From the NCBI RefSeq assembly GCF_016772475.1, contig NZ_CP068595.1, positions 3,038,001 to 3,102,000 on the forward strand: a DNA stretch of 64,000 nucleotides, written 5' to 3'. This stretch comes from Paenibacillus sonchi (GTDB taxonomy: Bacteria > Bacillota > Bacilli > Paenibacillales > Paenibacillaceae). Made by a program: the position numbers and the translations under genes. Below are positions 1-64,000 of the stretch, piece after piece. A model generated the notes under the pieces. That model searched no databases. It was not told the origin of the DNA and was given only the letters and a program-made list of their open reading frames with translations. Positions within the stretch are counted from its first letter, which is position 1. Every line of letters begins with the position of its first letter.

Positions 1-1
1 A

Positions 2-3000
2 CTGGGCCAAGGCAGCGCCTACGCGGGAAATGTACTCGAAGCGCTGGAAAAAGTAGCGGCGGCGAACGGTCTGCCGATTACGAATCCGTCCGGCAGTTAT
101 GTTACTGGCATTGGCAGCATCTATGCCGGAGCTACCGGCGGCTTTGACGGCTGGATGTACGCCGTGTCTCGCGGCGGGGAATGGGCCAGCGTTGATGTAG
201 GCATGAAAGACTTCAAGCTGAAGGAGTCTGACCGGGTACTGGTTTATTATGCGGGCAGCGCTACGCAGCTTGTCGATAAAGTGGCCCTTTCCAACGCACA
301 GCCAAGAGAAGGTGAAGCTTTTACCGTCACAGTCACTCAAAAAACATGGGTATGGGATGGCTCCGCTTCCAACCCGGTAACTTCAAGCGCCGCCGGTGTG
401 CAGGTGACGATTGGTGACAAGACGGCAACAACAAATCAAGACGGCAAAGCCGAGTTTCCAGAGGGCTTCGCTGCAGGAGACTACACACTTGCTGTTACAG
501 GATACGTTGCAGGGAAGGCGCCCAAGATTGCAAAATATACACAGACGCTTAAGGTAGCCCCTCTCAATGTAAAAGCCACAGTATCGGTCGAAGGTCCGCA
601 AGGCCCCATCGCCGAAGGCACACTGGAAGCGTCTGATGCGCTGGACGCCCTCAAGAAGCTGGCGGCATCCGGCAATATTCCGCTGGACATCACAGAGTCT
701 TCTTTTGGCAGCTATGTCTCGGGCATCAATGGAATCCAGAGCGGAACGTATGACGGGTATTGGAGCTTTGTGGTTTCCCGCGGCGGGGAGTGGATTTATC
801 CGTCTGTAGGGATGGGAGCCTTCGTCCTTCAGCCTGCCGATCATGTGCTGGTCTATTACGGCGGGGGAGCTACCCAGATTGTCAACTCCGTAACGCTCTC
901 CGCTGCCCAGCCTAAACCGGGCGAAGCGTTCACAGTAAACGTTGCCCAGAAGCAGTGGGTATGGAATGATAAGACATATACCTCTGATCCGGTGGTTACA
1001 CCAGCAGCAGGCGTACAAGTGACCATTGGCAGCACAACCGTAACAACGGATGAAAAGGGCGCGGCTACCATCGATAACGGCTTGCCTGCGGGGGCGTATA
1101 CACTTGCCGTGACGGGATATGTTGCGGACAGCACGCCGAAGATCGTCCGCTACACGCAGCCGCTGACTATTTCTGATCCGGTAGTGGTGCCTCAGCCGGC
1201 ATCGGCAACGATTTCGGTTATCGGCGACAGTGCTAAGGGGACTATTCTGTCCAGCACCACAGTAGCTCTAAATGCCGGAGAAACAGCGTACAGTCTGCTG
1301 ATCCGCCAGCTGGGAAGCCGGGTGACTGCGACAACCTCCGGTGGAAGCATGTATGTCGTTGCTATCGATGGCCTGAAAGAGTTTGACCGGGGGCCAAAAA
1401 GCGGCTGGAAGTATTCCGTCAATGGCAGCGATCCTGGATTCAGTGCCGGGGATTACAAATTGAACAATGGGGATGTGCTTGTCTGGTACTATACGACAGA
1501 TTATGATATCCCTTCGGCAGGCACAGGCGGTCTGTCTGGAAACACAGGAAGCACGGGAGGCGCGGGAAGCGTCGGTATCGCAGCGGACAACACCCTCCCG
1601 CTGAACCAGGTGGGACAGACGACAGCTGTTACGAATTCAGGTGCGCCCATGGCAGCGTCTGAGGCGGCAGCTTTGAGTCAAAAATTAACGGCCAACACGG
1701 CAGTCTTCGAGCAGGAGGTTACTCCCGGTGCGGGAGCGGCTTTGAAGGACAGCGGCGGCGAGGTGCAGCTGCTGATTCCGGCCGGGGCAGTCTCCGGAAC
1801 AGTGAAGATCAGCATGAAGGAGAACAGCTCCAGCCGCGGCGAACTGGTGTCGGGACTATATACGTTTGGGCCGGACGGGACGAAATTTGTGAAGCCGGTT
1901 GATCTTTCCATCACAGTTCCGGTAAAATCCGGCAATCCGGCCAACCTGGCCTTGGCTTGGCTCGATCCGGCCACAGGCCGCTGGATTCCGGTTCCTTCCG
2001 TCCTGGATGTCAAAACGGGTATCATCACCGGTAAAATCAGCCATTTTACTGATTACGCAGTAGTCGACCGCAGCAAATGGGAGCCGCAGCCGGAGAAATT
2101 GAAGAGCGATATTACTGCTACCGCGAAAGGGATAACGGCGGCAGAAGAGCTAAGTGATTGGCAGGCTGTCGGGCTGGCCCGTTCGGGTCATGCAGTGCCG
2201 GCTGCTTACCTGGATGGGGTGAAGGAGCAGCTAGCAGCCAGCCAGGGCCAGCTCCGCAAGGTTACGGACTATGAACGTCTGGTGCTGGGCGTGGCCGCTG
2301 CAGGTGCAGATCCGCAGAACTTCGGCGGCTATAACCTGATTGAAAAAATCTATAACAATGACAACATGACCAGCCAGGGCAGCAACGGTCTGATTTTTGC
2401 CCTGATCGCCTTGGACAGCGGCTCCTACACGGTGCCTTCGGGTGCCAAGTGGACCAAAGAACGTCTGGTTCAGGCTCTGCTGGAGGTTCAAAGCAAGGAC
2501 GGCGGCTTCCCGCTGACCGCTGGCGGAGCAGCCGATCCCGATATCACGGCCATGGCGGTTACCGCGCTTTCAGCTCACGCCGGTCAGACAACGGTTGCAG
2601 CAGCTGTAGACAAAGCCATCGCCTGGCTGTCGCAGCAGCAGCAGGAAGACGGCGGCTTCAAGCAGGCGAATGTAGAAAACAGTGAGAGCACAGCGCAGGT
2701 CATCATTGCCCTGGCTGCAGCGGGAATCGGTCCGAATGACTCGCGGTTTGTCAAAACCAAAGGCGGGTTGCTCAGCCATCTGGCTTCCTTCCGTCAAGCG
2801 GACGGCGGATATGCCCATACACAGGGACAGCCAGCTAACAGCGTAGCCACCGAGCAGGCGCTGCTGGCCCTGACCGCTTATAACCGTTACTTGACGGGCG
2901 AAGCGAACCTGTTCAGCATTTCGCCTACCGGGGTGACCGGTGGGGCAGTGTTCACCGATGAGAACCTGATTTCGGCCTGGGCGCTGGAATCCGTGCATCA

Positions 3001-3493
3001 GGCATACGGCAAGAAGCTGATGGAGGGCATCAGCGGGAACAGTCTGATTTTTGCGCCGAAGCAGAAGATTACCCGGGCAGAATTTGCCGCCCTGCTGCTG
3101 AGGCTGACCCATAACGAGCCGTCTGCGGCTAACAGTGCTCCGGTATTCAGCGACGTCAAGACCGGCGCATGGTATTATGGAGTAGTGCGGAAAGCGAAAG
3201 AGCTCGGCATTGCCGATGGAATTACGGACACAACCTTTAATCCGAACGGAGTCATTTCCCGCCAGGATATGGCTGTTATGATTACAAGAGCACTCAAGCT
3301 GGAAAATACAGCTTCTGCGGCAGCCCCGCAAGCTGCGAAGTTTACGGACGAACGCCGGATCAGCAGCTATGCCGTATCCGCTGTCCGTACAGTTACGGAG
3401 CTTGGTTACATGACCGGATTCGGCGGAACCTTTGACCCGTCGTCCGCTGTGACCAGAGAAATGGCCGCTGTGGTGGCGGTGCGACTGCCATAA
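2..3493 (+). CDS. SLH-anchored surface protein with DUF4430 and transcobalamin-like barrel (5' truncated by window)
   Basis: The frame is open from the first bases, so the N-terminus lies upstream; 1163 residues are visible. Order seen: end of one DUF4430 domain (about 1-80), Ig-like segment, second DUF4430 (about 190-290), Ig-like segment, third DUF4430 (about 400-505), a ZU5-like beta region (about 565-655), an alpha/alpha-barrel region with QDGGF-like repeats (KDGGFPL, EDGGFKQ, ADGGYAH; about 690-945), and three S-layer homology domains (about 970-1163). DUF4430 is the bacterial counterpart of the transcobalamin C-terminal domain and the barrel resembles transcobalamin/terpene-cyclase helical repeats, so I infer a cell-wall-bound corrinoid-capturing protein. 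The ECF transporter genes downstream support this. Alternative: adhesion or another ligand. Domain assignment is firm for SLH and DUF4430, the ligand is inferred. Confidence 0.85.
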   Translation: MGQGSAYAGNVLEALEKVAAANGLPITNPSGSYVTGIGSIYAGATGGFDGWMYAVSRGGEWASVDVGMKDFKLKESDRVLVYYAGSATQLVDKVALSNAQPREGEAFTVTVTQKTWVWDGSASNPVTSSAAGVQVTIGDKTATTNQDGKAEFPEGFAAGDYTLAVTGYVAGKAPKIAKYTQTLKVAPLNVKATVSVEGPQGPIAEGTLEASDALDALKKLAASGNIPLDITESSFGSYVSGINGIQSGTYDGYWSFVVSRGGEWIYPSVGMGAFVLQPADHVLVYYGGGATQIVNSVTLSAAQPKPGEAFTVNVAQKQWVWNDKTYTSDPVVTPAAGVQVTIGSTTVTTDEKGAATIDNGLPAGAYTLAVTGYVADSTPKIVRYTQPLTISDPVVVPQPASATISVIGDSAKGTILSSTTVALNAGETAYSLLIRQLGSRVTATTSGGSMYVVAIDGLKEFDRGPKSGWKYSVNGSDPGFSAGDYKLNNGDVLVWYYTTDYDIPSAGTGGLSGNTGSTGGAGSVGIAADNTLPLNQVGQTTAVTNSGAPMAASEAAALSQKLTANTAVFEQEVTPGAGAALKDSGGEVQLLIPAGAVSGTVKISMKENSSSRGELVSGLYTFGPDGTKFVKPVDLSITVPVKSGNPANLALAWLDPATGRWIPVPSVLDVKTGIITGKISHFTDYAVVDRSKWEPQPEKLKSDITATAKGITAAEELSDWQAVGLARSGHAVPAAYLDGVKEQLAASQGQLRKVTDYERLVLGVAAAGADPQNFGGYNLIEKIYNNDNMTSQGSNGLIFALIALDSGSYTVPSGAKWTKERLVQALLEVQSKDGGFPLTAGGAADPDITAMAVTALSAHAGQTTVAAAVDKAIAWLSQQQQEDGGFKQANVENSESTAQVIIALAAAGIGPNDSRFVKTKGGLLSHLASFRQADGGYAHTQGQPANSVATEQALLALTAYNRYLTGEANLFSISPTGVTGGAVFTDENLISAWALESVHQAYGKKLMEGISGNSLIFAPKQKITRAEFAALLLRLTHNEPSAANSAPVFSDVKTGAWYYGVVRKAKELGIADGITDTTFNPNGVISRQDMAVMITRALKLENTASAAAPQAAKFTDERRISSYAVSAVRTVTELGYMTGFGGTFDPSSAVTREMAAVVAVRLP

Positions 3494-3580
3494 TCATGCG
3501 GTTTTGAGCCGCTGTTTGATCCAAGGGTGGGCCTTCAAAGGGACTAAGTACCTGAAGCTCAGATTAGGTTAGCAGGCAAT

Positions 3581-3660
3581 CAATTGCACTTTATACAGTA
3601 GATGATCACTAAATCAGCGAAAAAATGGAATCTGTTGCACTCTGTACAGCAGATTCAGGC
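3581..3660. repeat. Intergenic repeat family D, two units 51 bp apart
   Basis: TTGCAC followed by TACAGTAGAT or TACAGCAGAT occurs at 3584 and 3635, exactly 51 bp apart. The same motif in the opposite orientation occurs at 15826-15995. It sits in the 767-bp gap between the surface protein and the lipoprotein gene. No coding role is visible. Confidence 0.6.
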
Positions 3661-3719
3661 GAAAAAGGCGTTTTTGACTCCAAATCTGGGAAGCAATGAA
3701 GCTCATAAGGAACTAAAGC

Positions 3720-3915
3720 GAAGTGGAAAAAGTAAAACTAAATTGCTGAAATCCGGGCTACAGAAGGTTTTAGTGGGATTTTGTACACCTAATTCATCCC
3801 TATTCATCCCGTATGGCCGCTTTCAGCCGGATTAATGGTACTTTTTCCAACATAGGCTGCTCCATGAGCCGAATGAGTCCGATTAGTGATCCTTTTTCCA
3901 CTAACGATGACTGCC
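3720..3915 (+). repeat. Dispersed intergenic repeat family C (inverted relative to the copy at 27361-27540)
   Basis: This stretch is the reverse complement of 27348-27545 with roughly 80-85 percent identity by eye. It holds four related units: forward GTGGAAAAAGTA at 3723 and GTGGGATTTTGTA at 3773, then reverse units TACTTTTTCCA near 3838 and ATCCTTTTTCCAC near 3889, spaced 50-51 bp within each pair. Each unit can form a weak GTGG/CCAC hairpin. No start codon with a ribosome binding site was found. Confidence 0.75.
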
Positions 3916-4120
3916 CTTTTCATCGGGGTTACAAGTGCTGGCAGCAGCGGGAGTACGTTTGGATTATCCTGTGGCTGACAACTCTGCCTTCGTCATGCCT
4001 GAGTATGGGCTGGGGGCGTGTGGGTTTGCAGCAACCGTCCATTTCAGTTGCGGCTTCTCTGTCCACAGGTTAGGCGGGGGAGACTGTGCCGTTTCACCAC
4101 TAATCATATTGCCAAAAGAA

Positions 4121-4163
4121 CGGAACGGGGGAGCAGGCGCAGCCCCGTTCCTTTCCCTTTTTT
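4121..4163 (+). terminator. Rho-independent terminator
   Basis: Stem GGAACGGGG (4122-4130) pairs with CCCCGTTCC (4143-4151), followed by TTTCCCTTTTTT. It lies between the surface protein gene and the lipoprotein gene; the rest of 3916-4120 shows nothing I can assign, and no B12 box. Confidence 0.7.
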
Positions 4164-4190
4164 GTCAGATCAGAAAGTATATATTGGGGT

Positions 4191-4241
4191 CCCCGCAAAG
4201 TACCAGTATCAGCTTCCATGCAGAAGCCTCACTTTGTGGGG
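4191..4241 (+). promoter_or_regulatory. Two-tier hairpin just upstream of the lipoprotein ribosome binding site
   Basis: CCCCGCAAAGT (4191-4201) pairs with ACTTTGTGGGG (4231-4241), with one G-U pair, and encloses a second hairpin GCTTC/GAAGC. A short TTATTT follows and the GGAGGT binding site starts 10 nt later. It could be an attenuator or a translation-control structure; function is unknown. Confidence 0.4.
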
Positions 4242-4260
4242 TTATTTATCGGAGGTGTCC

Positions 4261-5205
4261 ATGTTTATGTCCAAGTCCATCCAGCAATGGCTGTTCACTC
4301 CGCTGCTGCTTCTGTCCGCAGCGGTGCTGCTCGCCGGCTGCGCAGCCGGCGGAGACACGGCCGGCGGGGCGCAGAGCCCCGCCGCGGGCACGGCTGCGGT
4401 GCAGAGCCCTCAGCCCAAGACCCCGGCGTCCCCTCTCCCCGGGGACGCCGCAGCCCCCGTGCCTTCCGCCGCTGCGGACGGCACGGCCCCGCCGTCCGGC
4501 GCGGAACCCGCTGCCGGGACGCAAAAGGGGGCGGCTGTGTCTGCGCCGCCCGCCTCATCCGGCGCGGCTGCAAAGCCTGCGCCGTCCGCCGCTGCCGTAA
4601 CGAAGCCAGCCTCCGTTACGGCCAGCGCAGCCCCGGCCACGGCGAAAGCCTCGGCCGGGCCAGCCAAGCCTGCTGTCGGCGCGAAGCCGTCAGCCAGCAC
4701 GAAGCCTGCAGCCGGCGCGAAGCCGACCGCAAGCACGAAGCCGACAGCCGGTGCGCAGCCGGCAGCCGGCACCAAACCGGCGGCGACAGCGAAGCCTGCC
4801 GCCACGGCGCAAGCCCCGGCAGCCGCTTCAGCCGCCCCGGCGAAGCCTGCCGGGGCCGTAAATACCGTCACGCTCTCCATTGTCGGAGACAAGGAGCACG
4901 GGACGATTTTTGCGGCGGCGGCCGTTGACATCAAGAGCGGCGAGAGTGCGCTGGAGCTGCTGAAGCGCATTACCCGCAGCAATAAAATTCAAATGGAATA
5001 CCAGGGAGCCAAAAGCTTCGCTTATGTAGAAGGAATCGATAATCTGTATGAATTTGACCAAGGCCCGGAGAGCGGCTGGATCTACAAGGTTAACGGTGAA
5101 GTTCCCGGCAAAGGGGCAGGCAGCTACACACTGCAGCCGGGCGATACCGTGGAGTGGCTGTATACGCTGGATATGGGCAAGGATGTAGGGGCGGAAGTGC
5201 AATGA
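4261..5205 (+). CDS. DUF4430 lipoprotein, probable corrinoid-binding partner of the ECF transporter
   Basis: Start chosen at 4261 because GGAGGT lies at 4251-4256 with good spacing. The 314-residue product has a signal peptide ending in a lipobox (LLAGC), so it should be lipid-anchored on the outer face of the membrane. Residues about 25-200 are a very GC-rich Ala/Pro/Lys/Thr linker with KPAAGTKPAA-like repeats, which could span the cell wall. The C-terminal 105 residues form one DUF4430 domain, closely related to the third domain of the surface protein upstream (both contain FDxGPxSGWxYxVNG). Its stop overlaps the ecfT start (ATGA). I infer it hands ligand from the wall-bound protein to the ECF S component. 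Ligand identity is unproven. Confidence 0.85.
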   Translation: MFMSKSIQQWLFTPLLLLSAAVLLAGCAAGGDTAGGAQSPAAGTAAVQSPQPKTPASPLPGDAAAPVPSAAADGTAPPSGAEPAAGTQKGAAVSAPPASSGAAAKPAPSAAAVTKPASVTASAAPATAKASAGPAKPAVGAKPSASTKPAAGAKPTASTKPTAGAQPAAGTKPAATAKPAATAQAPAAASAAPAKPAGAVNTVTLSIVGDKEHGTIFAAAAVDIKSGESALELLKRITRSNKIQMEYQGAKSFAYVEGIDNLYEFDQGPESGWIYKVNGEVPGKGAGSYTLQPGDTVEWLYTLDMGKDVGAEVQ

Positions 5206-6145
5206 GCAGCGGCTTCCGTGCAATGCATCCCTCGGTGGCGCTGCTCTACTATGCCGGGCTGTTGTTGTTCGCCACCCTGCTGTTTCATCCCCTGTTCCTG
5301 GCTACAGAGCTTGCCGGACTGATCCTTCTGCTGGTGCTGCAGGGACAGGGGCGGCAGCTGCTGCGCGGACTCCCTTTTTTCTGCTGATGGCCGTTTCGGT
5401 AGCCGTGCTGAATCCCTTGTTTTCACACAGGGGTGCGCATATTCTGTTTTATTTTTTGGACCAGCCGGTTACACTGGAAGCCGTTTTGTACGGGCTGATG
5501 ATGATGGCGGTCCTGTTGACTGTTTGTATTCTGTTCATTTCTTACAGCTACACGGTTACCACGGATAAATTCATGTATCTGTTCGCTGCGGCTGCGCCCC
5601 GGGCCACCCTGCTGACGCTGATGGCGCTGCGCTTTGTGCCTTTGTTCCAGCGGCGTCTGCGCCAGATCACCATGATCCAGCGGATTCGGGGAGTGGATGC
5701 AGGCAAGGGCAGCGTGCGCTCCAGAATGAGGGACGGCATGACGCTGCTGAAGGTGCTGCTGACCTGGTCGCTGGAGGAAGCGCTGCAGACGGCGGACTCG
5801 ATGAAAGCACGGGGCTACGGCATCCGCAAGCGGAGTGTATACGGGATTTACAGGCTGGACCTGCAGGATAAGGCCATTTTGCTGCTGCTCGCGGCAAGCG
5901 GGCTGATCCCGCTGTTTTTTTGGATGAAAGGATACGGGGTGCTGGAGATTTATCCGCGGATGAAGCCGATGCACTTCGGCTGGGTTGAGGCCGCGATGTA
6001 TGTAAGCTTCTGCTTGTTCGTGCTGATCCCGCCGGCCCTCGAAGGAAAGGAGAAATGGTTATGGAGATCCTCGCGGCGGAGCGTCTATCCTTCAGCTATC
6101 CCGAGGAAGACAGGGACTCGCTTCATGAGCTCTCATTTACGGTAG
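5202..6145 (+). CDS. ecfT: ECF transporter transmembrane subunit EcfT (frame broken at a T6 run)
   Basis: The first 60 codons (5202-5384) and the remainder (from 5381 to 6145) join into one CbiQ/EcfT protein of about 314 residues if one T is added to the run 5375-5380; the expected joined sequence reads PFFLLMAVS. EcfT couples the ATPases to the S component in the membrane. Several hydrophobic segments are present, and the cytoplasmic coupling region shows QRIRGVDAG and an ARGYGIRKRS motif matching the Ala-Arg-Gly coupling motif of the family. It overlaps the lipoprotein stop by 4 bp and runs about 85 bp into ecfA, an unusually long overlap. The break coincides with a T TTT TTC slippery heptamer, but see the findings for why error is more likely. 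Confidence 0.85.
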
Positions 6146-7746
6146 AGGAAGGTGAGTTTGTCGTGCTTCTCGGCCCTTCAGGCGGCGGCAAAACCACCCT
6201 CCTGCGCCATCTGAAGCGCGAGCTTGCGCCTGTGGGCAAGGCCGGCGGGAAGATTGCTTACAAGGGACAGCCGCTATCCGGTCTGCCTGCCGAGCTTGCT
6301 GCCGCAGAAATCGGGATGGTGTTCCAGAACCCCGATGCACAGATTGTGATGGATACCGTGTGGCATGAGCTGGCCTTTTCCATGGAAAATATGGGCTATC
6401 CGCCAGCGGTTATGCGCAGCAGGCTGGCGGAGATCGCCGGCTTGTTCGGACTGGAGCCGCTGCTGTATAAGTCGGTGCACGAGCTCTCCGGCGGGCAAAA
6501 GCAGCTGCTGAACCTGGCCTCGGTGCTGATGCTGCAGCCTAAGCTGCTGCTGCTGGACGAGCCGACTTCGCAGCTTGATCCGGTCGCCGCGCGGGAGTTC
6601 CTCCAGACGCTGCACCGGCTGAATGAAGAGATGTCGGTGACGGTCATCATCAGCGAGCACCGCCTGGAGGAGGTGCTGCCGCTGGCTGACCGGGTGCTGC
6701 TGCTGGAAGAGGGAGAGCTGCGGTTCCAGGGGACGCCCCGTGACTTTGTACGCGGGGCGGGGATTGCGCTTCACGCTCCGCATATGGCGTATTTGCCCAC
6801 TGCTGCGCGGTTGTTCCTTGCCCTTGAGCCGGATGCGGTCCAAGCGCCCCGCGAGGCCATTCCGCTGACCGTGCGGGAAGGCAAGCGCTGGCTGCATTCC
6901 TTGGCTGAGGGAGGGCCAGGCATGGGGGAGACGGCAGCTGTTGACACAGGCGCTTCCCGCCTCTCCGCTCCTGTCACTTCATCCGACCTGCTGCTCAGCT
7001 GCCGGGAAGTGACCTTCCGCTACAGCAAGGACGGGGCAGAGGTGCTTAAGAAGCTGTCGCTGTCCCTGTACCGGGGAGAGCTGCTGGCCGTGATGGGCGG
7101 GAATGGAGCCGGAAAATCAACGCTGCTGCATATCCTGAACGGCCTGCTTAAGCCCCAGCGCGGCAAGGTAACCCTTGCTAAGGGGGAGACAAGCGGCTTT
7201 CTGGCCCAGAATCCGCTGCTCTACTTCAGCTATGACACGGTTCAGGAGGAGCTGCAGCATATGGCGGAGTATGCCGGATTGCCCCAGGAAGAGGCGGCCC
7301 GGGAAATTGCCCGGCTCCTGGCAATCTTCCAGCTCGAAGACCTTCTGCTTAGCCATCCGCATGATATCAGCGGCGGGCAGCAGCAGAAGCTGGCGCTTGC
7401 CATGGTGATGCTGCTGGGTCCCGGTATTTTGCTGCTGGACGAGCCGACCAAGGGACTCGATCCGGGGGCTAAAGAACGGCTCGCAGCTTTGCTCGGAGAT
7501 TTGCGCAGGCAGGGAGTCAGTATCCTGCTTGTGACGCATGATGTCGAGTTTGCCGCGAGATATGCCTCGCGCTGCGCGATGCTGTTTGACGGCGGCATCA
7601 CGTCGGAAGGGACGCCGGCGGAATTTTTCAGCAGCAACTATTTCTATACAACGGCAGTCAACCGCATGGCCAGAGAGCTGCTGCCGCAAGCCTTAACGAT
7701 AGAGGATGTGATGAACGCGTGGTCCGCTTTCGCTTCCCGCTCCTGA
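6061..7746 (+). CDS. ecfA: Fused energy-coupling factor ATPase (two ABC domains)
   Basis: The start at 6061 is preferred over ATG 6055 because GGAG at 6049-6052 is only 2 nt from 6055 but 8 nt from 6061. The 561-residue protein contains two complete ABC domains: the first with Walker A GPSGGGKTT, Q-loop FQNPDAQ, signature LSGGQKQ and Walker B LLLLDEP; the second with GGNGAGKST, ISGGQQQ and ILLLDEP. EcfA and EcfA' are normally separate or fused in this way. It powers uptake by the ECF complex. The 3' end overlaps the S component gene by 28 bp, indicating translational coupling in one operon. Confidence 0.92.
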   Translation: MEILAAERLSFSYPEEDRDSLHELSFTVEEGEFVVLLGPSGGGKTTLLRHLKRELAPVGKAGGKIAYKGQPLSGLPAELAAAEIGMVFQNPDAQIVMDTVWHELAFSMENMGYPPAVMRSRLAEIAGLFGLEPLLYKSVHELSGGQKQLLNLASVLMLQPKLLLLDEPTSQLDPVAAREFLQTLHRLNEEMSVTVIISEHRLEEVLPLADRVLLLEEGELRFQGTPRDFVRGAGIALHAPHMAYLPTAARLFLALEPDAVQAPREAIPLTVREGKRWLHSLAEGGPGMGETAAVDTGASRLSAPVTSSDLLLSCREVTFRYSKDGAEVLKKLSLSLYRGELLAVMGGNGAGKSTLLHILNGLLKPQRGKVTLAKGETSGFLAQNPLLYFSYDTVQEELQHMAEYAGLPQEEAAREIARLLAIFQLEDLLLSHPHDISGGQQQKLALAMVMLLGPGILLLDEPTKGLDPGAKERLAALLGDLRRQGVSILLVTHDVEFAARYASRCAMLFDGGITSEGTPAEFFSSNYFYTTAVNRMARELLPQALTIEDVMNAWSAFASRS

Positions 7747-8404
7747 TTGCCCTCGGGCTGTTTGTGGCCGGCCTTGCGCTGACCTCAGCGCTGAAGGACC
7801 GCCATTATATGCTGCTCAGCCTTGTGCTGCTGGCGGTAGCCCTGCTGCCGCTGTTCATCCGTCTGGAGCGGCGTCCGCTTGAATCCAGAGAGCTGGTGCT
7901 GCTGGCGGTGCTGTCCGCTGTCGCTGCGGTCAGCCGGATTCCTTTTGCCGCCTTGCCCAGTGTGAAGCCGGTATCGGCCATTGTTATTCTTTCGGCTTAT
8001 GTTTTTGGGGCGGAAGCCGGGTTCATCATCGGCGCGGTGGCCGCGCTGGTGTCCAATATTTACTTTGGCCAGGGGCCCTGGACGCCTTGGCAAATGTTCG
8101 CCTGGGGCATGGTCGGTCTGACCGCTGGCTGGCTGCGGAATACCTGGTGGATGAAAAAAAGGGCGGAATGCTTGCATTCGGCTTTGTCTGGGGGTTTTTG
8201 TTCGGCTGGATTATGAATATCTGGTATCTGATCAGCCTGCCGGATGCGTTCAGCTGGGGGCTTGTGGCTGCCGCATATGCGTCAAGCTTTTATCTCGACC
8301 TCGCCCATGCCTTGTCCAATGTCTTTTTCATGGCTGTTCTGGCCGGAGGCTGGACCAAAGTGCTGAAGCGGTTCCGCAAAAAATACGGCCTGCTGCAGGA
8401 GTGA
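7719..8404 (+). CDS. ECF transporter S component, probably for cobalamin (frame broken at an A7 run)
   Basis: GTG start at 7719 with GAGGATG about 10 nt upstream. The frame ends early after WWMKK unless one A is added to the run 8154-8160; the restored protein has about 228 residues and six or so membrane segments, continuing with GGMLAFGFVWGF. The central motif NIYFGQGPWTPWQM resembles the CbrT/CblT-like group of S components, known or predicted to bind cobalamin. As S components decide substrate, the cobalamin call rests on this resemblance and on the DUF4430 neighbours. No corrinoid riboswitch is visible inside the window; the upstream end of the cluster is not included. 8405-8576 contains only AT-rich sequence. 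Confidence 0.75.
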
Positions 8405-8576
8405 AGCAGGGGAGAGTTCTTAGGGGCATGTAACTAATTTATTAGTCATATAGTCACAAAAACACAATATTTTCTTCGCTTTTTCGACATATTTTTCAGC
8501 GAAAACATCATACTTTCGACCTTTTTCTCCGATAAATTAGATACAGCAGGAGATGAAGAGGACGGGAACAGAACAG

Positions 8577-10088
8577 ATGAGACATCTTAAGGTAAGACAT
8601 AAAATGCTATTGCTGGCAACAGTCTTTATAATTATGCTTATTGGGACCGGAGTTGTCGGCATCATCACCGCCAAGCATATGGCAACAGGGTCCGGTAAGT
8701 CCTTCAGCCAAAATTTGCAGCCGATGTTTCTGATAACAGAAATACGCGGAAACAACCGGGCAATTGAGTCCTTGCTCCTGGAAAGTCTGATTACCAAAAA
8801 CGATGGCAAAAGCCAAGAGCATACGGCAGCTATCGGAGAGTATATCAACATCAACAATGAGCTGGTCACTCAGCTAAAGGCCATATCCTTCAGCAACAAA
8901 GACGTATCGAAAAAAATAAATGAGTATCTGTCCCTGCTTCCGGATTACCGGGCACAGCGTGACAGCATTGTCCAACTGGCCGGCAAAAAGCTCAAAAATG
9001 AAGGTTATCAGATCTTCTCGGGGAGCGTGTTCAGTAAATCGCGGGAGATCATGGTGAGTCTGCTTGAGGATACAGCCAAGCTGCTGGTTCAAGATGCCCG
9101 CAATCATAACGAATCCAACCAGCAAGATGCCCAAAGATCGTTGACCTTGATCATTTTGCTGATTCTTGCCGCTTTGGTGCTCAGTGTAGGTATCAGCATC
9201 CTCATTTCGAGGATGATTACCAAACCGCTTAAGGAGCTGCAGGTGCTGATGAAGGATGCAGAGGCAGGGGATCTCACCGCTTCCGCTGCCTATCCGTCGA
9301 GGGACGAGACCGGACAGCTCCACCGCTCGTTCAATGCAATGCTGAAGAGCCTGAGGACTACTATGCAAGGAGTGTCGGAGAGCACGGGATTGCTGTCTGC
9401 CTCTTCGCAGGAGATGTGCGCCAGTGCGGAGCAGGCCGCGCAAGCTTCGCAATTCATTGCCGAATCCTCCGGTGAAATTGCCGCCGGTACCGGGGTGCAG
9501 GCGGAGACGGTTGACCGGGCGGCACATTCCGTGCAGGCGATGGCGGAGGAGATCGACGCCGCCCGGCAGAGCACTCATGAAATGTCCGGACTGATGGAGG
9601 AGGCTGCTGCTTCGGCTGATCATGGAGCTGCTGCAGTGGAGGTTATCCTTGCACAGATGAAGGAGATTGCAGAAGCAACGGGGAAAAGCTCGCTGCTGAT
9701 CACAGACCTTCTAACGCAGATCCAGAGCCAGACCGAAGAAGCCGTGCAATCCATAGTGCGGGATTCACAGCTGGTTTCGCGGGGCCTGTCACAGAGCGGG
9801 GCCGTACCGCAGGTGTTCGCGGAGATTCAGGAATCCATTCGAACCGCTGCACGGCAGACGGCGGAGCTCCGCGAGGCTATCGGGCATGTGTCCCGCGAAG
9901 CACTTACAGTGTCGCAGGCAATGGAGCAGGCAAGTGAAGCGTCCCGTAAAAGTGCGGAAGATGTGCAGAACTTAAGTAGAGCCGGCGAAGAGCAAGTGAC
10001 CGCAATGGGCGAAATGCTGATGTCGTCCAGATACCTGGCGGCACTGGCCGAGAATTTGCACATGAATTTGGGTCGCTTCAAACTCTAG
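8577..10088 (+). CDS. Methyl-accepting chemotaxis-like receptor lacking the signalling hairpin tip
   Basis: Start taken at 8577; ATG 8553 abuts its only GGAG and is less likely. The 503-residue product has an N-terminal membrane segment, a periplasmic-type helical sensor of about 150 residues, a second membrane segment (LILAALVLSVGISILI), a HAMP domain with the KPLKEL motif, and a long coiled-coil cytoplasmic part ending LGRFKL. In ordinary receptors the coiled coil folds back at a hyperconserved hairpin (E-IVxxI-IAxQTNLLALNA); here that block is absent and the N-helix (VEVILAQMKEI) runs straight into the C-helix (TGKSSLLITDLLTQIQ) near base 9665. About 65 residues appear missing, in frame. 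CheW/CheA binding is therefore doubtful. It stands alone with no chemotaxis genes nearby. Confidence 0.8.
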   Translation: MRHLKVRHKMLLLATVFIIMLIGTGVVGIITAKHMATGSGKSFSQNLQPMFLITEIRGNNRAIESLLLESLITKNDGKSQEHTAAIGEYININNELVTQLKAISFSNKDVSKKINEYLSLLPDYRAQRDSIVQLAGKKLKNEGYQIFSGSVFSKSREIMVSLLEDTAKLLVQDARNHNESNQQDAQRSLTLIILLILAALVLSVGISILISRMITKPLKELQVLMKDAEAGDLTASAAYPSRDETGQLHRSFNAMLKSLRTTMQGVSESTGLLSASSQEMCASAEQAAQASQFIAESSGEIAAGTGVQAETVDRAAHSVQAMAEEIDAARQSTHEMSGLMEEAAASADHGAAAVEVILAQMKEIAEATGKSSLLITDLLTQIQSQTEEAVQSIVRDSQLVSRGLSQSGAVPQVFAEIQESIRTAARQTAELREAIGHVSREALTVSQAMEQASEASRKSAEDVQNLSRAGEEQVTAMGEMLMSSRYLAALAENLHMNLGRFKL

Positions 10089-10118
10089 CATAGAGATCCA
10101 GATAATAGCTGAACACGT

Positions 10119-10160
10119 CAAAACGGCCCGCCCGGATGCATATACCGGGCGGGCCGTTTC
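10119..10160 (-). terminator. Shared terminator between the receptor gene and qoxD
   Basis: AACGGCCCGCCCGG pairs with CCGGGCGGGCCGTT. On the minus strand the stem is followed by TTTTGACG; on the plus strand by TTTCTACTT. It can end transcription from both converging units. Confidence 0.8.
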
Positions 10161-10192
10161 TACTTGTCTGAAGCATTCAATTGATTCTGGCC

Positions 10193-10486
10193 TTAAGCGT
10201 ACCAGCCCCATACGAAGATGTACAAGGTACCGTAAATCGTAACCAGACCCACAAACAGCGCATAGGCGATATTGATGTACAGCTCTTTCTTAGTATCTGC
10301 CGATTCCCCGATGTGCATGAACACGAACAGCTGCAGGGAAGCTTGAATAATAGCTGTGACCAGCAGTACGGCCATATTGGCCCCCTTGGACAGATCACCG
10401 TAAATCACGATCAACGCTGCGGCAGAAAGGACCAGAGAGGCCAGATAACCCATCACATGGCGAATTGGAAACAGTTGCTTCATCAT
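10193..10486 (-). CDS. qoxD: Menaquinol oxidase subunit IV
   Basis: A 97-residue membrane protein with three hydrophobic helices and the FVFMHIGES segment typical of CyoD/QoxD, the small subunit that assists assembly of the aa3-600 quinol oxidase. Its ATG lies one base after the qoxC stop, and an AAAGGA binding site lies inside the end of qoxC. It is the last gene of the qox operon. Confidence 0.92.
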   Translation of the reverse strand: MMKQLFPIRHVMGYLASLVLSAAALIVIYGDLSKGANMAVLLVTAIIQASLQLFVFMHIGESADTKKELYINIAYALFVGLVTIYGTLYIFVWGWYA

Positions 10487-10487
10487 G

Positions 10488-11084
10488 TCACATCAGTCCT
10501 TTCAGGTAGACGAAGCTGAAGATAAAGATCCAGACAACGTCCAGGAAGTGCCAGAACAGTGAGAAGATAAATGCTTTGTTGGCTGTAGCCGGGTTGATGC
10601 CCTGACGCCACACCTGAATCATAATTGCCGTTCCCCACAGGAAGCCGAAGCTGACGTGCGCACCGTGCGTTCCCAGCAGGACGAACAGACTGGAAAGGAA
10701 GCCGCTGGTCTGCAGCGTGGCGCCTTCATGCACGTAGGTGAAGAACTCGTCAATTTCAATGCCGATAAAGCCGAGACCCATCAGCAGCGTGAGGGCCATG
10801 AAGACCATCATCGCTTTCTTATAGCCGAGACGCATGGCGTGAACTGCCAGACCGATTGTGAACGAACTGGTCAGGAGCAGGAAGGTTTCAATCAGCACCG
10901 GGCCGATTTCGAACAATTCACTTCCGCTCGGTCCGCTGGCAAAACGGTCCACCATGACAAAGTATACCGTGAACAAGGTAGCGAACAACGGAATTTCAGC
11001 TCCGAGAAAAACCCAAAAGCCGAAGATTTTATTGCTGTTCTCTTCTGTAGAGTATTCCAGCGGCTTGGACGCATCTATTTTCAT
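10488..11084 (-). CDS. qoxC: Menaquinol oxidase subunit III
   Basis: A 198-residue protein with five predicted membrane helices and the heme-copper oxidase subunit III pattern (TFLLLTSSFTIGLAVHAM, then LLGTHGAHVSFGF). Its start overlaps the qoxB stop by ATGA. Subunit III stabilises the catalytic subunit and may feed the proton channel. No internal break is seen. Confidence 0.93.
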   Translation of the reverse strand: MKIDASKPLEYSTEENSNKIFGFWVFLGAEIPLFATLFTVYFVMVDRFASGPSGSELFEIGPVLIETFLLLTSSFTIGLAVHAMRLGYKKAMMVFMALTLLMGLGFIGIEIDEFFTYVHEGATLQTSGFLSSLFVLLGTHGAHVSFGFLWGTAIMIQVWRQGINPATANKAFIFSLFWHFLDVVWIFIFSFVYLKGLM

Positions 11085-13027
11085 ACAGTCTCACCCCGCA
11101 TCAATTTCTTTTCTGTAGCCATCACTTCATCCACTGAGATGTAGTAGCCGTGATCCCGGTCAAAGGACATGGCTGCCAGCATTATCAGCACACCCACTCC
11201 GGCAACAATCGCAGGAATCCACATGCTGAAGACCAGGAAGAATCCGAGGAAGAAGAAGATCACACCCAGGATAAACGGCTTGCCGGTATTGCTCGGCATG
11301 TGAATCTTGGTGATTTTGTCCTCGAACAGCGGCATGTTATCCTGCTTGGCGGACCAGAAGGCGTCACGGGTCTGCACTTTTGGTACAATCGCAAAGTTGT
11401 AGACCGGCATTGGGCTATGTGTAGCCCATTCCAGGGTGCGTCCATCCCAAGGATCGCTTGTGGTGTCTCTCGGCATGTAGCGTGTACTCCAGTAGATGTT
11501 GTAAACCAGAAGCACGAAGCCGATTGCCAGCCCCACCGCGCCCACGAAGGACAGCATATTGAGCGGACCGAAGCCCGATTCCTCGGAATAGGTGTACATC
11601 CGCCGCGTCATCCCCATCAGTCCCAGGAAGAACAGCGGGAAGAACGTGACATTGAAGGAAATCACGATCCACCAGAAGGAATGCTTGCCCAGGCGTTCAT
11701 TAAGACGGAAGCCGAACACTTTTGGGAACCAGTAATGGAACCCGGCAATAACAGCGAACACGGCCCCCGGAATCAGCACGTAGTGGAAATGCGCGACCAG
11801 GAACATGGTGTTGTGGTACTGGTAGTCGGCACTGGCCATCGCCAGCATGACACCGGTCACCCCGCCGATCGTGAAGATTGGAATAAATGCCAGTGTATAC
11901 AGCATCGGTGTAGTGAAGGTGATTCGCCCTTTTCGGAGCGTAAACAGCCAGTTGAATATTTTAACCCCTGTCGGCACTGCAATCGCCATGGTCGTTATCG
12001 AGAAGAAGCTGTTGACCATCGCGCCTTGACCCATGGTGTAGAAATGGTGGGCCCAGACCAGGAAGGACAGGAGCGAGATAATCAGCATACTGAACACCAT
12101 GGAGGTGTAGCCGTACAGGTTCTTTTTAGAGAAGGTGGCAATAATTTCACTGTAAATACCGAATGCCGGAAGAATAACGATATATACCTCCGGATGGCCC
12201 CATACCCAGAACAGGTTGGCCCAGAGCATATCCATCCCGCCGTTGGCCATCGTGAAGAACTGGGAGCCGAAGAGGCGGTCGAACATCATCAGTGCGAGCG
12301 CCACGGTCAGTACCGGGAAGGCGAAGACGATAATGACGTTCGTGATGAGCACGGACCAGGTGAACATCGGCATTTTCATCAGCTTCATGCCTGGAGCGCG
12401 CATTTTGAGAATGGTGACGATAAAGTTAACGCCTGTAATCAGAGTCCCGATACCGGAAATCTGCAGCGCCAGGGAGTAGTAGTTGTTCCCGACCGTCGGG
12501 CTGAACTCCAGACTCGCCAGCGGGAAGTAGGCTGACCATCCGGCATCCGGCGAGCCGCCGATGACGAAGGAAATGTTGAGCAGCATGGCCCCGAAGAAGA
12601 AGAGCCAGAAGCTGACGGCGTTGAGGCGCGGGAAGGCCACGTCGCGGGCGCCGATTTGCAGCGGTACGATAACATTCATCAGACCGATGATAAACGGCAT
12701 GGCCATGAAGAGGATCATGATCAGACCGTGGGTGGTAAAGACTTCATTGTAATGCTGCGCATCGAGGAATTTCATTTCCGGCGCTGCCGTTTGCAGACGC
12801 ATCATTATGGCGTCCACGCCGCCGCGGAACAGCATGAGCAGTGCGGCCAGAATATACATGACGCCGATCTTCTTATGGTCGACCGTAGTCAGCCATTCGC
12901 GCCACAGGTAGCCCCATTTTTTAAAATAGGTAAGCCCGACGAGAATCCCGATGGTAGCGAGTGCGATACTGATCATAGCTCCATATATTAAGGGTTCGCC
13001 GTGAACCTTAAACTTTTCTAAATCCAT
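11081..13027 (-). CDS. qoxB: Menaquinol oxidase subunit I (catalytic, heme-copper)
   Basis: The 648-residue protein has the subunit I hallmarks: the heme and CuB ligand region WGHPEVYI, HHFYTMGQG, and VAHFHYVLIPG. About fourteen membrane helices can be traced. It reduces oxygen to water at the heme a3-CuB centre using electrons from menaquinol and pumps protons. The length matches QoxB of Bacillus. It is preceded by a GAAAGGAG site and follows qoxA after 39 bp. Confidence 0.95.
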   Translation of the reverse strand: MDLEKFKVHGEPLIYGAMISIALATIGILVGLTYFKKWGYLWREWLTTVDHKKIGVMYILAALLMLFRGGVDAIMMRLQTAAPEMKFLDAQHYNEVFTTHGLIMILFMAMPFIIGLMNVIVPLQIGARDVAFPRLNAVSFWLFFFGAMLLNISFVIGGSPDAGWSAYFPLASLEFSPTVGNNYYSLALQISGIGTLITGVNFIVTILKMRAPGMKLMKMPMFTWSVLITNVIIVFAFPVLTVALALMMFDRLFGSQFFTMANGGMDMLWANLFWVWGHPEVYIVILPAFGIYSEIIATFSKKNLYGYTSMVFSMLIISLLSFLVWAHHFYTMGQGAMVNSFFSITTMAIAVPTGVKIFNWLFTLRKGRITFTTPMLYTLAFIPIFTIGGVTGVMLAMASADYQYHNTMFLVAHFHYVLIPGAVFAVIAGFHYWFPKVFGFRLNERLGKHSFWWIVISFNVTFFPLFFLGLMGMTRRMYTYSEESGFGPLNMLSFVGAVGLAIGFVLLVYNIYWSTRYMPRDTTSDPWDGRTLEWATHSPMPVYNFAIVPKVQTRDAFWSAKQDNMPLFEDKITKIHMPSNTGKPFILGVIFFFLGFFLVFSMWIPAIVAGVGVLIMLAAMSFDRDHGYYISVDEVMATEKKLMRGETV

Positions 13028-13066
13028 TAGGGTGGCTCCTTTCAGGTTGTTTCATCGAGCATTCTA

Positions 13067-14086
13067 TTAAGAATTGCTGTCGTGCGTATGTTCATCCACC
13101 GGTGAGCTTGGCAGCGGCTGTTCGACTTCCGGATTCGGTTTACTGTCGAACTCTGTCTCGCTGGAAGGCTCCGGTGAAGGATGGATTTCCTTATTGTCCT
13201 GATGATCCATATTTCCGTTATCCATATCCATCTCTTTGCCTTCACCGCTCATATGCTCGCCATGGTCTCCTGGAGGAGGGCTGAACTCAAGATGAGTGGA
13301 CGAATAGGTTTTGCGTCCAAGATAATCGGTGGCGAGCAGGCCTTTGAATTCCTCTTCCGTAAGCTTCGGAGCGGTTTCCTTGACCTCTTTCACCCAGTCG
13401 TCATAATCCTTGCTGCTCATAACGAGCGCTTCAAATTCCATGTGGGCGAAGCCCTTACCGCTGAAGTTGGCATTTCTGCCCATATAAGAGCCTTCTGTAT
13501 CTGCGGAAAGGTGAAGCGTTGTGAGCATGTCGCTCATGGCGTACTTTTGTCCGGCAAGCTGCGGAATCCACAGACTGGTAATGGAACCAAAAGAGTACAT
13601 TCTGAACTCTACCGCCCGGTGAACCGGCATATTCACATAGTTAACGGTTTCAATGCCTTCCTCCGGATAGCTGAAATGCCATTTCCAGTTGGAGGAGGAG
13701 GCGTAGATCACCAGCGGAGTCTGGTCTTTATACTCTTTGGCCTGATTCTCGACGGCGTTGGTCGTTTTGACTGTCACGACGGACAGGAAGGCCACGATAA
13801 TGATCGGGATGACGATCCAGATCGTTTCGAGGACCTTATTGCCCTCCTCATGCTCCGGAATGTAGCCTTCATTGCTTTTCTTGGCCCGGTACTTCACCAG
13901 CACAAAGATATATAAGATGTAGACAACTGCCAGAACACCAAGCATTACCAGAATCGAAAGGATGATTGTGTCAGATAAAGTTCGGGCAGACGGCCCCTTC
14001 GGGTTCAGAACGGTGAGTGAACTGCATCCCGGCAGGAGGAGGATGAGGCTGAGAAACAAAGCGTATAACGGTCCCTTTTTTTTCAT
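13067..14086 (-). CDS. qoxA: Menaquinol oxidase subunit II (lipoprotein)
   Basis: The 339-residue protein starts with a signal peptide and lipobox (LLLPGCSS), has a further membrane helix (IILSILVMLGVLAVVYILYIFVLV) and a cupredoxin domain of the quinol-oxidase type, without the CuA Cys-Cys ligand set. The first gene of the operon, with GGAAGGAG before the ATG. Odd: the last 70 residues form an extra hydrophilic tail rich in Asp, Glu, His and Met (HGEHMSGEGKEMDMD and onwards), longer than I expect for QoxA; it might bind metal or interact at the surface. Confidence 0.93.
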   Translation of the reverse strand: MKKKGPLYALFLSLILLLPGCSSLTVLNPKGPSARTLSDTIILSILVMLGVLAVVYILYIFVLVKYRAKKSNEGYIPEHEEGNKVLETIWIVIPIIIVAFLSVVTVKTTNAVENQAKEYKDQTPLVIYASSSNWKWHFSYPEEGIETVNYVNMPVHRAVEFRMYSFGSITSLWIPQLAGQKYAMSDMLTTLHLSADTEGSYMGRNANFSGKGFAHMEFEALVMSSKDYDDWVKEVKETAPKLTEEEFKGLLATDYLGRKTYSSTHLEFSPPPGDHGEHMSGEGKEMDMDNGNMDHQDNKEIHPSPEPSSETEFDSKPNPEVEQPLPSSPVDEHTHDSNS

Positions 14087-14586
14087 ATAGAACTCCTTCC
14101 TTCAATAGTTCTTTTCATGCGCCGATCGTTGCGGGCAAACATTAACCTGTATCTATAGTAAGAACTACTTACCCATAATGCAAAATACATATTTTGTAAT
14201 AAAATACACAATAGTCCTTAAAAATGTACATTCGGTTAAATATATGTGATCAAATTGTTACAAAAGTCTTAATGTATGATAAAGATCACAGTAACAGTGC
14301 GCCTTTAGGTTATTTTAAGAAAGTTCAAATTTTGTTCACGATTTCACAAATGTTACTATTTTCGTCACAATTATTTAAGCGGAAAACGTCCTGATTTCGC
14401 GGTTTTTGCTTGCTGTGACAGTGCTCGACAAGGTTTGGTTATTTTCTGAAAAAAATGACGATATGTCATTTCTCATAGCGAAACAGTTACAATTTTTTGT
14501 GCTCCTGGTTACAATCTCTCAAATTACGGTATATCTATTTATGCTAAAGTAGTAGGTAAATATACATAGATTGGAGATTGTTTCAC
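14087..14586. promoter_or_regulatory. Divergent promoter region of qoxA and the deacetylase gene
   Basis: This AT-rich 500-bp gap contains no gene. It holds several TCACA/TGTGA-like half sites, such as TGTGATCAAATTGTTACA near 14246 and TTGTTCACGATTTCACAA near 14333, which loosely resemble FNR/CRP-like or Rex-like operators. The matches are imperfect, so redox control of qox is suggested and not shown. Confidence 0.35.
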
Positions 14587-15723
14587 GTGCCTATCAAAAA
14601 AGTAGTGCTCTTATTCATGTCTTTTTTTCTTTGCTTCGGAATCCTGCAAACTACAGCAGATGCAGCGGGAGCAAACAAATCTTTGAAGCTTGGAGTGAAC
14701 GATTCATTAACCAAAATCACAGCCGTTCCGGAAAAAAACACCTATTATGTCCCTCTCCGCGCTTTGGCGGCAGAGCTGAAGTGGACCCTCACCGGTGTGC
14801 CGGATGGCATTCAGGTGGACGGCGGGGGGCGTACACTCCGTCTGCTGGGGAATAACGGGGGAGCCCGGCTTCAGGATGGAACGGTTGCCCAGGCAGACAC
14901 GTTTCTCCAGGATGGATCATTGATGGTCCCGCTGAAGGTCAGCGCCTACCTAGGATATAGAATATCCTTTGAACCGGATAAATATTTACTCCGGGTCCAG
15001 GATGGTTCGGCGGCACTTGATGACACCGCGTTCGTAAGCAAGTACAAAAACGAACTGGAGCCGCCTGCGCCTGCGGAGCCTGCACAGAATCCGCCGGCGG
15101 CCAAGCCGGGAAAAACCCTGTATCTGACTTTTGATGACGGCCCGTCTGCTACAACGCCTGAGCTGCTGGACATTCTGAATAAGTATGGAGTCAAAGCTAC
15201 ATTCTTCATGCTTGGACCGAACATGAACCGCTATCCTTCCCAGGTTAAGCGGATCGCGGAAGAGGGGAATGGGCTGGGACTGCACGGCATGACGCACCGC
15301 AAAGAGAAATTCTATGCTTCTGCTTCTGCCGCGCTTGCTGAAATGAACGGGGACAACGATGTGCTGCGGAAGATCACCGGCACCGGCACGACCCTGATCC
15401 GTCCCCCATATGGCAGTAAGCCATATTTCACCAAGGCCTTCAGGGACAAAGTGCTGGGTCAAGGCTATCACCTGTGGGACTGGAACGTGGATTCCGATGA
15501 CTGGAAATATAAAGAGGACAGTGTTACCATCTACAACACCGTAATGGGCCAGGTGCATAAGCTGCAGAAGTCCAAAACCAATCCCGTTATTCTGATGCAT
15601 GACCAGAAAGCAACACTTAAGGTACTGCCGCGCCTGCTGGGATCGCTGAAGAAGGAAGGCTATACCTTCGGGATTATCACGAAGGATATGGAGCCGGTGA
15701 ATTTCTGGAAGGACAAACGTTAA
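14587..15723 (+). CDS. Secreted polysaccharide deacetylase with stalk domain
   Basis: GTG 14587 is chosen since GGAG at 14573-14576 is 10 nt upstream, while TTG 14578 is too close. The 378-residue product has a signal peptide ending near ADAAG, a copper-amine-oxidase-N-like stalk domain (about 30-150), a Pro/Ala linker, and a NodB-type CE4 domain with TFDDGP (metal and base Asp), HGMTH (two metal His), RPPYG, DWNVDSDDW and LMHD. It likely removes N-acetyl groups from peptidoglycan or another wall glycan outside the cell. It is a single-gene unit with its own terminator. Confidence 0.9.
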   Translation: MPIKKVVLLFMSFFLCFGILQTTADAAGANKSLKLGVNDSLTKITAVPEKNTYYVPLRALAAELKWTLTGVPDGIQVDGGGRTLRLLGNNGGARLQDGTVAQADTFLQDGSLMVPLKVSAYLGYRISFEPDKYLLRVQDGSAALDDTAFVSKYKNELEPPAPAEPAQNPPAAKPGKTLYLTFDDGPSATTPELLDILNKYGVKATFFMLGPNMNRYPSQVKRIAEEGNGLGLHGMTHRKEKFYASASAALAEMNGDNDVLRKITGTGTTLIRPPYGSKPYFTKAFRDKVLGQGYHLWDWNVDSDDWKYKEDSVTIYNTVMGQVHKLQKSKTNPVILMHDQKATLKVLPRLLGSLKKEGYTFGIITKDMEPVNFWKDKR

Positions 15724-15741
15724 CGGTTGTCAGGATACCAA

Positions 15742-15786
15742 AAGAGCAAGCTGCGAGGTGAAACCCTCGCTGCTTGCTCTTTTTTG
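15742..15786 (+). terminator. Terminator of the deacetylase gene
   Basis: AGAGCAAGC plus GCGAGG pair with CCTCGC plus GCTTGCTCT, followed by six T. Confidence 0.88.
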
Positions 15787-15814
15787 CTGTTTAAAATTAG
15801 TTGATTTATGAGGT

Positions 15815-16005
15815 GATTGCACTTCGTGCAATAGAATGTTTATTTTTACGCGTTGAATCGCATTCTGCTGTATTTCGTGCAACTGATTGCCGGTTCTGGA
15901 GCCAAAAACAGCTTCTCCAAGGAATTCAAGTGTACAAAGTGCAATAGATTGAGCTTTTCGGCCGATATAGGAGAACTTCTGCTGCAGAAGTGCAACAGAA
16001 TGTAC
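15815..16005. repeat. Intergenic repeat family D, four units
   Basis: GTGCAA with a following AGAATG/TGATTG box occurs at 15826, 15877, 15939 and 15990: spacings 51, 62 and 51 bp. Small palindromes accompany units, such as TTGCACTTCGTGCAA and TTCTGCTGCAGAA. The section 15870-15895, read in reverse, matches 3573-3600. It lies between two convergent genes; no reading frame is supported. Confidence 0.6.
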
Positions 16006-16017
16006 GCCTGAGCCGCG

Positions 16018-16635
16018 TCACTTGTACAAATAACTAACGATCATATGTACCAGCTCGGATTTCAGCCGTTCAGTTGCAATACGCTGCTGGGAGAAAGAGA
16101 TAACGTCAACGATGGCGCTTACCGTTTCGAACACGATCACGGAAGCAGCCTCCATGTCTTCTGTTCTTAACTCATCCTGTCCCATCTGCAGATACTTCAG
16201 TGTTCTGATGCGGCCTGCTTCATACTGTGCATCCATTAACTGCTTAATCTCCTCATCGCTATGGTACATGATGGTCAGCTCTCGATGGTAGCCTATAAAT
16301 GCCTCATGGGAGATCAGAAGGGTGTCGACCAGGTGCATGATCAGCTCGGAGCGGTCGATGGTTAAGAAGTTGATCTCTGACATCGAAGCATCGATCCGGG
16401 CCAGAAGATCTGCACCATAGTTCTTGAGCACAGCGATGAAAACCGCTCTTTTATCCACAAAATAGGAATAGAAGCTGCCAGTCGATACTCCGGCCGCCGC
16501 TGCGATTTGCTTGGTATTGGTCTGATGGAAACCCTTGTCCGAAAACTGCTTCATGGCGGCTTGGACAATAGCCTCCTTGGTCCGGATGCTGCGTTCCTGC
16601 CGTGGTGTTCTGATCTTGTCTTCCATATCACTCAT
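16018..16635 (-). CDS. TetR-family repressor of the adjacent efflux pump
   Basis: Start 16635 is preferred: a GGGGGAG site lies 9 nt upstream, while the longer frame would translate through an operator. The 205-residue protein has an N-terminal TetR helix-turn-helix (TKQIAAAAGVSTGSFYSYF) and a ligand-binding C-terminal domain. It is divergent from an MFS drug exporter, and three near-identical palindromes sit in the shared region, so it most likely represses both genes and releases DNA upon binding a toxic compound. Confidence 0.9.
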   Translation of the reverse strand: MSDMEDKIRTPRQERSIRTKEAIVQAAMKQFSDKGFHQTNTKQIAAAAGVSTGSFYSYFVDKRAVFIAVLKNYGADLLARIDASMSEINFLTIDRSELIMHLVDTLLISHEAFIGYHRELTIMYHSDEEIKQLMDAQYEAGRIRTLKYLQMGQDELRTEDMEAASVIVFETVSAIVDVISFSQQRIATERLKSELVHMIVSYLYK

Positions 16636-16698
16636 GTCAGATTGCTCCCCCTTGTAGTACTGATTGTAGAGGAGGGAATTCAGGCTGTCAATAAATGT

Positions 16699-16775
16699 TG
16701 AACTAAAGTTCATATTTAATGGTTGACAAATATGAACTTTAGTTCATATAATCAAAAACATGAACTTAAGTTCAT
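16699..16775. promoter_or_regulatory. Three palindromic TetR operators
   Basis: Sites with core TGAACT-nn-AGTTCA: 16699-16712 (TGAACTAAAGTTCA), 16731-16748 (8-bp arms around TT) and 16760-16775 (ATGAACTTAAGTTCAT, a perfect palindrome). The second lies between the -35 and -10 of the exporter promoter; the first lies in the leader of the repressor gene. Confidence 0.88.
16723..16752 (+). promoter_or_regulatory. Sigma-A promoter of the MFS exporter
   Basis: TTGACA (16723-16728), 18-bp spacer, TATAAT (16747-16752). Consensus hexamers with an operator in the spacer imply a strong, tightly repressed promoter. Confidence 0.85.
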
Positions 16776-16805
16776 ATTTTAGAGGGTCTTTGGAGGCTGA
16801 TGAAA

Positions 16806-18503
16806 ATGAGTGTAAGAATGCGCAGAGCTTTATCTTTTACAGCAATCGTACTTGGTTTTTTTATGGCGCTGCTGGATACGACGATTATTAATATCGCCCT
16901 GCCGGAGATGACGCGGCATTTCGGCGGGAGTGTGTCGCGGATTTCCTGGGTGATGAACGGGTATAACCTGGCTTTTGCCGTGTTCATCCTGACTGCTTCC
17001 CGGCTGGCTGATCAATTTGGCCGCAAGAAAGTGTTTATTTTTGGAGTTGCTCTATTTACTCTGACCTCTCTGCTTGCCGGGTTCGCAACATCCCTGGGGA
17101 TGCTGATTCTGCTGCGGGTGATCCAGGGTCTGGCCGGGGCTATTATTGTTCCGGTCACCATTCCTCTGACCACGACCACTTTTCCCAAAGAGATGCATGG
17201 CCTGATCATTGGCATATGGGGAGCCGTTTCGGGGGTGGCTGCAGCGAGCGGTCCGGCGCTTGGCGGGATTCTGACGCAGAACCTGAGCTGGGAGTGGATC
17301 TTTTTTGTTAACGTGCCGCTGGGTGTGCTGAGTATTGTGCTGACGGCTGTCTTCATTCAGGAATCGCGGGATGATACGGCAGGCCGTTCGATTGATTATG
17401 GCGGAACTCTTGGAATTACCGGAGCCATGTTCTTCATTACGTACGCACTGATCAAGGTGCAGGATTATGGCTGGAGTTCAGGAAAGACCCTTGCGCTGCT
17501 GGGTGCGGGATTAGTGTTCCTGCTGCTGTTCATCCTTACGCAGTGGAAAGGGAAGGAGCCAATGCTGCCATTGTCACTGATGCGGATACGTACCTTCAAC
17601 AGTGCTTCCCTGACCCTGCTGATTGTCGGTGCGGCACTGATGAATCTTTCCCTGCTGACCTCCTTCTTCCTGACGCGGATGATGGGGATGACCGAGCTGA
17701 AGGCCGGGCTTGTGCTGTCCATGGTCGCTGTGGGCTCCATCGTCAGTTCGGCGGTTTCCGGGCCGCTGTCCTCGAAATACGGCAGCCATCTGTTCGCTGC
17801 AGCCGGTATTGTAGTCACGGGCGGTGCGATGTATTCCATGAGCGGGCTTCACGCGGACTCGGCGGTGGCGGAGGTAGTGGTGCGCCTGCTGGTGGCAGGT
17901 GTCGGCATAGGCCTTACAATGGCGCCGGTGATGTCTTCCGCCGTCCGCAACGTTCCGGAGGACAAGGTGGGCATTTCTTCGGGAGTCACCAATATGGCGA
18001 AGTCGCTGGGCAGCGTCATTGGGGTAGCTATTATAGTGACTGTACTGCAGCACAACATGGACAGCGAACTGGGAAAAGCGGGGAATCACCTGTCTGAAGC
18101 CATCCAGGCAGATGTTAAGCTGCAGCCTATTGTCAAAACTGTTCTAGCGGAAACAGCAGCTTCCATCAGTAAGGAGGGGTCTGCGCCGATGGGAGGAAAC
18201 AGCGGCAAAGCTGACCCTGCAGCAGCCGTGGCACATGCGGTTGAGCTTGCTGCGGCAAAGCTTCCGCCTGCGGAACAAAAGGCTTTTGCAGCGGACAGCG
18301 CCAATCAATTGCGGGAAGCCAAGCTGCTCTTGTCTCAAGCGGGGAACGGGATGCAGCAGGCGGCTGTCGAGGGATTCCGCCGGACCTTTGTTTTTGCCGG
18401 CCTGCTGATGATTCCGGGGATACTGTTCGCTCTCCTGAGCGACAAGCGGCGCAAGCCCGAGGAGCCGGCGGCAGTTGCCGAACCGGCGGTGTTGGAGCGG
18501 TAG
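16806..18503 (+). CDS. MFS multidrug exporter, DHA2 (EmrB/QacA) family
   Basis: ATG 16806 is favoured (GGAGG at 16792-16796, 9 nt spacing) over ATG 16800. The 565-residue protein has 14 predicted membrane helices, the early motif LDTTIINIALPEM and motif A (SRLADQFGRKKVF), both typical of DHA2 drug/proton antiporters. An Ala-rich loop of about 100 residues (near 420-520) precedes the last helix. It should export hydrophobic drugs or cations using the proton gradient, under the adjacent TetR repressor. A terminator follows. Confidence 0.9.
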   Translation: MSVRMRRALSFTAIVLGFFMALLDTTIINIALPEMTRHFGGSVSRISWVMNGYNLAFAVFILTASRLADQFGRKKVFIFGVALFTLTSLLAGFATSLGMLILLRVIQGLAGAIIVPVTIPLTTTTFPKEMHGLIIGIWGAVSGVAAASGPALGGILTQNLSWEWIFFVNVPLGVLSIVLTAVFIQESRDDTAGRSIDYGGTLGITGAMFFITYALIKVQDYGWSSGKTLALLGAGLVFLLLFILTQWKGKEPMLPLSLMRIRTFNSASLTLLIVGAALMNLSLLTSFFLTRMMGMTELKAGLVLSMVAVGSIVSSAVSGPLSSKYGSHLFAAAGIVVTGGAMYSMSGLHADSAVAEVVVRLLVAGVGIGLTMAPVMSSAVRNVPEDKVGISSGVTNMAKSLGSVIGVAIIVTVLQHNMDSELGKAGNHLSEAIQADVKLQPIVKTVLAETAASISKEGSAPMGGNSGKADPAAAVAHAVELAAAKLPPAEQKAFAADSANQLREAKLLLSQAGNGMQQAAVEGFRRTFVFAGLLMIPGILFALLSDKRRKPEEPAAVAEPAVLER

Positions 18504-18521
18504 TTCCAACTCAGAAAAGAT

Positions 18522-18553
18522 CAAGCGGCTCTTTTGCAGAGCCGCTTCTTTTT
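18522..18553 (+). terminator. Terminator of the MFS exporter gene
   Basis: AAGCGGCTC pairs with GAGCCGCTT around the loop TTTTGCA, followed by CTTTTT. Confidence 0.87.
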
Positions 18554-18556
18554 ATG

Positions 18557-18603
18557 TTGACAGCAGCATTATACTGTATTAATAATAGTAGTACAGTTAA
18601 TAC
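18557..18603 (+). promoter_or_regulatory. Promoter and candidate operator of the GntR-ABC operon
   Basis: TTGACA (18557-18562) followed by a weak AT-rich -10 near 18580, and an inverted repeat GTATTAA (18576-18582) to TTAATAC (18597-18603). The position fits autorepression by the YtrA-type regulator encoded next. Confidence 0.6.
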
Positions 18604-18646
18604 ACTAGAGTGTTTGCCGGATACAGCACACGAAAGGAGGACTGTT

Positions 18647-19027
18647 ATGTTCGAATTGGACATCCGCAGCCGGAAGCCGATCTACGAGCAGTTGAATGAT
18701 AAAGTCAAGGAGCTGATCATGCACGGGATTTTACGAGCGGATGAGCAGCTTCCATCGGTAAGAACCTTGTCCTCGCAGCTTACAGTGAATCCCAATACCA
18801 TTCAGAAAGCCTACCGCGAACTGGAGCGGGAAGGCTATATCTATTCATTGCAGGGCAAAGGGAGCTTTGTGGCTCCGCTGCAGCAGGGGCAGAACGAGAG
18901 CAAAAAAGCAGAACTCCGGGAGGAGCTGCTGCGCCTGATGGCAGAAGCGGTCTACCTCGGATTTACCGAAAATGAAATTGGGGCATTGTACCGTCAGGTG
19001 CTGGAGCAGAGAGAGAAGGGAGAATAG
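18647..19027 (+). CDS. GntR-family regulator, YtrA subfamily
   Basis: ATG 18647 follows GAAAGGAGG. The 126-residue protein has a GntR winged helix (RKPIYEQLNDKVKELI to LQGKGSFVA) and only a short C-terminal dimerisation tail, the YtrA pattern. Such regulators usually repress an ABC exporter encoded in the same operon and respond to wall-active antibiotics. The next gene begins 2 bp after its stop. Confidence 0.9.
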   Translation: MFELDIRSRKPIYEQLNDKVKELIMHGILRADEQLPSVRTLSSQLTVNPNTIQKAYRELEREGYIYSLQGKGSFVAPLQQGQNESKKAELREELLRLMAEAVYLGFTENEIGALYRQVLEQREKGE

Positions 19028-19029
19028 CC

Positions 19030-19932
19030 ATGATTGAAATACGCGGAGTCAGTAAAAGCTTTCAGGGCGAAAAGGCTGTTGACAGCCTGTCGCTGACGGT
19101 ACATAAAGGTGCCATTTATGGCCTGCTCGGTTCAAACGGGGCAGGGAAAACCACACTGCTGAAAACACTCGCCGGCATCTACCGGCCTGAGGAAGGCACC
19201 GTCAAGATCGGCGGCCAGCCGGTGTTTGAGAGTCCGCAGGTGAAGCAGGGCCTCATTTTTATGCCGGACAGCCCTTACTTCTTTCCGCAGGCCTCGCTCA
19301 AGACGATGGCGGCCTTCTACCGTTCGGTTTATCCGGGCTTCAGCGACAAACGTTTTGAGGAACTGGGCACAGTGTTCCGGCTCGATATGGGACGCAAGCT
19401 AAGCCGCTTCTCCAAAGGCATGCAGCGCCAGGCGGCCTTTTGGCTCGCGCTCAGCTGCAGACCGGATGTGCTGATTATGGATGAGCCGATTGACGGCCTG
19501 GACCCGGTAATGCGCCGCCAGATTAAAAACCTTTTGTTCCAGGAGGTTGCCGAGCGGGAGCTGACCGTGCTGATCTCTTCGCATAATCTTCGGGAGATCG
19601 AGGATCTGTGTGACCATGTCGGCATTATGCATCACGGCCGGATGCTGGTTGAGAAGGATCTGGATGATCTTAAGGCGGATACGCATAAGGTTCAGGTAGC
19701 TTTTCGCGATGAGCGCCATGCGGATGCACTGGCGGCCAAGCTGCAAATTCTCCATCAGGAGCGGCGGGGCAGTGTGGATCTGTATATCGTAAAAGGCGAC
19801 CGGGAGCGGATTTCGAAAGTGATCCATGTCTATGAGCCGTATGTGTTCGATCTGCTTCCCTTGACGCTGGAGGAAATCTTTATTTATGAAATGGGGGATG
19901 CCGGGTATGACGCGCAGCCGATACTTCTTTAA
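19030..19932 (+). CDS. ABC transporter ATP-binding protein
   Basis: A 300-residue single ABC domain with Walker A GSNGAGKTT, signature-like SRFSKGMQRQ, Walker B VLIMDEP and the switch His (SSHN). The C-terminal 80 residues form an accessory domain seen in YtrB-like exporter ATPases. It pairs with the permease encoded next, whose start overlaps its 3' end by 26 bp. Confidence 0.9.
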   Translation: MIEIRGVSKSFQGEKAVDSLSLTVHKGAIYGLLGSNGAGKTTLLKTLAGIYRPEEGTVKIGGQPVFESPQVKQGLIFMPDSPYFFPQASLKTMAAFYRSVYPGFSDKRFEELGTVFRLDMGRKLSRFSKGMQRQAAFWLALSCRPDVLIMDEPIDGLDPVMRRQIKNLLFQEVAERELTVLISSHNLREIEDLCDHVGIMHHGRMLVEKDLDDLKADTHKVQVAFRDERHADALAAKLQILHQERRGSVDLYIVKGDRERISKVIHVYEPYVFDLLPLTLEEIFIYEMGDAGYDAQPILL

Positions 19933-21952
19933 TAGCAGTGTTATCCGCCAGAGTTTGCGCCAGCACGGCTGGATTGGAATCATCTATACCTTGGGCTTGC
20001 TGTTCTCGCTTCCGCTGCAGCTCTTTATGAGCAGTTATCCGGGTGCCGACCCGCAGAAGATAGATACCCTGTTCCGTGTGGGCGGGAATATACAAATGCT
20101 GTTCATCATCTCGCTGCCGGCCGCTGCCGGGCTGTTCCTGTTCCGCTATTTGCAGTCCAGAAGGGCTTCCGATCTGTGGCACAGCCTTCCGCTGCGGCGG
20201 GAGCATTTGCTTACGGCGCATCTGGCTGGCGGACTAGGGCTGCTGCTGCTGCCGGTATGGCTAACCGCTGCGGTCACGGCAATGGTTACCCCTATGAACG
20301 GAAATATGTACATTTATCAGGGAACGGATATCTGGAGCTGGTGCCTGACGGTCAGCATTCTTACGCTGTTTCTCTTTGTGTTCAGCATCTTTGTCGGCAT
20401 ATGCACGGGACAAACCGTACTCCAGGGAATCATTATTTATATTCTGCTGCTCCTTCCGGCGGTGCTGATGGAGCTGGTCAATCTCCATCTCAACAGGTAT
20501 CTCTACGGTTACCCGGAATGGTTTGGCCTCAGTAATGACAGATTGGTCTGGTCGCCATTATTGCATCTTATTGTTCTGGCGGAAGAGCCCTACAGTACGG
20601 GGGAATTATGGGCCTACAGCGGTTTGTCGCTTGTGTTCATCGTCTTTTCTTATATCTTGTACCGCAAGCGCAGCGCGGAAAAGTCCGGGCAGGCAATTGC
20701 CTTCACCTATTTCAATCCGCTGTTCAAAGCCGGGGTTATGCTGTGTGCGATGCTTCTGGCGGGAACGTATTTTGCTGCCGTTAAGCCGCATCAGGCGGGC
20801 TGGGTTCTGTGCAGCCATTTTGCCGGGGCGCTGCTTGGTTATATCGCGGCAGAAATGATTATCCGCAAAACCTGGCACATCCTGTCCCGCAGAGTGCCGC
20901 TGGAATTCGCGGTCTATGGGGTATTGCTGGGTTTGCTGATCTACATTCCGGTGTCCGGATTAACCGGATATGAGGACCGGGTGCCGGCTGCGGAACATAT
21001 AAAGGGAGTGTATGCGGGAAGTAATTACAGGATGTACAGCGATGATTCATATAACAGATATGCCTCCGGTGAGATTGCAAAGGTTTCATCCGGCAGCAGG
21101 GTGCCTTTTTCCGGCGGTCAGCAATATATTGAAGCTGTCCGCAACCTTCACCAGACGCTCGTTACGATGCGTCCCGACAAGAACGCCTTCCCGCTTGAGG
21201 GATACACCCGTGGCAGCAGGATGTTCACCTTGGCTTATCAATTGGATAACGGACGTACGGTGGTGCGTGAGTACCTGATTCCGGCCCAGGGCTTTGAACC
21301 GGAAATGAAAGCGGTCATGGGAAATGAAGATTTCAAGCGTGCGGAATATGATATTCAGGCGCTTACTACGGAAATTGAAAGCTTCAGGCTATCCAACCGG
21401 AATCTGGTGGTTAGAATTACCGAGCCGGAGGACGTTCAGGAGTTCAAGGATATTCTGATCAGAGAAAAGCTGAATATGTCCTACGAGGATCAGAATGAGG
21501 GGCAATTGCCGATTGCGTATATCCAGCCTATCAACAAGCCTGCAGAAGAAGGCAGCGGAAGGGCAACAGTAACTGTTACTCGCAATTACGAATGGCTGCC
21601 CTCCTACAAGGAATTGGGCAACTGGATGGAGCAGAAGGGGTTTGCGGACAAAATCCGCACCACCGCGCAAGACGTAAAATCGGCTGAAATTATTAAAGAT
21701 GATTATAAGGGCAAGCTTTCCCCGGAGAAAATCTACAATCTTGAGCTGCACATGTCTCTGGCCCGCCAGCAGAAGCTTTCAGTTGTTACCCGGGATAAGA
21801 AGCTGATTGCCGGCATCCTGGAAAATCAGCGCGAGTATTCGGGCAAAAACGGGATGTATGCAGCTAAGCTGGAATATACAGACGGAGACACCCAATATGT
21901 ATCCCTTGGCGGGGAGGGGCTGGAACCTGCCCTGAAGCAGTTGCTCCCGTAG
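19907..21952 (+). CDS. ABC exporter permease with large extracytoplasmic domain
   Basis: Start 19907 follows a GGGGGA site. The 681-residue protein has about eight membrane helices in residues 15-355, then a soluble C-terminal part of about 320 residues with repeated short alpha/beta stretches and no recognised enzyme motif. Operon position behind a YtrA-type regulator and ATPase suggests an ABC-2 permease responding to cell-envelope stress. Substrate unknown. A terminator lies 40 bp downstream. Confidence 0.8.
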   Translation: MTRSRYFFNSSVIRQSLRQHGWIGIIYTLGLLFSLPLQLFMSSYPGADPQKIDTLFRVGGNIQMLFIISLPAAAGLFLFRYLQSRRASDLWHSLPLRREHLLTAHLAGGLGLLLLPVWLTAAVTAMVTPMNGNMYIYQGTDIWSWCLTVSILTLFLFVFSIFVGICTGQTVLQGIIIYILLLLPAVLMELVNLHLNRYLYGYPEWFGLSNDRLVWSPLLHLIVLAEEPYSTGELWAYSGLSLVFIVFSYILYRKRSAEKSGQAIAFTYFNPLFKAGVMLCAMLLAGTYFAAVKPHQAGWVLCSHFAGALLGYIAAEMIIRKTWHILSRRVPLEFAVYGVLLGLLIYIPVSGLTGYEDRVPAAEHIKGVYAGSNYRMYSDDSYNRYASGEIAKVSSGSRVPFSGGQQYIEAVRNLHQTLVTMRPDKNAFPLEGYTRGSRMFTLAYQLDNGRTVVREYLIPAQGFEPEMKAVMGNEDFKRAEYDIQALTTEIESFRLSNRNLVVRITEPEDVQEFKDILIREKLNMSYEDQNEGQLPIAYIQPINKPAEEGSGRATVTVTRNYEWLPSYKELGNWMEQKGFADKIRTTAQDVKSAEIIKDDYKGKLSPEKIYNLELHMSLARQQKLSVVTRDKKLIAGILENQREYSGKNGMYAAKLEYTDGDTQYVSLGGEGLEPALKQLLP

Positions 21953-21993
21953 CTCCCCCGAAAGAAGGTGTATCTTTGACTCACTACTATACT

Positions 21994-22036
21994 GTCCCCC
22001 TTGTCCGGTGATTGTTCCGGCGGGGGCATTTTTTTT
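21994..22036 (+). terminator. Terminator of the GntR-ABC operon
   Basis: CCCCC (21996-22000) pairs with GGGGG (22022-22026) around CCGG/CCGG, followed by CA and eight T. Confidence 0.85.
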
Positions 22037-22070
22037 GCTCCGGGGGAGGGTTGTCTGACATCGATTCAGG

Positions 22071-22100
22071 TTGACAAAACCTGGAACCTTGAATTATGCT
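22071..22100 (+). promoter_or_regulatory. Promoter upstream of the leader reading frame and RNA-repair genes
   Basis: TTGACA (22071-22076), 18-bp spacer, TATGCT (22095-22100). Confidence 0.6.
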
Positions 22101-22177
22101 TTTGGAATATTACACAGGCAGCTTGATGTCACTTCATGAAGCAAATGCTCATCACACTTTAAGGAGGCCAGGACCAG

Positions 22178-22315
22178 ATGAATGAACAAGGAAAACATTC
22201 GAACCCTCATAATCCCAATATGTTTCCTGTTCATCGGTCCGCCTCGTTCAGAAGGTCAGCCCTTGCAGCGGTATCTGTATTTCCGGCAGCAGCATATACA
22301 GTTGTTTTCCGGTAA
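22178..22315 (+). CDS. Small 45-residue reading frame, possible leader peptide
   Basis: ATG 22178 has a full AAGGAGG site at 22161-22167. The product begins MNEQGKHSNPHNPNM and ends TVVFR. It is basic, with a hydrophobic patch (ALAAVSVFPAAAYTVV). No homologue is recognised. It sits between a good promoter and a terminator that lies just before rlaP, so it could be a leader peptide of an attenuator, a small membrane peptide, or the remnant of a longer gene. Confidence 0.5.
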   Translation: MNEQGKHSNPHNPNMFPVHRSASFRRSALAAVSVFPAAAYTVVFR

Positions 22316-22347
22316 TTATATGCCTGAATTTGCATAGCGGCAGCCCG

Positions 22348-22377
22348 GCCATGGACGATGGAGTCCATGGCTTTTTT
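22348..22377 (+). terminator. Terminator or attenuator immediately before rlaP
   Basis: GCCATGGAC (22348-22356) pairs with GTCCATGGC (22363-22371), followed by TTTTTT. Only 37 bp separate it from the rlaP start, too little for an ordinary separate promoter and leader. Confidence 0.8.
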
Positions 22378-22414
22378 GTATTTTCTTGTGGTCAAGAAAA
22401 AGGAGAGATGCACA

Positions 22415-23209
22415 ATGTCAGATATTCATACATCCATTATCCGCGAGCTTCGCGCCATCGAAGCGGAGGAGAATGTCCGTATCCTGTATGCTTGTGAATC
22501 CGGCAGCAGGGCCTGGGGGTTCCCTTCCAAAGACAGTGACTACGATGTGCGGTTTCTCTATTTGCGCCGGCCTGAGGCCTATCTGTCAATCTTTGAGCAG
22601 AGGGATGTCATTGAGCGCCCGATCAGCGATTTGCTGGACATCAACGGATGGGACCTGAAAAAGGGACTTACCCTTTTCCGCAAATCCAACCCGCCGCTGC
22701 TGGAGTGGCTGCAGTCTCCGGTCCGTTATGAAGAAAACTATACCGTGGCGGAGAGCATCCGCAGCTTGTCGCCGCTTGGATTTTCGCCCAAATCCTGTGT
22801 GTATCATTATCTTCACATGGCCCGGGGGAATTACCGGACTTACCTTCAGGGCAGCGAGGTCAAAATCAAGAAATACTTCTATGTTCTCCGTCCGCTTCTG
22901 GCCTGCGCCTGGATTGAGAAATATCAGGAGGTGCCGCCCCTCGACTTCACCACACTGGTAAAGGACCTGATTCCTGAAGGCAGCGAACTGAGAGAAACGG
23001 TCGAAAGGCTGGTGGTCCGCAAGAAGTCCGGTGATGAATTGAATCTGGAGCCGCGGATTGAGGGTATTAACAAGTACCTGGAGCAGCAGATCAGCCATTT
23101 TGAAGAGAGTGCGGCCCGGTTTGGATCAGGGAACGGGGTAGAAGACAACGTGCTGGATGAACTGTTCCGTTCCGCACTGCTTGAGGTATGGGGCGGTGAG
23201 AGCCGCTGA
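22415..23209 (+). CDS. rlaP: RNA-repair-associated nucleotidyltransferase RlaP
   Basis: ATG 22415 follows an AGGAGAG site. The 264-residue protein belongs to the predicted polymerase-beta-type nucleotidyltransferases (YcgL/COG3541), with the catalytic pattern GSRAWGFPSKDSDYDVRF: the GS and the paired Asp of DYD bind nucleotide and metal. In bacteria this family is linked to the Pnkp/Hen1 RNA-repair operon, as here. Its reaction is not established; it may add nucleotides to or modify broken RNA ends. First structural gene of the cluster; hen1 begins 46 bp downstream. Confidence 0.88.
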   Translation: MSDIHTSIIRELRAIEAEENVRILYACESGSRAWGFPSKDSDYDVRFLYLRRPEAYLSIFEQRDVIERPISDLLDINGWDLKKGLTLFRKSNPPLLEWLQSPVRYEENYTVAESIRSLSPLGFSPKSCVYHYLHMARGNYRTYLQGSEVKIKKYFYVLRPLLACAWIEKYQEVPPLDFTTLVKDLIPEGSELRETVERLVVRKKSGDELNLEPRIEGINKYLEQQISHFEESAARFGSGNGVEDNVLDELFRSALLEVWGGESR

Positions 23210-23255
23210 ACCCCGTAGAGAGAAAATCAAGTGACGTTAAGGAGAGATGGACTCT

Positions 23256-24712
23256 ATGCATTTAATCATTAGAGCGGTTGGCGCGGGTGCGGGCATGCTG
23301 TCCCACCTGCTGGCCAAAAATCCCAATAACCTGTACGACCGGATGGAAAAGGATGCCCGGGTGCGCATCGTCTTTACCGCCTCTTCGGAGGACGAAACGG
23401 AAGCGGTTATTTTTGTTACGCCAGACCCGGTTGAGCTGGTAAAAGGCGCTTCTTCGGCGCACAATGATATTACGCAGTATATCAATGACCGTGAATTTGT
23501 GGTGAGCAGCCTGTTCTGCACCTACATCCGTTCCGCACTCGGCACGGCGCTGAACGGCAAAACGAAGGAAGCTTACCGGCCATGGGCCGGGCGGAAGCTG
23601 GCCCTGGAGCTTACCTTTGGGCCTGTTGCATCCAATTTGCCGGATGTGGCATTGGAAGGGCTGTTCACAGCTCTTGGCTATGAGGTATTGCTGGAGCGGG
23701 GGCATGCCGGATATACCTTTAATCTGAAGAGCCGCAGCTCTGTCCGGTACATCAGGCTTAAGGGGATGCAGACGCTGCAGACGGCGCTCCGTCAGCTGTT
23801 CGTGCTGATTCCTGCACTGGATGACTACAAGCATTACTACATCAGCGATGATGAGGTGGACAAAATCAGGCGCTACGGGGAAGGCTGGCTGGAGGATCAT
23901 CCCCAACGCGGACTGATTCTGAAACGCACTCTGCGTTTCGCCGGGGCAATCCGGCAATATGAGAGTCTGATGTCCAGTGGCGGGCATCTGGCAGGGACTC
24001 AGGCGCCGGATGAAGAAGCGGGAGAGATGGCTCGGGAGGGAGCTCTGTCCCCGCCGGGGGCAGCAGCTGCGGCCGAGGCTGATGCAGACGCAGCGCCGAA
24101 GGCCAGGCTGAATGATCTGCGTTATGCCGCAATCGCGGACGTGGTAGAGAATCTCTCGCTGAGGCGCAGCATCGTGGACTTCGGCTCCGGGGAAGGAAAA
24201 CTCTCCGCGCGGCTCAGCAGTGTGCCGGGGTGCGTGAGATCAAGGCGGTGGAGCCTTCCGCCGCGGCACAGCTGCGGGCGATGGACCGTTTCGCCAAGCT
24301 GGAGGGAAAGGCTGGTGTTCCTGTACCGGAGCCGGTGACGGGATCGCTGTTCTATTACGATGAATCGCTGCGGAACAAGGATGTGATGATTCTCTGCGAG
24401 GTTATCGAGCATATAGATGAATACCGGCTTGGCCGGGTGATGGATACGATTTTTCACGAATATACACCCGGGACGCTGATTATTACTACACCTAACAAGG
24501 AATACAACGAAGTATATGAGATGGATCAGGAGGAAATGCGCCATGGAGACCACCGTTTTGAGTGGAGCCGGGAAGCTTTTGCCGCATGGTGTTCCCGCTG
24601 GACTGAGGCTTATAACTATTCCGTCCGGCTGAGCGGGATCGGCGAATTCGCGCAGGATTATGGATACCCGACGCAGATGGCCATATTTACGAAGGAGGAT
24701 ACGTTGTTATGA
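23256..24712 (+). CDS. hen1: RNA 3'-terminal 2'-O-methyltransferase Hen1 (frame broken at a G4 run)
   Basis: Start 23256 has AAGGAG 11 nt upstream; ATG 23247 is too close to it. One G added at 24227-24230 joins the two frames into about 485 residues. The N-terminal half is the Hen1-specific ligase-activating domain (MHLIIRAVGAGAGMLSHLL onward). The C-terminal half is a methyltransferase with the SAM motif VDFGSGEGKL and the metal-site motifs EVIEH and HGDHRFEW. Hen1 methylates the 2'-OH of the 3' end of ribotoxin-cleaved RNA before ligation, protecting the repaired site. A low-complexity Ala/Glu linker joins the domains. The stop overlaps the pnkp start (ATGA). Confidence 0.88.
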
Positions 24713-27323
24713 CTGACAGACATGAAGGGCAGCGGGTGATTCCTTTTCCGCACGGAGGCATTGTTGTGCTCGTCGGGCCTTCGAACAGCGGCAAAACCAC
24801 CCTGCTCCGCAGACTGGTGCAAGAAGGTGTATTGCTGCAGACGGAGATTGTCTCTTCAGATGATTACCGGACACTGGTGGGGGATGTTGAATACATCGAC
24901 TGGAAAGGCCGCCCCCGGGAGGAAGCGGACATTCTGTACAGCGATTACCAACTGCTGTCGAATCTGGCTTTTGAGGCGATGAATACCGTAGTGTCGATGC
25001 GCTGCCGGCTGGGCAAGCTGACGGTGGTGGATGCCACACATCTGCAGCCGGAATACCGCAGGAAGTATATCGATTTGGCAGCCGGACATGATCTCCCCTG
25101 TGCCGCCTGGGTTCTGGATCTGCCGGAGCAGACCCTGTTAGAGCGGGATACAAGCCGGGACCAGCCGCGCGGAAGACAGCGTGTGAAACAGCAGTTTGTC
25201 CAGTTCAAACGTTCGCTGCGCGGACTGCGGGATGAAGGCTTCGACTTCACTTATATGCTCAAGGAAACCGAATCCGTCCAATTTATCCGCAAAAAGAACC
25301 CGCTGCTCGCTGAAATTGGCGCAGGGGTGGATGTGATCGGCGATATTCACGGCTGTTATGACGAAATGCTGGAGCTCCTGGGACAGCTGGGGTACGCACC
25401 GGATGATGCCGGACTTTACCGGCATCCCGACGGCAGAACGCTGGTTTCCGTTGGAGATGTGATGAGCCGTGGACCGAAATCGCTGGATACCATGAAATTC
25501 TGGAAAAAGCACTGCGATGCCGGGACCGCCCGCATGATCGACAGTAATCATGGCTGGAAGATTGCCCGCTACCTCAGCGGCCGTCAGGTAACCCTGAGCC
25601 ACGGCGATGAGCATATCGCTGCGGAGCTTGCGCAGCTTGCCCTTGAAGCAGGCGAGGAGGAAGCGGATGCGCTAAGAGAGGAATTGAAGCAGTTTCTGCT
25701 CTCCGCCCCCAGCCATCTGGTGCTGTGCCGTGAGGGGGTCCGGCGTGTAGTGGTTGCCCATGCCGGAATCCGGGATGAATATATCGGCAGGCAATCCAAG
25801 CGGATACAGGACTTCTGCCGCTATGGGGATACGGATGGCATGGATGCCACAGGTGCACCTGTGCGCAAGGAGTGGTATGTAGAACATGAATCCGGGGAGC
25901 TTATCGTCTGGGGACATGATCCAAGGCCTTTCCCGACAGTGGTGAAGAATACGGTTAATATTGACCAGGGGGCGGTTTTTGGCGGTTCTTTGACCGCTTA
26001 CCGCTATCCTGAACAGAAGTTTGTCAGCGTCAAGGCTTATCAGGATTATGCCCGTGACCCGGACAGCCCGCTGATCCGCTGGGAACGGGGGAGGTTCTCT
26101 CCGCCTAACCTGCGCAAGCTTGTGGAAGGGTACTCCGTCATGACAGACACCTACGGCGAAATCTCTGTGCGCGGCGAATTTGTAAAAGCGGCGATAGACG
26201 CGGTATCCCATTTCACCATCCCTATGGAGGAACTCGTCTACATTCCGCCTACGATGAGTCCGGCACCTAGGGTATCCCCCGATGAAACCTGCTTGGAACA
26301 TCCCCGTGAAGCGATTGCTTACTATCGTTCCCAGGGCGTTAAGACTATGGTGGCGGAGAAAAACACATGGGCAGCCGCGCCGTTCTGCTGCTGTTCCGCG
26401 ATGAAGCTGCCGCTGTGCCTTATGTGGGCCGACCCACGCTCGGCACGATTTACACGCGTACCGGCCGGGCTTTTTTTAACAAGGAGGCCGGGCCTGACGT
26501 GCTGTCCCGGCTGAATTCGGATTTGCACAAAGCCGGTTATTGGGCCCGCCATGATACGGATTTGCTGCTGCTTGACGCCGAAATTATCCCGTGGAACCTG
26601 AAGGCGCGCGAGCTGATCGCAACCCAGTACGCACATGTCGCCGAAGCTGCGGCAATGGACCGCGAGCAGCTCCTGGGGAAGCTGCGCGAAGCGGAAAATG
26701 CCGGACGCGATGTGTCAGGCTGGGTACAGGAGATGGAGGGCAAGCTGAAGAACGCCCGTGTATTCCGTGAAGCTTTTCAGCAGTACTGCTGGGATACAAG
26801 CGGCCTTGACGGCATCCGGATCGCTCCGTTTCATACGCTGGCGCACAGCGGGCAGACCTTTTTTGACCGGAGCCATCTTTGGCATATGGAGCATGGCCGC
26901 GAGCTGGCCGGGGTGTCGCCGCTCTTTATGGAGACGGAATACCGGACGATCACCAGTGAAGCTGATGAAGCCGATGTGATCCGCTGGTGGGAGGAGCTGA
27001 CAGAGGACGGACATGAAGGCATTGTGATCAAGCCGGAAACCTTCATTGTCCGCAGCGGCAAAAGCTTAATCCAGCCTGCCATCAAGGTCAGGGGCCGCAA
27101 GTACCTGCACATAATTTATGGGATTGACTATCTGCAGCCGGACAATCTGGCCCGGCTCAAGCTGCGCAAAACCGGCAAAAAAGAGCGCCATGCTCTGATG
27201 GAATGCGCCCTAAGCGTAGAGTCGGTGGAACGTTTTATCCGCAAAGAGCCGCTGGAACGGATGCATGAATGCGTGCTTGCCGCCCTGTCGCTCGAATCCG
27301 ATCCGGTCGATCCGCGGTTGTAG
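24709..27323 (+). CDS. pnkp: Polynucleotide kinase-phosphatase-ligase Pnkp (frame broken at an A5 run)
   Basis: Adding one A at 26359-26363 restores a protein of about 871 residues. Order: kinase with P-loop GPSNSGKTT (about 22-30), metallophosphatase with VIGDIHG, and an adenylyltransferase ligase domain whose nucleotidyl-lysine motif reads AEKKHMGSR after correction; the break falls exactly on that motif. Pnkp phosphorylates 5'-OH ends, removes 2',3'-cyclic phosphate and, with Hen1, ligates RNA. Odd: the usual GDxxDRG reads GDVMSRG and the usual GNHE/D reads SNHGWK, so the phosphatase metal site deviates from the textbook form. The ligase needs the Hen1 N-terminal domain in studied systems. 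Confidence 0.88.
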
Positions 27324-27360
27324 GCGGGGAGAAAAATCAGTGAAGAGAACAGTCCGTTAG

Positions 27361-27540
27361 TGGGAAAAAGGTTCACTAATCCAACTTATTCGGCTTATGG
27401 AGCATCCTATGTGGGAAAAAGTACCACTAATCCGGCTGAAAGCGGCCATATGGGATGAATATGTGTGAATTAGGTGTACAAAATCCCACTAATACCTTCG
27501 GTAGCCAGGATTTCTGCTGATTAGGTTTACTTTTTCCACT
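27361..27540. repeat. Dispersed intergenic repeat family C
   Basis: Forward units GTGGGAAAAAGGTTCACTAATCC (23 bp with the tail; key parts GTGGGAAAAA and CACTAATCC) start at 27361 and 27412, 51 bp apart, followed by two units in reverse orientation ending at 27490 and 27540. The whole block matches 3720-3915 in inverted orientation. It separates pnkp from kptA, and no terminator is seen between these genes. Confidence 0.75.
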
Positions 27541-27585
27541 TAGGTTCAGTCTCTTATGAGAGAGAGCAAGGAACGAGGTGCAACA

Positions 27586-28143
27586 GTGTTAAATCATGCC
27601 GCTGAGGTTTCGCTCAGCAAATTTATGACCAAGCTGCTCCGGCATACACCGGCAGAGTATGGATTGCTCCTTGATCCTGAGGACGGCTCCTGTCTGCTGG
27701 AGGATCTGCAGCGTGTCATCCATGCTGCCCCGAAATGGGCAGGGATCTCCGAAGAGGATATCCGCCAGGTCGTCCGGAACAGTGAGAAGCAGCGTTTTGC
27801 CATAGAGGAAGACCGTATTAAAGCGCGGTATGGCCATAGTCATGCCAGGCTTACATATGAGCCGGGAATCCCGCCGGAGGTTCTGTATCATGGAACGCAT
27901 CAGGCCGCGCTGCCTGCGATTCTGAAGGAGGGGCTGCTGCCGATGGGGCGGCAGTATATACATTTGTCCGAAGGGCTTCATTTTGCCAGCCTGGCCGGGA
28001 GCCGCAGGGGCAAGCTGATTCTGCTGGCCGTGGATACGGTTAAGGCAGTACATTTGGGAGTAACCTTCTATTATGCAGGCAATGAAGTGTGGTTGTCAAA
28101 GCCGATTCCACCTGCTTGTATAGCTTTGCGGGAAGAGTTGTAG
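27586..28143 (+). CDS. kptA: RNA 2'-phosphotransferase KptA
   Basis: GTG 27586 is chosen because GAGG lies 7 nt upstream and the protein then begins like the family (LSKFMTKLLRHTPAEYGL). The 185-residue product carries the KptA/Tpt1 elements: the LRH Arg near the N-terminus, the LYHGT His, and the downstream YIHLS segment. The enzyme transfers an RNA 2'-phosphate to NAD, giving ADP-ribose cyclic phosphate. It has no obvious substrate in most bacteria; here its position behind pnkp suggests it clears 2'-phosphates left by RNA ligation or damage. Confidence 0.9.
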   Translation: MLNHAAEVSLSKFMTKLLRHTPAEYGLLLDPEDGSCLLEDLQRVIHAAPKWAGISEEDIRQVVRNSEKQRFAIEEDRIKARYGHSHARLTYEPGIPPEVLYHGTHQAALPAILKEGLLPMGRQYIHLSEGLHFASLAGSRRGKLILLAVDTVKAVHLGVTFYYAGNEVWLSKPIPPACIALREEL

Positions 28144-28230
28144 GTTGTTCATGCTGCCAAGCCCGAACAGGGAAACGGTTTTGCTCGACAGCATTGCACG
28201 GCCAGCTTCTACTTAAGGGAGGGATGTACC

Positions 28231-28749
28231 ATGGATGAAGTGCCGGATCACTTGGACCACGGCTTGCAGATTGTTTTTATCGGGTTCAATCCCAGCCTCC
28301 GTTCGGGGGAATCGGGGCATCATTACGCTAATCCGCGCAATAATTTCTGGCGCATTCTGGAGCGCTCCGGCCTGACGCCCCGTCTCTATGATGCCTCTGA
28401 GGACGGGGAATTGCTCCGGCTGGGCTTGGGCTTCACCAACATCGTCGCCCGCCCGACGCGGGGTGCGGAGGATATTACCCGGGAGGAGTATGCCGAGGGC
28501 CGGCAGATTCTCCGGGAGAAGCTTGCCCGCTACCGGCCGGAGATCGCCTGCTTTGTCGGCAAAGGCGTCTATACGGAATTCAGCCGCCGCCCGAAGGCGG
28601 ACTGGGGCTTTCAGGATGGCCAGCCGCCGGTTGTGGACGGTGTGCGGGAGTTCGTCGCCCCCTCGTCCAGCGGCCTGGTCCGTATGCCCCTGCCGGAGAT
28701 CGTAGCCATTTACCGGAGATTGTATGAGTATATTCAGGAGGGTCCCTGA
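28231..28749 (+). CDS. mug: G/U mismatch-specific uracil/thymine DNA glycosylase
   Basis: ATG 28231 follows GGGAGGG. The 172-residue protein shows the Mug/TDG motif GFNPS near the N-terminus (the Asn activates water), NPRNNFW and the SSSGL loop that intercalates into DNA. It excises uracil or thymine opposite guanine in base-excision repair. It follows kptA by 87 bp in the same direction and is ended by a strong terminator; whether it belongs to the RNA-repair unit functionally is unclear. Confidence 0.9.
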   Translation: MDEVPDHLDHGLQIVFIGFNPSLRSGESGHHYANPRNNFWRILERSGLTPRLYDASEDGELLRLGLGFTNIVARPTRGAEDITREEYAEGRQILREKLARYRPEIACFVGKGVYTEFSRRPKADWGFQDGQPPVVDGVREFVAPSSSGLVRMPLPEIVAIYRRLYEYIQEGP

Positions 28750-28793
28750 ATCTAATGAGGGAAACGGGTGAATCAAAGGTAAAAATACCTCTG

Positions 28794-28829
28794 ATGAAAA
28801 AACACCCTTGGTTTGAAGGGTGTTTTTGG
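28794..28829 (+). terminator. Terminator after mug
   Basis: AAAAAACACCCTT pairs with GAAGGGTGTTTTT around a short loop. Confidence 0.9.
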
Positions 28830-28954
28830 TCTCGAAAGATATGAATTATGTTTTGGGGGAAGCGACTTGTAATACAGTGTAAAAAAGTGTGGATATCCTG
28901 GAAGCCTCAACGGGATATAAGCGATGCAGAAGGGTGGGACTCCATCCGCGGACT

Positions 28955-29155
28955 GAAGCGGACCGAGGAGCCCTTATTTTGCCAAAAACCTTACTTTTTC
29001 AGCGGTTACGGACTCAGGAGCCGTTATATCGTTCGATGGAGCCTGGAATAAAGGGGAAAGGGACAAATAAGGGCATCTCAGTCCGTTAGCCTGCGAAAAA
29101 GACGAATCTTCCTTCAATAACGGCTCTCCTGTCCGTAACGGCTGCGGAGAGATCG
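28955..29155. repeat. Intergenic repeat family E, two forward and two reverse units
   Basis: CGGACCGAGGAGCCCTTATT (28959) and CGGACTCAGGAGCCGTTATA (29009) are 50 bp apart. The reverse-complement units follow: AATAAGGGCATCTCAGTCCG near 29066 and AATAACGGCTCTCCTGTCCG near 29117. The arrangement mirrors family C. Reading frames across the block lack ribosome binding sites. Confidence 0.6.
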
Positions 29156-29340
29156 TGAAGGAATGGGGCGATCCGTCTTCAGCATGCCCCCGTTGATTTT
29201 GCAGGTGGGGAACCCCTGTGGCCGTAAGCCCCATGCTGTTATTCACCCGCCAGGGTGATTTTGTTCAAATATAAGAATTTATATGCTTCACGCTGTAAAT
29301 TATCCTTCTATTTCTCGCTGAAACGGGTACCGTTATTAGC

Positions 29341-29660
29341 CTTAGCTCGCGCCCGCTACAGACCTGCCGTCCCGCGCCTGCTGCGGACTTGCCGTCCCGC
29401 GCCTGCTGCGGACTTGCCGTCCCGCGCTCGCAACGGACCTGCCGACCTCAGCCCGCGCCCGTCACGGACTTGCCAGCCACTGCGACCACGGCATTACTAG
29501 CCCGCGCCCGCCAGGGTCTTGCCGCCTCAGTGCGCCCGCCCCGGACCTGTCAGCCACCTGCCTCCCCGGAACTGCCGACCTCGCGCCAGCCCCGGCCGGT
29601 CTCAGCCCCAGCCGGTGCCAGCCCGGCAGGTTGCCCGCTCCAACCTGTGTCAATCCCAGT
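29341..29660. repeat. GC-rich degenerate 25-bp repeats
   Basis: Units of the type GCCTGCTGCGGACTTGCC recur at 29376 and 29401 exactly, with degenerate copies before and after (GACCTGCC/GACTTGCC at 29361, 29386, 29411, 29436, 29467 and later). It fills the space before the 3' end of the tagO-like gene. Composition is much richer in GC than its surroundings. 29156-29340 shows no feature I can name. Confidence 0.6.
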
Positions 29661-29679
29661 GCTTCCGTCCCAGCCGGGA

Positions 29680-30654
29680 TCAGATCTGAATCAGCAGCAG
29701 GATAATGGAAGACAGCGACAGGCAGACGCTGGCCAGGTACAGCACGGCAACGACCTGCTTTTGGTTCAGGCCGGCCTTGAGCAGGCGGTAATGGACCTGG
29801 GTCGCATCAGCCTGATAAATGGACTTGCCTTGCACAAACCGTTTGATGACGACAAACAAATTGTCGAAGATCGGGACACCGAGCGCGAGAATCGGGATGA
29901 ACAGGGACAGCACCGTCGCCTGCTTGAACGCCCCGTCCAGCGCGATGACGGCCAGAATGTAGCCTAGAAAGGTGGCGCCTGCGTCACCCATGAAGATTTT
30001 GGCCGGAGCTTTGTTGTAGCGCAGGTAGGCAATAGTGACGCCCACCAGGGTGATCGCCATCATGGCCGAGGCAGATTGACCCTTCGCCAAAGCAACCACG
30101 AACAGCGTTACTGCGGAGATAGCCGTCAGGCCGCCAGCCAGACCATCCATGCCATCGGAGAAATTAATTACGGTAGTCACACCGAAGATCCAGAGAATAG
30201 TCAGCACAAATTGCAGGATCACCGGCAGCGAGATATAATCGCCGGAGAAGGGGTTGAAGAATCCGGTGAAGGCATTCCCCGACAGAAAGACCAGAATCGC
30301 CGCCGCGATCTGAACGATAAATTTTGGCAGCGCCGGGAAGTCCTTGCCTTTGGTTTTGTACCAGTCATCGATCGTGCCTATGGTCAGCAGGAGCACACCG
30401 CCAATGAACAAGGCGAGAGTATCCAGCGAGAAATCGCGGGTGAACAGCAGATATGTAATAAAAAATCCGATGAATATAGCATAGCTGGCTGTCAGCGGAA
30501 TGGGCTCCCTATGTATTTTGCGCTCCACATCCTGCCGGGGCTTGTCCACAAAATCAAGCCGGAATGCGAGCCTGCCAAGCGGGGGAATCAGCAAATAGAC
30601 GATGCAAAAGGACACCAGAAACGCCAGAACATAAAAAATGACAATCACCGCCAT
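29680..30654 (-). CDS. tagO: Undecaprenyl-phosphate GlcNAc-1-phosphate transferase (MraY/WecA/TagO family)
   Basis: A 324-residue membrane protein with ten or eleven helices and the family motifs in order: VDKPRQDVERKIHREPIPL, GTIDDWYK, NFSDGMDGLAGG, MGDAGATFLGY and QVHYRLLKAG. It attaches GlcNAc-1-phosphate (or a related sugar phosphate) to undecaprenyl phosphate at the inner membrane face, the first step of teichoic acid or other wall glycan assembly. The specific product is inferred. The ribosome binding site is weak. A WecG/TagA-family gene lies at the far end of the window. Confidence 0.88.
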   Translation of the reverse strand: MAVIVIFYVLAFLVSFCIVYLLIPPLGRLAFRLDFVDKPRQDVERKIHREPIPLTASYAIFIGFFITYLLFTRDFSLDTLALFIGGVLLLTIGTIDDWYKTKGKDFPALPKFIVQIAAAILVFLSGNAFTGFFNPFSGDYISLPVILQFVLTILWIFGVTTVINFSDGMDGLAGGLTAISAVTLFVVALAKGQSASAMMAITLVGVTIAYLRYNKAPAKIFMGDAGATFLGYILAVIALDGAFKQATVLSLFIPILALGVPIFDNLFVVIKRFVQGKSIYQADATQVHYRLLKAGLNQKQVVAVLYLASVCLSLSSIILLLIQI

Positions 30655-30680
30655 TACTTTTTTTGAAAAGGCCTGTCTGA

Positions 30681-30710
30681 ATTATATCGCAAATGGATGC
30701 TGCTTGTCGA
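30681..30710 (-). promoter_or_regulatory. Promoter of the tagO-like gene
   Basis: On the minus strand TCGACA (30710-30705), 18-bp spacer, TATAAT (30686-30681). The leader would be only about 25 nt. Confidence 0.55.
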
Positions 30711-30740
30711 CGAAACGCGAAATTGGAGGGAAATAGAAAG

Positions 30741-31424
30741 ATGAAATATGAGGTCATTTTATTTGATGCCGATGATACCTTGTTTGACTACGGGATGGCT
30801 GAGAGCAGGGCGCTGTACAATGCTTTTGCCCATTTTGGCCTGCCGACGGGTGCTGAGGATTATGCTGCGAGCTATAAAGAAATCAACGCGGCACTGTGGA
30901 AGGATCTGGAACAGGGGCGGACCACCTCTGCCGTGCTGCGGGTCGAGCGGTTCAACCGGCTGTTTGCCGCGCACAAGCTGGACCTGAGCCCTGAAGCATT
31001 CAGTGAAGCGTATCTGAAGTTTCTGGGAGAAGGGACGTTTCTTATTCAGGGAGCGGTAGAGCTGTGCCGGGAGCTGGCCGGGTGCAGGCTTGCGGTTATT
31101 ACCAATGGAATCAAGGATGTGCAGCTGTCCAGAATCCAGGGCTCTCCGCTGAGCAGCACCTTTGAGCAGATCATTATTTCCGAGGAGGCCGGGTGTCAGA
31201 AGCCGGAGCGGGGGATTTTCGATTATGCTTTTGCCAAGCTGGGAATCTCTGACCGGAGCAAAGTGCTGATCGTCGGCGATTCGCTGACCTCTGATATCCA
31301 GGGGGGAATCAATTACGGAATTGATACCTGCTGGTTCAACCCGCTGGGCAAGGAAGGCGCTCCGGGCATTCATCCGACCTATGAGATAAGGGAGCTGTCC
31401 GAGCTTCTGGAAATTACCCGCTGA
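30741..31424 (+). CDS. HAD-family nucleotidase, YjjG type
   Basis: ATG 30741 has a GGAGGG site. The 227-residue protein shows HAD motif I DADDTLFDYG, motif II VITNG, the Lys of motif III (QKPERGIFDYA) and motif IV VGDSLTSD. The alpha-helical cap between motifs I and II is of the YjjG/pyrimidine 5'-nucleotidase kind. It likely dephosphorylates nucleoside monophosphates, including non-canonical ones. It is divergent from the tagO-like gene. Confidence 0.87.
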   Translation: MKYEVILFDADDTLFDYGMAESRALYNAFAHFGLPTGAEDYAASYKEINAALWKDLEQGRTTSAVLRVERFNRLFAAHKLDLSPEAFSEAYLKFLGEGTFLIQGAVELCRELAGCRLAVITNGIKDVQLSRIQGSPLSSTFEQIIISEEAGCQKPERGIFDYAFAKLGISDRSKVLIVGDSLTSDIQGGINYGIDTCWFNPLGKEGAPGIHPTYEIRELSELLEITR

Positions 31425-31529
31425 TGCACTGACTTAACCCCCGGCGGGTTGAAAACTTTCTCTCGTGTTAAATATATTAAGATGACTTCTCATTCTCCAT
31501 CATCAAATATAGACAGGGAGAGGATTCTA

Positions 31530-32198
31530 TTGAAGAAAAAATGGCTGATTGCCGCCGTTGCCGCGGGCATGACGATAACCGGCTCGGCAGGTGTATATGC
31601 GGGAGCGAAGCTGGAGCAGATCAAAGCCTATCTGAACCACAGCATCGGTGTGGTCGTGGACGGCACCCCTTATTGGCTGAAGGATGGCAACGGTAAAACA
31701 TTAACGCCTATCACCTACGAAGGCATCACCTATCTGCCGGTCCGTTCGGTCGCCGGTGCTCTGAAGGTGCCGATTACTTACGATGCCGCGAACTATAAAG
31801 TGAGAATCGGCAAAGGTGCCGAAGCCGGAGGAACCCCGGGAACGGGTGCCGGGACTGCTGCCCCTCCGGTGGAGAGCACCGAACGGCCGGTTAATCTGCC
31901 GAAGGATTTTCCAATTCCGGCGGATGCCGTTATAGCAACTACACTGGACACGGATGCAGATGGAGTGAAGAAGGCGGCCTTTACCTACTCCACACAGGAA
32001 GCTCTGGAAACCATGGGGTTTGTGTATAGTGAATATGTGCGGATTAAGAGGCTGGACAATGCTTCTCAGACAGTGAGTGCCAGCACGGTCAAAATCTCCG
32101 GCCGGCTGGGCGGGACAAGCCCGCTGTCCATCACCGGCAAGGCCTCAACCGCCCGTCCGGGCTTCAATATCTTCACCATCACGTTTTCGGAGAGCTGA
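31530..32198 (+). CDS. Secreted stalk-domain protein
   Basis: TTG start at 31530 behind a GGGAGAGG site. The 222-residue product has a signal peptide (KKKWLIAAVAAGMTITGSAG), a copper-amine-oxidase-N-like stalk domain (about 35-95, LPVRSVAGAL), a Gly/Thr/Pro linker and a C-terminal beta-rich part with no known motif. Such proteins are abundant in Paenibacillus envelopes; the role is unknown. Confidence 0.78.
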   Translation: MKKKWLIAAVAAGMTITGSAGVYAGAKLEQIKAYLNHSIGVVVDGTPYWLKDGNGKTLTPITYEGITYLPVRSVAGALKVPITYDAANYKVRIGKGAEAGGTPGTGAGTAAPPVESTERPVNLPKDFPIPADAVIATTLDTDADGVKKAAFTYSTQEALETMGFVYSEYVRIKRLDNASQTVSASTVKISGRLGGTSPLSITGKASTARPGFNIFTITFSES

Positions 32199-32217
32199 TT
32201 CATCTATTTTTGGCAAA

Positions 32218-32252
32218 AAAACAGCTGCGCCTTCTGAAGGCTGCAGCTGTCT
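32218..32252 (+). terminator. Terminator after the stalk-domain gene
   Basis: ACAGCTGC plus GCCTTC pair with GAAGGC plus GCAGCTGT; the following T-tract is imperfect (CTTGAATTTT). Confidence 0.6.
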
Positions 32253-32377
32253 TGAATTTTCACTGTATTTACTGAGCGCAGTAACAGCAACTGCCTCTTG
32301 CTGAGGACGGCGAAGCCGATTTCGCTTCCACCAGGGTCTTTGCTAACCCCCGGCAAAGGCATAGACCACAGAAGCTG

Positions 32378-33361
32378 TTATCCCTGCTGCCGGGTATCCA
32401 ACGGCTTCAGGTGTGCCTCGATCTGCGGACGTTTATCTTCGAGGAAGGGCGGCAGGGCCAGGGATTCACCCAGATGCTCAATTTCCTCATCGGTGGCGAA
32501 GCCCGGACCGTCCGTAGCCAGCTCGAACAGGATTCCGCTAGGCTCGCGGAAGTATAGAGAGCGGAAATAGAAACGGTCCACAAATCCCGAGTTCGGCAGT
32601 GAATAGCTGCCGATTCGCCCGATCCACTGCTTCAGCTCTTCTTCGTTGTCTACGCGGAAGGCGACATGATGCACACCGCCGCGTCCAAGCCGTTCCTGCG
32701 GCAGATCTTTGCGTTCTTCCAGATGGATCTCCGCGCCGGAGCCGCCTTCGCCGGTTTCGAACACGATGACATCCGGCTGGCCTGCTACAAGGGAAGGATA
32801 GGTGCTTTTGCGGCGGAAGCCAAGCAGATCCGTAAGCACCTTGGCAGAAGACTCGGCAGCCGGAACGGTCAAATGGACCGGACCCAGTCCGAGGATGCCG
32901 TATGCCGCCGGAACCGGGCTTTTGTCCCAGGGCTTGCCGCCTGCGACACCCTGGTTGTGCTCATCCGACACAAGGATCAGGCGCTGTCCCTCGTGATCCC
33001 GGAAGGCCAGCGTCCTGCGGCCGCCGCGGTCCTGAATCTCATCATGCTCCACCTGGAATTCCGCCAGCCGCTGCGTCCAGTACTCCAGCGCCTTGTCGTC
33101 AGGCACACGGAGCGACAGAGCGGAAATACTGTTATTGCCGTCACGGTTGCGGCCTGCGTTCGGAATCTCGAAGAAGGTGACCTCAGTCCCGGGATTGCCT
33201 GCCTCGTCCCCATAGAACAGATGGTAGACGGAGACATCATCCTGGTTCACTGTTTTTTTGATCAGGCGCAGTCCGAGCACCTCGGTGTAGAACTTGAAGT
33301 TCTCCGGGGCTCTGGCTGTAAGGGCCGATACATGGTGTAGTCCTTTTAATGTTAAACTCAT
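32378..33361 (-). CDS. Ring-cleaving dioxygenase of the VOC family (MhqO-like)
   Basis: ATG 33361 follows AAGGAGG. The 327-residue protein has two vicinal-oxygen-chelate halves: LKGLHHVSALT at the N-terminus with the first metal His, and the second half from LGPVHLTVP, GVHHVAFRVD and GILFELATDG with the metal Glu. Relatives (MhqO/MhqE types) degrade quinones or catechols under MarR control. The gene is divergent from the acetyltransferase-like gene; the shared AT-rich gap contains AAGTAA/TTACTT half sites near 33443 and 33462 that could be an operator. Confidence 0.85.
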   Translation of the reverse strand: MSLTLKGLHHVSALTARAPENFKFYTEVLGLRLIKKTVNQDDVSVYHLFYGDEAGNPGTEVTFFEIPNAGRNRDGNNSISALSLRVPDDKALEYWTQRLAEFQVEHDEIQDRGGRRTLAFRDHEGQRLILVSDEHNQGVAGGKPWDKSPVPAAYGILGLGPVHLTVPAAESSAKVLTDLLGFRRKSTYPSLVAGQPDVIVFETGEGGSGAEIHLEERKDLPQERLGRGGVHHVAFRVDNEEELKQWIGRIGSYSLPNSGFVDRFYFRSLYFREPSGILFELATDGPGFATDEEIEHLGESLALPPFLEDKRPQIEAHLKPLDTRQQG

Positions 33362-33531
33362 AATAGTTCCTCCTTGAAGTTTGCTGTACATTGCTTCAGT
33401 AAGACCGCAGAAGACCGTAAATTATATTTAACATGATATCAAGTAAATAAATAATATTAAGTTACTTACATTTTAATAGTAATATATAAAATTGGCAAGC
33501 ATGAATTTCATTATCCGCAAAGGAGCTTGAT

Positions 33532-34350
33532 ATGATACATACACAAGCAAGCTTAATGGAGCAGCTTAAGGGGATGGGGATTGACCCTCAAGGAACACTG
33601 CTGGTCCATTCTTCGCTGAAAAGCATCGGCGAAGTCCAGGGAGGTGCAGCCACGGTGTTGGATGCTCTGTCTGAATATATGAGACCAGGGCTGCTGGTCC
33701 TGCCGACACATACCTGGTCTTATATCGATGCGGATAATCCGCAGTTCTCCGTCCGGCAGTCTCCCTCCTGTGTCGGAATACTGCCGGAGCTGTTCCGTAA
33801 GCGGCCGGGGGTTATCCGCTCGTGGCATCCCACCCATTCCGTAGCTGCGCTGGGCAGGGATGCAGCGGAGTTCACTTCCGGCGACGAGCGGTGGGACACG
33901 CCCTGTGCCCGGGGATCCGTTTACGGCAAGCTGCTGGACCGCAAGGCCGACATACTTCTGCTCGGCGTAGATTTACGGCGGAATACCTTCATCCACGGGA
34001 TTGAAGAGTGGCTGGATATTCCCGGCAGAATGACCGATAGCCATGAGCAGCTGTATACGGAAACTCCCGGCGGAGAAGTAATTTCAGTGCCTTCGCGCAG
34101 GCACTGCGGGCTCTCCTGGTCCCAGCATTTCTGGAAGGTGGAGCAGGTGCTGGAGACGGGCGGAGCACTGCGCAGAGCCAGCTTTGGAGATGCGCCTGTG
34201 ATGATCTGCGGGACCGTGCAGACGACGGATATCCTGAGCCGGATGCTGCTGGCCGAACCGGAGCTGTTCTCGGACAACGAGCCGCTGGACGGCGGAACGG
34301 TGCCTGAGCCGCTGCCCAAGACGAAGCGGGGAATACCGGAGAAGAATTAA
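33532..34350 (+). CDS. AAC(3)-type aminoglycoside N-acetyltransferase-like protein
   Basis: ATG 33532 follows AAAGGAG. The 272-residue protein matches the Antibiotic_NAT fold: LLVHSSLKSIG near the N-terminus, LVLPTHTWSY, the WHPTHSVAALG motif with the catalytic His, and the CARGSVYGKLL segment. AAC(3) enzymes acetylate the 3-amino group of aminoglycosides with acetyl-CoA, but chromosomal members such as YokD-like proteins often have unknown substrates. Resistance cannot be concluded from sequence alone. Confidence 0.85.
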   Translation: MIHTQASLMEQLKGMGIDPQGTLLVHSSLKSIGEVQGGAATVLDALSEYMRPGLLVLPTHTWSYIDADNPQFSVRQSPSCVGILPELFRKRPGVIRSWHPTHSVAALGRDAAEFTSGDERWDTPCARGSVYGKLLDRKADILLLGVDLRRNTFIHGIEEWLDIPGRMTDSHEQLYTETPGGEVISVPSRRHCGLSWSQHFWKVEQVLETGGALRRASFGDAPVMICGTVQTTDILSRMLLAEPELFSDNEPLDGGTVPEPLPKTKRGIPEKN

Positions 34351-34422
34351 TAAGTTTCTACAGCCTGCTACATAGATTGAACTTGAAAAATTAAGAATAA
34401 GGGAAAAAGTGGCGGAGGAGAA

Positions 34423-34530
34423 GTTTGGAACTGGAAGAGCGGTAGCGTCCGCCTTTGTCTGCGGATTTCCACCGCGAACAGCGGTATACATTCAAGAAAT
34501 CTGCAGACAACAGCGGCTGGAAGTCCAAAC
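34423..34530. ncRNA. Structured multibranch element upstream of ppaC, possible ncRNA or dispersed repeat
   Basis: Outer stem GTTTGGA (34423-34429) with TCCAAAC (34524-34530); a 15-bp inner stem TTGTCTGCGGATTTC (34455-34469) with GAAATCTGCAGACAA (34496-34510), one G-U pair; apical hairpin ACCGC-GAACA-GCGGT (34471-34485); side hairpin GCGG (34439-34442) with CCGC (34449-34452). The pairing is far beyond chance. It ends 195 bp before the ppaC start. It may be a cis-regulatory RNA, a small RNA or a MITE-like repeat; orientation is not decided by the sequence. Confidence 0.6.
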
Positions 34531-34725
34531 ATTCTCTGGAGTCGCGACCAATCCCAAAATCGAAAGATCTCAAGTTCAAGTTATATAGTGGAAATTTCCT
34601 CAGACAGGCTGTTCTTTTACCGGATATACGGGTTAATGAATCCCGGGTGCTTGTCCGCAATCTGGCGGGCTCCTATCAATGTATGGTATATTATTCTCAC
34701 AAAAAACAAAGTAAGGAGATTGGAA

Positions 34726-35658
34726 ATGGAAAAAACTTTGATCTTTGGACACAAAAATCCGGATACGGATACAATCTGCTCGGCCATCGCCTATGCAGCG
34801 CTTAAGAAGGAGTTGGGCTGGGATGCTGAGCCGGTTCGTCTGGGGGAAATCAGCGGAGAAACCCAATATGCGCTTGACCACTTCGGCGTAAAGGCTCCGC
34901 GCCTGGTAGAGAACGTTGCAAGCGAAGCCAAACAAGTCATTCTGGTTGACCATAATGAACGCCAGCAGAGTGCCAATGATATCGATCAGGTCCGCGTCGT
35001 GGAGGTTATCGACCACCACCGGATTGCTAATTTTGAAACGGCCCATCCGCTCTACTACCGTGCAGAACCGGTAGGCTGTACAGCGACAATCCTGAATAAG
35101 CTGTACAAAGAGAACGGAGTGGCGATTCCGAAGGACATTGCCGGTCTGATGCTGTCCGCAATTATTTCTGACTCCCTGCTGTTCAAATCGCCGACCTGCA
35201 CCGAGCAGGATGTGGCGGCTGCGCGCGAACTGGCTGGAATCGCCGGTGTAGATGCAGACAGCTACGGGCTTGCCATGCTGAAGGCCGGTGCCGATCTTAG
35301 CGACAAAACGATCGCCCAGCTGATTTCCCTGGATGCCAAGGAATTCAAAATGGGTGAATACAAAGTGGAGATTGCCCAGGTAAATGCGGTGGATGTTAAT
35401 GATGTGCTCTCCAAACAAGCCGAACTGGAAACGGCCCTGACAGCCATCATCGATGACAAAGGTCTGGATCTCTTCCTGTTCGTCGTTACGGATATCTTGA
35501 ACAATGACTCCGTAGGGTTGGCTCTGGGCCGTGTGGCAGGGGCTGTCGAGCAGGCCTACAATGTGAAGCTGGACGACAACAAAGCACTCCTGAAAGGCGT
35601 CGTTTCCCGCAAATCGCAAATTGTGCCGGTGCTGACCGAAACCATTGCCAAGCTGTAA
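34726..35658 (+). CDS. ppaC: Manganese-dependent inorganic pyrophosphatase
   Basis: ATG 34726 follows TAAGGAGA. The 310-residue protein is a family II pyrophosphatase: DHH-family N-terminal domain with HKNPDTD, VDHNE and VIDHHR, and [10 protein letters not shown], then a DHHA2 domain ending with SRKSQIVP, whose Arg and Lys bind pyrophosphate. It hydrolyses cytoplasmic pyrophosphate to drive biosynthesis. Single-gene unit with a clear terminator. Confidence 0.95.
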
Positions 35659-35713
35659 CAAGCAGCTTCAGCACGCGGCAGTCATTTTGTTATTAATTAA
35701 ATAAGACAGGTTC

Positions 35714-35757
35714 CAACCGGCTGTGCGCCGTCTTTCGGGAGGCGCAGCCGGTTTTTT
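35714..35757 (+). terminator. Terminator of ppaC
   Basis: AACCGGCTG plus GCGCC pair with GGCGC plus CAGCCGGTT, followed by TTTT. Confidence 0.88.
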
Positions 35758-35844
35758 AGCATCCCCGTTTTCAGCTTACATAAGTGCAACTTATTTCCAT
35801 TCGGGCGGTATAAATAAGCATGGACGATTCAGAGGGGAGAACGA

Positions 35845-36417
35845 ATGAGAACAATAAAAAAGCTGATCTTTGCCACAATGTGCCTGATGATCATCTCGGG
35901 CGGGAGCCTGCTGTATGCCGCGACGGGCAAATCAGACATTGCGGTCTATCTGAATAATGTGCTGTTGAAGAATACCGGCCTGCTATCGGAAGGGGTACCT
36001 TACGTGTCCGTCGAGCAGCTGCCCGAAGGCCTGCATGCAGTATTATCCTGGGATGAGACTGCCCAAGAGGTGCGGATTTACAAGCCCAATGTGAACATGG
36101 TGCTGCTGGACGACCAGGGGAAAATCTTTGGCAAGGTGAGAAGCGCGGCGAGCAATACTTTTTCCGTTCTCGTACAGGTGGATCATCTCAAAACTGATAT
36201 TTCCGATCTGAAGATTACGATCACTGATCCTCTGAACAAAACAGATGTCGTGGATAATCAGCAAATTAAAGAGAAGAAGGACAGCTTCTGGTTCAAGTCG
36301 GCGAATTACAGCTACACGTTTAATGAGAAAGGGAATTATATGATTCAGGTCTACATAAAGGACAGCTCATCCAAAAGCTGGTTCATCGTTTCCGAAATGC
36401 AGATTTCCACGATTTAA
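35845..36417 (+). CDS. Secreted protein of unknown function
   Basis: ATG 35845 follows AGGGGAGA. The 190-residue product has a signal peptide (LIFATMCLMIISGGSLLYA) and a beta-rich body. Residues about 30-80 resemble a short stalk-like domain (YVSVEQLPEGLHAVLSWDE), and the last 100 look like an Ig-like fold (VLVQVDHLKTDISDLKITI). No catalytic motif. Monocistronic as far as can be seen. Confidence 0.7.
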   Translation: MRTIKKLIFATMCLMIISGGSLLYAATGKSDIAVYLNNVLLKNTGLLSEGVPYVSVEQLPEGLHAVLSWDETAQEVRIYKPNVNMVLLDDQGKIFGKVRSAASNTFSVLVQVDHLKTDISDLKITITDPLNKTDVVDNQQIKEKKDSFWFKSANYSYTFNEKGNYMIQVYIKDSSSKSWFIVSEMQISTI

Positions 36418-36507
36418 CCGGTAGCGATGTGTTGAATCCTTTTGCCAAAAACGGGCGGACGCCCTATACTTAACCTTACATACATGGTGCAAAAGGAGCG
36501 GGGAAAC

Positions 36508-36948
36508 ATGACCAGAACACGAAACAGCGGAGCGCCTCCATATAAATCGTTTGTACTGGTGCTGCAGGCGCTTATCATTATGGCCCGCAAAGAAGGCAAT
36601 ACCTGTTCCAGTTGTGAAATCGCCGGACATTTGTCGTCAGAACCGACAGTTCTGAGAAAAGCGCTGGCCAGGCTGACCAAGGAGCAAATCCTGGTGACCC
36701 GTGAAGGGCGGGATGGCGGCTATATGCTGAACCGGTCCCCGGAAGAGCTGACGCTGGCTGAAATATACCTTGCGATGGAGGTCGACGGGCTGCAGAGCAA
36801 TGCGGTGATTGAGACTATGTACGGGAATACTTTTGGGGCGCAGATGAAGTCTGCATGCGGAGGCATTCTCGAAGAAATGAACCAAAGTGCATTGGGTATT
36901 CTGCAAAAGTATACGCTGGCGGATCTGGTGCGCCGGGCGGGATGTTGA
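36508..36948 (+). CDS. Rrf2-family transcription regulator (YwnA-like)
   Basis: ATG 36508 follows AAAAGGAG. The 146-residue protein has the Rrf2 winged helix (SSCEIAGHLSSEPTVLRKAL, then REGRDGGYML) and a helical dimerisation end. The three-Cys iron-sulfur cluster loop of IscR/NsrR is not complete, so it resembles the cluster-free YwnA type. It probably controls the nitroreductase encoded next, whose promoter overlaps its stop codon. Confidence 0.87.
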   Translation: MTRTRNSGAPPYKSFVLVLQALIIMARKEGNTCSSCEIAGHLSSEPTVLRKALARLTKEQILVTREGRDGGYMLNRSPEELTLAEIYLAMEVDGLQSNAVIETMYGNTFGAQMKSACGGILEEMNQSALGILQKYTLADLVRRAGC

Positions 36949-36993
36949 CAGGGGGCTTTTTTATGAATTATACTGTGCCTATTAAGACACAGT
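36945..36993 (+). promoter_or_regulatory. Nitroreductase promoter with candidate Rrf2 operator
   Basis: TTGACA (36945-36950), 18-bp spacer, TATACT (36969-36974). An inverted repeat ACTGTG (36972-36977) to CACAGT (36988-36993) overlaps the -10 and likely start site. Confidence 0.65.
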
Positions 36994-37038
36994 TAAACCC
37001 AGATACCCAATTTGGATAGGGAAGAGGAGGATTAAGTT

Positions 37039-37686
37039 ATGGCGTCAGAATTAAAAGTAGAACAGGAATTCAGCAAGGTGATCCGTGAACGGCGTTCGGT
37101 GCGGAAATATGATTCTTCCTGGAAAATTTCCGATGAGGAGATCAAGGAGATTCTTGCAGAGGCTATCCTCGCACCTTCTTCCTCCAATCTTCAGCCCTGG
37201 CGGTTCATCGTCATCACAGATCAGGAAATCAAGGCCAAGCTGCTTCCTATCGCGCACAACCAGGCACAGACTACCGAGTCCTCGGCAATGATTGCTGTAC
37301 TTGGAGATACCGAAGCTTACAGCAATGCAGATACGATCTATGGTCATGCCAGCGCTACGGGACTTATGCCCGAGGATGTTGCTGCAGCCATGGCCAAACG
37401 CAGCCGCGAAGGCTACTCCAGTCTGCCGAAGGAGAAGCTGGAAGACATTGCCCTGGTTGACGGCGGACTGGTGTCCATGCAGCTGATGCTGGCAGCCAAA
37501 GCGAGAGGCTATGACACCGTACCTATGGGCGGTTATGATGCTGCCGCGCTGAAGGAGCTGTTCCGGATCTCAGACCGTTACATCCCGGTAATGCTGATCG
37601 CGCTTGGCAAAGCTGCGGTCGAAGGACGGCCGACAAACCGCTTGCCGCTGGAGGCCGTTGTGCACTGGAACGGATTCCAGGCGTAA
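37039..37686 (+). CDS. Nitroreductase-family oxidoreductase
   Basis: ATG 37039 follows GAGGAGGA. The 215-residue protein has the flavin-binding start RERRSVRKYD, the LAPSSSNLQPWRFIV motif and the later GGLVSMQLMLAAKARGYDT stretch of FMN-dependent nitroreductases. It likely reduces quinones or nitro compounds with NAD(P)H. The adjacent Rrf2 regulator suggests induction by electrophiles or oxidants. Confidence 0.9.
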   Translation: MASELKVEQEFSKVIRERRSVRKYDSSWKISDEEIKEILAEAILAPSSSNLQPWRFIVITDQEIKAKLLPIAHNQAQTTESSAMIAVLGDTEAYSNADTIYGHASATGLMPEDVAAAMAKRSREGYSSLPKEKLEDIALVDGGLVSMQLMLAAKARGYDTVPMGGYDAAALKELFRISDRYIPVMLIALGKAAVEGRPTNRLPLEAVVHWNGFQA

Positions 37687-37777
37687 GCCGGACATCCGTG
37701 CACTTATACTATACAAGACTTTAACCTGCCGGTGTCCCTGTCCTGAAGAGGACGGCGATGCCGGCTGTTCATTGATA

Positions 37778-37816
37778 ACAGGTACCTTCCTTAAGTTATG
37801 GAAGGTACCTGTTTCT
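37778..37816 (+). terminator. Terminator of the nitroreductase gene
   Basis: ACAGGTACCTTCC pairs perfectly with GGAAGGTACCTGT around a 9-nt loop, followed by TTCTTGTT. Confidence 0.75.
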
Positions 37817-38114
37817 TGTTGGCCGCAAGATCAGCCCGGCATCGCTTATTTCTGGTTTTAGGCGCTTTCTGCTACACTAGGGTTAGCCGGATGAACCTCC
37901 GGCGTCAAGACAACCTTGGCAGCGTGGTAGAAACGACTTCTGGCGGACATTCCCTCACTCTGACATTCAAAGTGAAAGGAATGTCGGATATGCGAATGAT
38001 GGAAAGGCTTTCTTAACTGAAATGGATAAAATATATTGACAACATTCTCTAAAAGGACTAGCTTTGTTATGAAACGTAACATGCAAAAAAGTACAGACAG
38101 GAGAAATGAGACCA
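37817..38114 (+). promoter_or_regulatory. Leader region of the leucine dehydrogenase gene
   Basis: No gene is supported. A hairpin GACATTCC/GGAATGTC with an inner TCACT/AGTGA stem spans 37946-37986. A TTGACA at 38036 could be a -35 element, but its -10 partner is poor. The hairpin has no T-tract, so it is not a plain terminator; a role in regulation is possible. Confidence 0.35.
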
Positions 38115-39209
38115 ATGGAATTGTTTGCAGCAATGGAGCGGGACGATTATGAGGAACTTTTGTTTTGTCAGGACAAGGCATCAGGGCTAAAGGCCATCAT
38201 CGCCATTCATGACACAACATTAGGTCCCGCACTGGGTGGAACAAGAATGTGGACCTATGCTTCGGAGGAGGACGCAATTGTAGATGCTCTCCGGCTGTCT
38301 AAAGGTATGACCTACAAAAATGCTGTAGCCGGGCTCAATCTGGGCGGCGGCAAAACCGTGATTATCGGCGATCCCAAAAAAGACAAAAACGAGGCGATGT
38401 TCCGGGCCTTCGGCAGATACATACAAGGCTTGAACGGCCGCTACATTACAGCCGAGGATGTGGGCACCACAGAAGCGGACATGGATATCATTCATCAGGA
38501 AACGGATTATGTAACCGGGATCTCGGCGACTTACGGTTCTTCGGGCAATCCGTCTCCGGCCACAGCCTTTGGCGTATACCAAGGCATGAAAGCGGCGGCG
38601 AAGGCAGCGTTTGGCAGCGATTCACTGGAAGGCAGAAGAGTGGCAGTACAAGGTGTCGGCAATGTATCCTTTACCCTGTGCAAGTATCTGCACGAGGAAG
38701 GTGCGCAGCTGATCGTAACCGACATCAATAAGGATGCTGTGAAGCGGGCGGTGGAAGCCTATGGAGCCACAGCGGTTGATCCTGCCGACATTATCTCTGT
38801 TAAAAGCGATATTTATGCGCCCTGCGCGCTCGGCGCCACAATCAACGATGATTCGCTGCCGCTCCTTCAGGCAAAAGTTATCGCCGGCGCAGCCAACAAC
38901 CAGCTGAAAGAACCGCGCCATGGCGATGCTCTGCATAAGATGGGGATCGTATATGCACCGGATTATGTTATTAATTCGGGCGGAGTAATCAATGTGGCTG
39001 ACGAATTGAACGGCTACAATAAGGATCGGGCCTACAAGCAGATTGCCAAAATCTATGACAGCATCACCCGCATCCTGGAAATTTCCGCTACTAGCGGAAT
39101 TCCCGCCTATGCTGCTGCGGATCATCTTGCCCAGGAGCGTATTTCCCTGCTGAAGAACAGCCGCAGCACCTTCCTGCGCGATGGACATCATGTTCTCAGC
39201 AGAAGATGA
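38115..39209 (+). CDS. bcd: Leucine dehydrogenase (branched-chain amino acid dehydrogenase)
   Basis: ATG 38115 has AGGAG 11 nt upstream; ATG 38106 is too close to it. The 364-residue protein shows [10 protein letters not shown], the catalytic Lys segment GGGKTVI, and a Rossmann motif GVGNVS, followed by [10 protein letters not shown] and AGAANNQL typical of Leu/Val/Phe dehydrogenases. It deaminates leucine and its relatives to 2-oxo acids with NAD, feeding branched-chain fatty acid synthesis and sporulation metabolism. No other bkd genes are present here. Confidence 0.92.
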
Positions 39210-39238
39210 AGCTTAGGTTTGCGTATTGCCGGATACAC

Positions 39239-39280
39239 CAAAGGGCCTCTTCTCCACTAGGGAAAAGGGGCCCTTTTCGT
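39239..39280 (+). terminator. Terminator of the leucine dehydrogenase gene
   Basis: AAAGGGCC and TTCTCC pair with GGGAAAAGG-GGCCCTTT, followed by TTCGTTGTTG. Confidence 0.72.
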
Positions 39281-39321
39281 TGTTGCGTTTAAGAGTGCCG
39301 GCAAGTAAGCAACCTAACCGG

Positions 39322-39975
39322 CTACTGTACCTTCTCCGGTTCCGGGTAAGTTACGCCCAGCGTATCAACGGTAACCTTCTTCATAACCGGAGGCTGATCC
39401 GGACGGTCTGAGCTGTCGCGCGGCAGGTTGACGATGGCATCTACCACATCCTGGCCTTCGGTAACCTTGCCGAAAGCGGCATATTGGCCGTCGAGGCTCG
39501 GATACGCCGCAGCCATAATGAAGAACTGCGAGCCGCCGGAGTTCATATCCTGGCTTCTGGCCATGGACAGAACTCCTTGTGTGTGCTGCAGGTTGTTGGT
39601 GAAGCCGTTCGCGGTGAACTCACCGGCGATGCTGTAGCCCGGTCCGCCCATGCCTGTGCCATCGGGATCGCCGCCTTGAATCATGAAGCCGGGAATGACA
39701 CGGTGGAAGATCGTTCCGTCATAGAAGCCTTTTTGAATGAGAGAGATAAAATTATTGACGGTATTCGGAGCGACCTCAGGGTACAGCTCGGCCTTGATGA
39801 TCCCGCCGTTGTCCATCTCTATAGTAACCACCGGATGGCTGGCGGTTGCCGAAGGCACCCCTTCCGTAGCTGCGGCATTATTGTTGTTCGCGGGTTTGTT
39901 GCCGCAGCCTGCGGCAATGACCAGCAGGAGAGTCATCAGCAGCAGGATGACAGGTTTTTTTCTTGTACGCTTCAC
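39322..39975 (-). CDS. Cyclophilin-type peptidyl-prolyl isomerase lipoprotein
   Basis: GTG 39975 is chosen because AAAGGAG lies 11 nt upstream. The 217-residue product has a lipobox (VIAAGC), a short Asn-rich linker and a cyclophilin domain with the active-site block FHRVIPGFMIQGGD and the SQFFI segment. It should catalyse proline isomerisation during folding of exported proteins at the outer membrane-facing surface of the cytoplasmic membrane. Confidence 0.9.
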   Translation of the reverse strand: MKRTRKKPVILLLMTLLLVIAAGCGNKPANNNNAAATEGVPSATASHPVVTIEMDNGGIIKAELYPEVAPNTVNNFISLIQKGFYDGTIFHRVIPGFMIQGGDPDGTGMGGPGYSIAGEFTANGFTNNLQHTQGVLSMARSQDMNSGGSQFFIMAAAYPSLDGQYAAFGKVTEGQDVVDAIVNLPRDSSDRPDQPPVMKKVTVDTLGVTYPEPEKVQ

Positions 39976-40148
39976 GTTCTCAATCGCTCCTTTGATCTTG
40001 AATATCAAATGCTCACACCCTCAATCATACCCTGTTTGTACCGCCCGTTGCAAAGCCCGCAGCACCGCCCGGCATTGGCACATCCCCGAAAGAAGGTTAG
40101 AATGAAAAGATGATGCTTCCAAGAATACACAGAAGGGGCGTGTGCAGC

Positions 40149-41387
40149 ATGCGTTTTTCATGGAAGCGGAACCTGATCGTGCTTTGGGTAGGGGTGTTCT
40201 TTTGCAGTACGGCATATTCGATCTCGATTCCGTTCCTCTCGATTTTTTTGAGTGACCAGCTTGGTGTTAAGAATCATTTGGAAATCTGGTCGGGGGTCAG
40301 CTTTGGCATCACCTTCCTGGCCAGTGCGCTGATATCGCCTTACTGGGGGTCGCTCGCCGACAAATACGGGCGCAAGCCCATGCTGATCCGGTCGGGCTTC
40401 AGCCTCGCGGCGCTCTATTTGGTCAATTTTTTCGTACATGATCCATATGTTTTTATTATTGTGCGTATCTTTCAGGGGCTTCTGGCGGGTTTTGTGCCGG
40501 CAGCCATTGCTATGGTCGCCACCAACACACCGGAGGAGAAGACCGGTTATGCGCTCAGCATCATGTCTACGGCCGGGGCCACCGGGAGCATTATCGGCCC
40601 GCTGATCGGCGGTGTGGTCAGCTTTTATTCCAGCAACCGCAGCGCGTTTCTGTTCTCGGCGGTAATTGTGCTGGTATCCGCGCTGATCGCTACCTTTTTT
40701 GCCAAGGAGGAGAATTATGACCGTTCGGCGCCGAGATCGCATGTGCGGGATGATATCCGGGAGGCGGCAGCAAATCCGGCGTTTATGACGCTGCTGATGC
40801 TGGCGGGGCTGGCCACCTTTTCTGTCATGATATTGGAGCCGCTGCTACCGATTTATCTGCTCGACATGGGGATATCGCGGAACAGCGCTTCCCTAAGCTC
40901 GGGCATCGTTTTCTCCGCTGTGGGTATCGCCACGGTAATTATGGCTCCACAGTGGGGGAGGCTCGGCAGCCGCAAGGGCTTTGGTTTTATTTTGTTCATC
41001 GGCCTGGTCGGCGGGGGGATCGGAAATATTCTGCAGTATTTTGTATCGGGTTATGTAGAATTCGCCATCCTGCGTTTTGCTTACGGCTTGTTCTATGCCG
41101 GTGTGCTTCCGTCGGTAAATGCCATGATTGTGCAGGTCATTGACCCCGGCTTCCGCGGGCGGGCTTTCGGCCTGAATCAGGCGGCGACCCAGCTGGCAAC
41201 CATGGCCGGACCGATTATCGGCGGACTGCTCGGAGCCTTCATTCCGATCCGCTGGGTATTTGTCATTAACGGAGGGATCCTCCTTGTGGCGGCCGTGCTG
41301 GTAAAAACCCGCAAGCTGGAGGCAAAAGTGGAAGCTGTGGAAGCTGCCCATGCCCCGGGGCAGACGGTAACCCTGGAAAACCCGTAA
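40149..41387 (+). CDS. MFS transporter, probable drug exporter (12 helices)
   Basis: ATG 40149 follows AGAAGGGG. The 412-residue protein has twelve predicted helices, motif A GSLADKYGRKPML in the loop between helices 2 and 3, and the motif C-like GATGSIIGPLIGG in helix 5, which marks exporters (DHA1 group). Substrate unknown. It is ended by a terminator that overlaps the 3' end of the converging CLC gene. Confidence 0.85.
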   Translation: MRFSWKRNLIVLWVGVFFCSTAYSISIPFLSIFLSDQLGVKNHLEIWSGVSFGITFLASALISPYWGSLADKYGRKPMLIRSGFSLAALYLVNFFVHDPYVFIIVRIFQGLLAGFVPAAIAMVATNTPEEKTGYALSIMSTAGATGSIIGPLIGGVVSFYSSNRSAFLFSAVIVLVSALIATFFAKEENYDRSAPRSHVRDDIREAAANPAFMTLLMLAGLATFSVMILEPLLPIYLLDMGISRNSASLSSGIVFSAVGIATVIMAPQWGRLGSRKGFGFILFIGLVGGGIGNILQYFVSGYVEFAILRFAYGLFYAGVLPSVNAMIVQVIDPGFRGRAFGLNQAATQLATMAGPIIGGLLGAFIPIRWVFVINGGILLVAAVLVKTRKLEAKVEAVEAAHAPGQTVTLENP

Positions 41388-41403
41388 AAGAAACATGAAA
41401 GGC

Positions 41404-41442
41404 TGTCCGCTTGAAGGCTACTCTTCAGCGGACGGTTTTTTT
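41404..41442 (+). terminator. Terminator of the MFS gene
   Basis: GTCCGCTTGAAG pairs with CTTCAGCGGAC (one bulge), followed by GG and eight T. The stem also encodes the last codons of the opposing gene. Confidence 0.85.
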
Positions 41443-42747
41443 GTTGTGCGCAGCTGCTTGGCGGTTCCCAGCGTGGTGCCTTCGGGAATCCGGACCCACT
41501 CACTCTTGGAGATTCCGATCTGCTGAGAGGTGTAGATGCCCGAATGACCGGAGAACAGGTAGCTTACCAGGCAAGCGATGAACATATAGACGGCTCCGCC
41601 CGACCCGAACAGTTCAATGCCCATAAGGAAGCAGGCAATCGGCGTATTGGTAGCACCACAGAAGACGGCGATGAAGCCCAGCGAAGCCAGGAACGGCGCA
41701 TAAAGATGAAGAAAACCGGCCAGGCTGTTGCCCAGGGTTGCTCCGATGGCAAAGAGCGGAGTCACTTCTCCCCCTGAAATCCGGTGCCCAGGGTGAATGA
41801 GGTGAAAATCAGCTTCCATAAGAATGCGAAGGGCGCCACATCGGTCTGAAAAGAATCCTGAATCAGAGGGATGCCCAGACCGAGATAGTCCCGGGTGCCG
41901 GCAATATAGACCAGCGCAATTATAATGAAGCCGCCCAGCGCACTTTTGAGCATCGGATTCTTCACTAGCCGGGTAAAGGTTTTTTTCAGATAATGGGTAA
42001 GCTCACTGAAGAGGATACTGGCAAGCCCGAACAGCACGGAGGCCAGGATCACCTTCAGCAGTATGATGACGGTTAGCGGAGGAAAAAGATCCACATGATA
42101 ATGGATGTGCTGGACCTTCCACAAACGGGTAGCCACAATATCCCCGATGAAGCTGGCTGTGAAGCAGGGAAGCAGGGCCTTATGGCTGATCAGGCCGATA
42201 GCCACAACCTCCAGGCCGAACAGGGTTCCGGCCAATGGTGTTCCAAAAATCGAGCCAAAGCCGCCGCTGATCCCGCACATAAGCAATATTTGCCGGTCGA
42301 GCGAATGGATGCGGATCAGCCTGCCGAATCCTTCGGCGAGGCTGCCTCCCATCTGCACAGCCGTTCCTTCCCGTCCTGCGGAGCCTCCGAATAGATGGGT
42401 AACGAGTGTTCCGAACAGCACCAGGGGAGCCATCCGCAGCGGAATGGTCTCATTCCCCTGCTGAATCTGTTCCAGGATCAGATTATTCCCTTTGGCACTG
42501 TTCTTGCCGTAACGCATGTACAGGAAGCTCACCAGCGCTCCGCCCAGCGGCAGCAAGTACAGCAGCCAGGCATGATTCAGCCGTACCTCTGTCACAGCAT
42601 CCAGGGTTTTCAGAAAAATGGCCGAGGCCGAGCCGGACAGAATACCGACGCTCCCCCCAGCACAATCCATTTGATGAAGGTGCCCCACAGCGCCAGAAAA
42701 TGGCTCCTTTCCATAAGCTTCAGCCAATATGTATGTATTGCTCTCAT
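41418..42747 (-). CDS. CLC-F-type fluoride/proton antiporter (frame broken twice)
   Basis: ATG 42747 has TTGGAGG 8 nt upstream. Adding one G to each of two G runs on the coding strand (plus-strand 42653-42658 and 41770-41774) restores about 443 residues with the CLC fold: GSAGREGT (gating Glu), CGISGGFGSIFGTPLAG, and GGEVTPLFAIGATLG. The usual GSGIP selectivity segment reads GNNLI, and GREGP reads GREGT, differences reported for the fluoride-exporting CLC-F clade. A fluoride riboswitch lies directly upstream, so fluoride export is well supported. Its C-terminus overlaps the terminator of the converging gene. Confidence 0.9.
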
Positions 42748-42789
42748 CCTGCCAGCCTCCAATAGAATAATGCTGCTGCTTCATTGATT

Positions 42790-42885
42790 CCCTAAAATCA
42801 AACAGACTCCTACCAGCGAAGTGACCGCTGGTAGGAGTCATTAGTCTCTAGGGACGGTTAATGGCGAACTCCATCGCCGTATTGA
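42790..42885 (-). ncRNA. Fluoride riboswitch (crcB motif) with terminator
   Basis: On the minus strand the aptamer reads GGCGATGGAGTTCGCC (from 42878), ATTAACCG, then CTAATGACTCCTACC, matching the crcB consensus GGNGAUGG-GUUCGCC, AACCG and UGAUGNCUCCUAC. The 3' part of the aptamer is shared with a terminator stem GACTCCTACCAGCG (42839-42826) and CGCTGGTAGGAGTC (42818-42805), followed by TGTTTGATTTT. Fluoride binding would stabilise the aptamer and let transcription reach the antiporter gene. Confidence 0.92.
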
Positions 42886-42941
42886 ATTACAACCAATACT
42901 AAGGATATCATGCTAAAAAGTCAATGCGGAAATTAACAATG

Positions 42942-43545
42942 TTATTCTTCCTCACCGGTGGAGCCATTCAGCACATCCGTACCCGGCATGGCATCAATAG
43001 GCGGCGAGGCCGGATCGATGGCAGTTCCGGGCTGGAGTTCGTCGGCATCGGGCACATCCTCCAGCGGAAGCTCTTCTTGATCCACAAGCTCTTCATCCCC
43101 GGCGTAGTCAATGGCACCGCCGGCCAGTCCGGCCGCACCGGCAGCGAATATCGCATCAGACTCCAGCACTTCATCCCGTTTGGATGGCGGCGGGGAAGTC
43201 ATGCTCCGCACTCTGTCGGCCCTGCGTCCAAGCGCCGGTTCAGGAGCATTCAGGCCGATATCGGCAGCGAGAATCAGGATCGCCTGTCAAAGCCGGATCG
43301 GAGCCGTCATCTGCAACGCCATCCCAATCGACAGGCCTTTCGCGGGCGGGATCATGGCTGGCCAGTGCGGATTCCATAGGCCTTAAGTCCGCTCCGGCAG
43401 TTTCATCGCCGGGGTTGTGCCGCGTGATCGTCCCCAGCGGCCGCAGCTCCTCCAGCGGAATATCCTGCTCCGGGGAAACATCCCCCAGCTTGTTGTACCG
43501 TTCATATACAAAATCGGCTTCAGTTTTGTTGAATTCATTACCCAT
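42942..43545 (-). CDS. Acidic hypothetical protein (frame broken near 43275)
   Basis: ATG 43545 follows AAAAGGAG. The first frame gives about 92 sensible residues (MGNEFNKTEADFVYERYNKL onward, rich in Asp, Glu and Pro), then stops at 43240. A second frame, open from about 43284 to 42942, continues with similar acidic composition (DEELVDQEELPLEDVPDADE). Joining requires a +1 change in 43270-43284, opposite in sense to the other breaks in this window and not in a long homopolymer. No family recognised. Possibly a genuine broken gene or two proteins. Confidence 0.55.
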
Positions 43546-43743
43546 AGCCGCTCAACTCCTTTTGGCTTAATTGCTTCTTAATTGCTTATAGTAATTCTAT
43601 ACCCTAATCCCAGATGGCGAATCTGTAACCTTTAGGCGGCCTATTCTTAATATAATCATTCTGCAGGAGGATTAACCATAAACTGCGGTATAACGTCTTT
43701 TTTCGAGATGGTTTGCAAATATGGGCAGGTAAAATGCGAACGT

Positions 43744-43750
43744 TGTCGAA
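43744..43750 (+). promoter_or_regulatory. Candidate Spo0A box upstream of the first kinase gene
   Basis: TGTCGAA matches the 0A-box consensus TGNCGAA. It lies 59 bp before the kinase start. A seven-base match alone is weak. Confidence 0.35.
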
Positions 43751-43808
43751 AATTTTAGAGGTTAGATGTACTACATAAATCCAACTATAGACTTACTGAG
43801 GTGCGATA

Positions 43809-45707
43809 ATGAAGTTGCCATCAATGAAGGCAGCCGCAGCGATATTCATGCTGTTTCTGCTGATTTCCATAGTGCCTATCGGGATCGCAGTGCAATGGGG
43901 CGGCGGGGCAGGATTTTCTATACCGGACTGGGAACTGAAATGGGAGACTTCAGACGTATGCGATCCTGCGGCAGCAGCTGAAGCCCCTGACAGCGAATGG
44001 GTGCAAGCAGACATGGATTCAGTGCGGCCTGCGGCTCCGGCAGATGCTTCCGCAGTCTGGTTCCGTTTTCCCCTCCCGTTAACGGAAGAGCGCAACCCGG
44101 CCCTGTTGATTAATAAAGTCACCGGACATAACCTCAGGGCCTATGCGGATCATAAGCTTATCTATGAGTCGCAGGATTTGATGAATTATGATGAAAGAAA
44201 AGTGCTGATCCCCTTGTCCGGGACGGAGGGGCATTCCTGGTTATATCTATGGAGCAGCGGAGACGGACAGGGCTTTGGAATTGAAGGGGAAATCACGGCA
44301 GGGAACTACGGGAAGCTGCTGGAGTATTATGTAAAGCAAAATTTGCCGGATATGGTGATTGGTGCGGCATTTCTATTTGTAGGTGCGGCACTTATGGGCT
44401 GCTTGCTGTTTCTCAAGCTGGACTTTTTCAAAGGCGGTTTTTTTCTTGTCCTGGTTATCGTATCCTTCGGGGTTCTGTTCATCACCTATTCACCGTTTCT
44501 GCCGGTTATTCTACATATCCCGGACCACTGGACCCAGACCTGCTTTGATCTGGCATTATTTACATTGCTGCCGTCGTTTACGATCTACTTTGAGCAGATT
44601 TTTGGCGCAGGCAAGCACAGGGTAATCACAAAGCTGCGCAAATTCCAACTGGGTTATTCGTTGTTCTGTCTGGTATTTCTCATTGTCAATGCTATGCTGT
44701 CTTACCGCCTGGACGGGCTGTATAGAATCGCTACCGTTGATTTTCTGGGCCTCCTGATGATAGCGCAGTTCATCTATTTACTGTTCGTGACGCTCGGAGC
44801 TGCGTTCAAAGGCAATCGGGATGCCGTCATCTTTTCGGCCGGATTCTCTGTTTTTGCCTTATTGTCATTAACTGAGCTGATTCTCTACTACGCCAACAAC
44901 AGCTACCACTTGCAATGGTGGAAGTGGGGAGTGATTGCGTTCGTGGCTTCGCTTATTCTCATTTTGGGCAGGAGATTTGCAGGCAATCATGAGCAGGTGC
45001 TCGAATATTCCCGTGATCTGGAGAAATTCAATGACGACCTGCAGCGGTCTGAGAAAATGGAGATCATCAGCGAGCTCGCTGCTTCGGTGGCCCATGAGGT
45101 GCGCAATCCCCTGCAGGTGACCCGCGGATTCTTACAGATACTGGGGGAACGCTCTGATAAGAAGGAGAAGGAATACCTGCAGATGGCTATGGAGGAGCTC
45201 GACAGGGCCTCGCTCATCATTACGGATTTTTTGACCTTTGCCAAGCCGGGGATGGATACGCTGGACAGATTTGAGGTGGCGGAGGAGCTGCGGCATGTCT
45301 CCGGCGTTCTGGTGCCGCTGGCCCATCTGCAAGGGGGGACCATTGAGCTTAACCTGGAGAGCGGGCTTCAGGTGCTCGGCAGCACCTCCAAGTTCAAACA
45401 GGCTTTTATCAATCTGATCAAAAATGCTATTGAATCCCTGGAAGAAGATGGACAAATAACGGTTGCCGCCTGGAGATCGGGAGAGCACATCATCATCAGT
45501 GTCCGGGATAACGGGGAAGGGATGAAGATGAGCGAGCTGGCGCATCTGGGCGAGCCTTACTATTCGAATAAAAAGAAGGGAACAGGCCTTGGACTTATGG
45601 TTACGTTCCGGATTATTGAAGCAATGAACGGTTCCATTCAGTTTCAGAGCAGAAAGGGAGAAGGCACTGAGGTTATTGTGAAATTACCATCAGCCGCAAA
45701 AAAATAG
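43809..45707 (+). CDS. Membrane histidine kinase, sporulation-kinase-like (first of a tandem pair)
   Basis: The 632-residue protein has a signal/anchor helix, an extracytoplasmic domain (about 30-175), seven membrane helices (about 182-400), a short coiled coil, a HisKA domain with His429 in VAHEVRNPLQ, and an ATPase domain with INLIKNAIES (N box), RDNGEGM (G1) and GTGLGLMV (G2). The dimerisation motif HEVRNPLQVTRGFLQ is that of sporulation kinases feeding Spo0F. No response regulator gene adjoins it. The extracytoplasmic plus 7TM layout resembles 7TMR-DISM receptors, so a soluble ligand is likely. The next gene is a paralogue. Confidence 0.88.
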   Translation: MKLPSMKAAAAIFMLFLLISIVPIGIAVQWGGGAGFSIPDWELKWETSDVCDPAAAAEAPDSEWVQADMDSVRPAAPADASAVWFRFPLPLTEERNPALLINKVTGHNLRAYADHKLIYESQDLMNYDERKVLIPLSGTEGHSWLYLWSSGDGQGFGIEGEITAGNYGKLLEYYVKQNLPDMVIGAAFLFVGAALMGCLLFLKLDFFKGGFFLVLVIVSFGVLFITYSPFLPVILHIPDHWTQTCFDLALFTLLPSFTIYFEQIFGAGKHRVITKLRKFQLGYSLFCLVFLIVNAMLSYRLDGLYRIATVDFLGLLMIAQFIYLLFVTLGAAFKGNRDAVIFSAGFSVFALLSLTELILYYANNSYHLQWWKWGVIAFVASLILILGRRFAGNHEQVLEYSRDLEKFNDDLQRSEKMEIISELAASVAHEVRNPLQVTRGFLQILGERSDKKEKEYLQMAMEELDRASLIITDFLTFAKPGMDTLDRFEVAEELRHVSGVLVPLAHLQGGTIELNLESGLQVLGSTSKFKQAFINLIKNAIESLEEDGQITVAAWRSGEHIIISVRDNGEGMKMSELAHLGEPYYSNKKKGTGLGLMVTFRIIEAMNGSIQFQSRKGEGTEVIVKLPSAAKK

Positions 45708-45814
45708 GAATTATTTTGTTTAATACCGTTTTTTTGAAGGGATGCGCTGTGACTGGAGCGAAGTACTACTAACAACAGAACTAAGCTTCTGAAATTTTCT
45801 GCTGAGGTGCTTGC

Positions 45815-47729
45815 ATGCGCTTGTTCGCTAAAATTCTACATTTAACCATAGTTCTATTCGTACTTTGTACGGCCTGTGGCGCGTTCGAGGCCTCGGCAGC
45901 AGGCCGGCACGCCCCCGGGAATTGACAAGCTGGCAGATGAAATGGGGAAGTCCGGACGGAGATGCGGGGCAAGAGGTACCGCTTGGAGAGACTCGGGGCT
46001 GGATAAAGGTTGATGCCCGTCAGGGGACACCGGAGCTTCCCAAGGGGATATCCTCTGCATGGACGCGGATAACGCTGCCGGAGAGTCAATATACTTCGCC
46101 TGCGGTTTATATTAAGACGTTATATGCCTTGCATGTTAAGGTGTATGCGGGTGAACGTCTTATCTTTGAAGGCAGCCGCAGTTATATCCATGACAATTAT
46201 TCATTGCTCATTCCGCTGAGTACCGAAGATCAGGGCACAACCCTATATATATGGACGGCAACCCTGCAGGACCGTATCGGAATTAAAGACAGAGTAGCCT
46301 TGGGCGAACACAGCGATCTGCTTAAGGATTATTCGAAAAATGGACTTGCCGATATCATTTTGGGCGGAGCTTTTCTGTTCGTGGCTCTCGTTTTGTTTGT
46401 ATGCACCTTTTACCTGAGCAAGGAGTATTTCTCCATTGCGACCGCACTGTCCCTGGTGATAGCCTCCACGGGAGTCCTGTCCATTACCTATTCTCCTTTT
46501 ACGTACACCTTCTTCAGTTATTTGGGTCCGCTTAGCGTCGTTTTTTTCGATCTGGCGCTGCTGTCGCTGCTCCCCGCATTAACCTTTTTGTTTGAGAAAA
46601 TATTCGGCAGCGGCAAGTTCGCCATCATCCGGCGTTTCCGTAAATTCCAGGCAGCCTATTCACTGTTCTGCATAGCCTGTCTGATCGTGAACACCCTCTC
46701 GGGCAACCGGCTGGTGGAATTTTATTATGTCGTGTCCGCCACCATTGTCGGAGTCATTATGATTCTGCAATTCATCCTGCTGATTGCCTGTGTTATCCTC
46801 TTCTCGCTGCGTGGGAACAAGGATGCAATCACCTTTGCCATCGGTTTCGGAACAGCAGCTTTGACCGGAGCGGTTGAGCTGGCCTGGTATTATTACCGCC
46901 AGGGCAATTATGATCTCATCTACTGGAAGTGGGCGCTGGTGGTGTTCATTCTATCCTTGATCATCATACTGGGACGCCGTCTTGCCCTGAACCATCAGCA
47001 GGTTGTCAAGTATTCACGGGAACTGGAGCTCTTCAATAACGAACTGCAGCGTTCCGAAAAAATGGAAATCATCAGCGAGCTGGCCGCATCTGTTGCGCAT
47101 GAGGTGCGCAATCCGCTTCAGGTGACAAGAGGGTTTCTGCAGCTGTTGAGCGAGAAGTCGGGCGGCGATGAGCGTAAATATTTGTCCATGGCCTTAAGCG
47201 AGCTGGACCGCGCATCCAATATCATTACGGATTTTCTAACGTTCGCCAAACCTGAGTTCGAGAAGATCTCTCAGCTGAGCGTCCTGGAGGAATGCAAGCA
47301 TATCGAGAGCATCATGCTGCCGTTGTGCCACTTGAACGGCGGCAAAATGGTGCTCGAGGTCACCGGGGATTTATGGGTAAAGGGCAATTCCTCCAAATTC
47401 AAGCAGGCTTTTATCAATATGATCAAGAACAGTATTGAGTCGCTCGGGGAGGATGGCAGCATTCATATTAAGGCATATGCCAAAGGAGATAAGGTGTTCA
47501 TTCATATCAAGGATAACGGGGCGGGCATGGACCCGGCAGTTCTGAGCAGGCTAGGTGAGCCTTATTTCTCTTCCAACAAAACAAAAGGAACAGGCCTTGG
47601 GCTAATGGTTACGTTCAGGATCATAGAGGCGATGGGGGAGAGGTCCGCTTCATAAGCAGCAAAGGAGCCGGAACCGAGTCCATTACCATTCTGCCTTTGG
47701 CAGAAGCTCCGGAGGGTTCTGGCTCCTAA
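45815..47729 (+). CDS. Membrane histidine kinase, paralogue of the preceding gene (frame broken twice)
   Basis: ATG 45815 with GAGGTG upstream starts a signal peptide (LHLTIVLFVLCTACGAFEA) that is out of frame with the rest unless one base is added at the C5G3 run 45912-45919; the end also needs one G at 47634-47638, giving GGEVRFISSKGAGTES before a stop at 47727-47729. The restored protein of about 638 residues parallels its neighbour: extracytoplasmic domain, seven helices, VAHEVRNPLQVTRGFLQ, INMIKNSIES, KDNGAGM, GTGLGLMV. The kinase core is highly similar to its neighbour, the sensor part much less. It converges on the RiPP precursor gene, 21 bp away. Confidence 0.85.
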
Positions 47730-47750
47730 CGGGACAAAGCCTTATAGATC

Positions 47751-47990
47751 TTACCAGGTGCTGAGAGTGGTTAAGTCTGTTTTCATTACGCCTGATGCCG
47801 GACTGGGCGGGATAACCAGATAGAACTCATTGGACGCTTCTTCAACGGTTCTGAGGGTAATATTGTCGGGAAGTTCAATGCCTAGCGCTTCTTGGAGGGC
47901 TGCCTTCGGATCTGTGAGTAATCTTTGCTTGAAACCCGGATCTTCCCACGCCTTTTGAATTACTTGATTTCGGAGAATTGCTTCTGACAA
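47751..47990 (-). CDS. NHLP-leader RiPP precursor peptide
   Basis: TTG 47990 is chosen because GGGAAGGGTG on the minus strand ends 6 nt upstream. The 79-residue product starts MSEAILRNQVIQKAWEDPGF and continues with LLTDPKAALQEALGIELP and FYLVIPPSP, the nitrile-hydratase-like leader (NHLP) pattern used by several natural-product precursors. The last 15 residues (ASGVMKTDLTTLSTW) are a plausible core; they have no Cys, five Ser/Thr and a terminal Trp. No GG cleavage motif. It lies 83 bp downstream of a class I isoprenoid synthase-like gene on the same strand. No peptidase, transporter or other modifying enzyme is adjacent. Confidence 0.85.
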   Translation of the reverse strand: MSEAILRNQVIQKAWEDPGFKQRLLTDPKAALQEALGIELPDNITLRTVEEASNEFYLVIPPSPASGVMKTDLTTLSTW

Positions 47991-48073
47991 AATAATCACC
48001 CTTCCCAAAATGGTTATATTTTCCTGATTAGTATAGCATAGCCCACTCTATTAATCTATATCCTATTTCCTAT

Positions 48074-49006
48074 TTACGGATTCATATGTTTGGACAACCA
48101 GTAACCCAGACCCCCGCCTTGCAAAAGCTGTTTTTCCGCTTCGATTGCTGCTGCCATCTGCTGCAGATTCTCGGCCATAAACTGATGGAAAGCGATGAGA
48201 TGAGGAGCGTTCAGGCGGCAGTTTTCAAGCTTTTTGTGATTATCCAACGCCGTACCGGCATACGCAGCAAGCCCCCCTTTTGTAAAGATATAATCCTTGA
48301 CCTGCGCTTTGGTAAGCGCAACCTGATCTATGCCTGTGTGATGTCCGGCCAGGGACAGCAGGCAATTATAGCTTCCTTCAGCAAGGTCTTGCTCCCAATC
48401 CTCGTAGTCGTCCAGCATTTGCAGGGTGAGCAGTACGGTATGGAGAATATCCTCCGCTTCCGGAATCAGAGAAGCATTGCCGGTATGCAGCAGAATAGCT
48501 GTGCTGGTAAGCTTCAGCGGACTGGCTTTGTGGGAGATTTTCAGCCGGTCATTCCTAAAATAATCTCCGTGCGCCTCACCGGCCACACTCTCCGCCCACT
48601 CCAGAATATAGCGGTTAAAGCAGAGCCAGAAAAGGGACTCCGGCGGAAACAGCGGCCTGTACTTGTTCAAGAACTCAACATACAGCAGATTGGCCAGCGG
48701 CAGCATCCGGGATGCGCTGTTATCACTGTCCATCAGATCATCCTGAATGAAGAAATACAGCATGCAAAAAATATTGCCGGCCGACAGCCCGCGGGCTTCA
48801 GCCTCTGTCAGGCCGTAACCGTCCCTGAGCCAGAAGGGGAGCAGATAACTGATATAATTTTTGTGGCTTCCTGTGCTGAAAACGTTAAACTGTTCGAGAT
48901 AGGACAATCCTTGAATGCGGAGAGAATCAGGGAATTCGGAAATCACACTGCTGCAGTCCTGAAATACCAAACGGAGCTCTTTGTCGTAATCATGCAGCCA
49001 ATCCAT
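48074..49006 (-). CDS. Class I isoprenoid synthase-like enzyme paired with the RiPP precursor
   Basis: AGGAGG is followed by ATG at 49009 and 49006; 49006 has the better spacing. The 310-residue, largely helical protein has two Asp-rich motifs: DDLMD at residues 89-93 and DDYED at 199-203, the magnesium-diphosphate sites of trans-prenyl synthases and class I terpene synthases. Length and first motif also recall ComQ, the enzyme that prenylates the Trp of ComX, although ComQ as I recall it lacks the second motif. Being upstream of and co-directional with an NHLP precursor that ends in Trp, it may prenylate that peptide. A stand-alone terpene or prenyl-diphosphate synthase is the alternative. 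Confidence 0.75.
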   Translation of the reverse strand: MDWLHDYDKELRLVFQDCSSVISEFPDSLRIQGLSYLEQFNVFSTGSHKNYISYLLPFWLRDGYGLTEAEARGLSAGNIFCMLYFFIQDDLMDSDNSASRMLPLANLLYVEFLNKYRPLFPPESLFWLCFNRYILEWAESVAGEAHGDYFRNDRLKISHKASPLKLTSTAILLHTGNASLIPEAEDILHTVLLTLQMLDDYEDWEQDLAEGSYNCLLSLAGHHTGIDQVALTKAQVKDYIFTKGGLAAYAGTALDNHKKLENCRLNAPHLIAFHQFMAENLQQMAAAIEAEKQLLQGGGLGYWLSKHMNP

Positions 49007-49137
49007 CATTTTGCCTCCTGTCTTCAATTTTTTTGATCAAGAGAGATATGTATAATGATTAGGTAAAAAATGGTTATTCGTGATGATTATAAGCTTCCTG
49101 GCCGTTGATTTCAATCTTAATTCGGGGGAGATTCGGT

Positions 49138-49452
49138 ATGGAATGGTATACCTTCGGACAAATGCTGATGCATATCCGTCTAGGCCAAAAAGCTGCCACA
49201 CCTGACGGGCGCACAGTGCTGCGCACCTCTGCCGGATTACTCTGGCAAGGGGGCAGGCTGGACGGTGAATTTGTGCAAATTAAAGATTATCTCTTCTCCG
49301 ATATATGGCGGATATTCGAGGATGAAGCGAGCCTGAAAGAAAGCCGTGGCCGGGATATTCATGAGCAAAAGGAACGTGAAATGCTGGCGAATCAATATGA
49401 AGAGCAGCGCTGGAATGAGCTGGAGATTCGGAGAGCCCGGTGGGAAGACTGA
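49138..49452 (+). CDS. Hypothetical protein of 104 residues
   Basis: ATG 49138 follows GGGGGAG with 7 nt spacing. The product starts MEWYTFGQMLMHIRLGQKA and ends with a charged helical region (HEQKEREMLANQYEEQRW). No known motif. It is divergent from the isoprenoid synthase-like gene and precedes an oxidoreductase gene by 68 bp in the same direction, possibly in one transcript. Confidence 0.65.
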   Translation: MEWYTFGQMLMHIRLGQKAATPDGRTVLRTSAGLLWQGGRLDGEFVQIKDYLFSDIWRIFEDEASLKESRGRDIHEQKEREMLANQYEEQRWNELEIRRARWED

Positions 49453-49520
49453 TTCTACACCTGGGACGAGCGCGGGATAGGGTGCCGGAAGGGCAAACAT
49501 ATAGAGGAGGGGTTATCGGT

Positions 49521-50597
49521 ATGGAGAAGGTTGTATTTGGACTGGTGGGCGGAGGCTGGCGGGCGGAGTTTTATCTGCGGATTGCGAGAGAGCTTCCGGA
49601 GCAATTTGCCGTTGGCGCCATGTTCGTCCGCAATAAGGAAAAGGCTGAAGCGCTGAGCAGAACCTGGGGAGTGCGGGTGTACACCTCGATCGGGGATTTT
49701 ATATCGGCAGCATCCTATTCTTTTGCAGTAGTAAGCTTGAAAAAGGATATCAGCACAGCATATGTAATCAGACTGGCCGAAGCCGGAATTCCGGTGCTGG
49801 CCGAAACACCTCCCGCCCCGGATCTGGTCCGGCTGAAGGAGTTGTGGAACCGTATGGGCGGTTCGGCGACGATCCAGATTGCCGAGCAGTACATGTTTCA
49901 GCCGATGCATGCGGCAAGGATTGCGCTTGCTGACTCAGGCAGGCTTGGAACTGTCAGCCAGGCCCAGGTATCGGCTGCGCACGGCTACCACGGCATCAGT
50001 CTGATCCGCCGGCTGCTTGGCACCGGCTTCGGCAATGTCAGCATCCGTGCGCAGCAGTTCCGTTCAGCAATTATTGAAGGACCGCAGCGCAGCGGCCCCC
50101 CTTCAGCTGAAGCAAGGGTGCAGAGTGTCCAGACATTGGCCGTGCTGGACTTTGGCGACAAGCTGGGCGTATTCGATTTCACCGGCGACCAGTATTTTTC
50201 GTGGATTCGCGGCAGCCGGATACTCGTTCGCGGGGACCGGGGAGAGCTGATGAACGATGATGTCTCCTGGCTGCAGGCCTATGATACACCGCTATATGGC
50301 AAGCTGCGCCGGATCGACACCGGTCATGGCGGCAATCTGGAGGGCTTTTACCTCAAGGGGATCATGATGGACGGAGAGTGGTTATACCGGAATCCCTTCG
50401 CACCAGCCCGGCTCTCGGAGGATGAAATCGCGGTCGCGGAGAGCCTGGTCCGGATGCAGCGTCATGTCGGGGGCGGGCCATCTTTTTATAGCCTGGCCGA
50501 AGGCAGCCAGGACCAGTATTTGGCGCTGCTGCTGGAGCAGGCCGCAGAGAGCGGCGAAACCGTAGTTTCGCAGCGCCAGCCCTGGGCGGCGGAGTAA
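49521..50597 (+). CDS. Gfo/Idh/MocA-family oxidoreductase
   Basis: ATG 49521 follows GAGGAGGGG. The 358-residue protein has an N-terminal Rossmann dinucleotide motif (VFGLVGGGWRAEFYLRIA), a conserved strand AETPPAP where family members carry EKP, and the C-terminal alpha/beta substrate domain (GRLGTVSQAQVS onward). Replacement of the catalytic EKP Lys by Thr-Pro is notable and may mean altered chemistry. Substrate unknown, probably a sugar derivative. Confidence 0.82.
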   Translation: MEKVVFGLVGGGWRAEFYLRIARELPEQFAVGAMFVRNKEKAEALSRTWGVRVYTSIGDFISAASYSFAVVSLKKDISTAYVIRLAEAGIPVLAETPPAPDLVRLKELWNRMGGSATIQIAEQYMFQPMHAARIALADSGRLGTVSQAQVSAAHGYHGISLIRRLLGTGFGNVSIRAQQFRSAIIEGPQRSGPPSAEARVQSVQTLAVLDFGDKLGVFDFTGDQYFSWIRGSRILVRGDRGELMNDDVSWLQAYDTPLYGKLRRIDTGHGGNLEGFYLKGIMMDGEWLYRNPFAPARLSEDEIAVAESLVRMQRHVGGGPSFYSLAEGSQDQYLALLLEQAAESGETVVSQRQPWAAE

Positions 50598-50619
50598 GCC
50601 TGCGGGCGCCGTGCGGGGT

Positions 50620-50823
50620 GAAACAACGGCAGGAATGCCGTTGCTGGGGTACTGGCGGCGGGGGCAGGGAGAAACAAAGGCAGGAATGCCGTTGCAGGGG
50701 CGCTGGTGTCGGGGGCAGGGAGAAACAACGGCAGGAATGCCGTTGCAGGGGTGCTGGTGGAGGCAGCGGGATGAAATAAAGGCAGAAATGCCGTAGTTGG
50801 GGCGCCGGTGGCGACCTCGGGGT
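50620..50823. repeat. Tandem 51-bp repeats, family B, four units
   Basis: Units start at 50620, 50671, 50722 and 50773, exactly 51 bp apart. Each begins GAAA(C/T)AA and carries the palindrome CAACGGCAGGAATGCCGTTG (8-bp arms) or a one-mismatch variant, followed by a GC-rich spacer. It begins 22 bp after the oxidoreductase stop. Confidence 0.9.
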
Positions 50824-50880
50824 TTTGGCTGATCTTACTTACTATATGCCCCTCATTTCAGCCGGAAATCCATTTGAGAC

Positions 50881-51441
50881 GAAATGAGAGGTACTTATAC
50901 CTCAGATTTGCCCGATTGGTCAGTGTGGTGAGAAATAAGAGGTATATATACCTCACATTTGAGCAATTGGTCAGTTTGGTGAGAAATGAGAGGTACTTAT
51001 ACCTCAGATTTGCGCGATTTGCCAGTGTGGGGAGAAATGAAAGGTACATATACCTCAGATTTGCGCGATTGGCCAGTGTGGGGAGAAATGAAAGGTACAT
51101 ATACCTCAGATTTGCGCAATTGGCCAGTGTGGTGAGAAATGAGAGGTACTTATACCTCAGATTTGCGCAATTGGCCAGTGTGGTGAGAAATGAGAGGTAC
51201 TTATACCTCACATTTGCGCGATAGGCCAGTTTGGGGAGAAATAAGAGGTATTTATACCTCACATTTGCGCGATAGGCCAGTGTGGTGAGAAATGAGAGGT
51301 ACTTATACCTCACATTTGCGCGATAGGCCAGTGTGGTGAGAAATGAGAGGTACTTATACCTCACATTTGTGCGATTGGCCAGTTTGCGGCGAAATGAGAG
51401 GTACTTACACCTCACATTTGGGCAATTGGCCAGTTGAAGGC
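50881..51441. repeat. Tandem 51-bp repeats, family A, eleven units
   Basis: Eleven units of exactly 51 bp start at 50881 and repeat to 51391. Consensus start GAAATGAGAGGTACTTATAC, then CTCAGATTTGCGCGATTGG and CCAGTGTGGTGA. Each has a 6-bp-arm palindrome GAGGTA-nnnn-TACCTC; the second unit has the continuous palindrome GAGGTATATATACCTC. As 51 is a multiple of three, both strands stay open over long stretches, but no ribosome binding site precedes them. Families B and A are unrelated in sequence but share unit length and layout. Confidence 0.95.
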
Positions 51442-51546
51442 ACACTGTGATAGTAAGCGGAGTTCTACAAGAAACTGGATTTTTGACAGTTCAGGCTTCA
51501 GAATAAGGGGGGCCTAATCGAAGAGGGCCGGAGGAGGCAACGAGAT

Positions 51547-51852
51547 GAAACAACGGCAAAAATGCCGTTGTTATGGTGCCGCCGGAGGCAACGGGATGAA
51601 ACAACGGCAAAAATGCCGTTGTTATGGTGCCGCCGGAGGCAACGGGATGAAACAACGGCAAAAATGCCGTTGTTATGGTGCCGGCGGAGGCAACGGGATG
51701 AAACAACGGCAGAAATGCCGTTGTTAGAGCGCCGCCGGAGGCAAAGAGATGAAACAACGGCAGAAATGCCGTTGTTGGGGCGCCGGCGGAGGCAACGGGA
51801 TGAAACAACGGCAGAAATACCGTTGTTGGGGCGCCGCCGGAGGCATAGGGAA
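51547..51852. repeat. Tandem 51-bp repeats, family B, six units
   Basis: Units start at 51547, 51598, 51649, 51700, 51751 and 51802. Palindrome CAACGGCAAAAATGCCGTTG (or CAGAAATGCCG) in each, spacer ending GGAGGCAACGGGAT. These units match those at 50620-50823, so family B brackets family A. 51442-51546 is unassigned single-copy sequence. Confidence 0.93.
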
Positions 51853-51897
51853 AAAGGCAGCCGCTCCGCAGAATACCTGCGGAACGGCTGCCTTAAT
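51853..51897 (-). terminator. Terminator of the hexosaminidase gene
   Basis: On the minus strand AAGGCAGCCG-TTCCGCAG pairs with CTGCGGAG-CGGCTGCCTT, followed by TTTCCC. Confidence 0.82.
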
Positions 51898-51907
51898 GCC
51901 CCTGCTG

Positions 51908-53839
51908 CTATAACACCGCTGAACCAGTCAGCTCGGCTGCCAGCCGAGTGTACTCGGCGCGCAGCCGGACCAGCTTCGAGACGCTCTGTTCCAGGCCGCC
52001 CGGCCGGTTGCGCTGAAGCCATAGCTGGCGGTAGTGATGGAGCAGAATGTCCAGGTCCTTGATCTGGCGGTGGATCAGCTCAGACTGAAGTGTGCCGGGT
52101 CCGTCAGCCAGCTGCTTTTTGATCCGGGCCAGCTGCACAGCATGCTTCACAAAATGAATGCCGTTCCGGAGCTCTGCTACAACAAGTCCGGCATCGGCGC
52201 ATTCCAGCTCCGGCTGTTCAAGCCGGGCTTCGATCTCAGCCAAATACTGCTCCAGTTGCTCGAAATGCTCAGCCGTAAGCTTGCCGACAAGCTGCACCTG
52301 CTGCAGCGGAGTACGCAGCAGCATGGACATTTCCGTATCATTCGGACGGACAACGCCGGACTCCAGCTTGTAGTAGTTGCCAAGATCCAGCAGCAGCTGT
52401 CCGATTCTGCCCGCACGGTCATGGAAGACGGATGTGTTCAGGTACGCGGCGACATCTGCCTCCAGATTATTCTCCACATTCCATGCGACCGCTGCACCGT
52501 AGGCGAATCCGGCATAGCTGATGGGCAGGTGCTGCCAGTGGCCGAAATCGCCCCAGTCGGTAATCAGATAGCCGATGGCACCGTTGTTTTTGCCGTGGAT
52601 TGCCGCACTGCGCAGATTGGCCATCATGTTGTCGCTGCGGCCTGTCAGGGAGTTCCAGGAGCTGGTTCCCGGACAGACGTAGAAAGGAATCCCCGCTTCG
52701 CGGAATTTCAGTGTATCCGCTTCGAACGGATGGGCTGCGCTGTAGCCCCATTCCATGGCAACGATATCTTTGGGGAGCCGGGGAATGAGCTCAGGATGCT
52801 GGATGATGATATCGCCCCAGAACTGCATGGTTTTACCGCGCTCCAGGACCAGTCCATGAATTTTCTGCAGAAAAGACAAATACAGCTGGCCTTTGCCATC
52901 GGCGTCAGCCGAAGCTTTGCTTTTGCCGAGTCCCAGCTCATAGGTTTCGTCACAGCCTACATTAAAGTATTTTGACGTGAAGTAGGGAAGAAGGTCATCG
53001 TACATAGTAGCGAGCAGCTGCAGCACTTCAGGGTTTTCGGTATGGAAGGTTCCCGGGTGCATGAACAATCCTTCCGGATACATATCGCTGTCGTACATAT
53101 CCTCAGGAAGCATGAAGCCTTCCGGAATCTCCGCGAGGGCATTGAACTCCGGACGGGTCAGCCATCCTTCCATATGCCCGAAGCTGTTTTGGTTCGGAAC
53201 AAGCTCGATATAACGTTCCTGGCAGTAGGCATCCAGCTGCAGGATTTCCTCCCCGGTTATCGGGGTTTCAAGCTCCCAGACCTGAGGAAAGGATTCATAG
53301 GCAAAGGGAGAACCTTCTATATATAATTGCAGCTGGTTCAGCTTAAGATCAGCCATGAAATCAACGATCCGGAACAGGGTTTCGAGCTTGGGGATTTTAT
53401 TGCGGCTGATGTCGATCATCAGTCCTCTGGCCGCAAAGTCCGGCTGGTCGCTGATATGCACAAACGGAAGGTTCCTGCCGCATTGCTGCAGAATTTGTTT
53501 CAGTGTGGCAGCCGCATAGTAAGCCCCTTCGGGTGAACCGTAATTTACTGCGATTCCGTTCTCATCCACATGGATTTCATAGCCCTGGGCAGGCAGCAAT
53601 GGACTATAACTAAAGTGGTAGACGGAACGGACGGACGGGCGTGTGCCTACAGACAGGGATAGGTTCAGTTGAAGGACCTGAGACAGGGTGAGCTGGAGCC
53701 TGCGTGCAGCAGGAAGAGCGGCGCGGTCCGCTTCTCCTGCAAGAACGATGCTACCTTGTGCGGGAAGATGGAACCGGCCGTCAGAACATTCCAAGACCTT
53801 TGGCACCGGAAACAGCTGCAAATGATGGTTTTCAGACAT
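51908..53839 (-). CDS. GH20 beta-N-acetylhexosaminidase
   Basis: The 643-residue protein, without signal peptide, has an N-terminal GH20b-like domain, then a GH20 catalytic barrel from about residue 150 (RGLMIDISRNKIP) with the catalytic Asp-Glu pair in NVGCDETYELG, and a helical C-terminal part. It removes terminal GlcNAc/GalNAc through substrate-assisted catalysis, here in the cytoplasm, probably on imported chitobiose or wall fragments. An AAGAGGTG site precedes the ATG. The divergent AraC regulator probably controls it. Confidence 0.9.
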   Translation of the reverse strand: MSENHHLQLFPVPKVLECSDGRFHLPAQGSIVLAGEADRAALPAARRLQLTLSQVLQLNLSLSVGTRPSVRSVYHFSYSPLLPAQGYEIHVDENGIAVNYGSPEGAYYAAATLKQILQQCGRNLPFVHISDQPDFAARGLMIDISRNKIPKLETLFRIVDFMADLKLNQLQLYIEGSPFAYESFPQVWELETPITGEEILQLDAYCQERYIELVPNQNSFGHMEGWLTRPEFNALAEIPEGFMLPEDMYDSDMYPEGLFMHPGTFHTENPEVLQLLATMYDDLLPYFTSKYFNVGCDETYELGLGKSKASADADGKGQLYLSFLQKIHGLVLERGKTMQFWGDIIIQHPELIPRLPKDIVAMEWGYSAAHPFEADTLKFREAGIPFYVCPGTSSWNSLTGRSDNMMANLRSAAIHGKNNGAIGYLITDWGDFGHWQHLPISYAGFAYGAAVAWNVENNLEADVAAYLNTSVFHDRAGRIGQLLLDLGNYYKLESGVVRPNDTEMSMLLRTPLQQVQLVGKLTAEHFEQLEQYLAEIEARLEQPELECADAGLVVAELRNGIHFVKHAVQLARIKKQLADGPGTLQSELIHRQIKDLDILLHHYRQLWLQRNRPGGLEQSVSKLVRLRAEYTRLAAELTGSAVL

Positions 53840-53923
53840 AGCGTGGACACCTCTTGTTCATGTAGAATATGATCATCTTCAGATTAACCATATCACTCCT
53901 GAACAAAGGGAGGAATGCACATC

Positions 53924-54778
53924 ATGTCCGAGGTCATGGATTATATGATCAGTCCGTACCCCGTACGGATTATTGATCCCAAGGTGGAGTCCTCCAGGCT
54001 TAGGCTGAAGGCGATCCGGGTGGGGCAGGCGGGTCATCTGCCGGGAAGAATCTGGTTTCGTTCCAACGTTGTATTCGAACATTGGGCCCTTGTCTATATC
54101 ATATCCGGGACCGGCACATACATGGAGAACGGCGGCAGGGTTCAGCAGGTGCGCGCCGGGAGCCTGTTCTTTTTCCGGCCGGGCTGCAGCTACAGCTTTG
54201 GACCTGCTCCGGGGTGCAACTGGGATGAATATTATATCAACTTTAATGGAACCCGTGTGGCTGAATGGGTGGAGTCGGGACTCCTGGAGGGGGGAACCGT
54301 ATTTGATGCCCATGCTTCTCAGCAGCTGGCACCTGTATTCGAGCAGGTGCTGGCGCTGATGGAAGGCGGTGTCCCGGCGGATGCCGACCGGGCGGCAGCG
54401 ATGCTGGAGGGGCTTCTGCTGGAGTGTTCCCTGATTACTGAGGGTCACTACCGCACCCGGCAGCCTGATATCTTCCCGCTAATCCGTGAAGAGTTGAATG
54501 CCTGCATCTACGGAATACCTGATCTACCGGGGATTGCAGCCAAACACCATATTTCGATGTCCACGCTGCGCCGTCTTGTACGGCGCAGCAGCGGTTACCC
54601 TCTGCATGAATATATCCACCGGCTCAAAATGGCGGAAGCGAAGCATCTGCTGCTCAATACTTCGCTGCAGGTTAAGGCGATAGCCGGAATGCTGCATTAT
54701 GCGGATAGTTTTTATTTTTCAAGATTGTTTAAGAAATATATGGGGGTATCTCCATTAATTTGCCGCAACAGCTTATAA
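53924..54778 (+). CDS. AraC-family regulator
   Basis: ATG 53924 has GGGAGG about 10 nt upstream; ATG 53915 is too close. The 284-residue protein has an N-terminal cupin-like sensing domain (HWALVYIISGTGTYMENGG, FFFRPGCSY) and a C-terminal double helix-turn-helix (LPGIAAKHHISMSTLRRLV, then VKAIAGMLHYADSFYFSRLF). Sugar-responsive AraC proteins of this layout activate neighbouring glycosidase genes; here the divergent GH20 gene is the likely target. Confidence 0.88.
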   Translation: MSEVMDYMISPYPVRIIDPKVESSRLRLKAIRVGQAGHLPGRIWFRSNVVFEHWALVYIISGTGTYMENGGRVQQVRAGSLFFFRPGCSYSFGPAPGCNWDEYYINFNGTRVAEWVESGLLEGGTVFDAHASQQLAPVFEQVLALMEGGVPADADRAAAMLEGLLLECSLITEGHYRTRQPDIFPLIREELNACIYGIPDLPGIAAKHHISMSTLRRLVRRSSGYPLHEYIHRLKMAEAKHLLLNTSLQVKAIAGMLHYADSFYFSRLFKKYMGVSPLICRNSL

Positions 54779-54835
54779 TTAGCGACATAATTCTACCTAA
54801 ACCGACGAAATCATGTCGGAATTTGTGGTTTTTTA

Positions 54836-54865
54836 TTGACATGGCCAAAAATGAAATGTTATTAT
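54836..54865 (+). promoter_or_regulatory. Promoter of the small CxxC protein gene
   Basis: TTGACA (54836-54841), 18-bp spacer, TATTAT (54860-54865). Just upstream CCGAC/GTCGG (54802-54819) with a following T-rich stretch may terminate the AraC gene. Confidence 0.6.
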
Positions 54866-54922
54866 TTAGGTAATATTAGCAGATTCACGATAGTTCTTAT
54901 AGACTATGCCGGAGATGAAGCC

Positions 54923-55093
54923 ATGAGAGAATATTACTGCATCAGTTGCCGCAGTCTCCATAAGGTGGATACACATAACCATTCTGTACGTATTTTGTCC
55001 ACCGGGTATCATATCGTCGGCGAACAGCGCTATCAGATTTGTATTTGTAATTCATCCAAGTTGCCTAAAACTCTGCCGACGGTGGCCGATTAG
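54923..55093 (+). CDS. Small Cys-rich protein, possible zinc ribbon
   Basis: ATG 54923 has GGAG 9 nt upstream. The 56-residue product starts MREYYCISCRSLHKVDTHNH and ends with an ICICNSSKLPKTLP region; CxxC and CxC pairs could hold zinc. It has its own promoter and a terminator. Function unknown; the short length lowers certainty. Confidence 0.6.
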   Translation: MREYYCISCRSLHKVDTHNHSVRILSTGYHIVGEQRYQICICNSSKLPKTLPTVAD

Positions 55094-55139
55094 ACCTGCG
55101 GATGACCGGTATGACTTATGACAACCATAGATTATTGCT

Positions 55140-55182
55140 GCCGAAGCAGCCTGTCCGTAATCACTGGCAGGCTGCTTCTTGT
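55140..55182 (+). terminator. Terminator after the small Cys-rich protein gene
   Basis: GAAGCAGCCTG pairs with CAGGCTGCTTC, followed by TTGTG; the T-tract is weak. 55183-55408 holds AT-rich promoter-like sequence for the next gene. Confidence 0.6.
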
Positions 55183-55408
55183 GCGTCTAAAAATGTGGAC
55201 TTTTTGTGAATTCGCTATCATTTGAAAATATGGGCTTTTTCCAATAAAGTTTTGAAAAAAAAGCTGGAAATTATGCAACATTCATCATTTGTAAACGTTA
55301 TCAATGAAAAGGGGAACTTGTTATTGTGATTTTTCTCATGTATGATGCTTTTAAACAAAGCTTAGAATAAGCTCGCATTTTCCACAAACTGGAGAATAGG
55401 GTGGTGGG

Positions 55409-57055
55409 ATGAATATCAAAGCAACCGCGGATGACAAAGTAATAACCATTTACAGAAACATATCTTTGTCCCTCACATCGCTGATGTACCTCTTGGACCA
55501 TACGGGGCCTTCCGTCTTTTATAAATCCCTATTAATCATGGTGTTATTCTTATTTGCACAAGTGTTCACGATTTATTACCGGAGGTTGCGTAAATGGCCG
55601 CGTGTTCTTATGCTTGCCGTAAGCATTGAGATGGCGGGGCTTATAGTACTCACATTGTTTACTGGCGGGTATGACAGCTCGTTCAAATTGTATGTCCTGA
55701 ATCCTGTCCTCATCGCGGCAGGTTCCTTGTCTATTTATTTCAGCTGGAGCTTGTTATTCAGCTATTTTGGTGTTATTTCCGTATTTTGTTATTTTTTCTT
55801 GAACTCTTCCAGAAAAACTTTCGCCGAAGCCGTGCTTGACAATGGCAACCTGTTTCTAGTCATGGTACTTACGGTTATAGTTATGCAGATGGTTAATCGG
55901 ATCAAGCGGCAGCGGGAAGCGGCCAATGCACGGACGAATGAAACCATGGAGCATATTAAGTCGCTCTATCACATTGTGGAAACCTCAAGCCAGCATGATT
56001 TCATGAACATCGGCCAGGTTATTACGGATTATGTGGTGAAGCTTACCAAGCTGGACAAAGCGTTGTTCTGGTTCGCCCAAAAGAGCGGCGAGCCCGCGCC
56101 GCAGAGCCGGCAGACCGGCTGGCATCAGGAGGAGGAACGGTTTCTTTTTGCAGAGCTTGAGAAGCATGAGCATGAATGGCGGTTGCAGCGTGAACCGGTG
56201 TTCAAGAGCTTACCCGGACTCGGAGACTTTCTGCTTATGCCTGTAAGAATGAGTACGCGGTTCGTCGGTATGATCGGCGTAAAGCTGGAAGCATCGGAAG
56301 GCCTGGAAGGACGCAGGTGGTATATCCAGCAGCTGATGTTTCTCTCGGAGCTGAGCGCGATTATCCTTGAACGGCATGAACTTGGTGTCATTGAGAACCG
56401 GCTGATTATCACGAACGAACAGAACCGGATTGCCGACGAGATGCACGACAGCGTATCGCAAAGCCTGTTCGGGATTGTCTATGCGACTCATTCGCTTAAG
56501 CAGACATGGCGGAAGATGTCCGAATCCGAGCTGGAGGAGCAAATTGAGCTGATTCATGATTCAGCCACCAAGGTGGCTAAGGAATTGCGCATTACCATCT
56601 ACAGCCTCAGCTCCAAAAAGAGCGGCGGCCCGACATGGCTGGGTATGGTCAGATCACATCTGAAAAGCTTGTCCAGACTGAACGATGTAGAAATTGAGTT
56701 AAAAATAACGGGGGATGATTTCAGTCTCCCTTATCCTTACCACAAGGCGCTCTTCCGGATTATATCCGAAGCGACAGGCAATGCCATTCGACATGGTGCT
56801 GCCAGCCGGGTGGATGTCGAACTGTCACTTAAGCCGAAATGGATCAGACTTTCGATAGTCGATGATGGTGTCGGTTTCGATACTGATCTGCTCTGGACCG
56901 AATCCGAGGATAACACCGGCGGACTAGGCATGAAGAATATGCAATATTTGGCACAGTCTTTAGGCGGTGACTTCCAGTTGTCCAGCAGTGAGAATGCAGG
57001 CACCAGAATTTTGATTTCGATACCTGTCGGCGTGGCTGAACTAAAAAATGCATAA
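55409..57055 (+). CDS. Sensor histidine kinase, NarL/DegS-type
   Basis: The 548-residue protein has five or six membrane helices (about 20-175), a GAF-like cytoplasmic domain (about 190-325), a HisKA_3 dimerisation domain with His346 in DEMHDSVSQSLFG, and an ATPase domain (VVDDGVGFD, GGLGMKNM). No sizeable extracytoplasmic domain, so it may sense membrane state or an intracellular cue. The response regulator follows after 23 bp. The upstream purine-rich binding site is GGTGGTGGG, somewhat unusual. Confidence 0.88.
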   Translation: MNIKATADDKVITIYRNISLSLTSLMYLLDHTGPSVFYKSLLIMVLFLFAQVFTIYYRRLRKWPRVLMLAVSIEMAGLIVLTLFTGGYDSSFKLYVLNPVLIAAGSLSIYFSWSLLFSYFGVISVFCYFFLNSSRKTFAEAVLDNGNLFLVMVLTVIVMQMVNRIKRQREAANARTNETMEHIKSLYHIVETSSQHDFMNIGQVITDYVVKLTKLDKALFWFAQKSGEPAPQSRQTGWHQEEERFLFAELEKHEHEWRLQREPVFKSLPGLGDFLLMPVRMSTRFVGMIGVKLEASEGLEGRRWYIQQLMFLSELSAIILERHELGVIENRLIITNEQNRIADEMHDSVSQSLFGIVYATHSLKQTWRKMSESELEEQIELIHDSATKVAKELRITIYSLSSKKSGGPTWLGMVRSHLKSLSRLNDVEIELKITGDDFSLPYPYHKALFRIISEATGNAIRHGAASRVDVELSLKPKWIRLSIVDDGVGFDTDLLWTESEDNTGGLGMKNMQYLAQSLGGDFQLSSSENAGTRILISIPVGVAELKNA

Positions 57056-57078
57056 ACTTTAGGCAGGAGGTCATTCTA

Positions 57079-57714
57079 GTGAAAATCGTCATCGTTGATG
57101 ATCACCCATTGGTTAGAAGAGGACTCGCGGCGGTCATTTCTATGCAGTCCAATCTGCATTTTGCCGGCGAAGCAACGAATGGCCAAGAAGCGCTTATGAT
57201 CATTGAAGAGACGCAGCCTGATCTTGTGCTTATTGATCTTAAGCTGGCCGATGAATCAGGTCTGGATGTGATCAAAGCAGCGCGTTCGCGCGGACTCAAC
57301 AGCAAGTTTATCCTGCTGACCTCTTCGGCGAGCCGGGAGGATTTTTTGAAGGCAGAAGAAGTACTGGTTGATGGTTATGTGCTGAAAGAGGCGCTGCCGG
57401 AAGAACTGCTGTTTGCCATTCAACTCGTTCATAAAGGCCGCAAGTATTATGACCCCGGCTTGATGGAAGACAAGATGCGGATGAGCGGCAACAGTCCAAC
57501 CGACGAATTGACTCCGAAAGAAAAGGAAGTGCTGATCGAGCTTGGGCAGGGAGCCAGCAACCGCGAAATCGCCTCACGGCTGTTCATCAGTGAATTCACG
57601 GTGAAGAAGCATGTCAGCCAGATTCTGGCGAAGCTTCAGGTGGCTGACCGTACACAGGCCGCACTCTACGCCAACGCCGTAGGGCTCACGAAATACGAAA
57701 TGTCATACGATTAG
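57079..57714 (+). CDS. NarL/LuxR-family response regulator
   Basis: GTG 57079 follows AGGAGG. The 211-residue protein has a receiver domain (VDDHPLVRRG, phospho-acceptor Asp53 in LVLIDLKLAD, Lys in VLKEAL) and a C-terminal LuxR helix-turn-helix (LTPKEKEVLIELGQGASNRE and the recognition helix ISEFTVKKHVSQIL). It is the partner of the kinase encoded just upstream. The exopolysaccharide operon starts 385 bp downstream in the same direction and is a possible target. Confidence 0.93.
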   Translation: MKIVIVDDHPLVRRGLAAVISMQSNLHFAGEATNGQEALMIIEETQPDLVLIDLKLADESGLDVIKAARSRGLNSKFILLTSSASREDFLKAEEVLVDGYVLKEALPEELLFAIQLVHKGRKYYDPGLMEDKMRMSGNSPTDELTPKEKEVLIELGQGASNREIASRLFISEFTVKKHVSQILAKLQVADRTQAALYANAVGLTKYEMSYD

Positions 57715-57740
57715 TTTCCATTAATTTCAAATTATGTGAT

Positions 57741-57771
57741 AAACACGGACATTGATGTCCGTGTTTTTTTT
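57741..57771 (+). terminator. Terminator of the two-component operon
   Basis: AAACACGGACAT pairs with ATGTCCGTGTTT, followed by five more T. Confidence 0.9.
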
Positions 57772-58098
57772 GTTGCTCTTTGGGGGTAACATGCCCGGCA
57801 CTATGGATTACGACCCAAGATAGCAGACAGATCTGAACAAAATCTGAACAGCCTGGACTGCCGGAATTCCTGAGAATGTAGCGAATATTGCCACAGTCTG
57901 TCAGGATTTTCCGGTCATCTGGTACTAAAGTATACCATACCCCTACACTTTAGAGGTAGTCTGCCTCACTCGAAAGTGAAGATTAAAGTGAAGGTATGAC
58001 CCATGTGGTGATCCGCTGAGATTGATAGAATAAAAGCAAGATATCTGAAACTTTCATGATTGCTTTCAGAATGTAATGAATGCGGAAGGAGGGTTACT
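57772..58098 (+). promoter_or_regulatory. Promoter region of the exopolysaccharide operon
   Basis: No gene is seen. An inverted repeat CTAAAGT (57925-57931) to ACTTTAG (57947-57953) and a second GAAAGTGAAGATTAAAGTGAAGG direct-repeat-like stretch near 57971 are candidates for regulator binding. No consensus sigma-A promoter was found. Confidence 0.35.
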
Positions 58099-58839
58099 GT
58101 GGAAAAGACGATTTTGGATTACATTAACCTGATTAAGAAGAGGTTATGGTTAATCATTGTATTTGTATTAATCTCCTGCGCCACCACCTTCTATGTCAGC
58201 AAGAACTTCGTCGTGCCTGTCTACTCAGCCTCCGGACAGCTGCTCGTCAACAACGCCGCGAATGTCCCCGAGAGCAACAACCTTAATAATCTGAACTTCA
58301 GTCTCAACCTCATCGAGAGCTATAAGGAAATTTTGAAGTCGCCAACGATTATGAAGAGTGTAGTAGCAGAGCACCCGGAATTCAATCTGACAGAACAGGC
58401 GCTGGCCGGCAAGCTGCAGATTAAATCTTCGGAGAAAAGCCAGGTCATTAACCTGAGCGTGCAGGACGAGAGCTACACCAAAGCGGCTACGATAGTAAAC
58501 GCGGTATCGCAGACGTTCATCCGCAGCCTGCCGGCGCTGATGAATCTGGACAATGTAACGTTCCTGACGCCGGCTGATCCGGCAGATGCTCCTGGTCCTG
58601 TCAACAGCGGTTCGACAATGAACATTATCATCAGCTTTGTAGTTTCCCTGATGGCTGCGATCGGAATCATTCTGCTGCTGGAAACCTTGAACGGTACACT
58701 CCGGACAGAGAAGGAAGCGGAGTTCGATCTTGGGCTGCCGGTAATCGCCAGCATTCCTACGATCCGCAAACGGGACCTGGGCAAGTCGGCAAATGCCAAT
58801 GCAAGAGTAGGGGAGGGCGCTTATGTTACGGCTGAATAA
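58099..58839 (+). CDS. Exopolysaccharide chain-length modulator (Wzz/CpsC/YveK family)
   Basis: GTG 58099 follows GGAGGG. The 246-residue protein has a cytoplasmic N-terminus, a first helix (RLWLIIVFVLISCATTFYV), an extracytoplasmic domain and a second helix (MNIIISFVVSLMAAIGIILL) preceded by the Pro-rich stretch PADPADAPGPV. It forms the membrane part of a tyrosine-kinase pair controlling polymer length and export. The kinase gene overlaps its end by 17 bp. Confidence 0.9.
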   Translation: MEKTILDYINLIKKRLWLIIVFVLISCATTFYVSKNFVVPVYSASGQLLVNNAANVPESNNLNNLNFSLNLIESYKEILKSPTIMKSVVAEHPEFNLTEQALAGKLQIKSSEKSQVINLSVQDESYTKAATIVNAVSQTFIRSLPALMNLDNVTFLTPADPADAPGPVNSGSTMNIIISFVVSLMAAIGIILLLETLNGTLRTEKEAEFDLGLPVIASIPTIRKRDLGKSANANARVGEGAYVTAE

Positions 58840-59464
58840 AAGTCTGATCACGGACCTGAATCCTTCCTCGCATATCTCGGAATCCTTCCGCTCGCTGCGC
58901 ACCTACATCAGGCAGCTGGGGCTGCTGAAGGGCAGTGGAGGGCAGGTGCTCCTGTTCACCTCCGCAGAAGGCGGGGAAGGCAAAACGACGATTTTGTCGA
59001 ACCTTGCAGTATCCTTTGTGCAGGATGGCAAGAAGGTTGTCGTTGTAGACTGCAACCTTAGACACCCCGGTCTGCACAGCGTGTTTGAGGTCGAGGGCAG
59101 CCACGGCCTCGCCGCATACCTGGGAGGCAGGGAAGAGGTCAAGGATATCGCGGTTTACGGCAATCTGGCCAATCTGGCCGTCATTCCGGCCGGGATTACC
59201 AGCGTCAGTCCGCCGGATCTGCTCGGAAGCGACAAGATGGCCGCTCTGCTGGAGGAGCTGAAGTCAAGCTTCGATCTGATCCTGCTGGATGCGCCGCAGG
59301 CGGTGGAATACAGCGATGCACGCATCCTGGCTCCGTTGTCAGACGGCTTAATCATCGTTGCCAGACACGGCAAAACGAAACGCGAGTCGCTCAAAAAGCT
59401 GAAAGGCCTAATGGAGCAGACAGGTGTGAAGATTCTCGGAATTGCTATGAATCAGACCAGATAG
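58823..59464 (+). CDS. BY-kinase-like ATPase (CpsD/YveL family) without a visible Tyr cluster
   Basis: ATG 58823 follows GGGGAGGG. The 213-residue protein has Walker A EGGEGKTT, Walker A' VVVVDCN and Walker B LILLDAP as in bacterial tyrosine kinases. The usual C-terminal Tyr-rich tail is missing: the protein ends GIAMNQTR. The Walker A' Asp is followed by Cys-Asn instead of the common Asp-x-Arg. It may act as an ATPase switch on the modulator without autophosphorylating the usual cluster. Confidence 0.87.
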   Translation: MLRLNKSLITDLNPSSHISESFRSLRTYIRQLGLLKGSGGQVLLFTSAEGGEGKTTILSNLAVSFVQDGKKVVVVDCNLRHPGLHSVFEVEGSHGLAAYLGGREEVKDIAVYGNLANLAVIPAGITSVSPPDLLGSDKMAALLEELKSSFDLILLDAPQAVEYSDARILAPLSDGLIIVARHGKTKRESLKKLKGLMEQTGVKILGIAMNQTR

Positions 59465-59539
59465 TACTTCCAGCGGGTTTTGTTCTAAAGAGAAAATGAG
59501 TGGAGCCAATACTTACAAAACTTTCAGGAGGTAAGTGTG

Positions 59540-60427
59540 ATGAAAAAAGTAAAGAAGGTAATCATCCCTGCAGCAGGACTAGGAACACGCTTCCTTCCTG
59601 CCACGAAAGCAATGCCTAAGGAAATGCTACCGATCATCAACAAACCCACTATTCAGTATATCGTGGAAGAAGCGATTGCTTCCGGCATCGAGGATATCAT
59701 TATTGTTACAGGTAAAGGCAAACGGGCGATTGAGGATCACTTCGACAACGCTTTTGAACTGGAGTCCAGATTGCTGGAAGACGGTAAGCTGGAGCTGCTG
59801 AAAGAGGTTCAGCGGTCCTCGAAGGTTGAAATTCATTACATCCGGCAAAAAGAACCCAAAGGCCTCGGCCATGCGGTATGGTGCGCCAGACGTTTTATCG
59901 GAGACGAGCCCTTTGGCGTAATGCTCGGGGATGACATCGTAACCGGCAAGGTGCCCTGCCTGAAGCAGCTGATTGACCAATACGAGGAAACGCAGAATTC
60001 AGTAATCGGCGTACAGGAAATTCCCGATGAATTCACCAACCGCTACGGAATTATTGAACCCGACCTGCAGGACGGACGGCTGTACCGGGTTAATAATTTT
60101 GTCGAAAAACCGGCGATTGGCACAGCGCCCTCCAATCTGGCGATCATGGGACGTTATGTGTTTACTCCAAAGATCTTTAAGTACCTGGACCTTCAGGAAA
60201 AAGGCGCAGGCGGCGAAATTCAGCTCACCGATGCCATTCAGAAGCTGAACCAGAGCGAGCGCGTGTACGCTTATAACTTTGACGGTACCAGATACGATGT
60301 CGGCGAACGGCTGGGATATATTTTGACTACACTTGAATTCGCACTGGAAAGCGAAGATTTGCGGTATCCGGTAATGGATGCAATGGCGGAATATCTGAGC
60401 AAAGCGGGACAAACTCTGAATAGTTGA
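59540..60427 (+). CDS. galU: UTP-glucose-1-phosphate uridylyltransferase
   Basis: ATG 59540 has AGGAGG 8 nt upstream and is preferred over GTG 59537. The 295-residue protein has the nucleotidyltransferase start [21 protein letters not shown] (quoted in part: [10 protein letters not shown]), the Lys of VEKPAI region (FVEKPAIG) and the GEIQLTDAI segment. It makes UDP-glucose for polymer synthesis. Its place in the operon implies supply for the exopolysaccharide. Confidence 0.95.
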
Positions 60428-60518
60428 AAACCAAGTTTAGACTTTCGAGACGGGTTTTGGACTGTGGAGAGTCAGTAGGCACCCAGGCTTACACAATATT
60501 TAGGAGGAATGAGGAGAG

Positions 60519-61210
60519 ATGAGCATGCAAAAACTGCCGGAAGACTATGAGGCCGTCCTGCCGAAACTTTACATGCTACATGCCAAAGAAGGAAGCAAAG
60601 AAATGGATTCCTATCTGGTGATGAAGCGGATTATCGACATTTTTTTCTCCGCTCTTGGCCTTCTCGTACTGCTGCCGCTGTTCATCGTGGTGGCGATCCT
60701 GATCAAGCTGGAAGATCCGAAAGGAAAGGTGTTCTTTCGTCAGAACCGGGTTGGCAAGGACGAGAAGCTGTTTCCGATGTACAAATTCAGATCCATGGTC
60801 TCCAATGCCGAGGAGCTGAAGGCGAACCTGATGGCCTACAATGAGGTCAGCGGCGCGATGTTCAAGATTAAGAATGATCCCCGCATCACACGTATCGGCA
60901 GATTCCTGCGCAAGACCAGCATTGACGAATTGCCTCAGCTCTGGAATGTGCTGCTAGGGCATATGAGTCTGGTCGGCCCGCGCCCCCGCTCGTGGAAGAG
61001 GTTGCGCAGTACACGGATTATGACAAACAACGGCTTATGGTTACACCAGGCTGCACCGGCTATTGGCAGGTGAATGCAAGAAACAGCGTCGGATTTGACG
61101 AAATGGTTCAGCTGGATCTGACCTACATTTCTATCCGCAGCACTATGCTGGATCTCAAAATCATCGCTAAAACCGGCCTTATGCTGCTTGGCTCCAAAGA
61201 TGCGTATTAA
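60519..61210 (+). CDS. Undecaprenyl-phosphate sugar-1-phosphate transferase (frame broken at a C5 run)
   Basis: Adding one C at 60983-60987 joins the frames into about 230 residues. The protein has one N-terminal hydrophobic segment (IDIFFSALGLLVLLPLFIVV), then the bacterial sugar transferase domain: FRQNRVG, MYKFRSM, KTSIDELPQLWNVL, LVGPRPP and GYWQVNARN. It loads the first sugar phosphate onto undecaprenyl phosphate. The break lies within the conserved GPRPP motif. It is the probable initiator of the repeat unit. Confidence 0.9.
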
Positions 61211-61229
61211 AAAAATGGAAATTGGGTGA

Positions 61230-62171
61230 ATGCCGATGCTTGTATACGGAGACGTTCCTAAGATTTCCATAATCATCTGTACCTACAACAGGTCAGCTCT
61301 GCTGCTTAAGACGCTTCAGTCGCTTTTGCCGCTGGAGAATCTGGATCAGGCCGAGGTCATTGTGGTGGATAACAGCTCCAAGGATGATACGGCGGCAGTG
61401 GTCAAGCGGTTTATAGAGGCTGAAGGTGCAAATATGGATATCCGTTACATTCTGGAGCCGGTGCAAGGGTTGTCGGCGGCCCGGAATACAGGGATTCTGG
61501 CTTCCAAATCGCAGCTCATCGCTTTTCTGGATGATGATGCGATTCCTTGCCGGAATTGGATTACAACAATTGTAAGTACCTTTGAACAAAAGCCCGAGGT
61601 TATGGCCATGGGCGGCAAAATCGCTCCGATCTTCGAAAGCAGGCGTCCGGATTGGCTGATCAAGCCGTTCGAGCTGCCTTATACCATCGTGGATCTGGGC
61701 AACCGCATCAAAGAATATCCGAAACGGCTTCATCCCTGCGGCGCCAACATGGCAATGCGCAAGGTGGCCTTCGATATCAGCCTGTTTCCGCTGGAGCTTG
61801 GAAGAAAAGGAGATTCGCTTCTCTCCGGTGAAGAAACCTGGCTGTTTAATCAGATTGAAAGTCAAGGACACTCCATTCTCTATCATCCGCAGATGGCCGT
61901 CGATCATTTCGTGCCGGCCAACCGGCTGACGGAGGATTGGATTATGAAAAGATATTACAGCCAAGGCATATCCAACGCGATGAAAAGCGAAGGTGTGAAG
62001 GGGAATCTGCTCCTGCTGGGAAAGACGGCCGCCAAGATCATGTATATTGCGGGTGACTCGATCCTCTCCCGGAGCCAGGGGAGAAAACTTCTGAACAAAT
62101 GCCGGCTGGAGAGTATTCGCGGAACTCTTCATATGATCTGGAACCGGAAGAGAGAATCCGCAGCGGGGTGA
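61230..62171 (+). CDS. Glycosyltransferase family 2
   Basis: ATG 61230 (alternatively 61236; only a weak GGGTGA precedes both). The 313-residue protein is a GT-A type enzyme with ISIIICTYNRSALL, VVDNSSKDDT, GLSAARNTG and the metal-binding FLDDDA. The second half contains the acceptor-binding SGEETWLF (ED-like motif). No membrane helices. It adds a sugar to the lipid-linked repeat unit; the sugar cannot be told. Confidence 0.88.
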   Translation: MPMLVYGDVPKISIIICTYNRSALLLKTLQSLLPLENLDQAEVIVVDNSSKDDTAAVVKRFIEAEGANMDIRYILEPVQGLSAARNTGILASKSQLIAFLDDDAIPCRNWITTIVSTFEQKPEVMAMGGKIAPIFESRRPDWLIKPFELPYTIVDLGNRIKEYPKRLHPCGANMAMRKVAFDISLFPLELGRKGDSLLSGEETWLFNQIESQGHSILYHPQMAVDHFVPANRLTEDWIMKRYYSQGISNAMKSEGVKGNLLLLGKTAAKIMYIAGDSILSRSQGRKLLNKCRLESIRGTLHMIWNRKRESAAG

Positions 62172-62179
62172 GGGGGACA

Positions 62180-63526
62180 ATGATGAATTTTGAGTGGGGC
62201 TCCAAAATGAATGTTTTGCCATACGGAATGCTCTACCTCATGTCCGCGCTGTTCCTTGGAGCGGCGGTCATCTACCAGCCGGTAATAGCGGTAGCCATCG
62301 TGCTTCTGATTTTGCTGCTGGTTGTCTCTATCTCGCGTCCTGAACTCATCAGCTATTTCGTTCTGCTGACGACGGCGATCTCTATTAACTTTCTGTATCC
62401 CGGCAGCATGTTTGGCGTTGAGATCCTATCGCTCTACAAGCTGGTGATCCTGATGCTGCTGGTGCCCTGCATTCTGGTGAATGGATTGAAATTCCGCCTT
62501 AGCCCGCCGCTTTGGGCCATGGTGGGATTATTGTTCATCACCTTCGGCTCCTCGATCTGGCTGCCCGAAATGAGCGGTTCCATCGCGGTCAAAGCATTTA
62601 TCGGCTTGTCCCTCCCTTTTGTTTTTCTCTTGATCAACTGGAAAAAGGAAGTGGCCGAACGGCAGATCCGCATTATCACTATGCTTCCACTGGTAAGCGT
62701 GCTGGCCGGAATCGTGCTGCAGGTGGTGCATCTCCACTCTTTTCTCGATGTGGAATTCACCGGCGCTGTACGGGTTCAAGGAGCGAATATCCCGGCGCAT
62801 CTGGCGATGCTGGCCTTCATGGGCGTGGGAATTGCATTCATTGAGATCAAGCGCAGTACGCAGCATATCCGTTTTTTCTACACCATGCTGGCGCTGAACT
62901 TCCTGATTCTCATTGGAACAGGGACACGGGGGCCGATATTGGCACTGCTGTTAATGGTCCTGTACTACTTTTACGATATTTCGCGGCAATACTTGAAGGG
63001 CAGAACACAATATCTGATTCCGCTCCTGTGCTCGGTTATTCTGATCTTCTCGGCGGTATATCTGCAGCTCGACAATATTAAGAAGCGTTCCTTCGAACGC
63101 ACAACGGATACGGCAGTAGACTTGTCAGGCCGGGCAGAAGCCTGGGAGTACTTCCTGAACAAGGCGGCGGATTCTCCGTGGTCGGGCAGAGGACTTGGAG
63201 CAGTGACAGTGGCGAACGACGGGACACTGTATAAAGGGTTCGTGGTTCCCCACAACGAGTATATCCGCTTTTACTTTGATGGAGGGTATATCGGAGCCAT
63301 ACTGCTGCTGATTTCATTATTGGCTGTGTTTATTCTGGTGTACAGAGCTTTGGCACCGCCGGTCAAACCGTATTATCTGCTCTTTATAGCAGGATTTATG
63401 ATTTATTCGTTTTCCGACAACACGCTGTCGACGGTCCAATCGATCATTCCGTTCTGTTGGTACCTGAACTGCCTGTATCGATCTTCACAGCCAACCGATT
63501 CCCCACAAAAAGAAGTGATACGATGA
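62180..63526 (+). CDS. O-antigen ligase/polymerase family membrane protein (Wzy-like)
   Basis: ATG 62180 follows GAGGGGG. The 448-residue protein has about ten to twelve helices and the Wzy_C-type region: GTRGPILALLLMVLYYF with the conserved Arg and, further on, the long extracytoplasmic loop with SGRAEAWEYFL and GRGLG and VPHNEYIRFYF. In this operon it most likely polymerises repeat units outside the membrane. Its stop overlaps the next start (ATGA). Confidence 0.87.
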   Translation: MMNFEWGSKMNVLPYGMLYLMSALFLGAAVIYQPVIAVAIVLLILLLVVSISRPELISYFVLLTTAISINFLYPGSMFGVEILSLYKLVILMLLVPCILVNGLKFRLSPPLWAMVGLLFITFGSSIWLPEMSGSIAVKAFIGLSLPFVFLLINWKKEVAERQIRIITMLPLVSVLAGIVLQVVHLHSFLDVEFTGAVRVQGANIPAHLAMLAFMGVGIAFIEIKRSTQHIRFFYTMLALNFLILIGTGTRGPILALLLMVLYYFYDISRQYLKGRTQYLIPLLCSVILIFSAVYLQLDNIKKRSFERTTDTAVDLSGRAEAWEYFLNKAADSPWSGRGLGAVTVANDGTLYKGFVVPHNEYIRFYFDGGYIGAILLLISLLAVFILVYRALAPPVKPYYLLFIAGFMIYSFSDNTLSTVQSIIPFCWYLNCLYRSSQPTDSPQKEVIR

Positions 63527-64000
63527 ACCAAGTGAACATGTTCGATGTCAATTTCGATAACTATGATTTCATGGACCTGCTTGATTATATTGATAAAACG
63601 ATTCAGGAACGGTCGCAATCGTACATCCTGACCTGCAACGTCGATCATGTCATCAAGCTCCGCAAGGACAAAGAGTTCCAGACCGTGTATTCCCAGGCAG
63701 GTGCTGTAGTGGCAGACGGAATGCCGCTGATCTGGGCTTCGAAAATGCTGGGTAAGCCGCTGAAGCAAAAGGTGTCGGGAGCAGATCTTTTCAGCCGTCT
63801 CGGCAATGCCTTTGAGCAAAGAAAGTACCGGCTGTTCTTTCTGGGCTCTGCGCAAGGCGTGCCGGAACAGGCTACCAAGAATCTTAAAGCGGCTTATCCC
63901 GGAATGAATATTGTCGGCTGCTATTCTCCTTCCTACGGCTTTGAGCACAACGATGAAGAGAACCAGCGTATTATCGAAATGCTGACGGAAAGTCAGCCGG
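63523..64000 (+). CDS. WecG/TagA/CpsF-family glycosyltransferase (3' truncated by window)
   Basis: ATG 63523 overlaps the upstream stop; the frame is open to the window end. The visible 159 residues begin MNQVNMFDVNFDNYDF and show the GT26 features TCNVDHV and VVADGMPLIWASK, followed by KVSGADLF and FFLGSAQGV. Family members transfer N-acetylmannosamine or related sugars to lipid-linked GlcNAc. Fits the exopolysaccharide or teichoic acid pathway begun by the tagO-like enzyme or the sugar transferase upstream. Confidence 0.9.
   Translation, partial: MNQVNMFDVNFDNYDFMDLLDYIDKTIQERSQSYILTCNVDHVIKLRKDKEFQTVYSQAGAVVADGMPLIWASKMLGKPLKQKVSGADLFSRLGNAFEQRKYRLFFLGSAQGVPEQATKNLKAAYPGMNIVGCYSPSYGFEHNDEENQRIIEMLTESQP

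Follow-up and report, generated by a model that had tools for sequence, protein, structure and literature searches.

A palQ-palX locus of Paenibacillus sonchi and its convergent kinase genes: a candidate prenylated peptide signal for a sporulation-class kinase

Introduction

What does an enzyme resembling isoprenoid synthases do beside a small gene whose product carries an NHLP leader and ends in tryptophan? The question is raised by a locus in a 64,000-nucleotide stretch of Paenibacillus sonchi DNA (contig NZ_CP068595.1, positions 3,038,001 to 3,102,000), referred to below as the window and used for all coordinates. In the ComQ/ComX systems, an enzyme of the isoprenoid-synthase fold prenylates a tryptophan of the peptide, and a membrane histidine kinase is encoded beside the peptide gene. 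To our knowledge, few of the signals read by the orphan kinases of sporulation have been identified. Where most genomes of a family encode a candidate ligand next to such a kinase, the question of kinase input becomes testable and, if the candidate is correct, Paenibacillus would possess a pheromone like ComX but with a receptor of another kind.

A preliminary description of the window had proposed that the enzyme prenylates the peptide to give a pheromone-like lipopeptide, had stated that no described system joins an NHLP leader to a ComQ-like enzyme, and had listed the receptor as missing. The second of these statements has been overtaken by the PalQ/PalX pair of Paenibacillus alvei (PMC10853753). 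The third does not hold, as two histidine kinase genes, here called HK1 and HK2, lie on the opposite strand next to the gene for the peptide.

Results

The enzyme and precursor genes

The features of the locus are as follows.

43809..45707, plus strand: HK1, distal PalP-type histidine kinase (extracellular domain, 7TM region, HisKA, HATPase)
45865..47655, plus strand: HK2, proximal PalP-type histidine kinase, convergent with palX
47751..47990, minus strand: palX homologue, NHLP-leader precursor of 79 aa with C-terminal Trp (TIGR03793)
47754..47777, minus strand: predicted 8-residue core DLTTLSTW, placed at the P. alvei cleavage position T72/D73
48074..49009 (stop included), minus strand: palQ homologue, 311 aa (open reading frame, AlphaFold, Foldseek, homology)
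48398..48412, minus strand: second Asp-rich motif DDYED, residues 200-204, with Q197 just before it
48728..48742, minus strand: first Asp-rich motif DDLMD, residues 90-94, with D90 and D94 invariant in 47 homologues

The open reading frames, the TIGR03793 match and the predicted fold bear out the basic observation of an isoprenoid-synthase-like enzyme with DDLMD and DDYED motifs followed by an NHLP peptide ending in Trp. The enzyme is 311 aa long when read from the first of two adjacent ATG codons and 310 aa from the second. It has no Pfam or NCBIfam match above cut-off, and no sequence relative was found in the PDB. Its AlphaFold model (pLDDT 93.5) matched prenyl diphosphate synthases in Foldseek with probability 1.00 (two matches had E below 0.001, the better of them 4.8e-4), and it is 40% identical to the enzyme of the PalQ locus on P. 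alvei contig AMBZ01000001. An alignment of 47 homologues, taken from the 120 listed of 225 matches, showed D90, D94, Q197, D200, D201 and D204 to be invariant; Q197, D200 and D204 carry the same numbers in P. alvei, while D89/D93 of the latter correspond to D90/D94 here. Conservation of the second motif is by itself no proof of a catalytic role, since the D200A/D204A double mutant of P. alvei PalQ was still active in an endpoint assay, according to the accessible text of PMC10853753. Public records name the homologues "class 1 isoprenoid biosynthesis enzyme" or "terpene synthase". We predict that the product of 48074..49009 is an enzyme of the class I isoprenoid-synthase fold acting as a Trp C3 prenyltransferase.

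The palX homologue lies 83 bp past the end of palQ on the same strand. We read its start as the TTG at 47990; a GTG at 47999 and a TTG at 48008 are also in frame. The leader scores 68.3 bits against TIGR03793 (leader_NHLP; cut-off 50.9, E 3.8e-19), and this is the sole NHLP match in the 7.78-Mb genome. The peptide ends in ...SGVMKTDLTTLSTW. Placed from the cleavage position of the P. alvei peptide, the core is probably DLTTLSTW, which is not cationic. Among the open reading frames listed around the locus, as named by eye, none was recognised as an immunity or export gene.

Comparison with the P. alvei system

The chemistry of the pair is not new, since the pairing is described for P. alvei in PMC10853753 (2023). 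In the accessible text of that paper, the NHLP precursor PalX, with its conserved C-terminal Trp, is paired with PalQ, an enzyme of the isoprenoid-synthase fold that prenylates C3 of the indole of that Trp in vitro, accepts C5, C10 and C15 donors and yields a pyrroloindole. The leader aids the reaction but is dispensable, and alanines placed after the Trp abolished activity. Cell lysate cuts PalX at T72/D73, leaving DNVRRFFW. The histidine kinase gene palP is given as a further member of the cluster, which the authors describe as conserved across various Paenibacillus. A 2026 review (PMC13290415) groups PalQ with trans-IDS-like Trp prenyltransferases; neither PalX nor PalP turned up when the main text of the review was searched for these terms. 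The text of PMC10853753 that was accessible, together with related titles and the beginnings of abstracts, yielded no statement of a role for prenylated PalX.

The P. sonchi locus shares with that of P. alvei the NHLP precursor ending in Trp and adjoining the enzyme gene, the isoprenoid-synthase-fold enzyme with its conserved Asp and Gln residues, and the histidine kinase gene in the cluster. The AMBZ01000001 contig of PMC10853753 was recovered and shows the order palQ, palX, convergent kinase. The two systems differ in the core (probably DLTTLSTW here, DNVRRFFW there) and in the number of kinases, two in tandem here against one there. Prenylation at C3 of the C-terminal Trp was shown for P. 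alvei and is predicted, by analogy, for the window pair.

In the AMBZ01000001 copy (P. alvei DSM 29, about positions 7980-8300 of the locus), which is a draft contig, the tail of palX switches frame within a T-run, with the result that DNVRRFFW, the core given in the paper, cannot be read in one frame.

Spread of palQ and palX

With the window PalQ as query (E <= 1e-5), homologues were found in 326 of 394 Paenibacillaceae genomes. An alignment search also detected members outside the Paenibacillaceae, in three more families of the order (total, 154 of 246 genomes). At E <= 0.001, 337 of the 394 genomes have an NHLP match, among them every one of the 326 with palQ, though the match is not always adjacent to palQ; the enzyme is thus not regularly found without an NHLP gene. 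Gene order was followed in 160 regions from 159 genomes, a set biased towards good matches since its members were chosen among the palQ or NHLP sites listed. The 157 regions with palQ include 156 with palX, the remaining one (L170) having no recognised palX. A second set of 80 named loci, overlapping in species with the first, has palX beside palQ in 78 and the palX-kinase arrangement in 74; of the two others, L056 is truncated by a contig end, and no palX was found in L077. Its presence beside palQ in 78 of 80 loci indicates that the enzyme-peptide pair is no chance event.

Conservation of the tail Trp, on which the prenylated-peptide proposal depended, held up as well: among 170 palX-type reading frames of the 160-region set, Trp is the last residue or lies within three residues of the end in 168. 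The exceptions are the P. alvei copy, with its change of frame in the tail, and one reading frame of L241. In 101 of the 168 precursors Trp comes last; it is followed by one residue in 57, by two in nine and by three in one. The 67 extended tails (for example L065, L070, L085, L104 and L173-L188) conflict with the report that P. alvei PalQ strictly needs its Trp at the C-terminus: either trimming precedes prenylation, or the PalQ enzymes concerned tolerate extra residues.

One region, L216, has five consecutive palX genes ahead of one kinase, with three different-looking tail types (NVRKYxW plus one residue, and variants).

Two convergent kinases of the PalP type

HK1 and HK2 are 47% identical over 574 aa. 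HK1 consists of an N-terminal hydrophobic segment, an extracellular domain, a 7TM region and then HisKA and HATPase domains; the 7TM region was read from the alignment, its PF07695 match falling just under the cut-off. A search of the genome with the sensor part of HK1 gave two matches, HK1 itself and HK2, so that this sensor is confined to the locus. Compared with three close relatives (L265, L266 and L032), HK2 shows single-base gaps near 45912 and 47634, which put its signal segment and its last residues in other frames. The gaps may reflect assembly error or decay, and the kinase is perhaps broken in this strain.

In 153 of the 157 palQ regions, the gene directly after palX is a convergent kinase carrying this same sensor. 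L130, L137 and L138 have that kinase on the opposite side of palQ, and palX and kinase are still convergent in three regions with no palQ in view (L195, L199 and L200). A model built from 29 sensors matched 361 of the 394 genomes, comprising all 326 with palQ and 35 of the 68 without; four of these 35 have an NHLP match. In all eight of the 35 that were inspected (L306-L313), the kinase stands without palX and palQ within a 6-kb stretch. In L309 its right-hand neighbours, judged by eye, are the same as in the window, a Gfo/Idh-type and a hexosaminidase-type gene. Receiver-only genomes are thus real. They may be listeners, or their kinase may respond to another input. The 35 count against a strict palQ-kinase pair.

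Beside the kinase of the palQ-less L312 there is a reading frame resembling, by eye, a 103-aa one of the window (49141-49449, plus strand), which is divergent from palQ and has no Pfam or NCBIfam match.

Do peptide and receptor travel together?

Four loci (L174, L178, L179 and L233) carry palX-palP twice. In the sensor tree their four second receptors, whose peptides have tails in ...AAWQ or ...SAWQ, fall into one clade of 12 rows (SH-aLRT 99) that also holds receptors of other species paired with the same tail type, and their first receptors lie outside it. This pattern fits the inheritance of peptide-receptor cassettes, which is not in itself proof of binding. Mapped on the tree of 47 receptors, tail type requires six changes against 14.6 in shuffles, none of 500 shuffles giving as few. 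For 39 single-cassette loci the numbers are five changes on the sensor tree and seven on the palQ tree, so common descent may account for most of the tail-type signal. Evidence for pairing as such comes only from the double-cassette loci, and with L178 and L179 being near copies these amount to about three independent cases.

Within PalP, sequence varies much more in the sensor part than in the kinase part (mean identity 0.33 and 0.63, respectively; core 0.23, palQ 0.40). In partial Mantel tests on 197 non-identical pairs, core and sensor correlate at 0.25 (p 0.001) given kinase part and PalQ, core and PalQ show no correlation (0.02), and core and kinase part give 0.13. Leader and sensor correlate at 0.37, leader and PalQ at 0.16. 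Since core-kinase part, leader-sensor and leader-PalQ are correlated too, these tests were not used as evidence of binding.

Relationship to sporulation kinases

The best PDB match of the HK1 catalytic part is Geobacillus sporulation kinase B (3d36; 187 bits, the next match having 110). To place this likeness within the genome, the 30 best-matching of 57 kinase matches were surveyed with stretches of about 3.7 kb. Six score at least 116 against KinB, and none of the six has a response regulator in its stretch; the other 24 score at most 87, and in 23 of them a response regulator is adjacent or in the same reading frame. The stretches of HK1 and HK2 contain no response regulator, the nearest one found being about 8 kb from palQ.

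The HisKA specificity residues point the same way. For KinA to KinE of B. subtilis they are given in the accessible text of PMC6136694 as TAGFQL, TVGFQL, TSGFQI, TGGFQL and TAGFQL. Against KinB (TVGFQL), HK1 (QVGFQI) agrees at four of six positions and HK2 (QVGFQL) at five; four other orphan kinases score five to six, and the 23 others with a readable motif score at most three. Read with the His as anchor, 186 of the 194 PalP proteins with the HE.RNP motif have QVGFQ followed by L, I or V; the HE.RNP motif is absent from three of 197.

Gene order provides a link to P. polymyxa, whose strain E681 has five kinases with gene numbers 99, 689, 1038, 1377 and 3851 (PMC7538429, in the part available). 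At a threshold of E 1e-28, set in this analysis, exactly five kinases pass in each of eight genomes of a single genus. In the four unrotated genomes of this group, kinase positions are linear with the E681 gene numbers (r >= 0.9998), and PalP lands at 1038 on the line, within 4 to 33 genes. Random positions equalled the fit for G142 in 28 of 200000 draws. For L191, one of these genomes, PalP shares 91% identity with a protein named as from P. polymyxa and 96% with one from P. terrae. We infer from gene order, not from the sequence of Kin1038, that PalP is the counterpart of that kinase. Kin1038 partly restored sporulation of a B. subtilis kinA kinB mutant, and the rescue was stronger when Spo0A came from P. 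polymyxa, which was taken to suggest a direct transfer to Spo0A (PMC6429003, accessible text). These reports bear on PalP only if gene order identifies Kin1038 correctly. Membrane-localised Spo0B was found in 92% of the Paenibacillus genomes surveyed in PMC12826061, again from the text available. Here, SPOB_a matched above cut-off in a 256-aa reading frame, with a second match in one of 451 aa; it is weak support for a Spo0B, since the same model matches five of 14 control genomes.

With the KinB-class orphan kinases and Kin1038, as described in the accessible parts of PMC6136694, PMC6429003 and PMC7538429, PalP thus shares a KinB-like catalytic part, orphan status, four to five of the six KinB specificity residues and, for Kin1038, the place in the gene order. 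It differs from them in its linkage to a lipopeptide biosynthesis pair and in its first specificity residue, Q rather than T. By its likeness to orphan sporulation kinases of the Spo0F type, PalP may pass phosphate to Spo0F or Spo0A. The kinase lines of evidence agree on a sporulation class, and they leave PalX a candidate ligand.

Discussion

The comparisons made above suggest the following sequence of events. PalX would be made with its NHLP leader, which would help docking on PalQ; PalQ would transfer an isoprenyl group (C5 to C15, GPP or FPP being likely in the cell) to C3 of the Trp indole; the prenylated C-terminal Trp would close to a pyrroloindole; and a general protease would free a short core, probably DLTTLSTW. 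By homology to P. alvei, these steps very probably take place here too. The convergent 7TM kinase PalP would then be the intended sensor of the prenylated peptide, a step that we regard as likely. PalP, as an orphan kinase of the KinB class, could in turn feed Spo0F or Spo0A, letting the peptide tune entry into sporulation; this last step is possible, falling somewhat short of probable. Leaving sporulation aside, prenylation combined with a role of the peptide as signal for the adjacent kinase is a reading that we hold to be probably correct. The complete picture, a near-core circuit of the Paenibacillaceae in which prenylated PalX is the ligand of a 7TM KinB-class kinase serving as a Spo0 input, with diversifying cassettes and receiver-only species, is put forward tentatively. 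Of the original proposal, the chemistry has gained firm ground from homology to PalQ/PalX and their in vitro reaction, as given in the accessible text of PMC10853753, and there is now more support for the pheromone role, which we consider plausible. By the literature searched, the enzyme-peptide chemistry was already published for a homologue, and signalling to a sporulation-class kinase is the new, testable part.

Two identities were considered and rejected. The locus shares with ComQ/ComX/ComP/ComA of Bacillus a Trp-prenylating isoprenoid-fold enzyme and a membrane kinase gene beside the peptide gene, but ComQXPA has its four genes on one strand, ComA among them, an internal Trp and a leader of another kind. 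The kinase genes here are on the opposite strand and convergent, with another sensor; no ComA-type response regulator lies beside HK1 or HK2 (stretches of about 3.7 kb); the leader is NHLP and the Trp stands at the very end. Membership was rejected on strand order, ComA and the position of the Trp. A free terpene synthase was set aside on two grounds: no palQ genome lacks an NHLP match, and a homologue has been assayed (PMC10853753, accessible text). For related reasons we consider it most improbable that palQ encodes an ordinary synthase of terpenes or prenyl diphosphates with the NHLP gene as a bystander: the fold of the enzyme, both Asp-rich motifs and the names of its homologues in public records would suit such a synthase, but the NHLP match in 326 of 326 palQ genomes and the prenylation by PalQ of its own peptide argue against it.

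The remaining alternatives concern the use of the peptide and the state of the circuit. PalX could be a prenylated antimicrobial or membrane-active peptide, PalP sensing the peptide or the state of the envelope with no quorum or sporulation role. According to a review, C10 prenylation by PalQ increases the activity of membrane-active peptides (PMC13290415), but occurrence in 326 of 394 genomes and tight convergent pairing with one sensor family look more like core signalling than a patchy bacteriocin, and the predicted core lacks cationic character; the lack of an immunity or export gene in the list of reading frames is neutral on this point. We judge such a function rather unlikely. It is also unlikely that PalP is a sporulation-type kinase with an unrelated input of its own, to which palX-palQ is merely linked. 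That PalP may have another input is suggested by its retention in 35 of the 68 palQ-less genomes, the eight inspected having neither palX nor palQ nearby; against mere linkage stand the convergent palX-palP order in 153 of 157 palQ regions and in the three with no palQ in view, and the joint duplication of palX and palP in four loci. Finally, the circuit might be decaying in this strain, the proximal kinase HK2 being frame-shifted. Single-base gaps near both ends of HK2 relative to three close relatives would agree with this, but such gaps are also typical of assembly errors, and palQ, palX and HK1 are open; decay therefore appears improbable. The reading that we prefer remains that of a prenylated PalX sensed by PalP.

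In the neighbouring sequence, at about 50600-51800 of the window, overlapping reading frames of short repeated units, RNERYLYLRFARLAS-like for example, are present on both strands. According to the list of reading frames, this stretch is a tandem-repeat segment between two conserved genes.
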